A stretch of 64,000 nt of DNA from Pectobacterium brasiliense (GTDB taxonomy: Bacteria; Pseudomonadota; Gammaproteobacteria; Enterobacterales; Enterobacteriaceae): assembly GCF_013449685.1 (NCBI RefSeq), contig NZ_JACDSF010000057.1:1837-65836 (forward strand), in the 5' to 3' direction. Below, piece after piece: positions 1 to 64,000 of this stretch. Below the pieces are notes generated by a model. That model was not told the DNA's origin. It saw nothing but the letters and a program-made list of their open reading frames with translations, and searched no databases. The position numbers and the translations under genes were made by a program. Every line of letters begins with the position of its first letter. Positions within the stretch are counted from its first letter, which is position 1.

Positions 1-22
1 AGCAAAGTGGAATCCCGCCCTG
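1..22. mobile_element. Right end of a small inverted-repeat mobile element
   Basis: Bases 1-22 are identical to 15249-15270, the right terminus of the 174-bp element that splits the muramidase gene further on. The shared block ends in CCGCCCTG, the inverse of the CAGGGCG terminus, and similarity stops at base 22, where that element also ends. The rest of this copy lies left of the window. It sits just upstream of the sugar importer ATPase gene. Confidence 0.7.
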
Positions 23-64
23 GGTGTGATGTAGCCTTGTTAAGTTGTCGCATAGGTGATGCTG

Positions 65-1582
65 ATGGAAACGACACGGTTGTTAGATATTCGGGGCATG
101 AGCGTTGAGTTTCCGGGGGTAAAAGCACTAGATCAAGTGGACTTCACGCTTAATCGCGGCGAAATAGTGGCGCTATTAGGAGAGAATGGTGCAGGGAAGT
201 CAACGTTAATTAAGGCATTGACTGGCGTTTACCATCGCTCAACGGGTGAAATTATCCTCGATGGTATGGCGATTAATCCTGTAAATACGGCTCATGCTCA
301 GTCATTGGGTATTGGTACAGTCTATCAAGAAGTCAATCTATTACCGAATTTGTCCGTTGCGGCTAATCTATTTATTGGCCGTGAGCCCACACGCTGGGGC
401 ATCGTGGATCAACATAAAATCCTGCGTCAGGCTGAAGCCCTCTTATTGAATTATGGACTGATGATCGATGTTAGCCACCCGCTTGGTAATTACTCCATCG
501 CAGTTCAGCAAATTGTCGCTATCGCCAGAGCTATCGATCTTTCCGCTAAAGTTTTAATTCTTGATGAACCGACCGCAAGCCTTGATGCAAAAGAAGTCGA
601 TATGCTACTGGATATATTGCGGACGTTGCGCGATCGCGGAATCGGTATGATATTTGTGACGCACTTTCTGGATCAGGTTTATCGCATTAGTGACAGAATT
701 ACCGTTTTGCGTAATGGAAGAGTAGTCGGGACATTGCCTGCCGCAGAATTACCACGTATTGAATTAGTCCAAATGATGTTGGGCCACAGTTTTGATGAAA
801 CGTTATTGAAGCGTGGCGAACATAGTGACGTCTCAGGTGAGCCCATCGTGCAGTTTAAACACTATGGTCGGCGTGGCTCGATTAATGACTTCGAGCTTTC
901 CGTGCGCCCGGGAGAAATTGTTGGCCTCGCTGGTCTACTGGGTTCCGGCCGGACAGAAACTGCGCAACTGATATTTGGTATTAACGTGCCTGATGCCGGT
1001 GAAGCCAGAGTTGATGGCAAACAAGTCAGCATTCGCACGCCGCGTGCAGCAGGAAAACTCGGCTTTGGCTATTGCCCTGAGGATCGCAAAACTGACGGCA
1101 TTGTCGGTGCGGCAACGGTACGAGAGAACATCATTCTGGCGCTTCAGGCGCAACGTGGCTGGTTGAAGCCCATTTCCTTACGTGAGCAAACCCGTATCGC
1201 TGAAAAATTTATCAGCCTATTAGGGATTCGTACGCCCAGTCCAGAGCAGGAAATTCAGTATCTATCGGGTGGAAATCAGCAAAAAGTCCTGCTATCGCGC
1301 TGGTTGGCAACAGAACCACGCTTCTTGATTCTGGATGAGCCAACGCGAGGAATCGATGTTGGTGCGCATGCTGAAATCATTCGCCTGATCGAAAAACTGT
1401 GTGAGCAGGGGATGGCGTTACTCGTGATCTCTTCTGAATTGGAAGAACTGACTGGTTATGCGGATCGCATCATTGTGCTGCGCGACAGGCGGCACGTTGC
1501 GCATCTTGAACATAATGAGATCTCGGTTGCCGCAGTGATGCAGGCAATCGCAGTACAAACGGGAGCAGATGATGACAGATAA
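65..1582 (+). CDS. ytfR: Galactofuranose-type sugar ABC importer, double ATPase subunit
   Basis: Cytoplasmic ATPase of a CUT2-type sugar importer with two fused nucleotide-binding domains, as in RbsA/MglA/YtfR. The first domain has Walker A GENGAGKST near residues 39-47 and Walker B LILDEPTAS. Its ABC signature is degenerate (YSIAVQQ). The second has the usual modified P-loop region (GSGRTET), signature LSGGNQQ and Walker B LILDEPTRGID. Both features are typical of this family. I place the start at ATG 65, which has AGGTG at 54-58 at good spacing; ATG 59 would overlap it. The two permease genes follow with overlaps, so this is one operon; the periplasmic binding protein gene (ytfQ) should lie left of the window. 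Substrate is inferred from E. coli YtfQRT-YjfF. Confidence 0.9.
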   Translation: METTRLLDIRGMSVEFPGVKALDQVDFTLNRGEIVALLGENGAGKSTLIKALTGVYHRSTGEIILDGMAINPVNTAHAQSLGIGTVYQEVNLLPNLSVAANLFIGREPTRWGIVDQHKILRQAEALLLNYGLMIDVSHPLGNYSIAVQQIVAIARAIDLSAKVLILDEPTASLDAKEVDMLLDILRTLRDRGIGMIFVTHFLDQVYRISDRITVLRNGRVVGTLPAAELPRIELVQMMLGHSFDETLLKRGEHSDVSGEPIVQFKHYGRRGSINDFELSVRPGEIVGLAGLLGSGRTETAQLIFGINVPDAGEARVDGKQVSIRTPRAAGKLGFGYCPEDRKTDGIVGAATVRENIILALQAQRGWLKPISLREQTRIAEKFISLLGIRTPSPEQEIQYLSGGNQQKVLLSRWLATEPRFLILDEPTRGIDVGAHAEIIRLIEKLCEQGMALLVISSELEELTGYADRIIVLRDRRHVAHLEHNEISVAAVMQAIAVQTGADDDR

Positions 1583-2582
1583 TAACGTCAAACCTGCCAA
1601 AAAAGTCCGCTTAACGTTCACCAAAGGGGTGCCACAGCTTCTGGCGCTCGTTGCCATCTTGCTGATTGATAGCATGGTCGCGCCCAACTTCTTCTCCCTA
1701 CACATTCAGGATGGGCGCTTGTTCGGTAGCCTTATCGACATCCTTAACCGCGGTGCGCCCGTTGCGCTGCTGGCATTAGGTATGACGTTAGTGATTGCCA
1801 CTGGTGGAATCGATTTATCGGTTGGTGCGGTAATGGCGATTGCAGGCGCGACGGCCGCAACGCTTACTGCTGCTGGTCATCCGCTTCCTTCTGTACTGCT
1901 GGTTGCGCTATTGGTTGGTGCGCTGTGTGGGCTATGGAACGGTTTTCTGGTTGCGGTGTTACAGATTCAGCCGATTGTGGCGACGTTGATGCTGATGGTT
2001 GCCGGGCGAGGCATTGCTCAGATGATTACCGAAGGTCAAATTATCACGTTCGATAACGCCGGGTTGGCTAAGTTGGGCAGCGGAACCCTGTTCTATCTAC
2101 CCATGCCAGTGATTATTGCCTGCGTGATGCTGTTGGCGCTGTGGATTTTGACGCGTAAAACGGCGCTTGGGCTCTTTATCGAATCTGTCGGTATTAATTT
2201 GCGATCGGCTCGCAACGCTGGCGTGAGTACGAAGCTGGTATTGGTCGCTGCTTATGTCATATGCGGCGTGTGTGCGGCCGTAGCGGGCGTTATCGTGACG
2301 GCAGATATCCGTGGGGCGGATGCGAACAACGCGGGCCTCTGGTTGGAATTAGACGCGATTCTGGCTGTGGTGATCGGTGGCGGTTCGCTACTTGGGGGGC
2401 GTTTTAATTTGCTGCTCTCTGTCGTCGGTGCCTTGATTATTCAGAGTATGAATACTGGCATTCTGCTGTCTGGCTATCGGCCGGAATTCAACCTGGTTCT
2501 GAAGGCACTCGTCGTTCTGCTGGTTTTGGTTATGCAATCTCCGCGTATTTCGCTGCATCACCTGTTCAGGAGGAAAACATAA
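1572..2582 (+). CDS. ytfT: Sugar ABC importer permease YtfT
   Basis: Inner-membrane permease of the same importer, 336 aa, with about eight to ten hydrophobic segments and the CUT2 permease signature GGIDLSVGAVMAI near residue 80. E. coli YtfT is of similar length. ATG 1569 and ATG 1572 are both possible; GGGAG at 1561-1565 fits 1572 better. The gene overlaps the end of ytfR by 11 bp, and its stop overlaps the start of the next permease, so the pair is translated together. It should pair with YjfF as a heterodimeric channel. Confidence 0.9.
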   Translation: MTDNNVKPAKKVRLTFTKGVPQLLALVAILLIDSMVAPNFFSLHIQDGRLFGSLIDILNRGAPVALLALGMTLVIATGGIDLSVGAVMAIAGATAATLTAAGHPLPSVLLVALLVGALCGLWNGFLVAVLQIQPIVATLMLMVAGRGIAQMITEGQIITFDNAGLAKLGSGTLFYLPMPVIIACVMLLALWILTRKTALGLFIESVGINLRSARNAGVSTKLVLVAAYVICGVCAAVAGVIVTADIRGADANNAGLWLELDAILAVVIGGGSLLGGRFNLLLSVVGALIIQSMNTGILLSGYRPEFNLVLKALVVLLVLVMQSPRISLHHLFRRKT

Positions 2583-3544
2583 TGTTGAAACGCCACTTCC
2601 CCCTGTTGATGACGATTCTGGTCTTTATTGCTGGCTATTTATTCTGTCTCAGCCAGTTTCCCGGCTTTGCGTCGACGCGAGTTTTCTTTGATTTACTGAC
2701 GGATAACGCCTTTCTGGGGATCGTGGCTGTTGGGATGACGTTTGTCATCCTGTCTGGCGGGATCGATCTCTCCGTAGGGTCAGTTATTGCATTTACGGGT
2801 GTGTTACTGGCCAAACTGATCGGTACGTATGGCATTGATCCTTTCTTTGCGTTCGCAATAGCGCTGGTGATGGGTGCCATGTTTGGCGGGTTGATGGGAT
2901 GGATTATCGACACGCTCAAATTGCCAGCCTTTATTATCACGCTGGCGGGTATGTTCTTTGTCCGAGGAATGAGCTTTATCGTCTCACAGGAGTCGATTCC
3001 AATCGATCATCCGGTCTATAGCCAACTGGCGGGTTTAGCATGGCGCATGCCGGATGGAGGACGGTTTACCTTTCTGGCGCTGGTTATGTTGATTGTGGTA
3101 CTGCTGGGGATCGTGATGGCGCACCGTACCCGTTTCGGTAACCGTGTTTATGCGATTGGTGGTAGCAGCTATTCAGCGGAACTGATGGGGGTGCCCGTCA
3201 GGCGGACGACGATTCATATCTACATGCTTTCCAGTTCGTTAGCGGTGCTGTCAGGTATTGTTTTCTCTCTCTACACTTCCGCGGGTTATGCTCTGGCAGC
3301 AAGCGGTGTGGAATTGGACGCCATCGCTGCCGTTGTTATCGGCGGTACGCTACTGACCGGCGGTGTCGGAACCGTATTGGGCACCCTGTTTGGCGTACTG
3401 ATTCAAGGTCTGATTCAAACGTATATCACGTTTGATGGTACCTTGAGCTCATGGTGGACAAAAATCGTCATTGGTTTCCTGCTGTTTGCTTTCATTGGGT
3501 TACAGAAGGCGTTAAGCACATTCTGGTTAGCCAGACGTGCTTAA
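2582..3544 (+). CDS. yjfF: Sugar ABC importer permease YjfF
   Basis: Second permease of the importer, 320 aa, strongly hydrophobic, with GGIDLSVGSVIAF near residue 60, the same motif as its partner. The start ATG 2582 shares its A with the ytfT stop TAA and is preceded by a full AGGAGG at 2568-2573, so translation should be efficient. It is the last gene of the operon and converges with hdfR 21 bp downstream; a weak TGAGCT/AGCTCA inverted repeat at 3546-3568 spans the gap without a T tract. Confidence 0.9.
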   Translation: MLKRHFPLLMTILVFIAGYLFCLSQFPGFASTRVFFDLLTDNAFLGIVAVGMTFVILSGGIDLSVGSVIAFTGVLLAKLIGTYGIDPFFAFAIALVMGAMFGGLMGWIIDTLKLPAFIITLAGMFFVRGMSFIVSQESIPIDHPVYSQLAGLAWRMPDGGRFTFLALVMLIVVLLGIVMAHRTRFGNRVYAIGGSSYSAELMGVPVRRTTIHIYMLSSSLAVLSGIVFSLYTSAGYALAASGVELDAIAAVVIGGTLLTGGVGTVLGTLFGVLIQGLIQTYITFDGTLSSWWTKIVIGFLLFAFIGLQKALSTFWLARRA

Positions 3545-3565
3545 GTGAGCTGTGAGCAAAATAGC

Positions 3566-4393
3566 TCATGGATTAATCACAATAGGCGTTTTCAGCAACT
3601 GACGAATCATCGTCTGCTGATCGCTGTTTTGTAACCAAACGGCGTAAAACGGGCGCACGACGGGCTGACTGTCGCCAACTATCCGCAGGTTGGAATAGGT
3701 TTGTAACCAATGGCTGGGTAAAAACGCGCAGCCGCCGGTTGTTTCAAGCAATTGGCGGGTCAACTGGGCCGATGTTGTTGTCAACACGGGAAGCTGATCG
3801 CTGGCTAATAGTCGATGTTCCTGCTGATGAAAGTCTGCGCCCCACTCCAATTTTATATAAGGCAGTTCCTGCCCGGGTGGGTGCGCTTCTGCTGCAAACA
3901 GCGAAAGGGAGAAGTTACCCAGTAGCTGGCTCGCCAATTCTTCCATTTTTGGCTGTTCGGTTGTAATCAACAGATCCAACTGACGCTCATGGAGTTGTTT
4001 TACCAGCGAGTGACGTAAGGCAATGCGCGCTTCTAGCTGGAGCAGCGGGCGCTGTTGATACAGCGATTGTAGCCAGGGAGTCAGATAGGCCTCCCAGAGT
4101 GACGCCGTTGCTCCTACCGAAAGCAGGCTGTGTTGCTGCGAGCGTGCGACTTCTTTTTTGGCGATCTGCCAGGTACCGATAAGGCTTTCCGCATAGGGCA
4201 GAAGCCGTTCGCCAGCGGGTGTCAGGCGTATGTTGTTCCGATGGCGCGTGAACAGGTTGGCACCAAGCTGCGTCTCTAACTGGCGAATCCGAAAACTCAC
4301 TGCTGACTGCGTGAGATACAGGGATTCGGCGGCACGGCCAAAGTGTCTTGTCCTGCTGACTTCCAGAAAGGTTTTTAGTAATTCGGTATCCAC
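3566..4393 (-). CDS. hdfR: LysR-type regulator HdfR
   Basis: LysR-family DNA-binding regulator, 275 aa, close in sequence to E. coli HdfR, a repressor of the flagellar master operon flhDC. The N-terminal winged helix-turn-helix (about residues 1-60) contains [20 protein letters not shown]; a substrate-binding-like domain follows. I chose the GTG start at 4393 because GGAG lies 6 nt before it and the protein then begins VDTELLKTF, matching the E. coli start (MDTELLKTF); the ATG two codons upstream sits directly on the ribosome site. It is divergent from maoP, as in E. coli. Confidence 0.9.
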
Positions 4394-4513
4394 GCCCATC
4401 TCCAAAAAAATTTTGTCGTAATGATTTAAATGTTTTGTTTTACACAATGTCAAGCCTATCTAATACTCCGCGCCATAAACAACACGACCATAGAAGAATT
4501 AGGAGCGTGTAAG

Positions 4514-4852
4514 ATGGCAGAAAGCTTCTCTACCACTAATCGTTTTTTTGATAACAAGTTCTACCCGCGTGGTTTTTCCCGACATGGCGACTTTACGATT
4601 AAAGAAGCACAATTGTTGGAACGCCACGGTTACGCGTTTAACGAGCTGGATTTGGGTAAACGTGAGCCAGTGACGGAAGAAGAGACATCGTTTGTTGCAA
4701 TGTGTCGCGGCGAACGTAAAGCGGAAACGGAACTGGAAAAAATCTGGTCCAAATATCTGGATCGTATTCGTCGTCCTAAACGCTTCCATACGTTGTCGGG
4801 TGGTAAGCCGCAGATGGATGCAGTGGAAGAATACACTGAAAGCGATGATTAA
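4514..4852 (+). CDS. maoP: Ori macrodomain protein MaoP (YifE family)
   Basis: Small 112-aa protein nearly identical in its core ([30 protein letters not shown]) to E. coli MaoP, formerly YifE. In E. coli it is needed, with a nearby 17-bp DNA site called maoS, to restrict long-range chromosome contacts to the Ori macrodomain. Start ATG 4514 has AGGAG at 4501-4505, and the length matches E. coli exactly. I did not identify maoS because I do not recall its sequence well enough. It is divergent from hdfR and followed by a terminator hairpin. Confidence 0.93.
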
Positions 4853-4858
4853 TTAAGA

Positions 4859-4883
4859 ATGGGGCTAACGCCCCATTTCCTTT
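4859..4883 (+). terminator. Terminator after maoP
   Basis: A 7-bp stem, ATGGGGC (4859-4865) with GCCCCAT (4870-4876), closed by a four-base loop and followed by TTCCTTTT. It lies 7 bp after the maoP stop and converges with comM. Confidence 0.75.
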
Positions 4884-4909
4884 TGTGGCGAACAAATGTG
4901 ATGCTCTCG

Positions 4910-6436
4910 CTATTCAAGGTTTTTGTGGAGCTGGATGAGCAAGCGATCCATACAGCGATAGCTCAGCGCTTCGGCAAGGTGTTTTCTTTCAATATTATCC
5001 CGACCGCCGAGGTCAGCGATCGTGCGCGCAACTTTCAAGATCCTGTGCCAGGCACGTACGGATAAGCCAAGTTTGTTCATCACCTCTTCCAAATAGGTCG
5101 CATCAGCCATCTCCAATCCGCAGTGTTTTTCTATTTCACGTGAAGTGAGTAGCGCGTTGATTTTATTTGCCCGCTTCAGCTGTATCTGCCGTGCGATCAG
5201 CACGCGCTCACGAATTGTCGCGCTGCTTTCGCCTTGATAATGCTGCTGAGATAAAACCCCTGGTGGTAGTAAAGGGACTTCGATTGAAAGGTCAAAGCGA
5301 TCCAAAAAGGGACCGGAAAGTTTGCTGAGATAGCGCAGTATTTGTTGTGCCGGCAACCGGTTATGAACACCCTGATAGTGTCCTGAGGGGCTGGGATTCA
5401 TTGCGGCGACGAGCTGCACCCGCGCTGGGTAGCACACTTTAGCCCGAGTGCGGGAAATGATAATTTCACCGGACTCCAGAGGCTCTCGTAGTGAGTCCAG
5501 TACGCGCCGCTCAAACTCCGGTAATTCGTCCAAAAATAGTACACCGTTGTGGGCGAGCGAGATTTCTCCGGGTTTGGGCAGCGACCCTCCGCCCACGAGC
5601 GCAGCCATGGAAGAACTATGGTGAGGCGCTCTGAATGGTCTGGCTCGCCAGCGCGTCATGGTGGCATCAATGTTGATTAGGCTGTTGATGGCGGCGCTTT
5701 CCAGCGCTTCTTCATCGCTTAATGGTGGCATCAGATTGCCTAATCGACTCGCCAGCATGGTTTTCCCGGTTCCTGGGGGTCCCAGCAAGAGTAAGTTGTG
5801 ACCGCCTGCCGCCGCGATTTCCAATGCGCGTTTAGCCTGCTCCTGACCGATGATATCCTTCAGATCGAGCGTATCTTCCTCGATCGGTAGAACGTGCATT
5901 ATGTCAGAGCAACTGAGCAATTCCCCTTCTCCACTGAGAAAAGCACACACGTCCAACAAGTGCCCTGCCATCAGCGCTTCACCCTGCGGTATCAGCGTCA
6001 TCTCCCGTTTATTGTCATCTGGCAGGATAAGCTGGCGGCCTGCTTTTATGGCCTCCAATGCAGCGGGAATCGCGCCATTGACGCCACGTAAGGTGCCAGA
6101 CAGGCCGAGTTCGCCAAGAAACTCGTAGCGGCTTAGCTTTTCACCATCGATTTGTTCTGAGGCAGCCAGAATCGCCAGAGCAATCGGCAGATCGTAGCGT
6201 CCTCCTTCTTTTGGCAGGTCTGCGGGGGCGAGGTTGACCGTGATGCGCTTTGCCGGAAACGTAAATCCGCAATTGATGAGAGCGCTGCGCACGCGATCGC
6301 GCGCTTCCTTGACGGTGGTTTCTGGTAAGCCCACCAGCGTTAGGGCTGGTAGCCCGCTGCTGATATGAACTTCGATATAAACGTCCGGTGCTTGTACACC
6401 AATCATTGCCCGAGTATAGGTAACTGCCAATGACAT
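4910..6436 (-). CDS. comM: ComM/YifB family AAA+ ATPase (Mg-chelatase-like)
   Basis: 508-aa protein of the ComM/YifB family. The N-terminal half is a Lon-protease-like ChlI domain (about 1-190); the C-terminal half is an AAA+ ATPase with Walker A GPPGTGKT at 219-226, Walker B FLDELPEF near 305, and the conserved RAPHHS block. ComM proteins act as hexameric helicases promoting branch migration during natural transformation in species such as Vibrio cholerae; in enterobacteria the role is less clear. Position between maoP and the ilv leader matches E. coli yifB. Confidence 0.92.
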   Translation of the reverse strand: MSLAVTYTRAMIGVQAPDVYIEVHISSGLPALTLVGLPETTVKEARDRVRSALINCGFTFPAKRITVNLAPADLPKEGGRYDLPIALAILAASEQIDGEKLSRYEFLGELGLSGTLRGVNGAIPAALEAIKAGRQLILPDDNKREMTLIPQGEALMAGHLLDVCAFLSGEGELLSCSDIMHVLPIEEDTLDLKDIIGQEQAKRALEIAAAGGHNLLLLGPPGTGKTMLASRLGNLMPPLSDEEALESAAINSLINIDATMTRWRARPFRAPHHSSSMAALVGGGSLPKPGEISLAHNGVLFLDELPEFERRVLDSLREPLESGEIIISRTRAKVCYPARVQLVAAMNPSPSGHYQGVHNRLPAQQILRYLSKLSGPFLDRFDLSIEVPLLPPGVLSQQHYQGESSATIRERVLIARQIQLKRANKINALLTSREIEKHCGLEMADATYLEEVMNKLGLSVRAWHRILKVARTIADLGGRDNIERKHLAEALSYRCMDRLLIQLHKNLE

Positions 6437-6772
6437 GCTATTTCCCCTTTGCTGATGGTTTGCATCATGCTTGGCAAGGGAGAAGAAGTAGAGACCGTCT
6501 TCGCCACTTTGCGCGGCGATGTCATGAAATAATCCTCTGTTTCAGTAATGAGTAAAATTTGTGCGTGAGGCTCCACAATTATGTAGGGTGAACCGATGGC
6601 TTAATGCTATCCGCCGATTGACGACTCTCGTTTTCATCTGTCACGTTTTTCGTACAACGCTCATTTTTACGCCAACGGGCGAAAATAATTTGATGCGCGT
6701 CTACCTTATGATTACGTTGTATTTTTTCTCGTATCATAGGTAATCCTTACGGGTGGCAATGAAAAAAAATGG
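6437..6772. other. Intergenic region between comM and the ilv promoter
   Basis: About 340 bp without a supported gene. A 60-codon frame at 6561-6743 has no ribosome site, no recognisable product and no typical codon use. The stretch should hold the comM promoter (leftward) and upstream control sequence for the ilv operon. I see no strong palindrome or terminator in it. Confidence 0.4.
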
Positions 6773-6800
6773 TTGTCAGTCCATGTCTTACTGTGATAAC
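6773..6800 (+). promoter_or_regulatory. Candidate ilv operon promoter
   Basis: TTGTCA at 6773-6778 is separated by 16 bp from GATAAC at 6795-6800, which has an upstream TG (extended -10). Transcription from here would start about 35 bp before the leader peptide gene. This is a consensus match only; no start site is known. Confidence 0.45.
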
Positions 6801-6843
6801 TCTGTAGGCATTCGTTCGACAGAAGATTAATGAACAACCTATT

Positions 6844-6942
6844 ATGAAAGCCCTATCCCTAGTGATTAGCCTAGTCGTGATTAGCGTGGTGGTGATTATT
6901 ATCCCACCGTGCGGGGCTGCACTTGGACGAAGAATGGCTTAG
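6844..6942 (+). CDS. ilvL: ilvGMEDA leader peptide
   Basis: 32-residue leader peptide. It begins MKALSLVISLVV and holds six Val, five Ile and four Leu, including runs of three Val and three Ile. Ribosomes short of charged Val, Ile or Leu tRNA stall here and prevent formation of the terminator at 6967-6995, which lets RNA polymerase continue into ilvG. Length and layout match the E. coli and Salmonella leader. Confidence 0.95.
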   Translation: MKALSLVISLVVISVVVIIIPPCGAALGRRMA

Positions 6943-6962
6943 AAATCAAGGCCTAATTCAAG

Positions 6963-6995
6963 AAAACCCCCGCACCGAAAGGTCGGGGGTTTTTT
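6963..6995 (+). terminator. ilv attenuator (leader terminator)
   Basis: GC-rich hairpin just after the leader peptide: CCCCCG (6967-6972), one bulged C, ACC, loop GAAA, GGT, CGGGGG (6984-6989), then six T. This is the attenuator that stops transcription before ilvG when branched-chain amino acids are plentiful. Confidence 0.92.
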
Positions 6996-7082
6996 GTTGG
7001 GCGTAATCTATAACGGAAAGGAACAGAAAATGAACATCAGCATAAAATTCTGTTATTCCCATAAGATATCGGGGAAATAACT

Positions 7083-8729
7083 ATGAATGGAGCACAGTGG
7101 GTGGTTCAAGCGTTGCGAGCGCAGGGAGTGGAAACCGTTTTTGGTTATCCGGGGGGCGCGATAATGCCAGTCTACGATGCACTTTATGACGGCGGCGTGA
7201 AACACCTGCTGTGTCGCCACGAGCAAGGCGCGGTGATGGCGGCGATTGGCTATGCCCGCTCCACGGGTAACGTGGGCGTCTGCATTGCGACGTCAGGCCC
7301 GGGGGCAACGAACCTGATCACCGGTTTGGCCGATGCGCTGCTGGATTCCGTGCCTGTGGTGGCGATCACTGGGCAGGTTGGGTCAGCGCTGATTGGCACC
7401 GATGCTTTCCAGGAAATTGACGTGCTGGGGCTGTCGCTGGCCTGTACGAAACACAGTTTTCTGGTTGAGTCTCTCGAATCACTACCGGAAGTGATGGCAG
7501 AAGCATTCGCGATTGCTAACAGCGGTCGCCCAGGCCCTGTTCTGGTCGATATTCCTAAAGATATTCAGCTGGCGATGGGAGATTTCACTCCAAACTTTGC
7601 GCCTGTTGTTAACGATGTCGATTTCCCCGATCAAGATATTGCGCAGGCGTACGCTCTGCTGGCGAAAGCGCAAAAACCGGTGCTGTACGTTGGCGGTGGG
7701 GTCGGCATGGCGAATGCGGTTCCGGCACTGCGTGAATTCCTGAGCGTAACGGATATCCCTTCCGTTTCGACGCTGAAAGGGCTGGGAGCCGTGGATGCCA
7801 ATCATCCCTATTACCTCGGTATGATTGGTATGCACGGCACGAAGGCGGCGAACCTGATTGTGCAGAAGTGCGATTTGTTAATCGCGGTCGGGGCGCGTTT
7901 TGATGACCGCGTGACCGGCAAACTGAACGCCTTCGCGCCTCATGCTAGCGTGATTCACATGGATATCGACCCAGCAGAATTGAGCAAATTGCGTCATGCT
8001 AATGTCGCGTTGCAAGGCGATCTGAAAACGATATTACCGGCGCTGCAACAGCCGCTGAACGTCAGCGCGTGGCGCCAGCAGGCGGCCATGATGAAGGCGG
8101 AATACCCGTGGCGTTATGATCATCCCGGTCAGGCGATTTATGCGCCTGCGTTGCTGAAAACGATCTCCGAACGAATGGATGCGGATACGGTGGTGACGAC
8201 CGATGTGGGTCAGCACCAGATGTGGGCTGCACAGCATATGACGTTCAGCCGCCCTGAGAATTTCATCACCTCCAGCGGCCTCGGCACGATGGGCTTCGGC
8301 GTACCCGCGGCGGTAGGCGCACAGGTTGCGCGCCCGGATGATATGGTTATCTGCATTTCCGGCGATGGCTCTTTCATGATGAACGTTCAGGAGTTGGGCA
8401 CCATCAAGCGAAAACGGCTGCCGTTAAAGATCGTGCTGCTGGATAACCAACGGTTAGGCATGGTACGTCAGTGGCAGCAGTTATTCTTTGATGAACGTTA
8501 TAGTGAAACTGACCTCTCCGATAACCCTGATTTCCTGACGCTGGCAAGCGCGTTTGATATCCCCGGCCAGCGCATCACCCGCAAAGATCAAATTGATGTC
8601 GCGCTGGATGCCCTGTTTAACAGCGAAGGACCCTATTTACTGCACGTATCGATCGATGAATATGAAAACGTCTGGCCGCTGGTTCCGCCGGGTGCAGGTA
8701 ACGAAACGATGCTCGATAAAACCGAATAG
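7083..8729 (+). CDS. ilvG: Acetolactate synthase II large subunit
   Basis: Catalytic subunit of acetohydroxyacid synthase II, 548 aa. It condenses pyruvate with pyruvate or 2-oxobutyrate in the first common step of valine/leucine and isoleucine synthesis. The three thiamine-diphosphate enzyme domains are complete: the activating glutamate is E47 in RHEQGA, and the ThDP/Mg site is GDGSFMMN with a downstream LLDNQ. The reading frame is intact, unlike E. coli K-12, where ilvG is frameshifted. The small subunit IlvM is encoded next. The last 19 bp are tandemly duplicated after the stop. Confidence 0.96.
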
Positions 8730-8748
8730 GCTCGACAAAACCGAATAA
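8711..8748 (+). repeat. 19-bp tandem duplication at the ilvG stop
   Basis: Bases 8711-8729 and 8730-8748 are two adjacent copies of a 19-bp unit differing at two positions (GATAAA versus GACAAA, and the final base). The first copy holds the last codons and stop of ilvG; the second falls in the ilvG-ilvM gap. Confidence 0.85.
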
Positions 8749-8786
8749 TGGCCGACTTACACAGAATAAGTGCTGGAGACAACAGA

Positions 8787-9047
8787 ATGACACACCATCA
8801 ACTTTCGATTCAGGCGCGCTTTCGTCCCGAGGTTCTGGAGCGTGTATTGCGTGTTACCCGCCATCGCGGTTTCAAAGTTTGCGCGATGAATATGGTGCAA
8901 ACCACCAATGCCGATCACATTAATATTGAACTGACCGTTGCCAGTCATCGTTCGGTGGATTTATTGTCAACGCAATTGAGCAAACTGTTGGATATTGCCT
9001 GCGTTGACATTCAACCGATGACGACATCACAGCAGATCAGCGCCTAA
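8787..9047 (+). CDS. ilvM: Acetolactate synthase II small subunit
   Basis: Regulatory and activating small subunit of acetohydroxyacid synthase II, 86 aa, essentially one ACT-like domain. The block LERVLRVTRHRGFKVCAMNM matches E. coli IlvM closely. ATG 8787 is the start: GGAG lies at 8775-8778 and the protein then aligns with E. coli from its first residue. The longer in-frame extension upstream (from 8748) has no family match. It lies between ilvG and ilvE in the operon. Confidence 0.93.
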   Translation: MTHHQLSIQARFRPEVLERVLRVTRHRGFKVCAMNMVQTTNADHINIELTVASHRSVDLLSTQLSKLLDIACVDIQPMTTSQQISA

Positions 9048-9072
9048 CGCAAAAGAGTAAGGAAAAAGAAGA

Positions 9073-9999
9073 ATGACAAAAAAAGCGGACTACATTTGGT
9101 TCAATGGCGAGATGGTTCCATGGGCTGAAGCAAAAATACACGTCATGTCGCATGCCCTGCATTATGGCACCTCCGTCTTTGAAGGCGTTCGTTGCTACAA
9201 TTCACATAAGGGTCCGGTGGTTTTCCGTCACCGTGAGCACATGCAGCGCCTGCGTGATTCGGCAAAAATTTACCGTATGCCCGTCGCACAAAGCGTAGAT
9301 GAGCTGATGGAAGCCTGTCGTGAAACGCTGCGTAAAAATAACCTGACCAGCGCGTATATTCGTCCACTGGTGTTTATTGGTGATGTGGGTATGGGCGTTA
9401 ACCCGCCAGACGGTTATCAAACCGACGTCATTATCGCGGCTTTCCCGTGGGGCGCGTATTTGGGTGAAGAAGCGCTGGAAGCCGGTATTGATGCGATGGT
9501 GTCATCCTGGAATCGTGTGGCGGCAAATACTATTCCAACCGCCGCGAAAGCGGGCGGTAACTATCTATCCTCCCTGCTGGTGGGTAGCGAAGCACGCCGC
9601 CACGGCTATCAGGAAGGGATCGCGTTGGATGTCCACGGCTATGTTTCTGAAGGCGCGGGTGAGAACCTGTTTGAAGTGAAGGACGGTATTATCTTCACGC
9701 CGCCGTTTACCTCTTCGGCGCTGCCGGGCATTACGCGTGACGCTATCATCAAGCTGGCGAAAGATGCGGGATATGAAGTGCGTGAACAGGTGCTGTCCCG
9801 CGAGTCACTGTATCTGGCGGACGAAGTCTTCATGTCCGGCACGGCGGCAGAAATTACCCCTGTGCGCAGCGTCGACGGCATTCAGGTCGGTGCTGGCAAA
9901 CGCGGACCGGTCACCAAAGCCTTGCAGCAGGCGTTCTTTGGCCTCTTTACGGGTGAAACCGAAGATAAATGGGGCTGGTTGGATCCGATAAATCAGTAA
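9073..9999 (+). CDS. ilvE: Branched-chain amino acid aminotransferase
   Basis: PLP-dependent class IV aminotransferase, 308 aa, which makes Val, Leu and Ile from their 2-oxo acids with glutamate as donor. The PLP lysine is K159 in TIPTAAKAGGNY. The family hallmarks HYGTSVFEG (near 30) and a SGTAAEITPVRS block near the C-terminus are present. Start ATG 9073 follows TAAGGAAAAAG. It is the third structural gene of the ilv operon. Confidence 0.96.
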   Translation: MTKKADYIWFNGEMVPWAEAKIHVMSHALHYGTSVFEGVRCYNSHKGPVVFRHREHMQRLRDSAKIYRMPVAQSVDELMEACRETLRKNNLTSAYIRPLVFIGDVGMGVNPPDGYQTDVIIAAFPWGAYLGEEALEAGIDAMVSSWNRVAANTIPTAAKAGGNYLSSLLVGSEARRHGYQEGIALDVHGYVSEGAGENLFEVKDGIIFTPPFTSSALPGITRDAIIKLAKDAGYEVREQVLSRESLYLADEVFMSGTAAEITPVRSVDGIQVGAGKRGPVTKALQQAFFGLFTGETEDKWGWLDPINQ

Positions 10000-10072
10000 G
10001 CAGTCAAGACAGACAGTCAGGCGGTGACACGTTCCGTCATCGCCAAATTCGTAATTTTTGGAGTAACAGAGC

Positions 10073-11923
10073 ATGCCTAAGTACCGTTCAGCCACAACCA
10101 CTCACGGCCGTAATATGGCCGGTGCCCGAGCCTTGTGGCGCGCCACCGGGATGACCGACGACGATTTTGGTAAACCGATTATCGCAGTGGTCAACTCCTT
10201 CACCCAATTCGTGCCGGGCCATGTGCACTTGCGCGATCTGGGTAAACTGGTTGCCGAGCAGATCGAAGCCTCCGGCGGCGTCGCGAAAGAATTTAACACC
10301 ATTGCAGTTGATGACGGTATCGCGATGGGACACGGCGGCATGCTCTATTCCCTGCCTTCCCGTGAACTGATCGCCGACTCCGTGGAATACATGGTCAATG
10401 CCCACTGTGCGGATGCCATGGTGTGTATTTCCAACTGCGACAAAATCACCCCAGGGATGTTAATGGCGTCGCTGCGCCTGAATATTCCGGTGATTTTTGT
10501 TTCGGGTGGCCCGATGGAAGCAGGGAAAACCAAATTATCCGATCAGATCATCAAGTTGGATCTGGTGGATGCCATGATTCAGGGCGCAGATCCGAAAGTC
10601 TCGGATGAGCAGAGCGAGCAGGTGGAGCGTTCAGCCTGTCCGACCTGTGGCTCCTGTTCCGGTATGTTTACCGCTAACTCCATGAACTGTTTGACCGAAG
10701 CGCTGGGGCTGTCTCAGCCGGGTAACGGTTCTCTGCTGGCGACGCATGCTGACCGTAAGCAGTTGTTCCTGAACGCAGGCAAACGCATTGTCGGTCTGGC
10801 TAAGCGCTATTACGAGCAGGATGACGAGAGCGTGCTGCCACGCAATATCGCTAATAAAGCCGCATTTGAAAACGCTATGGTTCTGGATATCGCGATGGGC
10901 GGTTCCACTAATACCGTTCTGCATCTGTTAGCCGCGGCGCAGGAAGGTGAGGTGGACTTCACCATGACCGATATCGACAGACTGTCACGTCAGGTGCCAC
11001 ACCTGTGTAAAGTGGCGCCGAGCACGCAGAAATACCACATGGAAGACGTACACCGCGCGGGCGGCGTGATCGGTATTCTGGGCGAGTTGGACAGAGCTGG
11101 CCTGCTGAACCGTGAAGTGAACAACGTGCTGGGCAAAACACTGCCGGAAACGCTGGAAGCCTACGACGTGATGCTGACGCAGGATGAGAGTGTAAAAAGC
11201 ATGTATTCCGCTGGCCCGGCGGGTATCCGTACCACCAAAGCGTTTTCTCAGGATTGTCGCTGGGATTCACTGGATACCGATCGTCAGGAAGGGTGTATTC
11301 GTTCCCGCGAATTTGCCTACAGTCAGGATGGTGGGTTGGCCGTGCTGTACGGCAATCTGGCAGAGAATGGCTGTATCGTGAAAACCGCAGGCGTGGATGA
11401 AGGGAGTCTGGTCTTCCGCGGTCCGGCAAAAGTTTATGAAAGCCAGGATGATGCGGTAGACGCCATTCTGGGCGGTAAAGTCGTGGCGGGTGACGTCGTT
11501 GTGATCCGTTATGAAGGGCCGAAAGGCGGGCCGGGTATGCAGGAAATGCTGTATCCGACTACCTACCTGAAATCGATGGGCTTGGGTAAAAGCTGTGCAC
11601 TGATCACGGACGGACGCTTCTCCGGCGGTACTTCTGGTCTGTCTATCGGCCATGCGTCTCCTGAAGCAGCTAGCGGCGGCACGATTGCACTGGTACAGGA
11701 CGGTGACATCATTGCGATTGATATTCCGAACCGCAGCATTGCGCTGGTTCTGGATGACAATGCGTTAGCAAGCCGCCGCGCAGCGGAAGAGGCGAGAGGC
11801 GAGCAGGCCTGGACGCCACATAATCGTGAACGTCAGGTGTCTTTTGCGCTGCGTGCGTACGCTAGCCTGGCAACCAGCGCAGATAAGGGCGCGGTGCGGG
11901 ATAAAAGCAAGCTGGGAGGCTAA
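10073..11923 (+). CDS. ilvD: Dihydroxy-acid dehydratase
   Basis: Iron-sulfur dehydratase, 616 aa (same as E. coli), converting dihydroxy acids to 2-oxo acids in Val, Leu and Ile synthesis. Cluster-ligand cysteines are visible at C122 (SNCDK) and C195 (CPTCGSCSG). The C-terminal region carries the [14 protein letters not shown] block. Its stop TAA overlaps the first possible ATG of ilvA and the ilvA ribosome site lies inside the last ilvD codons, so the two are translationally coupled. Confidence 0.96.
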
Positions 11924-11928
11924 TGCTG

Positions 11929-13473
11929 ATGGCTGTGTCACAACCTCTTCCTGCCGCGCCGGGAGGCGCGGAGTACCTGCGGGCGATCTTGCGCTCGCCA
12001 GTGTATGAAGTCACGCAGGTCACGCCGCTGGAGAAGATGGAAAAGATCTCTTCGCGGCTGGGTAATGTCATTCTGGTAAAACGTGAAGACAGGCACGCGG
12101 TGCACAGCTTCAAGCTGCGTGGCGCGTACGCGATGATGGCCGGTCTGAGCGATGAGCAGAAATCGCACGGCGTGGTGACGGCGTCCGCCGGTAACCATGC
12201 GCAAGGTGTGGCGCTCTCTTCCAGCAAGTTGGGGATTAAATCGCTGATTGTGATGCCGGTGGCTACGGCTGATATCAAAGTCGATGCTGTGCGCGGCTTT
12301 GGCGGCGAAGTGCTGCTACACGGGGCCAACTTTGATGAGGCCAAGGCGAAGGCGATTGAGCTGTCACAACAGCAACATATGACCTTTCTGCCGCCGTTCG
12401 ATCACCCTGCGGTGATTGCGGGACAGGGCACGCTGGCGATGGAATTACTACAGCAGGATGCGCATCTGGATCGCGTGTTTGTGCCGGTCGGCGGTGGTGG
12501 TTTGGCGGCAGGTGTTGCCGTACTGATCAAACAGCTGATGCCGCAGATTCAGGTGATCGGCGTAGAAGCGGAAGATTCCGCCTGTCTGCGTGCGGCGCTG
12601 GATGCTGGGCAACCGGTCGATCTGCCGCGTGTCGGGCTGTTTGCCGAAGGTGTGGCGGTGAAGCGCATTGGCGATGAAACGTTCCGCCTGTGTCGGGAAT
12701 ATCTGGATGACGTGATTACCGTCGACAGTGATGCCATCTGTGCGGCAGTGAAAGATCTGTTTGAGGATGTTCGCGCAATTGCTGAACCGTCCGGCGCGCT
12801 GGCGTTGGCGGGGATGAAGAAATACATCCAACAGCATCAGATTCAGGGTGAACGTCTGGCGCATATTCTGTCCGGCGCGAACGTCAATTTCCACGGGTTA
12901 CGCTACGTTTCCGAGCGCTGCGAGCTGGGTGAACAGCGCGAAGCCTTGCTGGCTGTGACGATCCCCGAGAAACAGGGCAGCTTCCTGAAGTTTTGCCAAC
13001 TGCTGGGCGGTCGTTCCGTTACCGAATTTAACTACCGCTATGCGGATGCCAAAGATGCCTGCATTTTTGTCGGTGTGCGTCTGACGCGTGGCTATGCGGA
13101 GCGGCAGGAGATTATCGCTGAGCTGTCCGCAGACGGTTATGAAGTGGTGGATTTGTCCGATGATGAAATGGCGAAGCTGCACGTTCGTTATATGGTCGGC
13201 GGACGCCCTTCCAAACCGCTCCAGGAACGGCTGTACAGCTTTGAGTTCCCAGAGTCGCCGGGTGCATTACTGAAATTCCTGCATACGCTGGGGGCGCACT
13301 GGAATATTTCACTGTTCCATTACCGCAGCCACGGCACGGATTTTGGTCGCGTGCTGGCCGCGTTCGAGTTGGATGCAGGCGATCGGGAATTCGAGCAGCA
13401 CCTACAGGCGCTCGGCTATGAATGTCACGATGAAACCAATAACCCCGCGTTCCGTTTCTTTTTAGCGGGTTAA
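11929..13473 (+). CDS. ilvA: Threonine deaminase, biosynthetic
   Basis: PLP enzyme that deaminates threonine to 2-oxobutyrate, the committed and isoleucine-inhibited step of isoleucine synthesis. I start at ATG 11929: GGGAGG lies at 11914-11919 at good spacing, the length becomes 514 aa as in E. coli, and the PLP lysine falls at K62 (HSFKLRGAY), as in E. coli. ATG 11923 is too close to the ribosome site. The catalytic domain covers about 1-320 (GGGGLAAG phosphate loop near 188), followed by two ACT-like regulatory domains. It is the last gene of the operon. Confidence 0.95.
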   Translation: MAVSQPLPAAPGGAEYLRAILRSPVYEVTQVTPLEKMEKISSRLGNVILVKREDRHAVHSFKLRGAYAMMAGLSDEQKSHGVVTASAGNHAQGVALSSSKLGIKSLIVMPVATADIKVDAVRGFGGEVLLHGANFDEAKAKAIELSQQQHMTFLPPFDHPAVIAGQGTLAMELLQQDAHLDRVFVPVGGGGLAAGVAVLIKQLMPQIQVIGVEAEDSACLRAALDAGQPVDLPRVGLFAEGVAVKRIGDETFRLCREYLDDVITVDSDAICAAVKDLFEDVRAIAEPSGALALAGMKKYIQQHQIQGERLAHILSGANVNFHGLRYVSERCELGEQREALLAVTIPEKQGSFLKFCQLLGGRSVTEFNYRYADAKDACIFVGVRLTRGYAERQEIIAELSADGYEVVDLSDDEMAKLHVRYMVGGRPSKPLQERLYSFEFPESPGALLKFLHTLGAHWNISLFHYRSHGTDFGRVLAAFELDAGDREFEQHLQALGYECHDETNNPAFRFFLAG

Positions 13474-13501
13474 GTTAGCGGTTAATCGCTGAGAGTTCCC
13501 T

Positions 13502-13635
13502 TCACGCCGCCGATGGTGTTTCACCGTCGGCGGCGTTATCTTTATGTCATCTTATAGCAACAGGGATGGCATTTCTTTATGGCAACGCAGTTCACGGGTT
13601 TTTCTCAAGCGGGTTTAACGTTTCTTCAGCAGGTG
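13502..13635 (+). repeat. 134-bp direct repeat, left copy
   Basis: Identical to 15877-16010 except for two bases (TTAT versus TGAC near the middle). It holds the ilvA terminator hairpin, a short spacer, and the first 19 codons of the DUF2461 gene. The two copies bracket the AT-rich insert with the Hcp, muramidase and inhibitor genes. Confidence 0.95.
13505..13544 (+). terminator. Terminator after ilvA
   Basis: A 14-bp GC-rich stem, CGCCGCCGATGGTG (13505-13518) with CACCGTCGGCGGCG (13522-13535), one G-T pair, loop TTT, followed by TTATCTTTAT. It ends the ilv operon. A second copy lies in the right direct repeat. Confidence 0.85.
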
Positions 13636-13656
13636 TCTCAAGGCGTCGTTGAATAA
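13579..13656 (+). pseudogene. Truncated duplicate of the DUF2461 gene 5' end
   Basis: The frame begins with the same 19 codons as the intact DUF2461 gene at 15954 (MATQFTGFSQAG...), then leaves the similarity at 13636 and stops six codons later at 13654-13656. It is the fragment left on the far side of the insert and is unlikely to be functional. Confidence 0.8.
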
Positions 13657-13783
13657 ATATAATCGTAGTGTGTTATTATTACTTTCAAATTAATTGTTTA
13701 TTTTTCTAATTTCTTTAAATCTTGCTAATAATTATTTTCTCGGTTAATTTGATGAAAAGTGGAATAACACATGGAGACCGAGT
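13636..13783. other. AT-rich left edge of the insert
   Basis: About 150 bp of very AT-rich DNA between the truncated DUF2461 fragment and the first insert gene. It has no gene and probably carries the promoter for the module; no clear -35/-10 pair stands out from the AT-rich background. Confidence 0.4.
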
Positions 13784-13993
13784 ATGAAAAATAAAGAAAA
13801 ACTTGCCATTCAGTTAAATGAAAAATTAAAGAGTAGCCTTATTAATAGTTCGTTACCTCCTGAAGAAATACTCGCATTGATGATGAAGTTATGCCTTTCT
13901 CTGATGCAGGTGACTCAAAGTAATCTTGTGGAAATGAAGACGTCGGATGGGCGAAAACTTTCACTCAAGCTTGATACACCATCGGTGCATTGA
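13784..13993 (+). CDS. Unrecognised 69-aa protein upstream of hcp
   Basis: I do not recognise this protein. It is 69 aa and mostly helical in appearance, with a charged N-terminus (MKNKEKLAIQLNEKL), a hydrophobic stretch EEILALMMKLCLSLMQ around residues 27-42 and a polar C-terminus. It has no signal peptide and probably no membrane span. ATG 13784 follows GGAGACCGAGT. It lies 28 bp before the orphan hcp gene on the same strand, in the same AT-rich insert, so a chaperone or adaptor role for secretion cargo is possible; that is inferred from position alone. Confidence 0.6.
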   Translation: MKNKEKLAIQLNEKLKSSLINSSLPPEEILALMMKLCLSLMQVTQSNLVEMKTSDGRKLSLKLDTPSVH

Positions 13994-14021
13994 TTAGATT
14001 TATTCTTAGAGGCTGCTAAAA

Positions 14022-14501
14022 ATGTCGAGTATTATCTATTTAGAGTTGACGGGTGATAAGCAAGGATTAATTTCTTCTGGTTGTTCAACATTGCAGTCAA
14101 TTGGTAATAGAAGCCAAATTGGTCATGAAGATCAGATTCAGGTGTTAAGTTTAAATCACTCAATGACTCATGCTGATAATCTATCCTGTCACCCCGTTGA
14201 AATAATTAAACTTATTGATAAATCGTCACCGTTGCTTGGTGTTTCTACCTCTTCCAATGAAAAGCTAAGTGCAAATTTCTTTTTGTATAGGATAAATGCC
14301 GCTGGGCAATTAGAGCTGTTTTATGTCATTAAATTAACAGATGCACGCATTGTTGATATTTCTTGTAGTTATCCGCATTCGATTAATGACAATGACGTCA
14401 TGCCATACGAGAAGGTTTTATTAAAATATAATTCCATATCATGGGAGCACAAAGTTGCGGGAACATCAGGTTATAGTATCTGGAATGATAGTGGTATTTA
14501 G
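14022..14501 (+). CDS. hcp: Orphan type VI secretion tube protein Hcp
   Basis: Hcp-family protein, 159 aa, about the usual length. Visible family landmarks are YLELTGDKQGLISSGCS at the N-terminus, GHEDQIQV, HPVEIIKLIDKSSPLLG, LTDARIVDI and a C-terminal WEHKVAGTSGYSIW. Hcp rings stack into the tube propelled out of the cell by the type VI system and can carry small effectors in the ring. No sheath, baseplate, VgrG or membrane-complex gene occurs in this window, so this is an orphan copy that would need a system encoded elsewhere. A muramidase gene follows. The codon use is AT-rich, unlike its neighbours. Confidence 0.9.
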   Translation: MSSIIYLELTGDKQGLISSGCSTLQSIGNRSQIGHEDQIQVLSLNHSMTHADNLSCHPVEIIKLIDKSSPLLGVSTSSNEKLSANFFLYRINAAGQLELFYVIKLTDARIVDISCSYPHSINDNDVMPYEKVLLKYNSISWEHKVAGTSGYSIWNDSGI

Positions 14502-14522
14502 TTTTATTTGGCAATAAAACAT

Positions 14523-14559
14523 ACAGCCATTGATAATTATGTTATTCATGGCTGTTTTA
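14523..14559 (+). terminator. Candidate terminator after hcp
   Basis: An 8-bp inverted repeat, ACAGCCAT (14523-14530) and ATGGCTGT (14548-14555), with a 17-base AT-rich loop, followed by TTTTATT. It could end or reduce transcription between hcp and the muramidase gene. The long loop makes it weaker than the other terminators here. Confidence 0.5.
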
Positions 14560-14641
14560 TTAACTAATTAATCACTAACCAAAGAGATGCTAATTAACTT
14601 CGCATATTGATGCTTCGTATTAATGAAAAGGAATTTACTCA

Positions 14642-15416
14642 ATGCTAAGAGTACCTCAAGGACAAATAACCTTTGATGGTGAAGGGAATGATATACCTAA
14701 TAGTCGTGATTTTAGCCGAGTCATTCACTGGCCAGGAAATGATAAATCTGGTGTGACGTTGGGGCGAGGCTATGATATGGGGAAGAGAACCAAGGGCGAA
14801 ATTTATTCGGATATGCTCAGAGTAGGTATTGGGAGTGAAAAAGCGAGTTTAATCGCGACAGGGGCTGGGTTAAAGGGCGGTGCCGCCGCCACTTTCGTTA
14901 AAGAGTACAAAGAAAAAATTGGCGTGATTACACATCAACAGCAGGTGGATTTGTTTAATATTATTTATGGTGGGTATATAACAATAGCGAAAAATCGCTA
15001 CGCAGATCGTTCCGCTAATATACCTGATAGGGCGAATTGGAATGAGCTTCACCCCGCTATCAGAGATATTCTGGTGGATCTGGCCTATCAAGGGATCAGG
15101 GCGAGATCTAACTCACTTTGTGTGGTTATTATGCTCAAAATAGATACGATTTCAGTTCAAAGAATGCACGTCAGATACATAATTACCGATTGATAAAAGG
15201 TTATTAATATATGGGTATTATCAAATTTCTTGAATTGTATGCGTTTTAAGCAAAGTGGAATCCCGCCCTGATCAAGGGATGGAGGGGAAGAAAACTATCC
15301 CTGTGGCGGCAAAGAATGATATCGATCTGTTAATAAATTTAATAGAGAGTGAGCCTGAGTTGCTAAAATATGAGGCTGGAAGAAATCGAGCGGGTTATTT
15401 AAGGATGAGGAAATGA
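14642..15416 (+). pseudogene. Pesticin-like muramidase (probable T6SS effector), split by a mobile element
   Basis: Peptidoglycan-cleaving enzyme of the pesticin/T4-lysozyme-like type, broken in two. The N-terminal part (14642 on) has GVTLGRGYDMGKR; E14, T39 and D45 match the Glu-Thr-Asp layout I recall for pesticin (E178, T201, D207). The frame is lost at 15097, where a 174-bp element is inserted. The C-terminal part resumes after 15280 and ends ...YEAGRNRAGYLRMRK. Removing 15097-15280 joins the parts into one 196-aa frame. The present frame gives 183 aa with a foreign tail and probably no activity. Its true stop at 15414-15416 overlaps the start of the inhibitor gene. AAAAGGAA lies before ATG 14642. 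Confidence 0.85.
15097..15270 (+). mobile_element. 174-bp MITE-like element with 10-bp target duplication
   Basis: The element is flanked by perfect 10-bp direct repeats ATCAAGGGAT at 15087-15096 and 15271-15280. Its ends are inverted repeats: the left begins CAGGGCGAGAT and the complement of the right end begins CAGGGCGGGAT. It has no transposase and was presumably moved in trans. CAGGGC-type ends and an 8-10 bp target duplication recall ISAs1-family elements; that assignment is from memory. The last 22 bp recur at bases 1-22 of the window. It shifts the muramidase frame by +1. Confidence 0.88.
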
Positions 15417-15853
15417 AAAATATCTACTTCTATCTGTTGATGTTATTTGCTGTAAACGGTATATCCCCTGCATTTGGTGAGATTTATTGGAGTAAACTGG
15501 AATTAATGGAGAAAACGTTATGTAAAGATATAATGAGAGGGGAAAACTATCATGAAATTTATATTTGTACTGACCGAATGCTTGCTGATTCGACGGAAAA
15601 ACTAGAGAAAAAAAATAAAGAAGCAATAGACTTTCTCTCAACACTCATAACTATAGAGGGTGAGGACGATGCCGTTAAGCTTTTCAAAGCAGATCAAGCC
15701 GCGTGGAAAAATTATGTTGTCCATCGTTGTGCGTATAGAGGGCACCCATATATTAAAGATAGCCCCGTTTATTTATCAAATAAAGATCTTTGCGAGGCGG
15801 TAGAAAACTACAGACGGATCGAGTCGCTAGACGGTGAGCTCAATATCCCTTAA
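15413..15853 (+). CDS. Secreted LprI-like lysozyme inhibitor (probable immunity protein)
   Basis: 146-aa exported protein. Residues 1-22 look like a signal peptide (MKNIYFYLLMLFAVNGIS...), followed by a DUF1311/LprI-type domain with four cysteines (LCKD, ICTD, RCAY, LCEA) and the family block QAAWKNYVVHRC. LprI-type proteins inhibit lysozyme in the periplasm. Its ATG overlaps the muramidase stop (ATGA), the arrangement seen in effector-immunity pairs, so I infer that it protects against that muramidase. The gene is intact although the enzyme gene is broken. Confidence 0.8.
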   Translation: MKNIYFYLLMLFAVNGISPAFGEIYWSKLELMEKTLCKDIMRGENYHEIYICTDRMLADSTEKLEKKNKEAIDFLSTLITIEGEDDAVKLFKADQAAWKNYVVHRCAYRGHPYIKDSPVYLSNKDLCEAVENYRRIESLDGELNIP

Positions 15854-15876
15854 TACTCATCCTTTGGATAAGTGTG

Positions 15877-16010
15877 TCACGCCGCCGATGGTGTTTCACC
15901 GTCGGCGGCGTTATCTTTATGTCATCTGACAGCAACAGGGATGGCATTTCTTTATGGCAACGCAGTTCACGGGTTTTTCTCAAGCGGGTTTAACGTTTCT
16001 TCAGCAGGTG
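15877..16010 (+). repeat. 134-bp direct repeat, right copy
   Basis: Right copy of the repeat at 13502-13635 (132 of 134 identical). It supplies a terminator hairpin for the insert genes and the 5' end of the intact DUF2461 gene. Confidence 0.95.
15880..15919 (+). terminator. Terminator after the insert module
   Basis: Second copy of the ilvA terminator: the same 14-bp stem at 15880-15893 and 15897-15910 with loop TTT, followed by TTATCTTTAT. It now stops transcripts from the inhibitor gene. Confidence 0.85.
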
Positions 16011-16697
16011 CGTCAGTACAACGATAAAGCGTGGTTTGACGAGCATCGTGCGGTTTACGATGAGCAACTGGTTGCACCGTTCCGCACGCTGGTGGATGAA
16101 CTCAGTCTGACCATGTTGCAGATTGATGATCACTTTGAAACACGTCCCGCTATCGGTAAGACTCTCTCCCGTATTCATCGCGACACGCGCTTTTCTCACG
16201 ATAAATCACGCTATCGCAGCCATATGTGGCTCACTTTCAAACGTACTCGCAAAGACTGGACGGATGCACCGGTGTATTTCTTTGAAATCACGCCGGATAC
16301 CTGGCGTTACGGGCTGGGCTATTACAGCGCGACGCGGAATACGATGGACCTGTTCCGTCAGACGCTGCGCGGTAATCCGTCGCAGTTTCTTGAAGTAGCA
16401 AGCTGTCTGGGAAAGACCTTCACGCTGGAAGGCGAAAGCTACAAACGCCCGCTGATTAAAGATCAGGAGCTGGAACTGGCTGACTGGTATAACCGTAAGT
16501 CGTTTGCCGCGATATCTACCCGACAGGATATGGACGCGCTATTTTCCGGCGATCTGGTGACGGTTCTGTCACAGGGTTTTACCCAGCTTGAACCGCTCTA
16601 TCATTACCTGATGAACGTCGAAACGATGAAGAAGGCCGCGCAGGAAACGGAGTCCGATACGCGGGCCTTTTCGGCGGATAAGTGGTTCGAACGCTAG
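15954..16697 (+). CDS. DUF2461 (TIGR02453) family protein
   Basis: 247-aa cytoplasmic protein of the DUF2461/TIGR02453 family; the function is not established. Family features include the N-terminal FLQQVRQYNDKAWFDEHR, then the central SRIHRDTRFSHDKSRYR and GLGYYSATRN blocks. The gene's first 57 bp belong to the right direct repeat, so the insert has replaced its original upstream neighbour without damaging the frame. It converges with the LprI-like gene to the right. Confidence 0.85.
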   Translation: MATQFTGFSQAGLTFLQQVRQYNDKAWFDEHRAVYDEQLVAPFRTLVDELSLTMLQIDDHFETRPAIGKTLSRIHRDTRFSHDKSRYRSHMWLTFKRTRKDWTDAPVYFFEITPDTWRYGLGYYSATRNTMDLFRQTLRGNPSQFLEVASCLGKTFTLEGESYKRPLIKDQELELADWYNRKSFAAISTRQDMDALFSGDLVTVLSQGFTQLEPLYHYLMNVETMKKAAQETESDTRAFSADKWFER

Positions 16698-16709
16698 AGC
16701 TAGCCAACG

Positions 16710-17510
16710 CTACGGCGTTTTCTGCTGCTCCAGTGGCGTTTTATCGCGCTCCAGCAAAGTGTTAAACAGGTAACCTTCTTCCCGATTGCTGCCGAAGGTG
16801 GCGATTTGCAGATGATCATCGTCAATGCAGGTGAGCAGTATTTTCACCTGCTGACCGAAGCTGCTTTCACCTTTGCCAACGGCTTGCGTATCGCTCATCT
16901 GACGGGCGGTGAAGTCTGAATCATCCAGCTTGTTACCGTAGCGAAATGCAATGGATGCGCCGCCTTCAATCTTGCCACGCTGGTTGGCCATGGTCAGGCT
17001 GACGGCGTGGTAGGGCGCTTTCTGGTCATACATTTCCCGAAAATAATCCCCCAGATCGCGATATTCCTCGGCGGAAAGCCCTGACATCACATATTCATAG
17101 CTGAATGAACCGTGGAAACAAGCAGTGCTTTTCACGGGCGTAATCGGGGAAGGGAGTGCGTGTTGCGCGATGTCATTCAGATAGCGCAGCCGATTTAGCT
17201 GCTGTTGATAACGCTGGCGCAAGCAGTCTTCGTCTTTGCATTGATCGCGTGTGGTCAGCCAGCTGCGTTGAAACTGGTTGAGCGTTTTTTCCCACGGCGC
17301 GCTGTTGTCGTAGGCTGTCAGAAATGCGCGGGAAGTCTTCCACGTTTGCGCCAGTTCTTCATCGAGCTGCCCGAGCAGCGGGCTGGCGCAAATCAGCTTT
17401 TCCTGTGCTGAGGCGGCGTTGTTGCAGGAGAAACTGGCGGCTTGCGCATGGTGGCTGAGAGAGGCTAACGTCACCCCTGCGGCGATCAGGGCAGTGAAGG
17501 CTATCTTCAT
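16710..17510 (-). CDS. Exported LprI-like protein cotranscribed with ilvY
   Basis: 266-aa exported protein. The signal peptide ends near AQAAS (about residue 25). A DUF1311/LprI-type domain with paired cysteines follows (SCNNAASAQEKLICAS, DQCKDEDCLRQRY), then a C-terminal part of about 150 residues that I do not recognise. LprI-type domains are linked to lysozyme inhibition; the role here is unproven. Start ATG 17510 overlaps the ilvY stop TGA (ATGA), so it is probably translated from the ilvY mRNA. It is a second LprI-family gene about 1 kb from the one in the insert. Confidence 0.75.
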   Translation of the reverse strand: MKIAFTALIAAGVTLASLSHHAQAASFSCNNAASAQEKLICASPLLGQLDEELAQTWKTSRAFLTAYDNSAPWEKTLNQFQRSWLTTRDQCKDEDCLRQRYQQQLNRLRYLNDIAQHALPSPITPVKSTACFHGSFSYEYVMSGLSAEEYRDLGDYFREMYDQKAPYHAVSLTMANQRGKIEGGASIAFRYGNKLDDSDFTARQMSDTQAVGKGESSFGQQVKILLTCIDDDHLQIATFGSNREEGYLFNTLLERDKTPLEQQKTP

Positions 17511-18397
17511 GGGGTGTCCTGTAATATGTCCCAAAAGGCGGCAATCAGCGGTTCGCTAAGCCGTTTTTTCTGTACGCAAACGCCGAGTTCAAGTGGTTCC
17601 ATCACCTGTTCGACGAAGACGGAAACGCGGTTGCGTACCGGTTCCGGGCTGTTTTCCAGTACGACATTTGGAATCAGCGCGATACCACAGCCCAGCGCGA
17701 CCATCGATACCATCGCTTCATGCCCGGAGATGGTGGCGTAAATTTGCGGGTTCGTGATGTGGTTGCGTCGAAACCACAGATCGATGCGCTTACGCACCGG
17801 GCCGTGTTCCGGCAGGATAAACGGAATCTGCGACCAGTCTGGGTCTGCCTGCCGCACCAGCGACTGCACGGGGCAGGGAAGTGCCGGGATAATCAACGCC
17901 AGTGGCAGTTTATCGAGCGGCATGAAGTCAACGCTGACAGGCAGCGCTTCGGGGCGTCCCGCAATCCCCAAATCCCCATCGTTCGACTGAATTTTCTCCA
18001 CGGCATCGGCGGCATCGCCCGTCGTCAGTTTAATTTCCACTAGCGGGTGTAGCGCCCGAAAGCGATCCAGAATGGGTGGCAGGTGGCTGTAGGCGGCGGT
18101 GACGGAACAGAAGATCCGTAGTTCACCGCTTAATGATGGCCCATGCTGGTCTATCGTGTGGCGTAGCTGCTGGTATTGCAACAACGTTTGCTGGGCGAAC
18201 TGCTTCAGGTGATCTCCGGCATCGGTAAGCTGCACGGTACGGTTATCGCGCAGAAACAGCGTCTGTCCTAAATCCTCTTCCAGCCGCTGAATTTGCCGTG
18301 ACAGCGTGGACGGGCTGATGTGCATCGCCTTGGCGGTACGGCCAAAGTGCCGACTTTCTGCCAGATGCAGGAATAATTTGAGATCACGTAAATCCAT
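17507..18397 (-). CDS. ilvY: LysR-type activator of ilvC
   Basis: LysR-family regulator, 296 aa, which activates ilvC when acetolactate or acetohydroxybutyrate (the IlvC substrates) accumulate. The N-terminal helix-turn-helix is MDLRDLKLFLHLAESRHFGR..., nearly the E. coli sequence; the effector domain follows. I use ATG 18397 because the protein then aligns end to end with E. coli IlvY; the upstream extension has no match. It is divergent from ilvC and overlaps the LprI-like gene by 4 bp. Confidence 0.93.
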   Translation of the reverse strand: MDLRDLKLFLHLAESRHFGRTAKAMHISPSTLSRQIQRLEEDLGQTLFLRDNRTVQLTDAGDHLKQFAQQTLLQYQQLRHTIDQHGPSLSGELRIFCSVTAAYSHLPPILDRFRALHPLVEIKLTTGDAADAVEKIQSNDGDLGIAGRPEALPVSVDFMPLDKLPLALIIPALPCPVQSLVRQADPDWSQIPFILPEHGPVRKRIDLWFRRNHITNPQIYATISGHEAMVSMVALGCGIALIPNVVLENSPEPVRNRVSVFVEQVMEPLELGVCVQKKRLSEPLIAAFWDILQDTP

Positions 18398-18439
18398 GCG
18401 ATACAGGCCCCGTTTTTTATCTTGCAGCCGCTTTTGATC

Positions 18440-18490
18440 TTGCAAATAGTGCAATGTGACGTTGTTAATATATCAATTTAAGCAACGCAA
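18440..18490. promoter_or_regulatory. Candidate IlvY operator in the ilvY-ilvC interval
   Basis: TTGCA at 18440-18444 and TGCAA at 18450-18454 form a TTGC-N7-GCAA dyad, typical of LysR binding sites, 43 bp upstream of the ilvY start. A second looser TTG...CAA arrangement follows at 18462-18476, nearer ilvC. IlvY is known to bind tandem operators between the two divergent genes. The assignment here is by position and symmetry. Confidence 0.45.
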
Positions 18491-18582
18491 TTCCTGTCAT
18501 ATGATGGGGTCATAGTGAATTCCCCTCTGGCGGGAATCCTTTCTCGAATAACAGACAAACAAAACCGTATACGGAGCACGAC

Positions 18583-20061
18583 ATGGCTAACTATTTCAAC
18601 ACATTAAACCTGCGTCAGCAGCTGGATCAATTGGGCAAGTGCCGCTTCATGGGGCGTGATGAATTTGCCGATGAGGCGAGCTACCTGAAAGGGAAAAAAG
18701 TGGTGATCGTCGGCTGTGGTGCTCAGGGTCTGAACCAGGGTCTGAACATGCGCGATTCTGGTCTGGACATCGCTTACGCCCTGCGTGCTGAAGCAATTGC
18801 CGAAAAGCGTGCATCATGGCGCAAAGCGACCGAAAACGGCTTCACCGTTGGTACCTACGAAGATCTGATCCCGCAGGCTGACCTGGTGGTTAACCTGACG
18901 CCGGACAAACAGCACTCCGCCGTGGTTCAGGCAGTACAACCGCTAATGAAACAGGGCGCTGCGCTGGGCTATTCTCACGGCTTCAACATCGTTGAAGTGG
19001 GCGAGCAAATCCGTAAAGACATCACCGTTGTGATGGTGGCGCCGAAGTGCCCAGGTACGGAAGTGCGTGAAGAATACAAACGTGGTTTCGGCGTACCAAC
19101 GCTGATCGCGGTTCACCCAGAAAACGATCCGAAAGGCGAAGGCATGGCCATCGCTAAAGCGTGGGCTGCGGCCACCGGTGGTCACCGTGCCGGCGTTCTG
19201 CAATCCTCTTTCGTTGCGGAAGTGAAATCTGACCTGATGGGTGAGCAGACCATTCTGTGCGGTATGTTGCAGGCAGGTTCTCTGCTGAGCTTCGACAAAC
19301 TGGTTGCTGAAGGCACCGATCCGGCTTATGCAGAAAAACTGATTCAGTTCGGCTGGGAAACCATCACCGAAGCGCTGAAGCAGGGCGGGATTACGCTGAT
19401 GATGGATCGCCTGTCTAACCCAGCGAAACTGCGTGCTTACGCGCTGTCTGAGCAGTTGAAAGGCATCATGGCACCGCTGTTCCAGAAACACATGGATGAC
19501 ATCATCTCCGGCGAATTCTCCAGCGGCATGATGGCTGACTGGGCGAACGATGACGTGAAACTGCTGACCTGGCGTGAAGAGACCGGTAAAACGGCGTTCG
19601 AAAATGCGCCGCAGTTCGACGGTAAAATCGCTGAGCAAGAATACTTTGATAACGGCGTGCTGATGGTTGCGATGGTAAAAGCGGGCGTTGAGCTGGCGTT
19701 TGAAACCATGGTGAGCTCCGGCATCATCGAAGAGTCGGCTTACTACGAATCACTGCATGAGCTGCCGCTGATCGCTAACACCATTGCGCGTAAGCGTCTG
19801 TATGAAATGAACGTGGTTATCTCTGATACCGCAGAATACGGTAACTACCTGTTTGCTAACGCCGCCGTTCCATTGCTGAAAGAGGCGTTCATGGCATCCC
19901 TGCAGCCGGGCGATCTGGGCAAAGCGGTCGCGGGCACCGAAGTGGACAATGCGCAACTGCGTGATGTTAATGAAGCTATCCGTAACCACCCAATCGAAAC
20001 CGTAGGCCACACGCTGCGCGGTTACATGAAAGACATGAAGCGTATCGCTGTTGCGGGTTAA
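18583..20061 (+). CDS. ilvC: Ketol-acid reductoisomerase (class II)
   Basis: NADPH-dependent enzyme, 492 aa, that isomerises and reduces acetolactate or acetohydroxybutyrate, the step between IlvGM and IlvD. The length shows the long class II form of enterobacteria and plants, with a duplicated C-terminal knotted domain. The nucleotide fold is seen in [14 protein letters not shown] near residues 44-57. ATG 18583 follows ATACGGAGCACGAC. It is controlled by the divergent ilvY. Confidence 0.96.
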
Positions 20062-20084
20062 TTTCCGTCAGTGATCGAAATAGA

Positions 20085-20117
20085 AGAGGGCACAGCGATT
20101 GGCTGTGCCCTCTTTTT
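20085..20117 (+). terminator. Terminator after ilvC
   Basis: An 11-bp perfect stem, GAGGGCACAGC (20086-20096) with GCTGTGCCCTC (20102-20112), loop GATTG, followed by TTTTT. Confidence 0.92.
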
Positions 20118-20174
20118 ACCAACGAACGCTTTTATCGCCGAGCTTTTGTAGCAATAGCAAACGTATGTTTTTTA

Positions 20175-21659
20175 TCAAACCGACTTATATTTTTCTTCCG
20201 CCTGATTGAAACGATCGGTAATCGCTTTTGATGGCGCTTTACCCAGCAGGCTGACGATAAAAATGGTCAGGCTGTTGAAGATGAAACCGGGGATAATTTC
20301 ATACAGGTTCAGCCAGGCGTAGTGTTCCCAGATCAGCACGGTTGTTGCGCCCACGATCATGCCGAACAGGGCGCCGTTGCGCGTCATGCGCGGCCACAGC
20401 AGGGAAATCAAAATCACCGGTCCGAATGCGGCACCGAACCCAGCCCAGGCATAGCTCACCAGACCCAGTACGCGATTTTCAGGATTAAGCGCCAGCGCGA
20501 TAGCGATGATAGCCACTAACAGCACCATGCCGCGCCCCACCCAGACCAGCTCTTTCTCACTGGCATTTTTACGCAGGAACGGCTTGTATAAATCTTCGGT
20601 GATGGCGCTGGAGCACACCAGTAGCTGGCAGCTTAGCGTACTCATCACGGCAGCCAGAATCGCAGACAGCAGCACCCCAGCAATCCACGGATTGAACAGC
20701 AGCATGGATAGCTCGATAAAGACACGCTCGCTGTTTTGCGCCACATTGCCCGCCTGATCCGGGTTATTGTTGAAGTAGGCGATGCCGAAGAAGCCCACTG
20801 CCACGGCACCGGACAGACAGAGAATCATCCAGGTCATACTGATGCGGCGTGCGTTGTGGATCGTGTGATGTGAATCTGCAGCCATAAAGCGCGCCAAAAT
20901 ATGCGGCTGACCGAAATAGCCCAGTCCCCATCCCATCAGCGAGAGGATAGCGACAAAATTCAGCCCTCGGAACATGTCCAGGTTGGCCGGATTTTTCGCT
21001 TCAATCACCATTAGTGAGCTATCAATTCCTCCAAGAGACAGGATGACAATCACTGGGGTCAGGATCAGGGCGAAAATCATCAGGCTGGCCTGAACGGTGT
21101 CCGTCCAGCTTACTGCCAGAAAGCAGCCAATAAAGGTATAGGCGATGGTGGCCGCTGCGCCTGCCCATAATGCGGTGCTGTAGCTCATGCCAAAGGTGCT
21201 TTCAAACAGACGTGCCCCTGCGACCACGCCCGATGCACAATAGATGGTGAAGAAAATCAGGATGACTAACGCGGAGATCACGCGCAGTAATTTACTGTTA
21301 TCTTCAAAACGGTGGGTGAAATAGTCAGGCAGCGTAAGTGCGTTGTGGTTGATTTCGGTGTGTACGCGCAGGCGTCCGGCGACCCATTTCCAGTTCAGGT
21401 AAGCGCCTAACGTCAGGCCGATAGCGATCCAGCTTTTAGAAATCCCGGCAATGAAAATAGCACCCGGTAACCCCATCAGCAGCCAGCCGCTCATATCGGA
21501 AGCGCCAGCCGACAGTGCGGTCACCACGCTTCCCATCCGACGTCCGCCCAGAATGTAATCGCCAAAGTTATTCGTCGCGCGATAAGCGAACAGGCCGATG
21601 AGAACCATCCCGAAAATATACAACAGAAACGTCACCAGCATAGGTGTGCTTATTGTCAT
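20175..21659 (-). CDS. putP: Sodium/proline symporter
   Basis: Inner-membrane Na+/proline symporter of the solute:sodium symporter family, 494 aa, with about 13 hydrophobic segments. Recognisable blocks include the N-terminal FGDYILGGRRMG, LSAGASDMSGWLLMGLPGA and a WAGFGAAFGPVIL segment. It imports proline for breakdown by PutA. It is divergent from putA with shared regulatory DNA between them, as in E. coli. Confidence 0.95.
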   Translation of the reverse strand: MTISTPMLVTFLLYIFGMVLIGLFAYRATNNFGDYILGGRRMGSVVTALSAGASDMSGWLLMGLPGAIFIAGISKSWIAIGLTLGAYLNWKWVAGRLRVHTEINHNALTLPDYFTHRFEDNSKLLRVISALVILIFFTIYCASGVVAGARLFESTFGMSYSTALWAGAAATIAYTFIGCFLAVSWTDTVQASLMIFALILTPVIVILSLGGIDSSLMVIEAKNPANLDMFRGLNFVAILSLMGWGLGYFGQPHILARFMAADSHHTIHNARRISMTWMILCLSGAVAVGFFGIAYFNNNPDQAGNVAQNSERVFIELSMLLFNPWIAGVLLSAILAAVMSTLSCQLLVCSSAITEDLYKPFLRKNASEKELVWVGRGMVLLVAIIAIALALNPENRVLGLVSYAWAGFGAAFGPVILISLLWPRMTRNGALFGMIVGATTVLIWEHYAWLNLYEIIPGFIFNSLTIFIVSLLGKAPSKAITDRFNQAEEKYKSV

Positions 21660-21756
21660 TCAACTCTCCACATTATTTTTCGTGCCGCTGTCGCGGCGAC
21701 GCTGTGTTTTATAGTAATCACTCAGGCCGGAACGAGGTCTGACAGTGATGATGGGC

Positions 21757-21797
21757 TGCAACCGATCCATTTGTTAACAAGGTTGCACAAAGTTGCA
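21757..21797. promoter_or_regulatory. PutA operator boxes between putP and putA
   Basis: Three copies of the hexamer GTTGCA, the known E. coli PutA target, lie in the divergent interval: on the complementary strand at 21757-21762 (TGCAAC), and on the + strand at 21782-21787 and 21792-21797. Without proline, PutA represses both genes from such boxes. Confidence 0.75.
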
Positions 21798-21855
21798 ACA
21801 TGGTCGATATTGACGTTATCCCGATGTGCATCTTCTCATTATAGGAGTGGACTCT

Positions 21856-24800
21856 ATGGGCTCTACCACGATGGGTGTGAAACTCGATGAGGAAACGCGC
21901 GAACGTATCAAGGCGGCGGCACAGCGTATTGATCGTACACCGCACTGGCTGATTAAACAGGCTATTTTCCATTACCTCGAACGCCTCGAAAGCGGCCTCG
22001 ACACTCCTGAAACACCGCAATGGGCGAATGTCAGCCACATTGAAGCGGAAGAGATTATGCCGCAATCTCAGGAAGAAGAAACCCACCTACCCTTTCTTGA
22101 TTTCGCCGAGCACATTCTTCCGCAGTCCGTTATCCGCGCCGCCATCACTTCTGTTTACCGCCGCCCCGAAAGTGAACTGGTTCCTATCTTGCTCGAACAA
22201 GCGAAACTTACCGATGAAATGTCGCAGTTAACGCAAAAACTGGCTTATCAGCTGGCAGAGAAATTACGCGGTCAGAAAGCCGGAAATGGGCGTGCGGGCA
22301 TTGTGCAAGGACTGCTACAGGAATTCTCACTTTCTTCTCAGGAAGGGGTGGCGCTGATGTGCTTAGCCGAAGCGCTGCTACGTATTCCCGATAAATCCAC
22401 GCGTGATGCGCTGATCCGCGACAAGATCAGTCGGGGAAATTGGCAGGCGCATCTTGGTCATAGCCCGTCGCTCTTTGTGAATGCTGCAACCTGGGGGCTG
22501 CTGTTTACCGGAAAGCTGGTGGCGACGCACAACGAAGTGAACCTCTCGAATTCGCTGAACCGCATCATTGGGAAAAGCGGTGAGCCGCTTGTCCGCAAAG
22601 GTGTCGATATGGCTATGCGGCTGATGGGGGAACAGTTTGTCACCGGAGAAACTATCGGCGAAGCGCTGGCGAATGCCCGTGAACGGGAGGGCCAAGGCTT
22701 CCGTTACTCTTACGACATGTTAGGTGAAGCCGCGCTGACGGAACATGATGCTGTCGCGTATCTGATGGCCTATCAGCAGGCGATTCATGCTATTGGCAAA
22801 GCCTCGAACGGGCGCGGGATTTACGAAGGGCCGGGCATCTCCATCAAGCTGTCGGCGCTGCATCCCCGCTATAGCCGGTCGCAGTATGATCGTGTGATGG
22901 AGGAACTTTATCCGCGTTTGTTGATGCTGACGCTGTTGGCGCGTCAGTACGATATTGGGATCAATATTGATGCGGAGGAAGCCGAACGACTGGAAATCTC
23001 ACTCGATCTGCTGGAAAAACTCTGCATGGAGCCGCAGTTGGCGGGGTGGAACGGCGTTGGGTTTGTCATTCAGGCTTATCAGAAACGTTGCCTGTATGTG
23101 ATTGATGCACTGATTGAGCTGGCACAGCGCAGCCGTCGGCGGCTGATGATTCGTCTGGTGAAAGGGGCGTACTGGGACAGTGAAATCAAGCGCGCGCAGG
23201 TTGACGGGCTGGAAGGTTATCCAGTCTACACGCGTAAGGTTTATACCGATGTGTCGTATCTGGCGTGCGCTCGGAAGCTACTGGCCGTACCGAATTGGAT
23301 TTACCCGCAGTTTGCCACGCACAACGCGCAGACGGTAAGCGCGATCTACCACATGGCGGGCAACAATTATTATCCCGGTCAGTATGAGTTTCAGTGCCTG
23401 CACGGCATGGGGGAACCGCTCTACGATCAGGTGGTGGGCGCGGTTGCTGATGGAAAATTGAACCGTCCGTGCCGTATTTATGCTCCGGTCGGAACCCATG
23501 AAACGCTGTTGGCTTATCTGGTGCGACGCCTGCTGGAAAACGGCGCCAATACCTCGTTTGTTAACCGTATTGCAGATACCTCAATGGCGCTGGAAACGCT
23601 GATTGCCGATCCGATTCGTGGCGTAGAGGCGCTGGCAAAAGTGGAATGGAGCATGGGTGTGCCGCATCCCAAGATTCCTCTGCCACGTCAGCTATATGGG
23701 CGGGAACGGCAAAATTCGAGCGGACTGGATCTCTCGAACGAGCACCGGTTGGCTTCTCTCTCCAGCGCGTTGCTGAATTATGCGTCACAGCCGTGGTATG
23801 CCGCGCCAATGATTGAAGGGGAAAGCGAGGCGAGTGAAGAAAGGCCTGTCGTGAACCCCGCGGATGTGCACGATGTGGTGGGCTACGTTCTCGATGCCTC
23901 GGTGGCGGATGTTGAGCAGGCGGTAGACGCGGCGGTACATGCTGGCACCATTTGGTTTGCGACGCCACCCGCAGAGCGTGCTGCGATATTGAATCAGGCC
24001 GCCTCGCTGATGGAAGGGCAGTTGCAAAGTCTGCTGGGGCTGCTGGTGCGGGAAGCGGGTAAATCCTTCAGTAACGCGATTGCGGAAGTGCGCGAAGCGG
24101 TGGACTTCTTGCGCTATTACGCGGGGCAGATTCGGGATTCATTCACCAATGATACCCATCGTCCGTTGGGGCCAGTGGTTTGCATCAGCCCGTGGAATTT
24201 CCCGCTGGCGATTTTCACCGGTCAAATTTCTGCCGCACTGGCGGCAGGAAACAGCGTGCTGGCAAAACCGGCTGAACAGACGCCGCTGGTTGCGGCACAG
24301 GCGGTGCGTATTTTGCATGAGGCGGGCATTCCTCTGGGTGTGCTGCAACTGCTGCCCGGACAGGGAGAAACGATTGGTGCCGCGTTGGTCAGCGATGAAC
24401 GGGTACGCGGCGTGGTGTTTACCGGATCGACGGCCGTAGCTAAAACTCTGCAACGTAGCATCGCGGGCAGGCTCGATCCACAGGGGCGTTTGACGCCGCT
24501 GATTGCCGAAACGGGTGGCCTGAATGCGATGATTGTCGATTCGTCTGCGCTGACGGAGCAGGTGGTGAATGACGTTATCGCTTCTGCGTTCGACAGCGCC
24601 GGACAGCGTTGCTCGGCGCTGCGCCTGCTGTGCCTGCAAGAGGATATTGCGGATCGCACTCTGGCTATGCTGCGTGGCGCGATGGCGGAGTGTCGAATGG
24701 GCAATCCTGAGCGGTTATCGACCGACATCGGTCCGCTGATTGACGCGGAAGCGAAAGAGAACGTGGAACTGCATATCCAGACGATGCGGGCGAAAGGCCA

Positions 24801-25800
24801 TACGGTATTTCAGGCAGTGTATCCGCAGGATGAGGAGACGTGGCGGCACGGGGCGTTTGTGAAACCGACCCTGATCGAACTGGACAAGATAGACGAGCTG
24901 AAAAGAGAAGTTTTTGGTCCAGTTTTACATGTAGTTCGCTATCAAAGCCAGCAGTTGGATGCAGTGATTGCGCAGATCAACGCGGCGGGATACGGTCTGA
25001 CGCTGGGTGTGCATACCCGTCTTGATGAAACTATCCTGCGAGTGACGGGCAAGGCGAAAGTGGGTAATCAATATGTGAATCGCAATATGGTCGGTGCCGT
25101 TGTCGGTGTTCAACCGTTTGGCGGGGAAGGCTTGTCAGGAACCGGACCAAAGGCGGGCGGGCCGCTTTATCTGTACCGTTTGCTGGCACATCGGCCGGAC
25201 GACGCGCTTGCGGCAGAATTTGCACAGCAGAACCCTGAGCAGGCGTTGCTGGCAGGGCTACAGGCGCTGGAAGACTGGGCGATTGCTGTGGAGCGTCACA
25301 GGCTAGCGACGTTATGCCAGCGCTATAGAGAATATAGCGTCAGCGGGACAACGCGGCTGTTGCCTGGCCCGACAGGGGAAAGTAATTCCTATACGCTGCT
25401 GCCGCGTGAGCGGATTCTGTGTCTGGCGGATAATGAGGACGATCGCTTGATTCAGACGGCGGCGGTGCTGGCAACGGGCGGGGAGTTGCTGTGGCTGGAA
25501 GGCGAGCGGGAGAAAACGCTTTACGGCCGTTTACCCGCCAGCGTGCAGTCGCATATTCAGTTCACGCCTGACTGGCAGCGGCAAGACGTGTCTTTTCATG
25601 GCGTCATTTATCATGGGGACGCCGATCGGTTACGGCAGTTGAGTGAGGCGCTTGCAGAGCGCGATGGCCCGATTATCCAGCCGTTAGGGTATGCGCAGGG
25701 CGATACCCACATTCAGTTGGAACATCTGTTGATCGAACGTTCTCTGAGTATCAATACCGCCGCTGCGGGCGGCAATGCCAGCCTGATGACGATAGGGTAG
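21856..25800 (+). CDS. putA: Trifunctional proline catabolism protein PutA
   Basis: 1314-aa trifunctional protein, and the longest gene in the window. Residues 1-50 are a ribbon-helix-helix DNA-binding domain (GVKLDEETRERI...) that represses put genes. Next comes the FAD proline dehydrogenase barrel (about 260-610) with RLVKGAYWD and the proline-site YLVRRLLENGANTSF. The P5C/glutamate semialdehyde dehydrogenase (about 650-1130) has the catalytic Cys in GQRCSALR. A C-terminal domain closes the substrate tunnel. ATG 21856 has AGGAG at 21843-21847 and matches the E. coli N-terminus (MGTTTMGVKLD); the upstream extension does not. With proline the protein moves to the membrane and derepresses putP/putA. 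Confidence 0.95.
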   Translation: MGSTTMGVKLDEETRERIKAAAQRIDRTPHWLIKQAIFHYLERLESGLDTPETPQWANVSHIEAEEIMPQSQEEETHLPFLDFAEHILPQSVIRAAITSVYRRPESELVPILLEQAKLTDEMSQLTQKLAYQLAEKLRGQKAGNGRAGIVQGLLQEFSLSSQEGVALMCLAEALLRIPDKSTRDALIRDKISRGNWQAHLGHSPSLFVNAATWGLLFTGKLVATHNEVNLSNSLNRIIGKSGEPLVRKGVDMAMRLMGEQFVTGETIGEALANAREREGQGFRYSYDMLGEAALTEHDAVAYLMAYQQAIHAIGKASNGRGIYEGPGISIKLSALHPRYSRSQYDRVMEELYPRLLMLTLLARQYDIGINIDAEEAERLEISLDLLEKLCMEPQLAGWNGVGFVIQAYQKRCLYVIDALIELAQRSRRRLMIRLVKGAYWDSEIKRAQVDGLEGYPVYTRKVYTDVSYLACARKLLAVPNWIYPQFATHNAQTVSAIYHMAGNNYYPGQYEFQCLHGMGEPLYDQVVGAVADGKLNRPCRIYAPVGTHETLLAYLVRRLLENGANTSFVNRIADTSMALETLIADPIRGVEALAKVEWSMGVPHPKIPLPRQLYGRERQNSSGLDLSNEHRLASLSSALLNYASQPWYAAPMIEGESEASEERPVVNPADVHDVVGYVLDASVADVEQAVDAAVHAGTIWFATPPAERAAILNQAASLMEGQLQSLLGLLVREAGKSFSNAIAEVREAVDFLRYYAGQIRDSFTNDTHRPLGPVVCISPWNFPLAIFTGQISAALAAGNSVLAKPAEQTPLVAAQAVRILHEAGIPLGVLQLLPGQGETIGAALVSDERVRGVVFTGSTAVAKTLQRSIAGRLDPQGRLTPLIAETGGLNAMIVDSSALTEQVVNDVIASAFDSAGQRCSALRLLCLQEDIADRTLAMLRGAMAECRMGNPERLSTDIGPLIDAEAKENVELHIQTMRAKGHTVFQAVYPQDEETWRHGAFVKPTLIELDKIDELKREVFGPVLHVVRYQSQQLDAVIAQINAAGYGLTLGVHTRLDETILRVTGKAKVGNQYVNRNMVGAVVGVQPFGGEGLSGTGPKAGGPLYLYRLLAHRPDDALAAEFAQQNPEQALLAGLQALEDWAIAVERHRLATLCQRYREYSVSGTTRLLPGPTGESNSYTLLPRERILCLADNEDDRLIQTAAVLATGGELLWLEGEREKTLYGRLPASVQSHIQFTPDWQRQDVSFHGVIYHGDADRLRQLSEALAERDGPIIQPLGYAQGDTHIQLEHLLIERSLSINTAAAGGNASLMTIG

Positions 25801-25813
25801 TCAGGCATTAAAT

Positions 25814-25852
25814 AGAAAAAGCGCGCTAAACCAGAAGGTCGGCGCGTTTTTC
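25814..25852 (+). terminator. Terminator between putA and ppiC
   Basis: AAAAAGCGCGC (25816-25826) pairs with GCGCGTTTTT (25842-25851) with one bulge, and ACC/GGT extends the stem inside. T and A runs on both sides let it serve both converging genes. Confidence 0.75.
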
Positions 25853-25893
25853 ATGTTCGGGGCATCGGCGTGGCGGCTTCATTGCTATACAAC

Positions 25894-26175
25894 TTAATGG
25901 CGGTAAAGCACCTTGATCACATGGTAACCAAACTGGGTTTTCACCGGACCAAACGGCTTCAGCAATTCGCAGGAAAACACCGCCTTATCGAACGCTGGCA
26001 CCATGTCGCCTTTACGAAACTCCCCTAAATCGCCGCCGTTGCGTTTTGACGGGCAGGTTGAGTGCTTCTGTGCCAGTTTCTGGAAGTCTGTACCTTTTTC
26101 CAGTTGCGCAAGAATGTCATTAGCTTCCTGCTCAGTGTCTACCAGGATGTGTAAGGCTGCTGCGGTATTTGCCAT
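25894..26175 (-). CDS. ppiC: Parvulin-type peptidyl-prolyl isomerase C
   Basis: 93-aa single-domain cytoplasmic parvulin, the same length as E. coli PpiC (Par10), which catalyses cis-trans isomerisation of prolyl bonds. Hallmarks: [55 protein letters not shown] 26175 follows AAAAAGGTAATAA; the upstream in-frame extension is not conserved. It converges with putA. Confidence 0.95.
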
Positions 26176-26335
26176 GTTATTACCTTTTTTGCAAAAGAGA
26201 TTCCGGCGCGCAATGTAACATTTGCAACGCAAGATGTGGACTGCGATGTGCTTTCCTTAATAACAAATCCCTGGTCAAGATCGATACGGCTTTCTGCTAC
26301 AATCGCCTTCCGTTTTATGAGTGAGCAAGATCGTT

Positions 26336-28357
26336 ATGCGCTTAAACCCCAGCCAACAACACGCCGTCGAATTCGTCACCGGACCTTGTCTGGTGCTGGC
26401 GGGCGCAGGTTCAGGCAAGACCCGCGTTATCACCAACAAAATCGCGCACCTTATCCGCCAGTGTGGCTATCAGGCTAAGCACATTGCCGCTGTGACGTTT
26501 ACCAACAAAGCGGCGCGAGAGATGAAGGAGCGCGTGGCGCAAACGCTGGGGCGTAAAGAAACGCGTGGGTTGATGATCGCGACCTTCCATACACTGGGGT
26601 TGGAGATCATCAAACGTGAATACGTCGCGTTGGGCATGAAATCTAATTTCTCCCTGTTTGACGATCAAGACCAGATGGCGCTGCTGAAAGAGCTGACGGA
26701 ACAATGGCTGGAAAACGATAAGGTTCTGCTGCAACAGCTGATCTCGACGATCTCAAATTGGAAAAACGATCTGATCGATCCTGCCGGCGCGGCAGCAACC
26801 GCTCGCTCCGAACGCGACAAGCTGTTTGTGCATTGCTACTCGCTCTATCACGATCACCTACGTGCCTGTAACGTACTGGACTTCGACGATCTGATTTTGC
26901 TGCCCACGCTGTTGCTGAAGCAGAACGCGGAGGTACGTGAACGCTGGCAGAACCGCTTACGCTACCTGCTGGTGGATGAATATCAGGACACCAACACCAG
27001 CCAGTATGAGCTTATTAAGCTGCTGGTTGGCACCCGAGCGCGTTTTACCGTCGTAGGGGATGACGATCAGTCAATTTACTCCTGGCGTGGTGCGCGACCG
27101 CAAAATCTGGTGTTGCTACAGCAGGATTTCCCCGCGCTTGACGTGATCAAGCTGGAACAAAACTACCGCTCATCCGGGCGCATTCTGAAAGCCGCCAATA
27201 TTCTTATCGCCAATAACCCGCACGTTTTTGAAAAGCGTCTGTTCTCGGAGCTGGGTTACGGCGATGAACTCAAAGTGATTACCGCCAACAACGAAGATCA
27301 CGAAGCGGAGCGGGTCGTTGGTGAGCTGATTGCTCATCACTTTATTAAAAAGACCCAGTACGGCGACTATGCCATTTTGTATCGTGGCAACCATCAAGCG
27401 CGTCTGTTTGAAAAGATGCTGATGCAGAACCGTATTCCGTATCGTATCTCCGGCGGCACGTCGTTTTTCTCCCGACCTGAAATCAAAGATTTACTGGCTT
27501 ATCTGCGCGTACTGACCAACCCGGACGATGACAGCGCGTTCTTACGTATTGTGAACACGCCCAAGCGTGAAATTGGCCCAGCGACGATGAAGAAGCTGGG
27601 CGAGTGGGCAGGGCAGCGCAATAAAGGTCTGTTCAGCGCGAGTTTTGATCTTGGGCTGAGCCAGACTCTGACCGGTCGTGGGCTGGAGTCCCTGCAACGG
27701 TTTACCCAGTGGCTGGCGGAAATCGCCCGTCTGGCAGAGCGTGAACCGGTCGCCGCTGTGCGAGATCTGATTCATGGATTGGACTACGAAAGCTGGCTGT
27801 ATGAAACCTCGCCGAGCCCAAAAGCCGCAGAAATGCGGATGAAGAACGTCAATCAGCTATTCAGCTGGATGACGGAAATGCTGGAAGGGTCCGATCTCGA
27901 TGAGCCGATGACGTTAACGCAGGTCGTAACGCGCTTCACGCTGCGGGACATGATGGAACGGGGAGAGAGTGAAGAGGAATTGGATCAGGTTCAGCTAATG
28001 ACGCTACATGCGTCCAAAGGCTTGGAATTCCCGTATGTCTTTTTAGTTGGGATGGAAGAAGGTCTGTTGCCGCACCAGAGCAGCATTGATGAAGATAACG
28101 TCGACGAAGAGCGTCGTCTGGCATACGTGGGGATTACGCGTGCTCAGCGCGAACTGTTCTTCACATTGTGCAAAGAACGCCGCCAGTATGGCGAGTTGGT
28201 GCGCCCTGAGCCGAGTCGTTTCCTGCTTGAACTGCCGCAGGATGATGTGGTGTGGGAAACGGAAAGAAAAGTGGTGAGCGCACAAGAGCGTATGCAGAAA
28301 GGTCAGACGAACGTCGCTAATATTCGGGCGATGTTGGCAAAAGCAAAAGGGGAATGA
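26336..28357 (+). CDS. rep: ATP-dependent DNA helicase Rep
   Basis: Superfamily 1A 3'-5' helicase, 673 aa as in E. coli, which helps replication forks pass protein-DNA barriers and works with DnaB. Motif I is GAGSGKT near residue 24, motif II DEYQDT, motif [12 protein letters not shown], motif IV QNYRSS, and motifs [16 protein letters not shown] and VGITRAQ. The start ATG 26336 gives [13 protein letters not shown], matching E. coli; the five codons upstream do not belong. TACAAT at 26298-26303 is a likely -10 element. Confidence 0.95.
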
Positions 28358-28378
28358 TTATCCCCCCTTTTATATCCG

Positions 28379-29875
28379 TTAAGCTGGGGTTTCTTCCAGC
28401 ATCAGCGGCCAGTGTACGTAGCTCTGCCAGCGGCTTTCCTGTTCCAGCATTTCTGCCCGTAACGGGTGCTGAGCCAGCCAGCCGGCAGGCAAAATCAAAC
28501 GTAACGCTTCGCCTTCTACGCGTAATCGTACGGCTGGCAGCGTGTCATCGCGGCGGCGGCTGGCAAAAATAATTGCCAGACGAAGCAGTCGGCACAGGCG
28601 CTGTGCCTGATTGACCGGCAGCGCATTTTGCTGACTGAGCGGCATTAAATCGACTGGGTTAATCTGGTTTTGCAGGAGTGTCGCTAACAGCTTTTTCTGG
28701 GCGGGCGTAAAGCCGGGGAGATCGCTGTGGCGAATCAAATAGGCTGCATGTTGGGGCGACTGGCGAAAATCGATGCTCAAACCGATTTCGTGAACCAGAC
28801 AGGCGCTGCGCAGTAACTCACGAGCCCGATTATCTAACTGCCAGTCACGGGCAACCTGTTGCAGAAAGTTGTCCGCCAATGCACTGACGCGTTTAGCCTG
28901 TTCGGTATCCAGCAGATAACGGCGTTGCAGCGTTGCTAAGGTACGGTGACGAATATCCTGATCGACAGGCAGATCCAGCATGCCATAGACCAGTCCTTCA
29001 CGCAGCGCGCCTCCGGCCAGCGTCATCGTTTTGATGTCTAGCTCCTGGAAGATCGCCAGCAGAATGGCTAATCCGCTGGGGAAAACCAGCGCACGTTCCA
29101 GCGTCAGGCCATCAATTTCCAATTCTTCCAGCTTATCGCACTGAATCGCATGCTCTTTAAGCTGTCTGAGCTTCGGCAGCGTAATGTATTCATCCATTCC
29201 CTGCGCGACCATAATTTCCTGTAGCGCCTGGACGGTGCCGGAAGCGCCGACGCAGATTTGCCAACCCTGCTCACGCAGAGAGGCCGCGACAGGGCGCAAC
29301 ATTTCACGCGCCGCCTGTTCAGCACGTTCAAAATTACCGGCTTCCAGATTGCGGTCACTGAAATAGCGATCCAGCCACGTTACGCATCCCATCGGGAGGC
29401 TGATCAACTGAGTCGCTTTTGCGCCGATTCCCGTTGCCAGTTCAGTACTGCCACCGCCAATATCCACGACCAGACGCGCATCTGGGCCGCCTGTCGTATG
29501 TGCCACACCTTGATAAATCAAGCGTGCTTCTTCTTCACCGCTGATAACCTGAATCGGCAAGCCCAGAATTTCTTGAGCCTGTTGCAGAAACTCGTCAGCG
29601 TTCGTTGCCAGTCGCAGGGTGGCTGTCGCGACAACGCGCACCTGATCCTGCGGAATGTCCTGCAACCGTTCGGAGAACAGTTGTAGACACTGCCAGCCAC
29701 GCTGCATCGCTTCCTGCGAGAGCCTATTCTGTTTATCCAGCCCTGCCGCAAGGCGGACTTTACGCTTTATTTTCGCCAGCGTCTGAATGCTGCCTGCGGT
29801 TTCCCGGGTGACCAGCATATGGAAGCTGTTCGAGCCGAGATCGATGGCAGCGTAAAGTGAAGAAGAGCTCAGCAT
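28379..29875 (-). CDS. gppA: Guanosine pentaphosphatase / exopolyphosphatase
   Basis: 498-aa Ppx/GppA family phosphohydrolase that turns pppGpp into ppGpp in the stringent response and can also cut polyphosphate. The actin-like ATPase fold is visible in [12 protein letters not shown] (phosphate 1) and [11 protein letters not shown] (phosphate 2), with an HD-like C-terminal domain. It lies 6 bp downstream of rhlB on the same strand, so they form one transcription unit as in E. coli. It converges with rep. Confidence 0.94.
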
Positions 29876-29881
29876 CGACGG

Positions 29882-31177
29882 TTAGTCCGCTCGTTTACGG
29901 TTATTACGGGGCGCTCCGCTGCCGCTGCGGCGTGGCGCATTATGTCGGCGCGGGCCACTGTTGGAACGCGGTGGACGTGTTAAACGCTTCGGCGCAGGTA
30001 AATCATTCATCAGCGCGTCACTGTTGTATTTGCTGACTGGGATACCGTGACCAATATAGGTTTCGATAGCTGGGAGATTCAGCGCGTACTCTTCACAGGC
30101 CAGACTGATAGAGAATCCGCTTTGTCCCGCACGGCCCGTACGGCCAATACGGTGAACGTAGTCTTCGCAGTCATCCGGCAGATCGTAGTTAAAAACGTGG
30201 GTCACAGAAGGAATATGCAAACCGCGTGCTGCAACGTCCGTTGCCACCAGAATATCCAGACTACCCTGGGTAAACTCTTCCAGAATACGCAGACGTTTTT
30301 TCTGTGCGACGTCGCCCGTCAGCAGCCCAACGCGATGGCCATCGGCAGCCAGATGGCCCCAGATGTCTTCGCAGCGATGCTTGGTATTCGCAAAAATAAT
30401 GCAGCGGTCCGGCCACTCTTCTTCCAGCAGTGTCTGGAGCAGGCGCATTTTTTCTTCGTTTGATGGATAAAACAGTTCTTCTTTAATGCGGTGGCCGGTT
30501 TTCTGTTCCGGTTCCACTTCCACATACTCGGCGTTATTCATCTGTTCAAACGCGAGTTCACGCACCCGGTAGGAGAGCGTAGCGGAGAAGAGCATGTTCA
30601 GGCGCTGTGCCGTTGCGGGCATGCGGCGGAATAGCCAGCGAATGTCTTTGATGAAGCCGAGATCGTACATGCGATCTGCTTCGTCCAGCACGACGACCTG
30701 AATCGCGCCCAGATTGATGTGGTTCTGCTTGGCGTAATCGATCAGGCGACCGGTGGTGCCGATCAGAATATCAACGCCGCTTTCCAGCACTTTAAGCTGT
30801 TTGTCGTAGCCGTCGCCACCGTAGGCTAAACCTAATTTTAGCCCAGTTGCATGAGACAGCGCTTCTGCATCAGAGTGAATCTGGACAGCCAGTTCACGGG
30901 TTGGTGCCATAATTAAAGCACGTGGCTGATTGGTCTGACGCTCTGCGTTTGCAGGGTGTGAAAGCAGATAATGGAAAGTAGACGCGAGAAAAGCCAGCGT
31001 CTTGCCGGTACCGGTTTGCGCCTGACCCGCAACATCACGCCCTGACAGAGCCAATGGCAGAGCTAACGCCTGAATAGGCGTACAGTTATGAAACCCTTTA
31101 CTTTCAAGAGCTTCAATAACCTGCGGGTGCAGGGCGAAGTCGGAAAACTTCAGTTCAGTTAAGTGTGTTTTGCTCAT
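29882..31177 (-). CDS. rhlB: DEAD-box RNA helicase RhlB
   Basis: 431-aa DEAD-box helicase that unwinds structured RNA for the RNase E degradosome. The Q motif ([13 protein letters not shown]), motif I AQTGTGKT, motif [11 protein letters not shown], motif III SATL and motif [12 protein letters not shown] are all present. The C-terminal tail is rich in Arg, Asn and Pro, as in the family, and is a little longer than in E. coli (421 aa). It is divergent from trxA. Confidence 0.95.
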
Positions 31178-31243
31178 AGTGTGGTAGAATATCAGCTAAC
31201 TATTGCTTTACGAAAGCGTATCCGGTGAAATAAAGTCAAGCCG

Positions 31244-31268
31244 TTGTTGGTTAATGCTACACCAACAA
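31244..31268. promoter_or_regulatory. Inverted repeat in the rhlB-trxA interval
   Basis: A perfect 8-bp inverted repeat, TTGTTGGT (31244-31251) and ACCAACAA (31261-31268), with a 9-base loop, lies 27 bp before the trxA start. It may be an operator or an mRNA leader hairpin; I do not know a factor that binds it. Confidence 0.4.
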
Positions 31269-31295
31269 GGTAGAAATAATCCTGCGGAGTAAAAT

Positions 31296-31622
31296 ATGAG
31301 CGATAAAATAATTCACCTGACTGATGACAGCTTCGGCACGAAAGTATTGCAAGCTGAGGGCGCTATCTTGGTTGATTTCTGGGCTGAGTGGTGTGGTCCT
31401 TGCAAAATGATCGCTCCTATTCTGGATGAAATTGCTGAAGAGTTTGAAGGTAAACTGACAGTTACCAAGCTGAACATTGATGAAAATCCGGCTACTGCGC
31501 CGAAATATGGTATCCGTGGCATTCCTACTCTGCTGTTGTTTAAAAACGGCGAGGTCGCTGCGACGAAAGTCGGCGCACTGTCGAAGGGGCAACTGAAAGA
31601 GTTCCTGACGGCGAATCTGTAA
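31296..31622 (+). CDS. trxA: Thioredoxin 1
   Basis: 108-aa cytoplasmic disulfide reductase. The redox site WCGPC places the active cysteines at C33 and C36; the cis-proline loop RGIPTLLLF is also present. It passes electrons from thioredoxin reductase to ribonucleotide reductase, PAPS reductase and other proteins. ATG 31296 follows CTGCGGAGTAAAAT. A GATACCCT/AGGGTGTC hairpin at 31630-31649 follows the gene but lacks a T tract. Position before rho matches E. coli. Confidence 0.97.
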
Positions 31623-32132
31623 TTAGCTTGATACCCTAAAAAGGGTGTCGCCGGCGGGCGCAATTGGGCAATATGTAATTCTCATATTGACTGCTTGCCG
31701 CTCGTCGGGAAGCGTGTTAGATTCTTCATCACTGCATATCGTACTTGCCTATGTTTAAGCCCTTAGGCTTAAGCCTGAAAGTTAGAGTCTAAAGCATTAT
31801 TCTGTGTCGAAATCGAAAAAATCGTTGTTTTACAAGGTAATTGTTATACAAGACGATTGTTTTGCAACACGATTGTTTTACAACACGTTTGTGATCCGAT
31901 TTTGGCAGTCTGCTAGTTTTACAATAATTGGTTTTATGTGTCTTCGATCTCCTGCCGTTGATTTATGCGGATATCGTTTATGCGGATGTTGTTTTGCGCG
32001 GATGTAATGCGCTTCAGGTGTGAAACCAGACAGGAATCCGGTGGTTGAAGGCTGTTATAGAGGCACGGATGATCCTGCCATACCATTCACGTTATCGTTC
32101 GAGATTTACCCCGAGTTAAAGAACCCACCACT
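31623..32132 (+). promoter_or_regulatory. Long leader region of rho
   Basis: 510 bp separate trxA and rho. In E. coli the corresponding leader is long, and Rho terminates its own transcription there. Visible here: a 7-bp hairpin TTAAGCC/GGCTTAA with a four-base loop at 31755-31772, and four 16-bp tandem units at 31823-31886. I could not identify a convincing rhoL leader-peptide gene; a 67-codon frame at 31804-32007 runs through the repeats and has no family match. Confidence 0.6.
31823..31886 (+). repeat. Four 16-bp tandem repeats in the rho leader
   Basis: Four consecutive 16-bp units start at 31823, 31839, 31855 and 31871; the last two read GATTGTTTTGCAACAC and GATTGTTTTACAACAC, and the first two diverge slightly. 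Most units contain a TTGT...ACAA dyad. Confidence 0.85.
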
Positions 32133-33392
32133 ATGAATCTTACCGAATTAAAGAATACGCCAGTTTCTGAGTTAATTACTCTTGGCGAAAATATGGGACT
32201 GGAAAACCAGGCACGCATGCGCAAACAGGATATTATCTTCGCTATTCTGAAACAGCATGCCAAAAGCGGCGAGGATATTTTCGGCGATGGTGTGCTGGAG
32301 ATATTGCAGGATGGCTTCGGCTTTCTCCGCTCCGCAGACAGCTCCTACCTCGCAGGCCCCGATGATATCTACGTTTCTCCCAGCCAAATCCGCCGTTTTA
32401 ACCTCCGCACTGGTGACACCATTTCTGGCAAGATTCGTCCGCCGAAAGAAGGTGAACGCTACTTTGCGCTGCTGAAAGTTAACGAAGTTAACTACGACAA
32501 ACCTGAAAACGCCCGCAACAAGATCTTGTTCGAAAACTTAACGCCGCTGCACGCAAACTCTCGTCTGCGTATGGAACGGGGTAACGGTTCGACAGAAGAT
32601 CTGACGGCGCGTGTGCTGGATCTGGCTTCGCCGATCGGCCGTGGTCAACGTGGTCTGATCGTTGCACCGCCAAAAGCGGGTAAAACCATGCTGCTGCAGA
32701 ACATCGCACAGAGCATCGCTTACAACCATCCTGACTGCGTGCTGATGGTGCTGCTGATTGACGAACGTCCGGAAGAAGTTACCGAGATGCAGCGTCTGGT
32801 GAAAGGTGAAGTGGTGGCGTCAACGTTTGACGAGCCCGCTTCCCGTCACGTTCAGGTTGCCGAAATGGTGATCGAAAAAGCGAAGCGTCTGGTTGAGCAT
32901 AAGAAAGACGTTATCATCCTGCTGGACTCCATTACCCGTCTGGCACGTGCTTACAACACCGTGGTTCCGGCTTCGGGCAAAGTGTTGACCGGTGGTGTGG
33001 ATGCTAACGCCCTGCATCGTCCGAAGCGTTTCTTCGGTGCGGCGCGTAACGTTGAGGAAGGCGGTAGCCTGACCATCATCGCGACCGCATTGGTTGATAC
33101 TGGTTCTAAGATGGACGAAGTGATTTACGAAGAATTTAAAGGTACAGGCAATATGGAACTGCACCTGGCGCGTAAAATCGCAGAAAAACGCGTGTTCCCA
33201 GCGATTGACTACAATCGTTCCGGTACGCGTAAAGAAGAACTGCTTACCACCTCTGAAGAATTGCAGAAGATGTGGATTCTACGCAAGATCATCCACCCAA
33301 TGGGTGAGATCGATGCGATGGAATTCCTCATTAACAAGTTGGCGATGACGAAAACCAACGATGAATTCTTCGATATGATGAAACGTTCATAA
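32133..33392 (+). CDS. rho: Transcription termination factor Rho
   Basis: 419-aa hexameric RNA-dependent ATPase that ends transcription at untranslated C-rich RNA; the length equals E. coli Rho. The N-terminal part (1-130) is the primary RNA-binding domain with GFGFLRS. The ATPase core has Walker A PPKAGKT near residue 180, Walker [15 protein letters not shown], and the Q/R loops in the [13 protein letters not shown] region. Confidence 0.97.
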
Positions 33393-33426
33393 ATCCGGGC
33401 GTTCATCCATTACGGATAACTCGGGG

Positions 33427-33455
33427 AACGCCACGCTGGGCCGTGGCGTTTTTTA
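33427..33455 (+). terminator. Terminator after rho
   Basis: A 9-bp stem, AACGCCACG (33427-33435) with CGTGGCGTT (33442-33450), six-base loop, then a run of T to 33454. Confidence 0.92.
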
Positions 33456-33572
33456 TTCCCTAATTGATCGGATGTGAAGGGGTTTTCTACCAGGAAGTCT
33501 CGGTTATCACTCAATTTGTACTGGCGATCAACGTGGGCGATAAGATATAAGGCGTAAACCGAGTCTATACTG

Positions 33573-33593
33573 AACAGCTACAGCGCAGCTGTT
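33573..33593 (+). promoter_or_regulatory. Hairpin abutting the wecA start codon
   Basis: A perfect 7-bp inverted repeat, AACAGCT (33573-33579) and AGCTGTT (33587-33593), ends one base before the wecA ATG. It occupies the place of the ribosome binding site, and no Shine-Dalgarno sequence is visible. TATACT at 33566-33571 just upstream is a possible -10 element. Confidence 0.45.
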
Positions 33594-33594
33594 A

Positions 33595-34695
33595 ATGGTG
33601 AACTTACTCACTATGAGTACCGAATTACTATTTATTTTCTTGTTTTCTCTGGGCTTTCTTTTTTTTGCTCGCAGCATTGCGGGTAAAATAGGGCTTGTCG
33701 ATCGTCCCAACTACCGTAAACGCCATCGGGGTCTGGTACCTCTGGTTGGTGGTATCTCCGTGTATGCGGGTATCTGCTTTACCTACTTCATTACCGATCA
33801 ATATATTCTCAACTTCCGTCTTTACCTGCTATGCGCGGGTGTGCTGGTGTTTATCGGTGTGCTGGACGATCGTTTTGATATCAGCGTAAAAATTCGTGCC
33901 GTTGTGCAGGCATTTGTTGCTGTGGTGATGATGGCTTTCGCTGGCTTGACGATACACAACCTAGGGTTCATTTTCGGTCCGTGGCAGATGGGGCTGGGGC
34001 CGTTTGGCTATCTGGTCACGCTGTTTGCGGTTTGGGCGGCGATTAATGCGTTCAATATGGTGGACGGGATCGATGGATTGCTCGGCGGGTTGTCCAGCGT
34101 CTCATTTGGGGCAATGGGCATTTTGCTGTACCTGAACGGTCACGCGAACCTAGCATTGTGGTGTTTCGCCATGATTGCGGCGACATTGCCTTATATTCTG
34201 CTCAACCTCGGCATGTTTGGACCACGCTACAAGGTGTTCATGGGCGATGCGGGTAGCACGATGATTGGCTTCACAGCCATATGGCTCTTGATTCAAACAA
34301 CACAAGGCCCGCAGCATCCGATAAATCCGGTTACGGCACTGTGGATCATCGCTATCCCATTGATCGATATGATCGCCATCATGTATCGACGCTTGCGCAA
34401 AGGGATGAGCCCGTTCTCACCTGACCGACAGCATATCCATCATTTAATGATGCGGGCTGGCTTCTCTTCCCGTCAGGCTTTTGTACTGATTACGCTTGCT
34501 GCCGCCTTGTTGGCCGCGGTCGGTGTGTTGGGAGAATATTTCTTTTTTATACCCGAATGGTTTATGTTGGCATTATTCTTGCTTGCATTTCTGCTGTATG
34601 GCTACTGCCTGAAACGAGCATGGCGGGTCGCCCGTTTTATCAAGCGCATCAAACGCCGTATGCGGCATTCTGATGAGCAAAAGCAGTCATCCTGA
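33595..34695 (+). CDS. wecA: UDP-GlcNAc:undecaprenyl-phosphate GlcNAc-1-P transferase
   Basis: Inner-membrane enzyme, 366 aa with about 11 hydrophobic segments, that makes lipid I of enterobacterial common antigen (ECA), and often of O antigen too, from UDP-GlcNAc and undecaprenyl phosphate. Family motifs are visible: LVPLVGGISVYAG, LDDRFDISVK (Mg site), AINAFNMVDGIDGLLGG and SPFSPDRQHIHHL. ATG 33595 or GTG 33598 could be the start; E. coli WecA aligns from the second. It is the first gene of the ECA cluster. Confidence 0.95.
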   Translation: MVNLLTMSTELLFIFLFSLGFLFFARSIAGKIGLVDRPNYRKRHRGLVPLVGGISVYAGICFTYFITDQYILNFRLYLLCAGVLVFIGVLDDRFDISVKIRAVVQAFVAVVMMAFAGLTIHNLGFIFGPWQMGLGPFGYLVTLFAVWAAINAFNMVDGIDGLLGGLSSVSFGAMGILLYLNGHANLALWCFAMIAATLPYILLNLGMFGPRYKVFMGDAGSTMIGFTAIWLLIQTTQGPQHPINPVTALWIIAIPLIDMIAIMYRRLRKGMSPFSPDRQHIHHLMMRAGFSSRQAFVLITLAAALLAAVGVLGEYFFFIPEWFMLALFLLAFLLYGYCLKRAWRVARFIKRIKRRMRHSDEQKQSS

Positions 34696-34716
34696 CCAAA
34701 TAATTTTGGGGAAGTA

Positions 34717-35763
34717 ATGAAATCAGAGAACTTGTCTACTGGGAATGCGTTGATTGATAACGAACTGGATATCCGTGGTTTATTTCGCCTGCTGTGCCGT
34801 GGAAAGGTGTGGCCGATAGCAGTCGGCCTGATGTTTGCCGTTGTGGCACTGGGCTATTCCTATCTTGTTAAACAGGAGTGGAGCGCGACAGCGATTACCG
34901 ACAAGCCGACAGTCAATATGCTGGGTGGGTATTATTCGCAGCAGCAATTCCTGCGTAACCTCGATGCCCGCTCTTTTTCCGCGCCTCAGCCAGAACAACC
35001 GTCTATTTCGGCCGATGCTTATGACGAGTTCATCATGCAATTAGCGGCTTACGATACCCGCCGCGATTTCTGGTTGCAGACTGACTATTATAAGCAGCGT
35101 CTGGAAGGCGATGAAAAAGCCGATGCAGCTCTGCTCGATGAATTGGTTAACAACATTCAGTTTACGCCGCGCGACGACGGGAAAAAGACCAATGATTCCG
35201 TGAAGCTGGTGGCAGAAAACTCTAAAGATTCCAACACGTTGCTTCGTCAGTATGTGGCTTTTGCCAGCCAGCGTGCAGCCAGTCACCTGAATGAAGAAAT
35301 TAAGGGTGCCTGGGCGGCCAGAACTATCTTCATGACGTCGCAGATCAAGCGTCAGGAAGCGGTAGCAAAAGCGATTTACGATCGTGAAGTCCGCAGCGTC
35401 GAGCTGGCGTTGAAAATCGCCCAGCAGCAAGGTATTAGCCGCAGCCAGACGGATACGCCGGCAGACGAAATCCCTGCATCGGAAATGTTCCTGCTTGGCA
35501 GGCCGATGCTTCAAGCCCGACTGGAAACATTGCAGACCAGCGGCCCGCACTACGAACTGGATTACGATCAAAATCGCGCGATGTTGGCGACGCTGAACGT
35601 TGGCCCAATGCTTGAGGCCAGTTTCCAGACGTATCGCTATTTGCGCACGCCGGAAGAGCCGGTGAAGCGTGACAGCCCACGCCGGGCATTCCTGATGGTG
35701 ATGTGGGGTGCGATTGGTGTGCTCGTCGGCGCGGGTGTTGCCTTGGCTCGCCGTCCGCGCTAA
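34717..35763 (+). CDS. wzzE: ECA polysaccharide chain length modulator
   Basis: 348-aa Wzz-family inner-membrane protein that sets the chain length of ECA. It has the family layout: an N-terminal membrane helix near residues 30-50, a large periplasmic helical domain and a C-terminal helix near 325-345 (WGAIGVLVGAGVAL). ATG 34717 follows TTTTGGGGAAGTA. The closest named relative is E. coli WzzE (349 aa). It sits between wecA and wecB, as in other enterobacteria. Confidence 0.93.
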   Translation: MKSENLSTGNALIDNELDIRGLFRLLCRGKVWPIAVGLMFAVVALGYSYLVKQEWSATAITDKPTVNMLGGYYSQQQFLRNLDARSFSAPQPEQPSISADAYDEFIMQLAAYDTRRDFWLQTDYYKQRLEGDEKADAALLDELVNNIQFTPRDDGKKTNDSVKLVAENSKDSNTLLRQYVAFASQRAASHLNEEIKGAWAARTIFMTSQIKRQEAVAKAIYDREVRSVELALKIAQQQGISRSQTDTPADEIPASEMFLLGRPMLQARLETLQTSGPHYELDYDQNRAMLATLNVGPMLEASFQTYRYLRTPEEPVKRDSPRRAFLMVMWGAIGVLVGAGVALARRPR

Positions 35764-35830
35764 CCAGCTTGCTGATTTGCGTCTGACGCTCAGCGAGCGT
35801 CTGCGTCTAACCTGATTAAAGAGATTCAAT

Positions 35831-36961
35831 GTGAAAGTATTGACTGTTTTCGGCACCCGGCCGGAAGCCATAAAAATGGCACCGCTGGTTCATGCCCTGG
35901 CTCAGGATGGAGCTTTTGAATCGAGAGTTTGCGTAACAGCCCAGCACCGGGAGATGCTGGATCAGGTGCTGCGTTTGTTCGATATTACGCCAGATTACGA
36001 TCTGGATATTATGCGACCGGGGCAGGGACTCAGTGAGATATCCTGCCGGATTTTATCAGGACTTGAGCCCGTTATGGCGGAGTTCAAACCGGATTTGGTG
36101 TTGGTACACGGCGATACCACCACAACGTTGGCAACCAGTCTGGCGGCTTTTTATCAGCGTATCCCCGTCGGGCATGTAGAAGCGGGATTGCGTACTGGTA
36201 ATCTGTACTCGCCCTGGCCGGAAGAGGCTAATCGCAAACTGACCGGACATTTGGCGATGTACCATTTCGCCCCAACGGAAAATTCCCGCCAAAATTTACT
36301 GCGTGAGCATCTGTCCGATCGGCATATTTTTGTGACGGGTAATACGGTGATTGATGCGCTGTTCTGGGTGCGCGATCGTATTCTCGGGGATGCCGCGCTA
36401 CGCCGTAGCCTTGACGAAAAATATGCCTTTTTAGACGATAACAAGAAGCTGATTCTGGTTACTGGACATCGCCGCGAAAGTTTTGGCGGCGGCTTCGAGC
36501 GCATTTGCAGCGCGCTGGCAGATATTGCCCGTCGACACCCTGAAGTACACATTGTGTATCCGGTTCACTTGAATCCTAACGTCAGCGAACCGGTGAATCG
36601 CATCCTGAGCGGCATTGATAATGTGATGCTGATTGCGCCGCAGGACTATCTGCCTTTCGTGTATTTGATGAATCGTTCTTACATGATTTTGACCGACTCT
36701 GGCGGCATTCAGGAAGAGGCGCCGTCGTTAGGCAAGCCCGTATTGGTGATGCGTGATACGACAGAACGGCCGGAGGCGGTGGAAGCCGGTACGGTCAAGC
36801 TGGTAGGGACAGAAGTAACCAGTATTGTCGATGCGGTATCTACGCTGTTGACGGATGAAGAAGCGTATCAGGCAATGAGTCGCGCCCATAATCCTTATGG
36901 TGATGGACAAGCCTGTCAACGCATCGTTGATGCTTTAAAAAATCGCCAGGAGCGATTTTAA
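35831..36961 (+). CDS. wecB: UDP-GlcNAc 2-epimerase
   Basis: 376-aa non-hydrolysing epimerase that makes UDP-ManNAc for ECA. Family landmarks: [14 protein letters not shown] at the N-terminus, [27 protein letters not shown], and the UDP site [10 protein letters not shown]. The start is GTG 35831, since the frame then matches E. coli from its first residue; the ATG two bases upstream is out of frame. wecC follows 48 bp later. Confidence 0.95.
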
Positions 36962-37009
36962 ACATCGTTATACGACGACGGCCCGACATAAAAATTATCA
37001 GGTGACACT

Positions 37010-38272
37010 ATGAGCTTTACTACCATTTCCGTAATCGGTTTGGGCTACATCGGTTTACCCACCGCTGCGGCGTTTGCGTCGCGCCAGAAAAAAGTCATCG
37101 GTATCGATGTGAACAAACTGGCGGTCGAAACCATTAATCGCGGCGAAATCCATATCGTCGAGCCCGATCTGGATGCGTTGGTCAAAGTGGCAGTGGAAAA
37201 GGGTTACCTTCAGGCGCTGACAAAGCCTGTGCCAGCCGATGCTTTCCTGATCGCCGTTCCTACTCCATTCAAAGGCGATCACGAACCTGATCTGGCCTAC
37301 GTTCAGGCGGCTGCGGCATCCATCGCGCCTGTTCTGAAGAAAGGCGATCTGGTGATTCTGGAGTCGACATCCCCTGTAGGTGCAACCGAGCAAATGGCCG
37401 AGTGGCTGGCCGAGGCGCGAGCGGACTTGACGTTTCCGCAGCAGGTTGGGGAAACGGCGGATATCAATATAGCCTATTGTCCTGAACGCGTTCTGCCGGG
37501 GCAGGTCGTGGTCGAACTGATTAAAAACGATCGCGTCATTGGCGGCATGACCCCAGTATGCTCTGCTCGCGCGAGCGAACTGTACAAAATCTTCCTTGAA
37601 GGTGAGTGTGTGGTGACTAACTCCCGCACCGCCGAAATGTGCAAGCTGACGGAAAACAGTTTCCGTGACGTCAATATTGCTTTCGCCAATGAGCTCTCGC
37701 TGATTTGTGCCGAACAAAACATTAACGTATGGGAGCTTATCCGATTGGCAAACCGCCATCCTCGCGTCAATATCCTGCAACCCGGCTCTGGCGTCGGCGG
37801 GCACTGTATTGCGGTCGACCCTTGGTTTATCGTGGCGCAGAATCCGCAGCAAGCCCGGTTGATTCATACCGCCAGACTGGTGAACGATGGCAAGCCACTC
37901 TGGGTGGTAGATCGTGTTAAAGCGGCCGTGGCGGATTATCTGGCACAAACGGATAAACGCGCCAGCGAGGTCACGGTGGCCTGCTTTGGGTTGGCGTTCA
38001 AGCCTGACATTGACGATCTGCGCGAAAGCCCCGCAGTAGGGATTACGTCCATGATCGCACAGTGGAATACCGGTGTGACGTTAGCCGTCGAACCGAATGT
38101 CAAACACCTGCCGTCCGTGTTGGCCGGACAGGTAAAACTGGTCGATACCAGCAGTGCATTAAAAGAAGCCGATGTACTGGTAATGCTGGTCGACCACCGT
38201 CAGTTTAAAGCGATTAACCCAGAAGATGTGAAACAGCAGTGGGTTATTGATACCAAAGGAGTATGGCGTTGA
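37010..38272 (+). CDS. wecC: UDP-ManNAc dehydrogenase
   Basis: 420-aa NAD-dependent dehydrogenase that oxidises UDP-ManNAc to UDP-ManNAcA, the second ECA sugar. The Rossmann motif is [13 protein letters not shown] near residues 8-20; the catalytic cysteine lies in [13 protein letters not shown] near residue 266. It overlaps the next gene by four bases if that gene starts at TTG 38269. Confidence 0.95.
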
Positions 38273-39336
38273 AACGTATTTTAATTACCGGTGGTGCGGG
38301 GTTTATTGGTTCGGCGTTGGTCAGATACATTCTGACTGAAACGCAGGACAGCGTCGTCGTTGTCGATAAGCTGACCTATGCGGGGAACCTGTCTTCCCTG
38401 GCCCCCGTCGCTGATAGCTCACGCTTCGCGTTTGAGCAGGTTGATATCTGCGATCGTGCGGAATTGGACCGTGTCTTTACCGCTTACCAGCCTGCACTGG
38501 TGATGCATTTGGCGGCAGAAAGCCACGTCGATCGCTCTATCGATGGCCCGGCGGCGTTTATCGAAACCAATATTGTCGGTACCTATACGATGCTGGAAGC
38601 AGCACGTCATTACTGGCAGAACCTGGCTGATGCGGACAAGCGCGCATTCCGTTTTCACCATATCTCTACCGACGAAGTGTTTGGTGACCTGCATGGGACG
38701 GACGATCTGTTTACAGAAACTACGCCTTATGCGCCAAGCAGCCCTTATTCCGCATCGAAAGCCTCCAGCGACCACCTTGTTCGTGCCTGGCTGCGCACCT
38801 ACGGGTTCCCGACGGTGATCACCAACTGCTCGAATAACTACGGTCCTTACCATTTCCCAGAGAAGCTGATTCCGCTGGTAATCCTGAATGCGGTCGCGGG
38901 CAAACCGTTACCGGTTTACGGAGACGGCGCGCAAATCCGTGACTGGCTGTTTGTCGAAGACCACGCTCGCGCACTGTACAAAGTGGTGACGGAAGGCGAA
39001 ATCGGCGAGACGTATAACATCGGTGGTCACAACGAGCGCAAAAACATTGAAGTCGTGCAGACCATTTGCGCACTGCTGGAAGAGCTGGCACCGAATAAGC
39101 CTGCTGGCGTAGCGCATTACCGCGATCTCATCACCTACGTGAAAGACCGCCCTGGCCACGACATGCGCTACGCGATCGATGCCGGGAAAATTGAACGTGA
39201 ACTGGGCTGGTGTCCAGAAGAAACGTTTGAGACGGGCATGAGAAAAACCGTCAGTTGGTATCTGAATAACGAAAAATGGTGGCGCAGCGTGCAGGATGGT
39301 TCTTATACCGGTGAACGTTTAGGACTGAATGATTAA
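38269..39336 (+). CDS. rffG: dTDP-glucose 4,6-dehydratase (ECA)
   Basis: 355-aa short-chain dehydrogenase-type enzyme that makes dTDP-4-keto-6-deoxyglucose, the precursor of the third ECA sugar (Fuc4NAc). Visible: NAD site [14 protein letters not shown], catalytic STDEVFGD, and [10 protein letters not shown] (Tyr-x3-Lys). I prefer the TTG start at 38269: AGGAG at 38257-38261 is 7 nt away, TTGA overlaps the wecC stop, and the protein begins LKRILITGG, like E. coli MRKILITGG. ATG 38263 is only one base from the ribosome site. E. coli has rffH next; here wecD follows. Confidence 0.92.
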
Positions 39337-39373
39337 ACCTGCGTCTGATGGTGGAAAAGAGAGGAGCGAAACG

Positions 39374-40105
39374 ATGCCCCATCCGATATCAATGGGAAAG
39401 GGAGAGATTCGCGCTACGGTTGAACCGCTGGGCTGGGAGAACGAATTCTTCCAGATTGACAGCGGTAAGCTGAATTTTTCGCCTTCTGCGCCTGCGTTGA
39501 CGCTCGATGCGTTGAACGCATTTACGCTGACGCAGGCTAAAATCGCAGCGGACAACCTGGTGTTGGCAGATGCGCTTGCCGATCTTGGGTTTCGATTGGT
39601 TGAAGGCGAGGTCGATCTCAGTCTGCCGCTCCAACGAACGACGGTTGTTACGCCGCTACCGCGCTGGCGTGAAGCTACACCCGACGATATCCCTGCACTA
39701 AGGGGCGCGGCGTCACGTGTTTTTGCACTGAGCCGTTTTCGTTCTCCGTGGTATCAACCGGAGGATAGCGGGCGTTTCTATGCGCAGTGGATTGAGAATG
39801 CCGTGCGCGGTACGTTCGACCACGGTTGTTTGCTGGTGGAAGATGCCGCGGGCAATCCACAAGGATGGGTCACGCTACGCAGAGTGAATGACTCGGATGC
39901 CCGTATCGGTCTACTGGGCGTGTGGCCGGGCGTTACGGTACGTGGCATCGGTTCACAGCTGATGGCGCTGGCGGAAGCGTGGTGCCGACAACAAGAGTTG
40001 ATACGTCTTCGGGTCGCGACACAGGTTAGCAACGTGGCGGCGCTTCGTCTTTATCTTCGCCGTGGTGCCATGATTGAGAGCACGGCGTATTGGTTATACA
40101 GGTGA
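39374..40105 (+). CDS. wecD: dTDP-fucosamine acetyltransferase
   Basis: 243-aa GNAT-fold acetyltransferase that N-acetylates dTDP-4-amino-4,6-dideoxygalactose to give dTDP-Fuc4NAc for ECA. It matches E. coli WecD in WYQPEDSGRFYAQWIENAV, RGTFDH and the C-terminal VESTAYWLYR-like end (IESTAYWLYR). The acetyl-CoA loop is VTVRGIGSQLM. ATG 39374 has AGGAG at 39362-39366; the longer upstream frame is not conserved. It follows rffG directly, where E. coli has rffH. Confidence 0.92.
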   Translation: MPHPISMGKGEIRATVEPLGWENEFFQIDSGKLNFSPSAPALTLDALNAFTLTQAKIAADNLVLADALADLGFRLVEGEVDLSLPLQRTTVVTPLPRWREATPDDIPALRGAASRVFALSRFRSPWYQPEDSGRFYAQWIENAVRGTFDHGCLLVEDAAGNPQGWVTLRRVNDSDARIGLLGVWPGVTVRGIGSQLMALAEAWCRQQELIRLRVATQVSNVAALRLYLRRGAMIESTAYWLYR

Positions 40106-40109
40106 TCAC

Positions 40110-41240
40110 ATGATTCCATTTAATGAGCCCCCAGTTGTTGGTACAGAACTAGATTATATGCAGGCTGCCATGAGCAGCGGTAAATTGTGCGGCGATGGCG
40201 GATTTACCCGTCGCTGTCAGCAGTGGCTGGAACATTATTCCGGCAGCAAAAAAGTCCTGCTCACGCCGTCCTGCACCGCTTCGTTGGAGATGGCCGCTAT
40301 CCTGCTGGACGTGAAGCCCGGCGATGAAGTGATCATGCCGAGCTATACCTTTGTGTCTACCGCCAATGCTTTTGTACTGCGCGGTGCGAAGATCGTGTTT
40401 GTCGATATTCGCCCGGACACCATGAACATTGACGAAACGAAGATCGAAGCGGCCATTACGGAAAAGACGCGCATTATCGTGCCAGTTCACTACGCAGGTG
40501 TAGCCTGCGAGATGGACGCGATTATGGCACTGGCGAAGAAATACGATTTATATGTCGTGGAAGATGCCGCGCAGGGTGTGATGTCGAGCTACAAAGGCCG
40601 TGTTCTGGGCGCTATCGGCCACATCGGCTGCTTTAGCTTTCACGAAACCAAGAACTACACCTCGGGCGGCGAGGGCGGAGCCACGTTGATTAATGACGCA
40701 AGGCTGGTGGAGCGTGCGGAAATCATCCGTGAAAAAGGCACCAACCGCAGCCAGTTCTTCCGTGGGCAGGTGGACAAATACACCTGGCGGGATATCGGTT
40801 CAAGCTACCTGATGGCGGATATTCAGGCTGCCTATCTCTGGGCACAGTTGGAAGCGGCGCGACCGATCAACGAACGTCGTCTGAAACTGTGGCAGAACTA
40901 CTACGCGGCATTCAAATCGCTGGCTGATGCCGGGCGTATTACCCTGCCGACCGTGCCTGCCAATGGGATTCACAACGCGCACATGTTTTATATCAAACTC
41001 AGCTCCCAGGACGACCGCAGTGCGTTTATCAATTACATGAAAGAAGCCGAAATCATGACGGTCTTTCATTATATCCCGCTGCACAGTTGCCCGGCGGGTC
41101 TGAACTTCGGTTGTTTCTCCGGTGAAGACCGCTACACCACGCAGGAAAGCGAGCGGCTGGTGCGTTTACCGCTGTTCTACAACCTGTCAGACGTCAATCA
41201 GCGGACGGTAATCAATACCATTCTGAGCTTCTTCTCCTGA
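40110..41240 (+). CDS. wecE: dTDP-4-amino-4,6-dideoxygalactose transaminase
   Basis: 376-aa PLP-dependent sugar aminotransferase of the DegT/DnrJ/EryC1 family, the same length as E. coli WecE. It transfers an amino group from glutamate to dTDP-4-keto-6-deoxyglucose. The PLP lysine is in SFHETKNYTSGGEGG near residue 181. ATG 40110 follows AGGTGATCAC and lies 4 bp after wecD; the in-frame extension into wecD is not conserved. Confidence 0.95.
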   Translation: MIPFNEPPVVGTELDYMQAAMSSGKLCGDGGFTRRCQQWLEHYSGSKKVLLTPSCTASLEMAAILLDVKPGDEVIMPSYTFVSTANAFVLRGAKIVFVDIRPDTMNIDETKIEAAITEKTRIIVPVHYAGVACEMDAIMALAKKYDLYVVEDAAQGVMSSYKGRVLGAIGHIGCFSFHETKNYTSGGEGGATLINDARLVERAEIIREKGTNRSQFFRGQVDKYTWRDIGSSYLMADIQAAYLWAQLEAARPINERRLKLWQNYYAAFKSLADAGRITLPTVPANGIHNAHMFYIKLSSQDDRSAFINYMKEAEIMTVFHYIPLHSCPAGLNFGCFSGEDRYTTQESERLVRLPLFYNLSDVNQRTVINTILSFFS

Positions 41241-41241
41241 T

Positions 41242-42492
41242 ATGTCGCTGGCGAAAGCATCGATATGGACGGCAGGCTCCACGCTGATAAAAATCGGCGC
41301 GGGGCTGGTTGTCGTCAAACTGCTGGCGGTCGCTTTTGGCCCTAGCGGTGTGGGGATGGCAGGGAATTTCCGCCAGTTGATTACGGTGTTGGGCGTATTA
41401 GCTGGCGCAGGGATCTTCAACGGCGTCACCAAATACGTGGCGGAGTACCAGCAACAGCCGGAACGGCTCAGGCCGCTGCTCGGCACGTCAGTCACGCTGG
41501 TGCTGGGGTTCTCCACGCTACTGGCGATTCTCTTTCTAGCCGTTGCAACGCCTATCGCCAATCTGCTGTTTGGGCATGATGACTATCGCGATGTGGTGCG
41601 TGCGCTGGCGTTCATCCAGATGGGTATCGCCTACGCCAACCTGTTTCTGGCAATTCTCAAGGGCTATCGGGATGCGATAGGCAATGCGCTAGCTGTGATC
41701 GGCGGCAGCCTGATCGGGCTGGCAGCCTTTTGGCTCTGCCTGCAACTGGGCGGCTATGTTGGCGCACTGGCAGGGCTGGCGCTGGTGCCCGCGCTGCTGG
41801 TGATTCCAGCAGGCATCATGCTATATCGGCGCACTCCGCTGTCGCTGACATCGCTAAAACCCGCGTGGGATCGCGCGATTGCCGGGCAGTTGGGCAAATT
41901 TACGCTGATGGCGTTGATGACCGCGGTGACGCTACCCGTTGCGTACATCATGATGCGTAACCTGTTGGCGGCACACTACAGCTGGGACGACGTGGGTATT
42001 TGGCAGGGCGTCAGCAGTATTTCCGATGCTTACCTGCAATTCATTACCGCCTCCTTTACCGTGTATTTGCTGCCGACACTCTCGCGCCTGACGGATAAAG
42101 TCGCGTTGTCGCAGGAGATTATCCGCTCGCTGAAATTTGTGCTGCCCGTTGTGGCTGGCGTTAGCTTTTGCGTGTGGCTGCTGCGAGATTTTGCCATCTG
42201 GCTGTTGTTCTCCAGCGAGTTCACGGCCATGCGAGATCTCTTCGTTTGGCAATTGGTCGGCGATGTAATGAAAGTGGGCGCTTACGTCTTTGGCTATCTG
42301 GTCATTGCGAAAGCGGCATTGCGCTTTTATCTGCTCACGGAAGTGAGCCAGTTTCTCCTGCTGACCGGGTTTTCCCACTGGCTGATTCCGCTTTATGGCG
42401 CACAAGGTGCGGCACAGGCCTATATGGCAACCTACCTGGTCTATTTTTTGCTCTGTTGTTGCGTATTCATTATTTACCGTAGGCGAGCATGA
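41242..42492 (+). CDS. wzxE: ECA lipid III flippase
   Basis: 416-aa polytopic inner-membrane protein of the MATE/Wzx-type flippase superfamily, with about 12 hydrophobic segments. It moves undecaprenyl-linked ECA trisaccharide units across the inner membrane for polymerisation. The N-terminus ([21 protein letters not shown]) and the gene position match E. coli WzxE. It starts 1 bp after the wecE stop and overlaps wecF by 4 bp. Confidence 0.93.
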
Positions 42493-43574
42493 CGACACTG
42501 ATTCATGTATTGGGATCTGACATCCCGCATCATAACCAGACCGTTTTACGTTTTTTTAACGACGTACTGGCGACGGAACTCCCCGAACAGCAGATTCGGT
42601 ATTTTATCGTGGCGTCCCGCGACGGCATTTCATCGGCCGATTTCCCCGCGCTGCGTATCGAAACCTGCGTGGATAAGAAAACGCTGGCTGAGGCCGTTAT
42701 TGCCAGAGCCAAAGCGAACCGCAAGATGCGCTTTTTCCTGCATGGGCAGTTTAATCCCACGCTGTGGCTGGCGTTGCTGAGCGGAAAAATCAAATCCGAG
42801 CAGGTTTACTGGCACGTCTGGGGCGCGGATTTGTATGAAGAGGCGAGCAGCCTGAAATATCGCCTGTTTTATCTGCTGCGGCGTATGGCGCAAAAGCGTG
42901 TCGGACACGTGTTTGCCACGCGTGGCGATTTGGCGTGGTATCAGCAGCGTTCACCTCGCGTACCGACGTCATTGCTGTACTTCCCAACGCGAATGGATCC
43001 CGCGCTCACGGGCATGCAGGTGGATAAACCGCTGGCAGGGCCGATGACGATTCTGGTCGGCAATTCTGGCGATCGCACGAATCGCCATCAGGAAGCGCTG
43101 CGGGAGATTCACAAGCAGTTCGGGAAAAATGTGCGGGTCGTTGTGCCGATGGGCTATCCCGCGAATAACGAGTCCTACATCGCGCAGGTGGAAAAGGACG
43201 GTTTGGCGCTGTTCGGCGTGAAAAATTTCCAACTGCTGAAAGACCAACTGGCGTTTGATGATTATCTCAACATGCTGCGTACTTGCGATTTGGGCTATTT
43301 TATTTTCGATCGCCAGCAGGGAATCGGGACATTGTGTTTGCTGATTCAGTTTGGCGTACCGTTCGTGATCAGCCGACAAAATCCGTTCTGGCAGGACCTG
43401 ACGGAACAAGGGCTGCCCGTGTTGTTTTACGGTGACGAGTTGGATGAAGCGCTGGTGCGTGAAGCGCAGCGCCAGCTAGCATCAGTCGATAAGCAACAGA
43501 TTGCGTTCTTTAATCCCAATTATCTGCAAGGCTGGCGCGATGCGCTGGCATTGGCGACGGGAGAAACAACATGA
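42489..43574 (+). CDS. wecF: ECA Fuc4NAc transferase
   Basis: 361-aa glycosyltransferase (family GT56) that adds Fuc4NAc to ECA lipid II, giving lipid III. Conserved blocks: [53 protein letters not shown] and [16 protein letters not shown]. It is peripheral to the cytoplasmic face of the membrane and has no membrane span. It overlaps wzxE and wzyE by 4 bp each. Confidence 0.94.
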
Positions 43575-44959
43575 CGCTGGGGCAATTTGGTGGGCTGTTT
43601 GTCGTCTATCTGATTTCAGTCATCTTTATCCTGAGCCTGACCTGGATGGAGTTCCGACGGGTGCGTTTTAATTTTAACGTGCTGTTTTCCCTGCTCTATT
43701 TGTTGACGTTCTATTTTGGTTTTCCGTTTACCTGTGTGCTGGTGTTCCGGTTTGGCGTTGAAGTGGTTCCTGTGCAGTTCCTGCTTCAGGCGATGCTGTC
43801 TGCGACGGCGTTCTATGCGATCTATTACGTCAGCTATAAGACGCGGCTACGTCAGAAAACCTCCGCGCCACGTGCGCCACTTCTGACGGTGAACCGGGTT
43901 GAAGCCAATCTGACCTGGCTGCTGTTGGCGCTGATTGCCGTTGCCACCGTCGGTATTTTCTTCCTCAACAATGGTTTCCTGTTGTTTAAGCTGCGTTCTT
44001 ATAGCCAGATATTCTCCAGCGATGTATCCGGCGTGGCGTTGAAACGCTTTTTCTACTTCTTCATTCCGGCGATGCTGGTGGTGTATTTCCTGCGCCAGAC
44101 GCAGCGTGCGTGGCTACTGTTCCTCATCGGAACGGTCGCATTTGGGATGCTGACGTATGTTATTGTTGGCGGGACGCGTGCGAATGTGATTATCGCCTTC
44201 GCCCTATTTCTGTTTATTGGCATTGTGCGCGGCTGGATTACGCTCTGGATGCTGGTTGCTGCCGGTGCGTTCGGGATTGTCGGGATGTTCTGGCTGGCGC
44301 TGAAGCGCTATGGGCTGGACGTCAGCGGTGATTACGCCTTTTATACGTTCCTCTATTTAACCCGTGACACCTTCTCGCCCTGGGAAAATCTGGCGCTGCT
44401 ATGGCAGAACTACGACAAGATTGAATTCCAGGGGCTGGCACCGATTGCCCGCGATTTCTACGTCTTTATTCCCTCCTGGCTATGGCCGGACCGTCCTAAT
44501 TTGGTGTTAAACAGTGCGAATTATTTCACCTGGGAAGTGCTGAATAACCGCTCTGGGCTGGCAATTTCCCCCACGCTGTTGGGTTCGCTGGTGGTGATGG
44601 GCGGGGTGCTGTTTATCCCGCTCGGCGCGATTGCGGTAGGGCTGGTGATCAAGTGGTTCGACTGGGTGTACAAGCTAGGGAAGAACGACAGCAATCGCTA
44701 TAAGGCCGCTATTTTACAGGCGTTCTGCTTCGGGGCGGTGTTCAATATTATTGTGCTGACGCGTGAAGGCATCGATTCTTTTGTTTCACGTGTGGTGTTT
44801 TTCTGTCTGGTATTTGGTCTGTGTCTGCTGGTTGCCAAACTGCTCTATTGGCTGCTGGAAAGCGCCGGACTCATCCGGCAGCGTCTGATGCGTATGCGAG
44901 CCACGCCGAGCGCGTCGACACACAACACGGTGGATCCTGTGATAAAGGAGCAGGTATGA
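43571..44959 (+). CDS. wzyE: ECA polymerase WzyE
   Basis: 462-aa inner-membrane polymerase with about 11 hydrophobic segments that joins ECA trisaccharide repeat units in the periplasm; chain length is set by WzzE. Family blocks visible: [16 protein letters not shown]-like region near residue 260, and [19 protein letters not shown] near 295. It is slightly longer than E. coli WzyE (450 aa), mainly in the C-terminal tail. It overlaps wecF and wecG by 4 bp each. Confidence 0.94.
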
Positions 44960-45705
44960 CAGCGTTAAAAACCACAGAGACCATTCCTCTGTATACCATT
45001 CGTGGTTTGCCCATTCACGGCTTTCAAAATATGGCGCAGTTTGTTGATTACCTGTTTAGGGGCGAGCGGGTTCAAACGGGCACGCTCGTCGCGATTAATG
45101 CTGAGAAAGTGCTGACGGCGGAAAAAGACGTGGCGCTGCGTGTGTTGCTCGATCGCGCAGAGTACAAGTATGCGGACGGCATCAGTATCGTGCGTTCCAT
45201 TCGGCGCAAATACCCGCAGGCTGACGTCACGCGGATTGCAGGCGCTGATCTGTGGGAAGCGCTAATGGCACGGGCGGGCAAGGAGGGAACGCCAGTTTTT
45301 CTGGTGGGCGGCAAACCTGATGTGTTGGCACAAACGGAAGCGAAACTGCGGGAGCAGTGGAACGTGAATATTGTCGGCAGTCAGGATGGCTATTTTACGC
45401 CAGAGCAGCGCGATGACTTGTTCGAACGTATCCGCGCCAGCGGTGCGCAAATTGTTACCGTCGCAATGGGGTCGCCACGACAGGAAATCCTGATGCGCGA
45501 CTGTCGTCACCACTATCCCGATGCGCTGTATATGGGCGTGGGGGGAACGTATGACGTCTTTACTGGGCATGTGAAGCGTGCCCCGCTTGTGTGGCAAAAC
45601 TTAGGACTGGAATGGCTGTATCGTTTGCTGTCCCAGCCAAGCCGTATTTTTCGGCAGTTTAAGCTGTTGAAATATGTCGCCTACCACTACAGCGGCCGCC
45701 TGTAG
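44956..45705 (+). CDS. wecG: UDP-ManNAcA transferase
   Basis: 249-aa WecG/TagA/CpsF family (GT26) glycosyltransferase that adds ManNAcA to GlcNAc-PP-undecaprenol, making ECA lipid II. Landmarks: [56 protein letters not shown] and [21 protein letters not shown] 44956 overlaps the wzyE stop (ATGA) and follows AAAGGAGCAGGT. It is the last ECA gene; E. coli next has an amino acid transporter (yifK), which is absent here. Confidence 0.95.
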
Positions 45706-45727
45706 GTTCTTTAATATCGATACGCGG

Positions 45728-45823
45728 ATGTCTTTACGGGTCGGTATCGCCTTTTTAGCCGTGGTCAGCCTGTGTTATTTCGTGCTGGGACTGGGCAAAA
45801 AAAACGTCGCTGACAGGGAGTAA
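45728..45823 (+). CDS. Candidate 31-aa small membrane protein
   Basis: Short frame of 31 residues that begins MSLRVGIAFLAVV and has one hydrophobic helix (about residues 6-23), positive residues on both sides and a charged end (NVADRE). That is a plausible single-span membrane peptide. It lies 22 bp after wecG on the same strand, without a strong ribosome site. I do not recognise it, and it could be a chance frame. Confidence 0.35.
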   Translation: MSLRVGIAFLAVVSLCYFVLGLGKKNVADRE

Positions 45824-45969
45824 GTCGTAGTATTTGGGGGCGGGAAGGGCGGAACTGTGTGTTATTTAGCTTGGAGTGAGCAAATCCTAATCAAACGCAT
45901 CATTTCGATAAAAAAGCACTAGACAGCCAGTCGCTAAGCCCGTAATATCCCGCCCCGCAACGGCGCTAA

Positions 45970-46046
<77 letters not shown>

Positions 46047-46168
46047 TTTATTGTGTTAACGCGTATATTGTGTGCAAGAGCTGCGGTGGTACACTTTTCT
46101 TCGTAAAGAAAGTATCCCGTAAAAAGGAAGTACCGCGTAATAAGTAGTTGATGTAAAGTGTGGTGATG

Positions 46169-46244
46169 GTGGCTATAGCTCAGTTGGTAGAGCCCTGGAT
46201 TGTGATTCCAGTTGTCGTGGGTTCGAGTCCCATTAGCCACCCCA
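46169..46244 (+). tRNA. hisR: tRNA-His (GTG)
   Basis: 76-nt cloverleaf with encoded CCA. The anticodon GTG is at 46202-46204 in CTGGA-TTGTGAT-TCCAG. The preceding G at 46168 is the extra G-1 that marks tRNA-His. Second tRNA of the block. Confidence 0.97.
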
Positions 46245-46286
46245 GATTTTGCAGATATAGCAGTTGATTGACAGTTTGTGAGTTAT

Positions 46287-46373
46287 GCGAAGGTGGCGGA
46301 ATTGGTAGACGCGCTAGCTTCAGGTGTTAGTGTTCTTACGGACGTGAGGGTTCAAGTCCCTCTCTTCGCACCA
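46287..46373 (+). tRNA. leuT: tRNA-Leu (CAG)
   Basis: 87-nt class II tRNA with a long variable arm (TGTTCTTACGGACG) and encoded CCA. The anticodon CAG is at 46321-46323. Third tRNA of the block. Confidence 0.96.
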
Positions 46374-46416
46374 CACAAACGAGAACATCAGTGATGTTCA
46401 AAAAAAGCAGTACATT

Positions 46417-46493
46417 CGGCGAGTAGCGCAGCTTGGTAGCGCAACTGGTTTGGGACCAGTGGGTCGGAGGTTCGAATCCTCTCTCGCCGACCA
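46417..46493 (+). tRNA. proM: tRNA-Pro (TGG)
   Basis: 77-nt cloverleaf with encoded CCA. The anticodon TGG is at 46451-46453 in ACTGG-TTTGGGA-CCAGT. Last tRNA of the block, followed by a terminator. Confidence 0.97.
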
Positions 46494-46502
46494 ATTACAA
46501 AG

Positions 46503-46531
46503 AAAAGCACATCGAAAGATGTGCTTTTTTT
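46503..46531 (+). terminator. Terminator after the tRNA block
   Basis: An 11-bp stem, AAAAGCACATC (46503-46513) with GATGTGCTTTT (46518-46528), GAAA tetraloop, then T residues. The A run on the other side may let it also act on the converging phosphatase transcript. Confidence 0.92.
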
Positions 46532-46559
46532 CGTCTGTAATTTGCCTTCTCTGGCGAAA

Positions 46560-46589
46560 GCCTTGCCGAATTCATTCACCCGACAAGGC
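46560..46589 (-). terminator. Weak hairpin after the phosphatase gene
   Basis: GCCTTG (46560-46565) and CAAGGC (46584-46589) can pair just beyond the end of the phosphatase gene on the minus strand. The T run is short, so this is a weak candidate. Confidence 0.35.
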
Positions 46590-46613
46590 GTTTGTTCTCT
46601 GCGATATCGTGCA

Positions 46614-47921
46614 TTACGGCGCGTAATGCACAGGTGCTAGCGCGCTGCTATCGATACTTTCTCGCATTGATTTTAGTGCGGTATCAAAAGAACACAGCGT
46701 GCCTTTTTCCGTCTGCTGGCAGCCCTGAGAGGTCAATTCTTCTTTCAGTAACGGTTGCCGATCGTCAAGCGACGTTAGAGAACGGATCTGATCCAGCGAT
46801 TGTGTCTGGAAATAGATACGCAAAAAACGCTGCTGAGTGGTGGTATCGCGCCAGCGTTCGAATACCAAACTGCCTGCGGGCGGAATGTTATCGGCAGTAT
46901 CGCCGGGTAGCTGCCAATGAAATTGCAACAGCGTGCGCAGATAGGCGATGTTGGTGTCGTGAGCGACATACAGCAAGTAAGGCACGGCTGGTGGCTCGCC
47001 TTGTGACATGTCCTGCGCTTCCTGCGTCCCCTGTGCCAGAGCCTGTGCGATTTGCTGCATGAATAGCGAGCCGCCGCGCTGTGCGATATAGGGAACATCG
47101 TTGGTGAAGTCGTATTTAGCGGTCATCGGCGCCATCAATGGGATGAGATCCTGTGTGTTGCTGACGTGACCAAAAGCGACCTGCGCCTGCGGCAGATTCT
47201 CGCTGTATTCCAGAAGGAAAACCTCGCTCATATTCGCCAGCGTATTCAGGCCGCTGATAGAAGTCGAACCGTCTTTATCCTGTTTTATCGCCCACGGTTT
47301 ATCAAACACTGGACACGGCTTATCCGCTTCGCATACGACCTGCTTCAATAGCTCGATACTGGGCTTAAGACGCTCATAGGCGATATTCAAATCACCTCCC
47401 ATGGCTTCCAGCACCGCCGCTTTTGCCCGTTCGGGATCAAGCGTGCCAATCCCCATTTTATCCCCGTGGAACAGCGGATCCTGTTTTTCATCCTCAACGG
47501 CATGCGTCGCAACGCCGCAGCCGGGAAACATGCCGTCCATATAGGCTTGTGCCGTTGCGCGGGTACGTTGTAGCGGGCTAGCGAGCACATAAATCTGCTG
47601 CTCCGTTGGACAACCTAACGTGAACAGATGCTGTTGACGATAATACTCGCCCTCATAGCGGCCTTTTAGCACAGTGGCAGCATAGCCGTGTCCGGTTAAT
47701 TCCCCCTCGCGTGTGACCCACTGTGGCCACTCTCGTGCCGTACCAGACTCCAGCGCCGTCGTATTGGATGCTGTTGGAGGACGTACGCCATGGCGGCTGA
47801 CTTCAACGACCTTTTCCAACTGGTAGCGATCCTGCGCTTGGGCCTGAGTAGAAAAGGCTGAAATAATGATCATGGTAATCAATAAGCTACGGGGTATACG
47901 CAATGTCGTGTGGTAAAGCAT
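46614..47921 (-). CDS. Periplasmic histidine acid phosphatase (phytase/AppA/Agp-like)
   Basis: 435-aa exported phosphatase. A signal peptide covers about residues 1-29 (cleavage near TQAQAQD). The catalytic RHGVRPP motif is at 43-49, with H44 the nucleophile, and the proton-donor motif AHDTN lies in the second half. Several cysteine pairs suggest disulfides. Enzymes of this family release phosphate from phytate, glucose-1-phosphate or other esters in the periplasm. It resembles E. coli AppA (phytase) and Agp about equally, so I give no symbol. It is divergent from the lyase cluster. Confidence 0.88.
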   Translation of the reverse strand: MLYHTTLRIPRSLLITMIIISAFSTQAQAQDRYQLEKVVEVSRHGVRPPTASNTTALESGTAREWPQWVTREGELTGHGYAATVLKGRYEGEYYRQQHLFTLGCPTEQQIYVLASPLQRTRATAQAYMDGMFPGCGVATHAVEDEKQDPLFHGDKMGIGTLDPERAKAAVLEAMGGDLNIAYERLKPSIELLKQVVCEADKPCPVFDKPWAIKQDKDGSTSISGLNTLANMSEVFLLEYSENLPQAQVAFGHVSNTQDLIPLMAPMTAKYDFTNDVPYIAQRGGSLFMQQIAQALAQGTQEAQDMSQGEPPAVPYLLYVAHDTNIAYLRTLLQFHWQLPGDTADNIPPAGSLVFERWRDTTTQQRFLRIYFQTQSLDQIRSLTSLDDRQPLLKEELTSQGCQQTEKGTLCSFDTALKSMRESIDSSALAPVHYAP

Positions 47922-48034
47922 GATAATCCTTCGTCAGCGGTCATACGGATAAGGAGTTTCATTGTAGGTGGAAAAAAGTGACAAGCTGGTTTTTCAGCAG
48001 TGGAGAGAGTGTTAGCGAACATTTCTACATGCAT

Positions 48035-48069
48035 AGTTTGCAATCAAACTTTTTGATCTAAGATAGATC
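48035..48069. promoter_or_regulatory. Two palindromes upstream of the lyase cluster
   Basis: Two perfect inverted repeats lie 4 bp apart: AGTTTG-CAAT-CAAACT (48035-48050) and GATCTA-AGA-TAGATC (48055-48069). They are about 100 bp before the first gene of the cluster. They look like operators; no regulator gene occurs in the cluster, so the factor would be encoded elsewhere. Confidence 0.5.
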
Positions 48070-48168
48070 CCAAAGGTATAAAGCGCATAATTTCCACATG
48101 TTATATTTTTAAAAATTAAAAAGACGACATAAATCCCGCCTGATAAATCCAACACTAACGAGTTAACT

Positions 48169-49533
48169 ATGGCATCACATCTTATTGATTTTCTTCTTAT
48201 AGGGAATAATTTTGGCACGCCTGAAATGCGCGACGTCTGGTCCGAGCATAACCGCCTGACTAAACAGGTCGAAGTTGAAGTTGCCCTGGCGCTTGCTGAG
48301 GGTGAACTGGGTGTCATTCCGCTGGATGCGGCAAAAACCATTGCAGAAAACGCTGATGCAAGCGCGCTTAACGTTGAAGAGATTGCTAAAGATGCCGCGC
48401 GCATGAAGCATTCTCTGATGCCGACGATTGCCGCGATTCAGAAACAGTGCGGTGCGGCGGGTGAGTTTATTCATTACGGCGTGACCACGCAGGATATCGT
48501 TGATACCGCGACAGTGTTACAGCTGAAACAATCTTTTGATATTGTTGTCAGAGATACACAACTGCTGGCCGTTGAACTGAAACGTCTTGCGAAGAAATAC
48601 CAACACACGCTGATGGCCGGTCGTACCCATGGTATGCAGGCGCTTCCCACCACGTTTGGCTTCAAACTGGCTGTTTGGCTGGATGAGTTTATCCGTCACC
48701 TCGAACGTCTGACTGAAATCAAGGAACGTGTTCTCGTCGGCAACATCAACGGTGCCATCTGTACCTATGCTTCTTTTGGCGAACAAGGGCCGGAAATCGA
48801 GCGTTTGACGCTGGATAAGCTGGGGCTGAATACGCCGAATATCGGCTGGCAGTCTGCCCGCGATCGCTTCTCCGAATATGCTTCTGTTACGGTTCTGATC
48901 AGCGGTACGCTGGGCAAAATCGGTAATGAGCTGTACAACCTGATGCGCACCGAGATTAACGAAATCGAAGAACCGTTCTCCGAAGGGAAAATCGGTTCAA
49001 CCACGATGCCGCACAAACGCAATCCAGCTGCGCTGGAAGGGCTGGCGAGCCTGACGGCTCCGCTGTTTAAGAGCGCTGCACTGATTCATGAATCGATGAA
49101 AGTTGAGCATGAGCGTGATGCGATGAGCTGGCGTGCGGAGTGGATTGCGCTGCCGGAAATCAATATCTATCTCTCCGCTCAGCTTCAGAATGCGCTTGGC
49201 ATCCTGCGTGGTATGTCCGTCAACGAGAAGCAGATGCTGGCGAACCTCGATCTGCAAAATGGCCTGCTGCTGTCCGAAAAAGTCATGTTTGAGATTGGTA
49301 AACGTCTCGGCAAGCAGACTGCTCACCATCTGGTTTACGAATGCTCAATGCAGGCATTCGAGCAGAATCAGTCCTTTAAATCGGTGCTGCTGGCTCATCC
49401 AGTGCTGTCTGAACAGGTAACCGCTGCCGATCTGGACGAATGGCTGAATCCGGCTAACTACGTTGGCAGTGCGCCGCAGAAGGTTGATGACGTGATTCGC
49501 TATGCAGATAACTCCGGCCTGCTGCCAGCATAA
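48169..49533 (+). CDS. Fumarase/aspartase superfamily lyase (probable S-(2-succino)cysteine lyase)
   Basis: 454-aa lyase, often labelled adenylosuccinate lyase. Superfamily motifs: TTQD at 106-109, GRTHGM at 151-156 and the signature loop GSTTMPHKRNP at 276-286, so it should break a C-N or C-S bond to release fumarate. It does not resemble E. coli PurB at the N-terminus, and its neighbours (N-acetyltransferase, amino acid importer, M20 deacylase) do not fit purine synthesis. They fit S-(2-succino)cysteine breakdown, where a lyase frees fumarate and N-acetylcysteine. I recall such a lyase pathway for Dickeya and Enterococcus; the assignment is an inference from context. Confidence 0.75.
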   Translation: MASHLIDFLLIGNNFGTPEMRDVWSEHNRLTKQVEVEVALALAEGELGVIPLDAAKTIAENADASALNVEEIAKDAARMKHSLMPTIAAIQKQCGAAGEFIHYGVTTQDIVDTATVLQLKQSFDIVVRDTQLLAVELKRLAKKYQHTLMAGRTHGMQALPTTFGFKLAVWLDEFIRHLERLTEIKERVLVGNINGAICTYASFGEQGPEIERLTLDKLGLNTPNIGWQSARDRFSEYASVTVLISGTLGKIGNELYNLMRTEINEIEEPFSEGKIGSTTMPHKRNPAALEGLASLTAPLFKSAALIHESMKVEHERDAMSWRAEWIALPEINIYLSAQLQNALGILRGMSVNEKQMLANLDLQNGLLLSEKVMFEIGKRLGKQTAHHLVYECSMQAFEQNQSFKSVLLAHPVLSEQVTAADLDEWLNPANYVGSAPQKVDDVIRYADNSGLLPA

Positions 49534-49542
49534 GGTGACACC

Positions 49543-50085
49543 ATGAGTATCGTATTTCGTCAGGCCACGCTTGCGGACGATGAAACTTTTCTGGCGCTGG
49601 CGCTGGCCGCATTTGAGCCGATTCGCCAGTTAGGCATCAATTTTTCCGCCGCCCATGCGGATATCGACATGGTGCGTACGCATATTGCCTCACACGGCGT
49701 TTATGTGATGGAAAAAGACGGTGAGATGGTGTCGTCATTTACCATCCGCTATCCGTGGGGGCCTGAGCCGGGCCCGTTCGGTCTACCTCATCTGGGCTGG
49801 TTTGCAACGCACCCTGGCTATAAAAAACAGGGACTGGGTAAGCAAATGATGAGCTGGCTGGAGGAAGAAATTCTGATTAAGCAGCTCAAAGCGCCTGCCG
49901 TGTCGCTTGGCACCGCGCAAAACCACCCGTGGCTGATTGAGATGTACAGAAATTATGGTTTCAAGGAAGTCGGGCAGACGAATCTGGGAAAAGGACACCT
50001 GACAATCTGGATGGAAAAAATCCTTGATAGCCAATTGTATGACCAGTGGAAAGATAAAAAATCAAAAAGAGAGGCAGTAAAATGA
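49543..50085 (+). CDS. GNAT N-acetyltransferase (probable S-substituted cysteine acetylase)
   Basis: 180-aa GCN5-related N-acetyltransferase. The acetyl-CoA binding loop is HPGYKKQGLGKQM near residues 91-103, with a NHPWLIEMYRNYGFKEVG block after it. It lies 9 bp after the lyase gene and overlaps the binding-protein gene by 4 bp. Homologous positions in Bacillus sulfur-salvage operons hold acetyltransferases that N-acetylate S-substituted cysteines before cleavage; I infer the same role. Confidence 0.8.
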   Translation: MSIVFRQATLADDETFLALALAAFEPIRQLGINFSAAHADIDMVRTHIASHGVYVMEKDGEMVSSFTIRYPWGPEPGPFGLPHLGWFATHPGYKKQGLGKQMMSWLEEEILIKQLKAPAVSLGTAQNHPWLIEMYRNYGFKEVGQTNLGKGHLTIWMEKILDSQLYDQWKDKKSKREAVK

Positions 50086-50873
50086 TGAAAAAAGTAACGT
50101 TGTCTGTTCTGGCGCTGACGACCGCCTTTCTTGTTGCTGGCTGTGATTCTGGGAAGAGCGGCGCTGAGCAGGAAAAAGTATTGAAAGTGGGTTCAACAGG
50201 CCAAAGTTATCCAAGTGGCTTCAAGCAGGATAACAAGCTGGTCGGGTTTGACGTTGAAGTCACGGAAGCCATCGCGAAAGATCTAAACTACAAAGTTGAG
50301 TGGGTCACCGCTGATTTCAGTGGCCTGATGGGCCAGTTGGAAGCGAAAAAGCTGGATACCGTGGCGAATGTGGTAGCCATTACTCCAGCGCGTCAGGAAA
50401 AATATAATTTCGCTCAACCGTATAGCTTCTATGGCAGCCAGATTGTGACGCACAAAGACAACGCGGACATTAATACACTGGCTGACCTAAAAGGGAAGAC
50501 GGTTGCTGGGGTTCTGGGTTCCAACCATGTTAACAACCTGAAAAAAGCGTTTGCCGACGGCAGCGTGAATATTCGCACCTATGAAACACGTGATGGCGCG
50601 ATGAACGATGCGCTGTCTAAGCGCGTTGAAGGCTACGTGAATTCACGTCCGATTCTGTTGGCAGAAATTAATAAGCGTAACCTGCCGTTCAAACTGGTCG
50701 GCGAGCCGCTGGTGATTGAAGAAGTCAGCTTCCCGTTCCATAAGGACGAGAAAGGTGATGCGCTGCGTAAGCAGTTCGATGCAGAGTTAACGAAAATGCG
50801 TGCAGATGGGCGCTTGAAAGCGATCTCCGAAAAATATTTTGGTGAAGACATCACGGTATCACCGGCTAAGTAA
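50082..50873 (+). CDS. Amino acid ABC importer, substrate-binding lipoprotein
   Basis: 263-aa solute-binding protein of family 3. The N-terminus is a lipoprotein signal with lipobox LVAGC (Cys near 21) followed by Asp, which would keep it on the inner membrane. Family landmarks: KLVGFDVEVTEAIAKDL, TADFSGLMGQLEAKKLD and KYNFAQPYSFYGSQIV. Cystine-type or S-substituted cysteine substrates are likely from the context. AGAGG precedes ATG 50082, which overlaps the acetyltransferase stop. A 146-bp gap follows before the permease gene. Confidence 0.88.
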   Translation: MMKKVTLSVLALTTAFLVAGCDSGKSGAEQEKVLKVGSTGQSYPSGFKQDNKLVGFDVEVTEAIAKDLNYKVEWVTADFSGLMGQLEAKKLDTVANVVAITPARQEKYNFAQPYSFYGSQIVTHKDNADINTLADLKGKTVAGVLGSNHVNNLKKAFADGSVNIRTYETRDGAMNDALSKRVEGYVNSRPILLAEINKRNLPFKLVGEPLVIEEVSFPFHKDEKGDALRKQFDAELTKMRADGRLKAISEKYFGEDITVSPAK

Positions 50874-50900
50874 CCTCACACTGTTATCTCGGCCGAGTCA

Positions 50901-50978
50901 TTACGTAACCTGATGATTCGTTATGTCGCCAGATGGCTTGTTATGTAGCCAGATGTTCGTTATATAGCAAATAGTCAT
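50901..50978 (+). repeat. Imperfect 20-bp tandem repeats before the permease gene
   Basis: Four degenerate units start at 50901, 50921, 50941 and 50960. The middle two are clearest: TTATGTCGCCAGATGGCTTG and TTATGTAGCCAGATGTTCG. The outer two are more diverged. Confidence 0.65.
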
Positions 50979-50987
50979 AACCCTGTT

Positions 50988-51011
50988 CCACCGGTGCAAT
51001 ATGGCCGGTGG
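50988..51011 (+). promoter_or_regulatory. Hairpin over the permease ribosome site
   Basis: CCACCGG (50988-50994) pairs perfectly with CCGGTGG (51005-51011) around a 10-base loop. The 3' arm contains GGTGG, the likely ribosome binding site for the permease start at 51020, so folding should lower translation of the permease relative to the binding protein. Confidence 0.5.
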
Positions 51012-51019
51012 AAGCATTA

Positions 51020-51703
51020 ATGGTATTACTCATGAATATCGATCTTGCCTACCTGCTAAAGGTCTTTCCCCAGGTATTAATGTATTTGCCAACCACGCTG
51101 TTCCTCGCCGTGGTTTCGATGTTTTTTGCTATGGTTCTCGGCCTTATCCTGGCGTTAGTCCGTGAAAGCAAGATTGTCGTGGTAGTAAAAATCGTCGAGC
51201 TGTATATCTCGCTGTTTCGCGGTATTCCGTCGCTGGTTCAGCTGTTTATCATCTACTTCGGCTTGCCGCAGCTATTCCCCGGCTTATCCAATCTGGATGC
51301 GATGACGGCCGCGATTATTGGCTTTAGCCTGAAAACGTCCGCCTACATGGCTGAGATTTTCCGTGCGGGCTTGGCCTCGGTGGATTTCGGCCAGACGGAA
51401 GCAGGCTTATCCATTGGTATGAGCAAAGCGCAGGTCTACCGCCGCATCGTGTTGCCTCAGGCCATGCTGAATGCGCTGCCCGCGACGGGTAACACCTTCA
51501 TTTCCCTGATTAAAGATACCTCGGTGGCCTTTGCGCTGGGCGTCTCCGAACTGTTCGCGGAAGGCAAGATGATTGCCGCTGAATCTCTGCGTTTCTTCGA
51601 GACCTTCCTAGTTGTGGGGCTGATTTACTGGATGGTGATTGTGGTTTACGCCTGGCTGCAAAAACAGCTTGAGAAGAAACTGAATCACTCGCTACAGCGA
51701 TAA
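51020..51703 (+). CDS. Amino acid ABC importer permease
   Basis: 227-aa inner-membrane permease of the HisM/GlnP type with about five hydrophobic segments. The conserved cytoplasmic loop facing the ATPase is FRAGLASVDFGQTEAGLSIG, with QAMLNALPATGNTFISLIKDTS after it. I prefer ATG 51020, with GGTGGAAG just upstream; GTG 51008 and ATG 51032 are alternatives. It probably forms a homodimer, since only one permease gene is present. Confidence 0.88.
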   Translation: MVLLMNIDLAYLLKVFPQVLMYLPTTLFLAVVSMFFAMVLGLILALVRESKIVVVVKIVELYISLFRGIPSLVQLFIIYFGLPQLFPGLSNLDAMTAAIIGFSLKTSAYMAEIFRAGLASVDFGQTEAGLSIGMSKAQVYRRIVLPQAMLNALPATGNTFISLIKDTSVAFALGVSELFAEGKMIAAESLRFFETFLVVGLIYWMVIVVYAWLQKQLEKKLNHSLQR

Positions 51704-51712
51704 GGGGCTGAC

Positions 51713-52474
51713 ATGATCAGTGTAAAGAATCTTTCTAAACGCTTTGGCGATCAGGTGGTGTTGGACAACATTAGTCTGGATATCGCCAAAGGCGAAGTCG
51801 TGGCGATTATCGGCCCCTCCGGTTCGGGTAAATCCACGCTGTTGCGCTGTCTGAACCTGTTGGAAACGCCAGAGTCGGGCACGATTGAAATTGGCGACCA
51901 AACGCTGGATACGCGTCGTTATTCCTCTAAAGAGGCCTATGCGCTGCGTCGTCAGACGGCGATGGTATTCCAGAGTTACAACCTGTTTAAGAACAAGACG
52001 GCGCTGGAAAATGTGACGGAAGCGCTGATTGTCGTGAAAAAAATGCCGAAGAAGCAGGCGGACGAAATCGGTCTGGCACTGCTGGAGCAGGTTGGTCTGC
52101 TGCCGCAGGCGGCACAGTATCCGGTGACGCTATCCGGCGGGCAGCAGCAGCGCGTGAGTATTGCACGTGCGCTGGCGGTTGATCCGAAGGCGATTTTGTT
52201 TGATGAACCGACCTCGGCACTTGACCCGGAAAGGGTACACGAAGTGCTTCAGGTGATTCAGAAGCTGGCGAAAAACGACACCACGATGGTGATCGTCACC
52301 CACGAAATGCAGTTTGCGAAAGAAGTGGCTGACCGAGTGATCTTCATGGCGGATGGTCATATCGTTGAGGAAGGTCCGGCGGAGCAGGTTATTAGCTTCT
52401 CGGATAACCCGCAAACCCAGCGTTTCCTGCGTCAGTTGACCAAGCTGCCTGAGCCGCTTGAGTACGATATTTAA
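51713..52474 (+). CDS. Amino acid ABC importer ATPase
   Basis: 253-aa ATPase of the polar amino acid uptake family (GlnQ/HisP/TcyC type). Walker A is GPSGSGKST at 34-42, the signature LSGGQQQRV lies near 140, Walker B ILFDEPTSALD follows, and the H-loop is VIVTHEM. It lies 9 bp after the permease gene. With the upstream lipoprotein it forms a complete importer, probably for an S-substituted cysteine. Confidence 0.9.
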   Translation: MISVKNLSKRFGDQVVLDNISLDIAKGEVVAIIGPSGSGKSTLLRCLNLLETPESGTIEIGDQTLDTRRYSSKEAYALRRQTAMVFQSYNLFKNKTALENVTEALIVVKKMPKKQADEIGLALLEQVGLLPQAAQYPVTLSGGQQQRVSIARALAVDPKAILFDEPTSALDPERVHEVLQVIQKLAKNDTTMVIVTHEMQFAKEVADRVIFMADGHIVEEGPAEQVISFSDNPQTQRFLRQLTKLPEPLEYDI

Positions 52475-52551
52475 CGCATACGTAGACACACCTGCACGCC
52501 TGAACAAGCCTGCCCTGCCAGATAGGGCACGATAATGTGGAGTAAGAATTG

Positions 52552-53709
52552 ATGCAAACCGCACCCCAGCACGAGCCTCTGGCTCAGTTTATTCAGGCAT
52601 TTCGCCACGATTTACATCGCAATCCTGAGTTGTCGAATCAGGAGTTTGAGACCACGAAGAAGATTCGTGCAGTATTGGAAAAAGAGGGGATTCGTATCCT
52701 CGACCTACCGCTGAAAACCGGTCTGGTTGCTGAAGTTGGCGGCTTACAGGATGGCCCGCTGGTCGTGGTGCGTTCGGACATCGACGCCCTGCCGATTGAA
52801 GAAGAGTCTGGCGTAGAATTTACGTCGCTCAACAAAGGGGTGATGCACGCCTGCGGTCATGATTTTCACTCTTCCGCTGCACTTGGCGCGGCGATTCTGC
52901 TGAAGAAAATCGAGCCGGAGCTGAAAGGCACTGTGCGAATTTTGTTCCAGGCCGCTGAAGAGACTGGGCTGGGCGCACCGGAAGTCATCGCCGTTGGCGC
53001 GTTGGACAATGCGGTAGCGATTTTCGGCATTCACAACGATCCGACGCTGCCCGTTGGCGTTATCGGCGGGAAAGACGGCGCATTGACGGCGGGCGTTGAC
53101 CGCTTTGAGATCAAGATCGCAGCGAAAGGCTGTCACGCCGCGAAGCCGCATGAAGGTAACGATCCGATTATCATTCTGGGTCAGCTGATTTCTGCCGTAC
53201 AGACCATTATCAGCCGCACGGTGTCTTCTGACAACAACGCGGTGGTGTCGATTACGCAGGTGCATAGTGGCAGCACCTGGAACGTTATCCCAGACACGGC
53301 CTACGTTGAAGGCACGGTCAGAACGTTCAATCAGGACGCGCGTGATTTGATTGAACAGCGTTTCCGTCAGATTGTTGCAGGTATCGCTAGCACCTTTGGC
53401 GCAGAAATTGAGTTCCTGTGGCACGCAGGGCCGCCATCGGTAATCAACACGCCAGAGTGGGTTGAGTTTGCGCTGAATGTGGCGAGTGACGAAGGGTTTG
53501 AAGCGCGCCGCGTGGAAGCCAGCCCGATTGGTGAAGATTTCGCGTTCTATCAACAAAAACTACCGGGTACGTTCATGATGGTCGGTTCCGGCGGACCGTA
53601 TGCGCTGCACCACCCGAAATTCCGCGTTGATGACAGCGCGCTGTTCCCGACTGCGCACTATCTTTATCAGGTGGCGAAGCAGAGCTTAGAGCAGTTGTCC
53701 TCCCGCTAA
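52552..53709 (+). CDS. M20 family amidohydrolase (probable N-acetylcysteine deacetylase)
   Basis: 385-aa metal-dependent amidohydrolase of the M20D/hippurate hydrolase group. Metal ligands are visible in HACGHDFH (C101, H103) and AAEETGLGAPEV; the dimerisation domain is inserted at about 185-295. Related Bacillus enzymes deacetylate N-acetylcysteine derivatives in sulfur salvage, so here it would release free cysteine after the lyase step; that is inferred. ATG 52552 has GGAG at 52539-52542. It is the last gene of the cluster, with a terminator after it. Confidence 0.85.
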   Translation: MQTAPQHEPLAQFIQAFRHDLHRNPELSNQEFETTKKIRAVLEKEGIRILDLPLKTGLVAEVGGLQDGPLVVVRSDIDALPIEEESGVEFTSLNKGVMHACGHDFHSSAALGAAILLKKIEPELKGTVRILFQAAEETGLGAPEVIAVGALDNAVAIFGIHNDPTLPVGVIGGKDGALTAGVDRFEIKIAAKGCHAAKPHEGNDPIIILGQLISAVQTIISRTVSSDNNAVVSITQVHSGSTWNVIPDTAYVEGTVRTFNQDARDLIEQRFRQIVAGIASTFGAEIEFLWHAGPPSVINTPEWVEFALNVASDEGFEARRVEASPIGEDFAFYQQKLPGTFMMVGSGGPYALHHPKFRVDDSALFPTAHYLYQVAKQSLEQLSSR

Positions 53710-53733
53710 TCTCCTCTCATTAAGTCAACGCTG

Positions 53734-53774
53734 TCCGCGTCGGTTTCCCGGCGCGGATATTTTCCCCTTTTTTT
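53734..53774 (+). terminator. Terminator after the amidohydrolase gene
   Basis: TCCGCG (53734-53739) pairs with CGCGGA (53752-53757), with an inner CGG/CCG pairing, followed by TATTTTCCCC and seven T residues. Confidence 0.7.
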
Positions 53775-53801
53775 AAATTGAATCAGCAGCTTTGATAGGA
53801 C

Positions 53802-53915
53802 TGTCGGAAAAACACGACACTCTGGGGGTTATGTTGTCGCAAAAAAGAGACATTTAATTAATTGATTATTAATGGTTAATATTTTACGTGACAAAATCGT
53901 CTCTGAATGGCGACA
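53802..53915 (+). promoter_or_regulatory. Three GlrR activator sites upstream of glmZ
   Basis: Two exact copies of TGTC-N10-GACA lie at 53802-53819 and 53835-53852, and a one-mismatch copy (CGTC-N10-GACA) at 53898-53915. This is the known binding motif of GlrR (YfhA), the activator of sigma-54 promoters of glmY and, in many enterobacteria, glmZ. Spacings of 33 and 63 bp place the sites close to the same face of the helix. Confidence 0.8.
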
Positions 53916-54048
53916 GGTTTTGTGAGCGCGATCTCGTTTTTGCCGCCCATCGTGTCTTAGCTTCTCTCATTGTGGATAAATAAAAATAGTATTTATTATT
54001 AGATGCTTAACTCTATTTTGTGAGGCTGTGATAATAAAGTTATGCATA

Positions 54049-54066
54049 TTGGCATAATTTATGCTT
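54049..54066 (+). promoter_or_regulatory. Sigma-54 promoter of glmZ
   Basis: TTGGCATAATTTATGCTT carries GG at 54051-54052 and GC at 54063-54064, exactly 10 bp between them as in -24/-12 promoters. The GC lies 12-13 bp before the inferred first base of glmZ (54077). Confidence 0.8.
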
Positions 54067-54076
54067 AAATAAGCGG

Positions 54077-54286
54077 GTAGATGCTCATTCCACCTTCTAT
54101 GCTTGCTTCGGCTTCATAATCCTGGGAATGACGCAGAGCCAATTTGAGGTGCCTATCGTCCAACTCCAGATGAAGATGCAAATCTCCATCGGGCCTTCCG
54201 GACATAACGTTGAGTGAGGCACCATTCTGTTGTCTGACAGACCTGATATTTTCAACGCTTACCGTTTATCGGTAAGCGTTTTTTTT
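54077..54286 (+). ncRNA. glmZ: Small RNA GlmZ
   Basis: About 210-nt Hfq-dependent small RNA that base-pairs with glmS mRNA to raise glucosamine-6-phosphate synthase. Blocks shared with E. coli GlmZ include GTAGATGCTCATTCCA at the 5' end, GGAATGACGCAGAGCC, CTTATCGTCCA-like CCTATCGTCCAA, and ACGTTGAGTGAGGCACC. It ends in a 10-bp hairpin (AACGCTTACC/GGTAAGCGTT, 54254-54280) and eight T. It lies next to hemY, as in E. coli. Its processing depends on RapZ and RNase E, and GlmY acts as decoy; those genes are outside the window. Confidence 0.93.
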
Positions 54287-54341
54287 CGTCTGAGTAAAAT
54301 GCTCGGTAGCCGCCTTCTGTCGGACTAGATGAAACCGCCCA

Positions 54342-54371
54342 TAAAAAGAGAAAGGCTCCAAAAGGAGCCTT
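54342..54371 (-). terminator. Terminator after hemY
   Basis: On the minus strand AAGGCTCC-TTTT-GGAGCCTT (54352-54371) is followed by TCTCTTTTT. It closes the hemCDXY transcript and faces the glmZ terminator. Confidence 0.85.
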
Positions 54372-54391
54372 ATGAAAGAGTGGCGTAGCGA

Positions 54392-55591
54392 TTAGTCGGC
54401 AGGTTGCTGTAGCGTGAGCAGTAGCCCTTCGCGCCGCATTTGCGCCGCTTCATCCGGCAGACGCAACCGGTCGAGTGCGTCGGCGCGCCAAGCATAATCA
54501 TACGCGTCCGGTCGTAATTCCAGTGCGGTGCGGAAAGCATCGCTGGCCTTCTGCCATTCGCCGTGTTTCATCAGTAATTGGCCTAACGTGCTGCTCAGCA
54601 GCGCAGTAGAGGCTTGCTGCTTGATGTACTGGCGCAGTAATTTTTCCAGTTGTTCTGGGTTTCCGGCTTTGAGGCGTGGCATTAGCAGGATCAAACGTTC
54701 GTCATACTGGCGCTTGAGACCGTCGAGAATGATCTTCTGAGCGGTATCATGCTCGTCACACTCGATCAGATGCTCAGCCATCGCGACCTGAAGCGGGATC
54801 TCATGGCGTACTTTGCGACTCTGATTATTCCACCATGATTTCAGCCCTTCGCTGCCGCCATCTGCCATTGCCTGATTCATCAGACCGATATAGGCCTGCT
54901 GCTGTAGATCCAGTAGACGTTCTTCAGGGTACAGATTGATCTTGCGCATCGCAGGCAGAATATCCAGCAGCGCGCTATAGGCGTGAGTGCGCAGGAAAGC
55001 TTGCTCCGCTAAACGCAGTACCTCAGGATGGCGGGGCGCAACCTCCAGCAGTTTGTCGACGCCGTGACGTGCGGCATGATCTTCATTACGCGCTAGCTGA
55101 ATACGCACGCGCGTAATATCCACCGGAAGCTGATCGGTATCTGCAACCTCGGCGGCACGCTCCAGATATTGCTTGGTGCGGAATTCGTCGCCGCGCTGCT
55201 GAGCGGCTTCGGCTGCCAGCAGGTAGTTAACCACGGGCTGCTCGGCATGGTCGGCATTGCGCGTCAGTAGCTTCTCTACCTGTAAATAATCCCCCTCGGC
55301 CAGCTTGAGCAGCGCGGCTTTGGTCTGTTTTCTGGCGCGGGTGCGTTTGCGGCCGAGGAACCAGCCGCGTGTGCGGGATCCGGTACGAAAGATCCGGCGG
55401 AGCACCCATTCCACCGCCAAAAAGGCGAGGAAGAACAGTACCAGCATGATGACCAGACCGGTCACGCTGGTTTGAATGTCATAGTTATCCGTTTGGATCA
55501 GGACGTAGCCTTGGTGACCCGCGACGATCGGGCCTATCACAACGCCGGCGATCAGGATCAGGAACAGCAATAAGACTTTTAGCATGCTCAT
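54392..55591 (-). CDS. hemY: HemY tetratricopeptide membrane protein
   Basis: 399-aa inner-membrane protein of the HemY family (the TPR protein, not the oxidase also called HemY). Two N-terminal hydrophobic helices (about 4-24 and 40-63) anchor a C-terminal tetratricopeptide region. It is linked to late heme synthesis by its operon, but its exact task is not established. Its ATG overlaps the hemX stop by 4 bp. Confidence 0.92.
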
Positions 55592-56712
55592 TCCCCTTGC
55601 TGTGTGGCTGGCGCCTGAGCTAATAGATTACGAACGCGCGTTTGCATCAGTTTTTCCAACAGCGCCTGACTTTGTAGCTCCATCGGGACATCCAGTGAAA
55701 CCGACTGCTGGTTTAAGGCATCGAGCTGATCTAAAAAGGCCTGCGTCGTGGGGTCGGTAGTATCGAAGTAGGCGCGAACCCAGGTTGCTGCCGTTTCCAG
55801 CGACTGTTTGTACACTTCATTCTGGTGGCGAGGAATAGCCTGTGCGGCAACCAGCAGACGTGAACGGATATTCTCGCGCAGATACACATCCTGATTCGGT
55901 GCCAGTAGCGGTTCGGCAGCGCTGTCGCGGCGGCGAATGGTGATAAAATCAGCCAGGAAATTGTGCCAGCTCTTGCTCAGATTTTGTCGCCACTCGCTCA
56001 AGGATGCGGACAACTCTGTGCTGTTGGCGTCCATCGGCGCTTCATCGGTGTTGTTGTCGGCGAGTTGCAAGTTGTCCAACTGGTCGGTGAGCTGATTGAC
56101 TTTCAGGATGATGCCATCAAAATCGACCTGACTTACGCCTGCCAGCGCTCCGATATCGTTGGTCAGCGCGCGGCGGATTTCTATCAGGCTGGGATCGTTC
56201 ATTTCCGCCAGGCTGGCGTCCGCGCTTTTCAGCAACGCGCCTGCGGTGGTGACGTCTTTGTCGCTCCACAGCTTGCGTCCTGCCAGTTTCACCAGAAAAT
56301 TTGCCTGAGCGATCAGCCAGGTATTGGTGTCATGGCTGGAAAGCGCCGCCAGCTTATCGCGCAGCTCGTCTGACTGACGCGTTAGCGCCTCAAGACGCTG
56401 TGCGGCAGTCTCCTGCGCTTTGCTTTGCTGCTGTTGAGCGTCCAGCCACTGCTGCTGCTCTTGCTTATGCTGTTGCTGCAATGTGTTGAACTGCGCTTCC
56501 AGACGTTGAAGCGCGGCCGTTTCTTTCTGCGCCTGCTGGTGGCCGTGGTAATACAAGCCTGCGCCTATGGCCAGTGCAATCACAATCGCGATCGCCCCCA
56601 GCACGGCACCGCTACGTTTGGGCCGCGGTGCGGGATCCTGCTGCTGATGCGCGGGTTCAACCCGTTCAGCAACCTCGTCGGATGGAGCTGTGGGGGTATT
56701 GTGTTCCGTCAT
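55588..56712 (-). CDS. hemX: HemX membrane protein (uroporphyrinogen operon)
   Basis: 374-aa protein of the enterobacterial HemX family. One membrane helix (about residues 38-58, [20 protein letters not shown]) is followed by a long coiled coil rich in glutamine ([11 protein letters not shown]...) and a periplasmic helical domain. It has been called a uroporphyrinogen methyltransferase, but the sequence lacks a methyltransferase fold, so a scaffold role in the operon is more likely. I use ATG 56712 ([10 protein letters not shown]) as the start. It is coupled to hemY by overlap. Confidence 0.88.
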
Positions 56713-56735
56713 AATGGTACATCCCATGATCAGGT

Positions 56736-57476
56736 TTATTGTAGTGCGCGCACGAGCGCATCGTTATCGGCATTATCAGCCACTCGGATATCACGCCAGC
56801 CAAGCTGACGAGCTTGTTCAGCCAGCCGTTCGCTGACGACGATCAACTGGCAGCCGAGTAACCAGGAAGCCCGATAGTAATCAGGTACTAAAGTATAGAT
56901 CCGTTGTAGCATTTCTCCGCTGGTGATCACCAGTTTGTCGATGCCTATTTGTTGCCAGTGGCGGCTTTGCTCTAGCCCGTCATAGTGAACGTCTCTGCGC
57001 TGATAACATTCACAGTAGGTCACCTGTGCGCCGCGTTCGGTTAGCGTTTCCCCCAGCAGTTCCCTGCCGCCGTTGCCGCGCAGCAATAATGCGCGTTTAC
57101 CGGAAACATCTTGCAGGTCAGGAAGTTGCAGGAGCGTTTCGCTGGTTTCGCGCTCAGGCGGATAGGTTACCGGGTGCGCGCTGATTTTATGCAGTGCCAG
57201 CGCGGTGGTACGGCCGATGGCGTAATAAGCGAGATGGGCAGGCCAACTGATGCCCGTGCGTGCCAGTATCGGATCGGCGTAATGAATGGCGTGTTGTGAG
57301 AGCGCAAACACCAAATCGTCGGCGCTCAGTGCCTGCAATAGGGCAGGCAGACTGGCGAGTTCTCGTCCGGGTGAAAACTCGATCAGCGGGCTGTGCCAGG
57401 CGTTATAGCCGAGCTTTCTTAAACGGGTCACCAGTTGTTCGCCAGTTGGTGACGGACGGGTAACCAGAATTGTCAT
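56736..57476 (-). CDS. hemD: Uroporphyrinogen-III synthase
   Basis: 246-aa enzyme that closes and inverts ring D of hydroxymethylbilane to give uroporphyrinogen III. Sequence in this family is poorly conserved, but the N-terminal [13 protein letters not shown], the [11 protein letters not shown] block and the VITSGEMLQ block fit. It overlaps hemC by 4 bp, which supports the call. Confidence 0.93.
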
Positions 57477-58414
57477 GATGGGCTTGATCCGTGATAAACG
57501 GCTTGAAGGATGGCGCTGGCTCCTTTGGCTAACAGCTCTTCAGCCAGTGCAATTCCGAGTTGTTCGGCATCGGAGACGTTTCCTTTGCGTTCACCGACGA
57601 TCATTTTGCTGCCGTCCGGTGCACCAACCAGCGCGCGTAGCCACAGCGTATCGCCTTCCAATTCGGCGTAGCTGCCAATCGGCACCTGACAGCCACCTTC
57701 AAGGCGTACATTCATGGCGCGTTCAGCCAGTACGCGGGCGGCGGTAGCGGGGTGATTGAGCGGGGCAAGGAGTTGGCGGACATGTTCGTCATCCAAACGG
57801 CATTCGATGCCGATAGCGCCTTGTCCGACGGCTGGCAGAGACGCTTCCGGGCTTAACGCACAGCGGATGCGCGCTTCAAGGCCAAGACGTTTCAGGCCCG
57901 CGACCGCAAGAATAATGGCGTCATACTCGCCGTTATCCAGTTTTGACAGGCGTGTGCCGACATTACCGCGCAAATCTCGAATCACCAGGTCGGGACGTCG
58001 GGCGCGCAGCTGGCACTGACGGCGCAGGCTGGAAGTGCCGACACAGCTGCCTTTCGGTAATTGATCGAGGCTGTCGTAATGATTGGAAACAAAAGCGTCG
58101 CGGGGGTCGTCGCGCTCGCAAATGGTGGTCAGACCGAGGCCATCAGGGAATTCGACAGGGACATCTTTCATGGAGTGGACGGCAATATCGGCGCGCCCTT
58201 CAAGCAGCGCCAACTCCAGTTCTTTAACAAACAATCCTTTGCCGCCGACCTTTGCCAGTGGCGTATCGAGGATGATGTCGCCGCGGGTGACCATCGGCAC
58301 CAGTTCCACGTGTAAATCCGGGTAGAGGTGGTTCAGACACTGCTGAACATATCGTGCTTGCCACAGGGCGAGCGGGCTTTGTCGGGTGGCAATTCTAATA
58401 ATATTGGCTAACAT
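57473..58414 (-). CDS. hemC: Hydroxymethylbilane synthase (porphobilinogen deaminase)
   Basis: 313-aa enzyme that polymerises four porphobilinogens into hydroxymethylbilane; the length equals E. coli. Landmarks: [14 protein letters not shown] at the N-terminus, [36 protein letters not shown] and the dipyrromethane cofactor cysteine in [10 protein letters not shown] near residue 242. ATG 58414 gives [12 protein letters not shown], which fits the family; the longer frame does not. It is divergent from cyaA. Confidence 0.95.
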
Positions 58415-58746
58415 GCTTGATACCGTTTTTATCATTTTCCGCCATCGTATCATTGATGGTGCGTTGGTGTCAGGTTGTGGGCATTAGCGGTGCGCCTTTT
58501 AAAACGGTCTGAAATTCGGGTGCCGCATACATAGATAGGAAGCCGTGCTGATGCAGTCGGGTAGGTAAATTCGTAATAAAGCAAGATAGATAAGTCTAAC
58601 TTTCTTTACTTTCTTTACGCCCAATCAGCAAGGTGTTAAATTGATCACGTTTCCAGCAATAATTCGCTAAACATTCTTCTAATTTCATCATGCGGATTTG
58701 GAACACGGGGTTTTTCTAGGCACTGGGATAAATCAGGCGAAACGTC
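58415..58746. promoter_or_regulatory. hemC-cyaA divergent regulatory region
   Basis: 332 bp without a gene, holding the promoters of hemCDXY (left) and cyaA (right). The clearest site is the CRP-type box at 58631-58652. TTTCTTTACTTTCTTTACG is a short direct repeat around 58601-58620. I see no other strong structure. Confidence 0.55.
58631..58652 (+). promoter_or_regulatory. CRP-cAMP site upstream of cyaA
   Basis: TGTTA-N6-TCACG (58634-58649) is a CRP half-site pair. As I recall, the 22-bp context closely matches the E. coli cyaA site, where CRP-cAMP represses the main cyaA promoter in a feedback loop. Confidence 0.7.
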
Positions 58747-61305
58747 TTGTACTTCTACATCGAGACTTTGAAGCAAAGACTGGATGCGATCAACCAACTG
58801 CGTGTTGACCGTGCTCTGGGAGCAATGAAACCCGCTTTTCAGCAGGTTTACAGTCTTCTGCCCATTTTATTACATCATCATCACCCGTTGATGCCCGGCT
58901 ACCTTGAAGGCAAGGTGCCTCACGGTATCTGCACTCACACGCCTGATGAAAAGCAGCAACAGTACCTTGATAGCATCGCGTTGCGCTGGGGTCAGTTTGA
59001 CTGCTCTCATCCGCAGGGTGAACTGCCGATCACGGGCATCTATTCAATGGGAAGCACCTCGTCTATCGGGCAGAGCTGTAGCTCCGATCTCGATATCTGG
59101 GTGTGCCACCAATCCTGGCTGGATAGCGAAGAACGCCAATTCCTACAGAAGAAATGTACGCTGCTTGAGCAGTGGGCTGCGGCGCAGGGCGCTGAGGTCA
59201 GCTTCTTCCTGATGGATGAAAGCCGTTTCCGCCACAATGAAAGCGGTAGCCTGAGCGGTGAAGACTGCGGCACCATGCAGCACATTCTATTACTCGATGA
59301 ATTCTACCGTACCGCCGTGCGTATGGCGGGTAAACGTATTCTGTGGAATATGGTGCCGGTCGAGGAAGAATCTCACTACGACGAGTATGTGCTGTCGCTC
59401 TACTCGCAAGGGGCACTGGCTCCTAACGAGTGGATGGATTTAGGCGGCCTGAGCACGCTGTCGGCGGAAGAGTATTTCGGCGCGAGTCTCTGGCAGCTCT
59501 ATAAAAGCATCGATTCCCCCTATAAAGCCGTACTGAAGACGCTGCTGTTGGAAGCCTATTCCTGGGAATACCCGGATACCAGTCTGCTGTCGACTGAAAT
59601 TAAAAAACGTCTGCATGACGGCGAGATCGTCTCTTTCGGTCTTGATCCTTACTGCATGATGTTGGATCGCGTGACGCACTATCTGACGGCGATCAACGAT
59701 CCCACGCGCCTCGATCTGGCGCGTCGATGCTTCTACTTAAAAGTTTGTGAAAAGCTCTCCAGAGAAAAAGCCTGTGTCGGCTGGCGTCGTCAGATTCTGA
59801 GCCAACTGGTGCAAGAATGGGGATGGAGCGACGAACATCTGGCGATGCTGGATAACCGCGCTAACTGGAAAATCGAACAGGTACGCGAAGCACATAATGA
59901 GCTGTTGGATGCGATGATGCAGACCTATCGCAACCTGATTCGCTTCGCCCGCCGTAATAATCTGAGCGTCAGCGCCAGCCCGCAGGATATCGGTGTGTTG
60001 ACCCGTAAACTGTACGCTGCGTTTGAAGCGCTGCCGGGTAAAGTTACCCTGCTGAACCCACAAATTTCGCCCGATTTGTCGGAGCCGAATTTAACCTTTA
60101 TCTATGTTCCGGCGGGGCGCGCGAACCGCTCTGGCTGGTACCTGTACAATCAGGCACCATCGATGGATGCGATTGTCAGCCATCAGCCGCTGGAATATAA
60201 CCGCTATCTGAACAAGCTGGTGGCGTGGGCGTATTTTAATGGCCTGCTGACGCCAAGCACGCGCCTGTATATTAAAGGCAACGAACTGTGTGACATTACG
60301 CGCCTGCAAGCACTGGTGGACGACGTAGCCAGCCACTTCCCGCTGCGTCTGCCTGCCCCCACGCCGAAGGCGCTGTACAGCCCGTGTGAAATTCGTCATC
60401 TGGCGATTATCGTCAATTTGGAACACGATCCGACGGCGGCCTTCCGCAATCAGGTGGTGCATTTCGATTTCCGTCATCTGGATGTCTTTAGCTTCGGCCA
60501 GCAGCAGCAGTGTCTGGTTGGTAGTATCGACCTGTTGTATCGCAACTCGTGGAACGAAGTGCGTACGCTGCATTTCAGTGGCGAACAGGCGGTGTTGGAA
60601 GCGCTGAAAACCATTCTGGGCAAAATGCATCAGGATGCGGCGCTGCCGGAATCACTGGAAGTCTTCTGCTACAGCCAGCACCTGCGCGGGCTGATTCGTA
60701 CCCGCGTGCAGCAGTTGGTGTCCGAATGCATTGAGCTGCGTCTGACCAGTACGCGGCAGCAAGAACCAGGGCGTTTCAAAGCGGTGAAAGTGGCGGGGCA
60801 AACCTGGGGCTTGTTCTTCGAGCGGCTGAGTGTATCGGTGCAGAAGCTGGAAAATGCGGTCGAGTTTTATGGCGCGATTTCCAATAACAAACTGCAAGGC
60901 CAGCCGGTTCAGGTTGAAACCAACCATATCCATTTACCGCCAGTGGTCGATGGCGTCGCCAGCGAAGGGATCATCCAGTTCTTCTTTGAAGATCTGACAG
61001 AAAATCAGGGCTTTAATATCTATATTCTGGATGAGTCGAATCGCGTTGAGGTGTATCACCATTGTGAAGGCAGTAAAGAAGAGCTGGTGCGTGATGTCAG
61101 CCGCTTCTATTCGTCTTCGCACGATCGCTTTACTTACGGCTCCAGCTTTATCAATTTCAACCTGCCACAGTTCTACCAAATCGTACAACTGGACGGTCGC
61201 TCGCAGGTGATCCCGTTCCGCAGCAGCGCGCTTTCTCATCTGTGCATTACCCCCGTGGTGAATGATGAGGTGATGACGATGGCGCAGCGGCTACAGATTT
61301 TATAA
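58747..61305 (+). CDS. cyaA: Class I adenylate cyclase
   Basis: 852-aa cytoplasmic class I adenylate cyclase that makes cAMP for CRP. The N-terminal half is a nucleotidyltransferase-fold catalytic domain with [18 protein letters not shown] (GS at 102-103, acidic pair D114/D116); the C-terminal half is regulatory and responds to the phosphorylated glucose PTS. The start is TTG 58747, giving [20 protein letters not shown]. coli also uses TTG here, which limits expression. A run of four His at 43-46 is a small difference from E. coli. The C-terminus is shorter after the VIPFR block. Confidence 0.95.
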
Positions 61306-61323
61306 CCACTCTATACCCTAAAT

Positions 61324-61389
61324 ATGAAGTATGACGGGTATATATTCGGCATGCTGCTGTTGCTGGTTCTGGGGTTGATCATGTTGTGA
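61324..61389 (+). CDS. Candidate 21-aa hydrophobic peptide
   Basis: Short frame in the cyaA-cyaY gap: MKYDGYIFG followed by 12 mostly Leu, Met and Val residues. It could be a tiny membrane peptide. There is no ribosome site and no homologue that I recognise, so a chance frame is quite possible. Confidence 0.2.
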   Translation: MKYDGYIFGMLLLLVLGLIML

Positions 61390-61432
61390 CGGCGCTGATG
61401 TGTGGAGCGCCGCGTGACCGTTGAGAAGGCGG

Positions 61433-61753
61433 TTACCCGAAGTGAACGGTTTCCCCTGCCTGATCCGAGCAGGCTGCTGACAGCAGCGTGATAAAATCTT
61501 CACCGCTGCGATCGCATACCCAGCGTTCCGCCTGACGGTTGAAGTGGTAACCGCCCGTTTTGGTCGCCAGCCAAATTTGGTGTAGCGGTTCCTGCCGATT
61601 AATCACGATTTTGCTGCCGTTCTCAAAACTCAGCGTCATCACGCCGCCGTTAGTTTCGTAATCGATGTCGGCATCACCCTCAAACCGATCCAGCGTTTCT
61701 TCCAACTGAAGCATGAGTTCGTCGGCAAATTGGTGGAACTCGCTATCGTTCAT
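61433..61753 (-). CDS. cyaY: Bacterial frataxin CyaY
   Basis: 106-aa frataxin homologue, the same length as E. coli CyaY. It binds iron through its acidic first helix and ridge ([16 protein letters not shown]) and modulates IscS-dependent Fe-S cluster assembly. Conserved core: [36 protein letters not shown] and CDRSGEDF. It is encoded opposite cyaA, as in E. coli. Confidence 0.96.
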
Positions 61754-61830
61754 TTTCGATTCCTATTGATTTTCATGATCCACCTGCGATTATAGAGAGC
61801 ATACAAGTATTAATGACAGGTCTTAACGTG

Positions 61831-61998
61831 ATGAAAAACGTGTTTCGCCAGTTTTTTCTGGTGTTATCAGTAGTGAGTTTATTCGGTTGTGGTCTGAAAG
61901 GGCCGCTTTATATGCCTGCCGATGGCAAATCCGGTGCGTCAACGACTCAGCAAAATGAGAACCAGCCGCCGCAAAAGAAAGCGTCAATACGTCCTTAA
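61831..61998 (+). CDS. lptM: LPS assembly lipoprotein LptM (YifL)
   Basis: 55-aa lipoprotein. The N-terminal signal MKNVFRQFFLVLSVVSLFGC ends in the lipid-modified Cys at position 20, followed by the conserved GLKGPLYMP. In E. coli, LptM (formerly YifL) binds the LptDE translocon and helps its disulfide maturation. I use ATG 61831, which aligns with E. coli; ATG 61813 adds six residues before the signal. It is followed closely by dapF. Confidence 0.9.
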   Translation: MKNVFRQFFLVLSVVSLFGCGLKGPLYMPADGKSGASTTQQNENQPPQKKASIRP

Positions 61999-62075
61999 TG
62001 CGTGACGGTAATAATAAATAACAGGTCACGTAGATGTTTATCGCGCCCGGTTAAGCAAGCGGGGGAGTCAGGATA

Positions 62076-62900
62076 ATGCAGTTCGCTAAGATGCACGGGT
62101 TAGGCAACGATTTCATGGTTGTTGATGCCGTTACGCAAAACGTTTATTTTTCACCCGAATTGATTCGCCGTTTGGCGGATCGACACTGTGGTGTAGGGTT
62201 CGACCAATTGCTGGTCGTCGAGCCGCCTTACGATCCTGAACTGGATTTTCATTACCGCATTTTTAACGCGGATGGCAGCGAAGTCGCGCAGTGTGGCAAT
62301 GGCGCGCGCTGCTTCGCTCGTTTTGTTCGCCTGAAAGGGCTGACCAACAAGCGTGATATTGCCGTTAGCACGCAGACAGGCCGGATGGTGTTGTCAGTGA
62401 CCGATGACGAACTGGTACGCGTCAATATGGGCGAACCCAATTTCGAGCCGCAACAGGTGCCTTTCCGCGCGGTCAAAGCGGAGAAAACCTACATCATGCG
62501 TGCCGACGAACATACGGTGCTGTGTGGCGTGGTGTCGATGGGCAACCCGCACTGTGTGATTCAGGTTGAGGATGTGGACACGGCTAAGGTGGAAACGCTG
62601 GGGCCGCTGCTGGAAAGTCATGAGCGTTTTCCCGAACGTGCCAACATCGGTTTTATGCAAGTGGTTGATAGCCACTCTGTCCGCCTGCGGGTGTACGAAC
62701 GCGGCGCGGGAGAAACGCAGGCGTGCGGTAGCGGCGCGTGTGCTGCTGTGGCCGTAGGGATCCAGCAGGGATTATTGTCCGCGAACGTTCGCGTATCGCT
62801 GCCGGGCGGGGAGTTGGATATCCAGTGGGATGGGCCGGGACATCCGTTATTCATGACCGGGCCTGCAACGCATGTCTACGATGGATTTATTCATTTATGA
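62076..62900 (+). CDS. dapF: Diaminopimelate epimerase
   Basis: 274-aa cofactor-free epimerase (E. coli length) that converts LL- to meso-diaminopimelate for lysine and peptidoglycan. The two catalytic cysteines are C73 in AQCGNGARC and one near 217 in QACGSGACA. Start ATG 62076 follows GGGGGAGTCAGGATA. It overlaps the next gene by 4 bp. Confidence 0.96.
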
Positions 62901-63601
62901 AGAATGTCGAGGAACAGGCAGAGCGCGAGATCGCACTCAGTGACGAGATAGTTTTGCAGTTCCTGCAACAGAATCCCGATTTTTTTATCCGCAATGCGCG
63001 TCCCGTCGAGCAGATGCGCATTCCTCACCCCGTCAGGGGAACCGTGTCGCTGGTGGAATGGCAACTGGCGCGTCAGCGTAACCACATTACTCAGCTTGAG
63101 GAAGAAATCACGCTGTTGATGGAACAGGCGGGGGCGAACGAAGTGCTGTTCAATCGCCTGCTTGGGTTACAAACTGAATTGGCATCAGCGGAAAGCCTGA
63201 CAGACATGTTGGATCGCTTGCAGCGCTGGGCGCGTCAGCTTGGTCTGGCGGGCGCAGCGGTGCGTCTGTTCAGTGATAAATGGCGCCTTGGCGCGCCGTC
63301 TGGTTTTACCCACCTTGGGCTAAACCGCTCCGCCTTTGAGCCGCTGCGCATTCAGCGCTTCGGACAACATAACCACTATCTTGGCAGTCTGAACGGGTCG
63401 GAGCTGTTGCTTCTGGTGCCGCAGGCCAGACAGGTTGGGTCGGTCGCGCTATCGCTGATGGGAAATCATCACGATTTGGGCGTGCTGATTTTCAGCAGCC
63501 GCGACAGCCACCATTATCAGGATGGCATGGGAACCGTGCTGCTTCAGCAAATGGCCATGATGCTGCCAGCGATGTTGGCGCGCTGGATTGAACGGGTATG
63601 A
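62897..63601 (+). CDS. yigA: DUF484 family protein (YigA)
   Basis: 234-aa cytoplasmic protein of the DUF484 family, with a short coiled-coil segment (about 55-85) and a GAF-like C-terminal domain. Conserved: [41 protein letters not shown]-like KWRLGAPSG and FEPLRIQR. Its function is not established. It lies between dapF and xerC, as in E. coli. ATG 62897 overlaps the dapF stop (ATGA), and its own stop overlaps the xerC start. Confidence 0.92.
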
Positions 63602-64000
63602 GCCGACAGCCTGCGCTATCGGAGGCTCCTTCCTCTTCGCCGTTACACGCTGATGTTGATGCGTTCCTACGTTATCTGAAAGTAGAGCGCCAGCTCAGTC
63701 CGCTGACGCAGACCAGCTATTTACGTCAACTGTCCGCGGTTATCACGATACTCTCCGCGGCGGGTGTGGCTGACTGGCGCAAGCTGGACGCCTCTGGCGT
63801 GCGTTCCGTGGTGTCCCGCAGTAAGCGCGATGGGCTGCATTCCAGTAGCCTGGCGCTCCGTTTATCGGCATTACGCAGCTTTCTCGACTGGATGGTGTCA
63901 CGCGGTATGCTGGCGGCGAACCCGGCGAAAGGGGTATCCACGCCGCGATCCGGACGTCCACTCCCCAAGAATATGGATGTGGACGAGATGGACAGGCTGC
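63598..64000 (+). CDS. xerC: Tyrosine recombinase XerC (partial, N-terminal)
   Basis: The first 134 codons of XerC, cut by the window edge. With XerD it resolves chromosome dimers at dif. The visible part is the N-terminal SAM-like core-binding domain: FLRYLKVERQLSPLTQTSYLR, SRSKRDGLHSSSLALRLSAL and LDWMVSRGMLAANPAKG. ATG 63598 overlaps the DUF484 stop (ATGA). The catalytic domain lies beyond the window. Confidence 0.93.
   Translation, partial: MSRQPALSEAPSSSPLHADVDAFLRYLKVERQLSPLTQTSYLRQLSAVITILSAAGVADWRKLDASGVRSVVSRSKRDGLHSSSLALRLSALRSFLDWMVSRGMLAANPAKGVSTPRSGRPLPKNMDVDEMDRL

Follow-up and report, generated by a model that had tools for sequence, protein, structure and literature searches.

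Predicted sigma-54 promoter and GlrR-type elements upstream of the small RNA gene glmZ in Pectobacterium brasiliense

The small RNA gene glmZ of Pectobacterium brasiliense is preceded by three GlrR-type boxes and a sigma-54 promoter motif at a spacing conserved in the genus, exact pairs of such boxes occur in this genome only at glmZ and glmY, and genes for the regulatory proteins are present. We consider it highly probable that the main glmZ promoter is of the sigma-54 type and is activated by GlrR from three sites with the help of DNA bending by IHF, one signal serving both RNAs; the binding of GlrR and IHF, the dependence on sigma-54 and the joint signal we infer from what has been reported for Yersinia and for E. 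coli. An earlier note on this DNA had placed glmZ under sigma-54 and GlrR control, and the part of that reading that a sequence can test, namely that glmZ carries elements of both kinds, is supported.

Results

The glmZ locus and its surroundings

Within the window (the whole stretch of 64,000 nt that was analysed), glmZ occupies positions 54077–54285 on the forward strand (Rfam RF00083, 193.7 bits against a cut-off of 60, model positions 1–214 of 214) and ends in an intrinsic terminator, a stem-loop followed by a T run (54254–54280, forward strand). The convergent neighbour is hemY (54392–55591, reverse strand; NF008017, 764.1 bits, cut-off 608), the product of which is 97% identical to HemY of P. 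versatile, P. carotovorum and two more Pectobacterium records, while an M20-type amidohydrolase gene (52549–53709, forward strand; TIGR01891, 355.6 bits, cut-off 153.75) lies upstream. For glmZ and glmY alike, the profile puts the start of the RNA in E. coli K-12 at its annotated position, which supports 54077, the 5′ end inferred in the earlier note, as homologous to the annotated K-12 glmZ start.

Elsewhere in the window, the Rev39 5′ UTR of soft-rot bacteria (Rfam RF02744) was matched at full length at 6768–7067 (360.1 bits) and the trxA thermometer (Rfam RF02773) at 31238–31325 (97.7 bits). A direct repeat of 139 bp with 97% identity (13502–13640 and 15877–16015, copies 2375 bp apart) contains inverted-repeat sequence and the beginning of a DUF2461 gene, the complete copy of which is found at 15954–16697. 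The two copies flank a gene for Hcp (PF05638), an ORF whose Pesticin-domain match stays under the threshold (23.3 bits, cut-off 25.8) and a gene for a small protein without a Pfam match, and the region resembles a type VI effector/immunity module that, on insertion, duplicated its target.

Three GlrR-type boxes upstream of glmZ

As the earlier note had claimed, three boxes precede glmZ. Box 1 (53802–53819) and box 2 (53835–53852) match TGTC-N10-GACA, given as the QseF (GlrR) consensus in PMC8745638, with 0 mismatches, whereas box 3 (53898–53915) reads CGTC...GACA and has 1 mismatch; the start-to-start spacing is 33 bp between boxes 1 and 2 and 63 bp between boxes 2 and 3. In the alignment of 14 regions (13 from Pectobacterium, including the one studied here, and one from Samsonia), box 1 is exact in 13 and box 2 likewise in 13, and box 3 shows the identical single mismatch in 13 and two mismatches in Samsonia. 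The imperfection of box 3 was counted against a GlrR-activated promoter.

Single boxes would by themselves speak for a chance arrangement, being at chance level both in the window (22 matches with at most one mismatch, 22.0 expected) and genome-wide (70 exact sites, where the reversed control pattern has 73). We set the single-box counts aside and drew evidence from box pairs only. Among 200,000 letter shuffles of the 367 bp intergenic region before glmZ, two exact boxes anywhere arose once, and neither two exact boxes with one near box nor two exact boxes at 31–33 bp arose at all (0/200,000 each); in the genome of 4,665,864 bases, an exact pair 33–63 bp apart exists at 2 places, glmY and glmZ, with 0 for the control pattern. 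Together with the conservation of the arrangement among relatives, these counts make coincidence a negligible explanation.

The own glmY gene and the regulatory genes

The glmY promoter, to which the earlier note had pointed, has the same type of arrangement. The own glmY gene (G000:C35:14744-14914) is preceded by three boxes at 32/63 bp, one with 1 mismatch and two exact, and by a GG-N10-GC motif at −25; because glmY is organised in this way, one signal would be expected to make both RNAs. It is followed, in this order, by genes for a histidine kinase, QseG (323.7 bits, cut-off 234) and GlrR (equivalog NF011695, 951.8 bits, cut-off 763). The kinase in the glrK position has HisKA and HATPase_c domains and passes no cut-off among the matches listed (25 of 78 NCBIfam rows); we name it, by its position, the putative GlrK. 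The 112-aa gene after glrR we take to be glnB, from its sequence and position. Sigma-54 (three Pfam domains) and RapZ (two) are encoded in one cluster, and glmS is present in the genome; a duplex between GlmZ and the own glmS leader is long and bulged, and 34 of 300 shuffles were as good.

These surroundings also bear on the identity of the activator. Other activators of the sigma-54 class use inverted-repeat sites as well, and the boxes might thus serve one of them in place of GlrR. This seems very improbable to us, given that the sole other exact paired boxes in the genome stand at glmY, at the head of the kinase-qseG-glrR cluster, and that the box spacing equals that of E. coli glmY.

The predicted sigma-54 promoter and a possible sigma-70 overlap

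The predicted −24/−12 promoter, TTGGCATAATTTATGCT, lies at 54049–54065 on the forward strand, with GG at 54051–54052 and GC at 54063–54064. Its GG is at −26 from 54077, the right distance as proposed, and this geometry recurs at E. coli glmY relative to its annotated start; GG-N10-GC is found at −26 in 14 of the 14 Pectobacterium and Samsonia regions. A permissive scan for a sigma-54 16-mer, allowing 3 mismatches, yielded 314 hits where 334 were expected and was set aside.

Just upstream of the glmZ start, and overlapping the −12 region, a TTAAAT hexamer preceded by TG agrees with TATAAT in 4 of 6 positions (read by eye). It could belong to an overlapping sigma-70 promoter that uses the same start base, GlrR then only modulating glmZ, as published for E. 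coli glmY, for which overlapping promoters are described in PMC7073468. A −10-like hexamer with at least 5 of 6 matches occurs at the equivalent place in 64 of the 131 surveyed glmZ regions that have both promoter and boxes, and such an overlap looks common in the sample. At the glmZ studied here, however, the agreement is just 4 of 6 at −10 and, read by eye, 2–3 of 6 at the −35 positions 16–18 bp upstream of TTAAAT, and a sigma-70 consensus scan, which demands A at the second −10 position and cannot list TTAAAT, returned no promoter ending there, the nearest forward-strand candidate ending at 54035. We regard a dual promoter as unlikely, if worth keeping in mind; it is compatible with the sigma-54 promoter activated by GlrR, and the issue between them is the share of sigma-70. 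The stronger version, in which the sigma-54 elements are relics and sigma-70 alone drives glmZ as in E. coli, can appeal to the switch to sigma-70 that did occur in the Escherichia lineage, but the elements are intact and kept within the genus at constant spacing, and we give this reading very little credence.

Predicted IHF sites

The earlier note did not mention IHF. A scan with what we take to be the IHF consensus adds a predicted site without mismatch, WATCAANNNNTTR, on the reverse strand at 53855–53867, between boxes 2 and 3. Among regions with boxes 62–64 bp apart, an exact match lies between these boxes in 49 of 131 at glmZ compared with 6 of 655 shuffled stretches, and in 36 of 45 at glmY compared with 1 of 225.

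A possible second site is the A+T-rich block at 53975–53998, between box 3 and the promoter, which is partly conserved in the genus. From the last box to the promoter, the own glmZ region has only IHF matches with two mismatches, and these are weak evidence, since at most two mismatches were also reached in 458 of 655 shuffled stretches. Exact matches in this interval are rare at glmZ (4 of 131 regions, 10 of 655 shuffled stretches); when up to one mismatch is allowed, however, matches are enriched, both at glmZ (56/131 vs 89/655 shuffled) and at glmY (40/45 vs 54/225), which suggests a second, looser IHF site between the last box and the promoter in many relatives.

Survey of relatives

We collected the DNA upstream of 171 glmZ loci, 93 from order and family genome searches (own locus included) and 78 from a set of 80 found through HemY similarity. 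The former comprised the top 30 matches from the order search (L003–L032; hits in 36 of 394 genomes), the 23 new loci among the 30 best of the family search (L033–L055; hits in 257 of 392 genomes) and 40 further loci hand-picked from the family list, 31 for uncovered genus codes and 9 from covered ones; the latter were the best 80 of 249 loci by likeness of their HemY to that of the window. L050 and L158 (too little upstream DNA), regions with an identical last 240 bp, and L067 and L085 (no glmZ match in the retrieved DNA) were left out. The sample is non-random and best-first, with weak-scoring glmZ genes under-represented. A box pair was defined by at most one mismatch per box and a spacing of 31–33 or 62–64 bp, a configuration that appeared in 0 of 2,620 shuffled regions.

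Among the 158 distinct glmZ regions, 131 have both elements, 7 the promoter only, 3 the boxes only and 17 neither; the promoter-only class depends on the one-mismatch limit, as in 3 of its 7 members (L073, L134, L203) a box with two mismatches stands at the usual distance from a better-matching box. The 131 regions divide into 96 with the short and the long spacing, 32 with the long alone and 3 with the short alone. GG-N10-GC lies at −27 to −25 in 138 of the 158 and is absent from 20; the element is therefore dispensable in some relatives, a point against the sigma-54 reading. For glmY, 51 loci were retrieved (the own one, the 30 best of 259 genomes with a match, and 20 hand-picked, of which 16 were from genomes whose glmZ region is without promoter or boxes and 4 from the genus of the window), and all 48 distinct regions have both the promoter and a box pair.

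Several variants were seen at glmZ. The box order is reversed (63, then 32–33 bp) in several Erwinia/Mixta-like and g6 loci (L029, L030, L032, L099, L119, L130, L131, L133), as if the outer box had moved to the other side. Apparent intermediates in the loss of sigma-54/GlrR control are L013 and L046, with the promoter and no boxes, and L015, L176 and L212, with boxes and no promoter, and they look like losses that started from either end. The glmZ match in L189/L246 (G731) measures 336 bases compared with 209 here and may contain an insertion. Candidates for a third glmZ copy in five genomes were set aside, one being an identical GlmY-type match (64.1 bits) present twice on one contig and the other four being weak (25.2–31.4 bits). 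In two genomes of one genus code (G437, G553), a weak glmZ-like match (31.4 bits in L257, 25.4 bits in L259) some 3.2 kb away from the true glmZ is possibly a decayed duplicate.

Distribution on a HemY tree

The distribution was placed on a HemY tree of 122 rows, a single-gene tree built by a quick method from the best-first sample, in which 45 of 119 inner branches are weak. It covers loci whose retrieved DNA gave a HemY match of 350 residues or more and one row per identical HemY, and it holds neither a row with boxes and no promoter nor the loss in G570 (L173, L233). The arrangement of sigma-54 promoter and boxes occurs in Yersinia, Serratia, Rahnella, Pectobacteriaceae, Erwinia/Mixta and Buttiauxella/Cedecea. 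All 16 rows with neither element fall within one group of 32 rows that includes Escherichia, and they require at least 4 changes on the tree, only 1 of which is forced by the starred branches. Outside this group, too, a promoter without a box pair was found, in Hafnia, one Symbiopectobacterium and CwR94, two of these three having a second box with two mismatches. Because of this distribution, the Pectobacterium form of glmZ looks ancestral, and repeated loss of the sigma-54/GlrR elements from glmZ is suggested. The earlier note had spoken of a sigma-54 form retained as in some other enterobacteria: the retention holds up, the form being found in each deeper lineage sampled, while "some" understates it, since it is the common form in our non-random sample.

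Discussion

Taken together, the elements upstream of glmZ outline a plausible course of events. The sigma-54 promoter would need an activator to fire, a role that would fall to GlrR, response regulator in the GlrK/QseG/GlrR envelope system, at the three upstream sites. Bending of the DNA by IHF between boxes 2 and 3 would bring GlrR to the polymerase, and GlrR would then have the sigma-54 polymerase open the glmZ promoter. One envelope signal could in this way yield both GlmY, which serves as a decoy for RapZ, and GlmZ, which activates glmS directly, and post-transcriptional feedback by glucosamine-6-phosphate would subsequently set the amount of GlmZ that survives. Loss of glrR or rpoN is predicted to lower both RNAs and to alter glmS control in Pectobacterium.

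In P. atrosepticum under starvation, glmZ rose about 2-fold and glmY 5-fold (PMC4710047), which is compatible with sigma-54/GlrR control and no proof of it; stabilisation through GlmY could by itself account for the glmZ increase. That paper mentions neither RpoN nor sigma 54. Against the model, a comparison of oxygen responses (PMC3349551), which does not mention GlrR, flags glmZ as not significant in both D. dadantii and P. atrosepticum. SigmoID lists 38 RpoN sites in P. atrosepticum 21A, with glmY and GlrR unnamed in the part of the publication at hand (PMC4888284), and in a publication on Enterobacter mori the names Pectobacterium, GlrR and GlmZ turn up one or two times apiece.

With regard to evolution, we tentatively consider a scenario that is possible although rather doubtful. 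The ancestral wiring would have had both RNAs under one GlrR switch, which glmY never left in our sample, and glmZ alone would have gone over to sigma-70, perhaps on several occasions inside a single crown group, by way of intermediates with a promoter and no boxes or with boxes and no promoter. If this were true, the decoy RNA would be the signal-responsive node that cannot be spared, and making GlmZ along with it would be a dispensable layer; Pectobacterium would still have both layers, its GlmZ supply might drop to near zero without GlrR, and glmS regulation would be gated by an envelope signal and not by the metabolite alone. The retention of the elements at glmY (48 of 48 regions) against their loss from some glmZ genes is a contrast that makes the roles of the two RNAs testable.

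The glmZ control elements described here are common among the relatives examined, unusual only in comparison with E. coli and some of its kin, and largely expected. Dual sigma-54/GlrR control has already been published for Y. pseudotuberculosis, to which Pectobacterium would be an added case; our data indicate that the published wiring extends to a genus of crop soft-rot bacteria and is the usual state in a large, non-random sample. Conclusions from E. coli, where glmZ is reported to be constitutive, may not transfer to most of its relatives.

The primary paper on the glmZ and glmY promoters of Y. pseudotuberculosis is reportedly that of Gopel et al. 2011. In that species both genes are sigma-54 dependent, induced by GlrR and provided with putative IHF sites, according to PMC4585118, and the Pectobacterium glmZ and glmY genes, as read from sequence, resemble them in having a predicted sigma-54 promoter, upstream GlrR-type sites and putative IHF sites. 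Seven Yersinia loci with a readable region have boxes at 32/63 bp and GG-N10-GC at −26; the first spacing is thus 32 bp there and 33 bp here, and the centre of box 3, at −170.5 here, lies at −178.5 or −179.5 in 6 of the 7 and at −169.5 in the seventh.

The earlier note's contrast with E. coli, in which glmY and not glmZ carries the elements, was borne out in K-12. Its glmY, whose promoter is published as a sigma-54 promoter and is activated by QseF/GlrR with IHF (PMC6075780), has three exact boxes at 33/63 bp, the spacing seen at the glmZ of the window, and GG-N10-GC at −26, but the boxes are 45 bp nearer the start and the promoter drives the decoy RNA GlmY, not GlmZ. The K-12 glmZ gene, conversely, encodes the same RNA with a homologous start and the same hemY neighbour, although its upstream gene is aslA and not the amidohydrolase gene. 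Within a limit of one mismatch it has no box, GG-N10-GC is lacking at the corresponding place, and CATAAT stands at −10; a single constitutive sigma-70 promoter is reported for it in PMC4585118. The Pectobacterium glmZ, with both the boxes and the −24/−12 motif, departs from this E. coli type and matches the arrangement of Yersinia.
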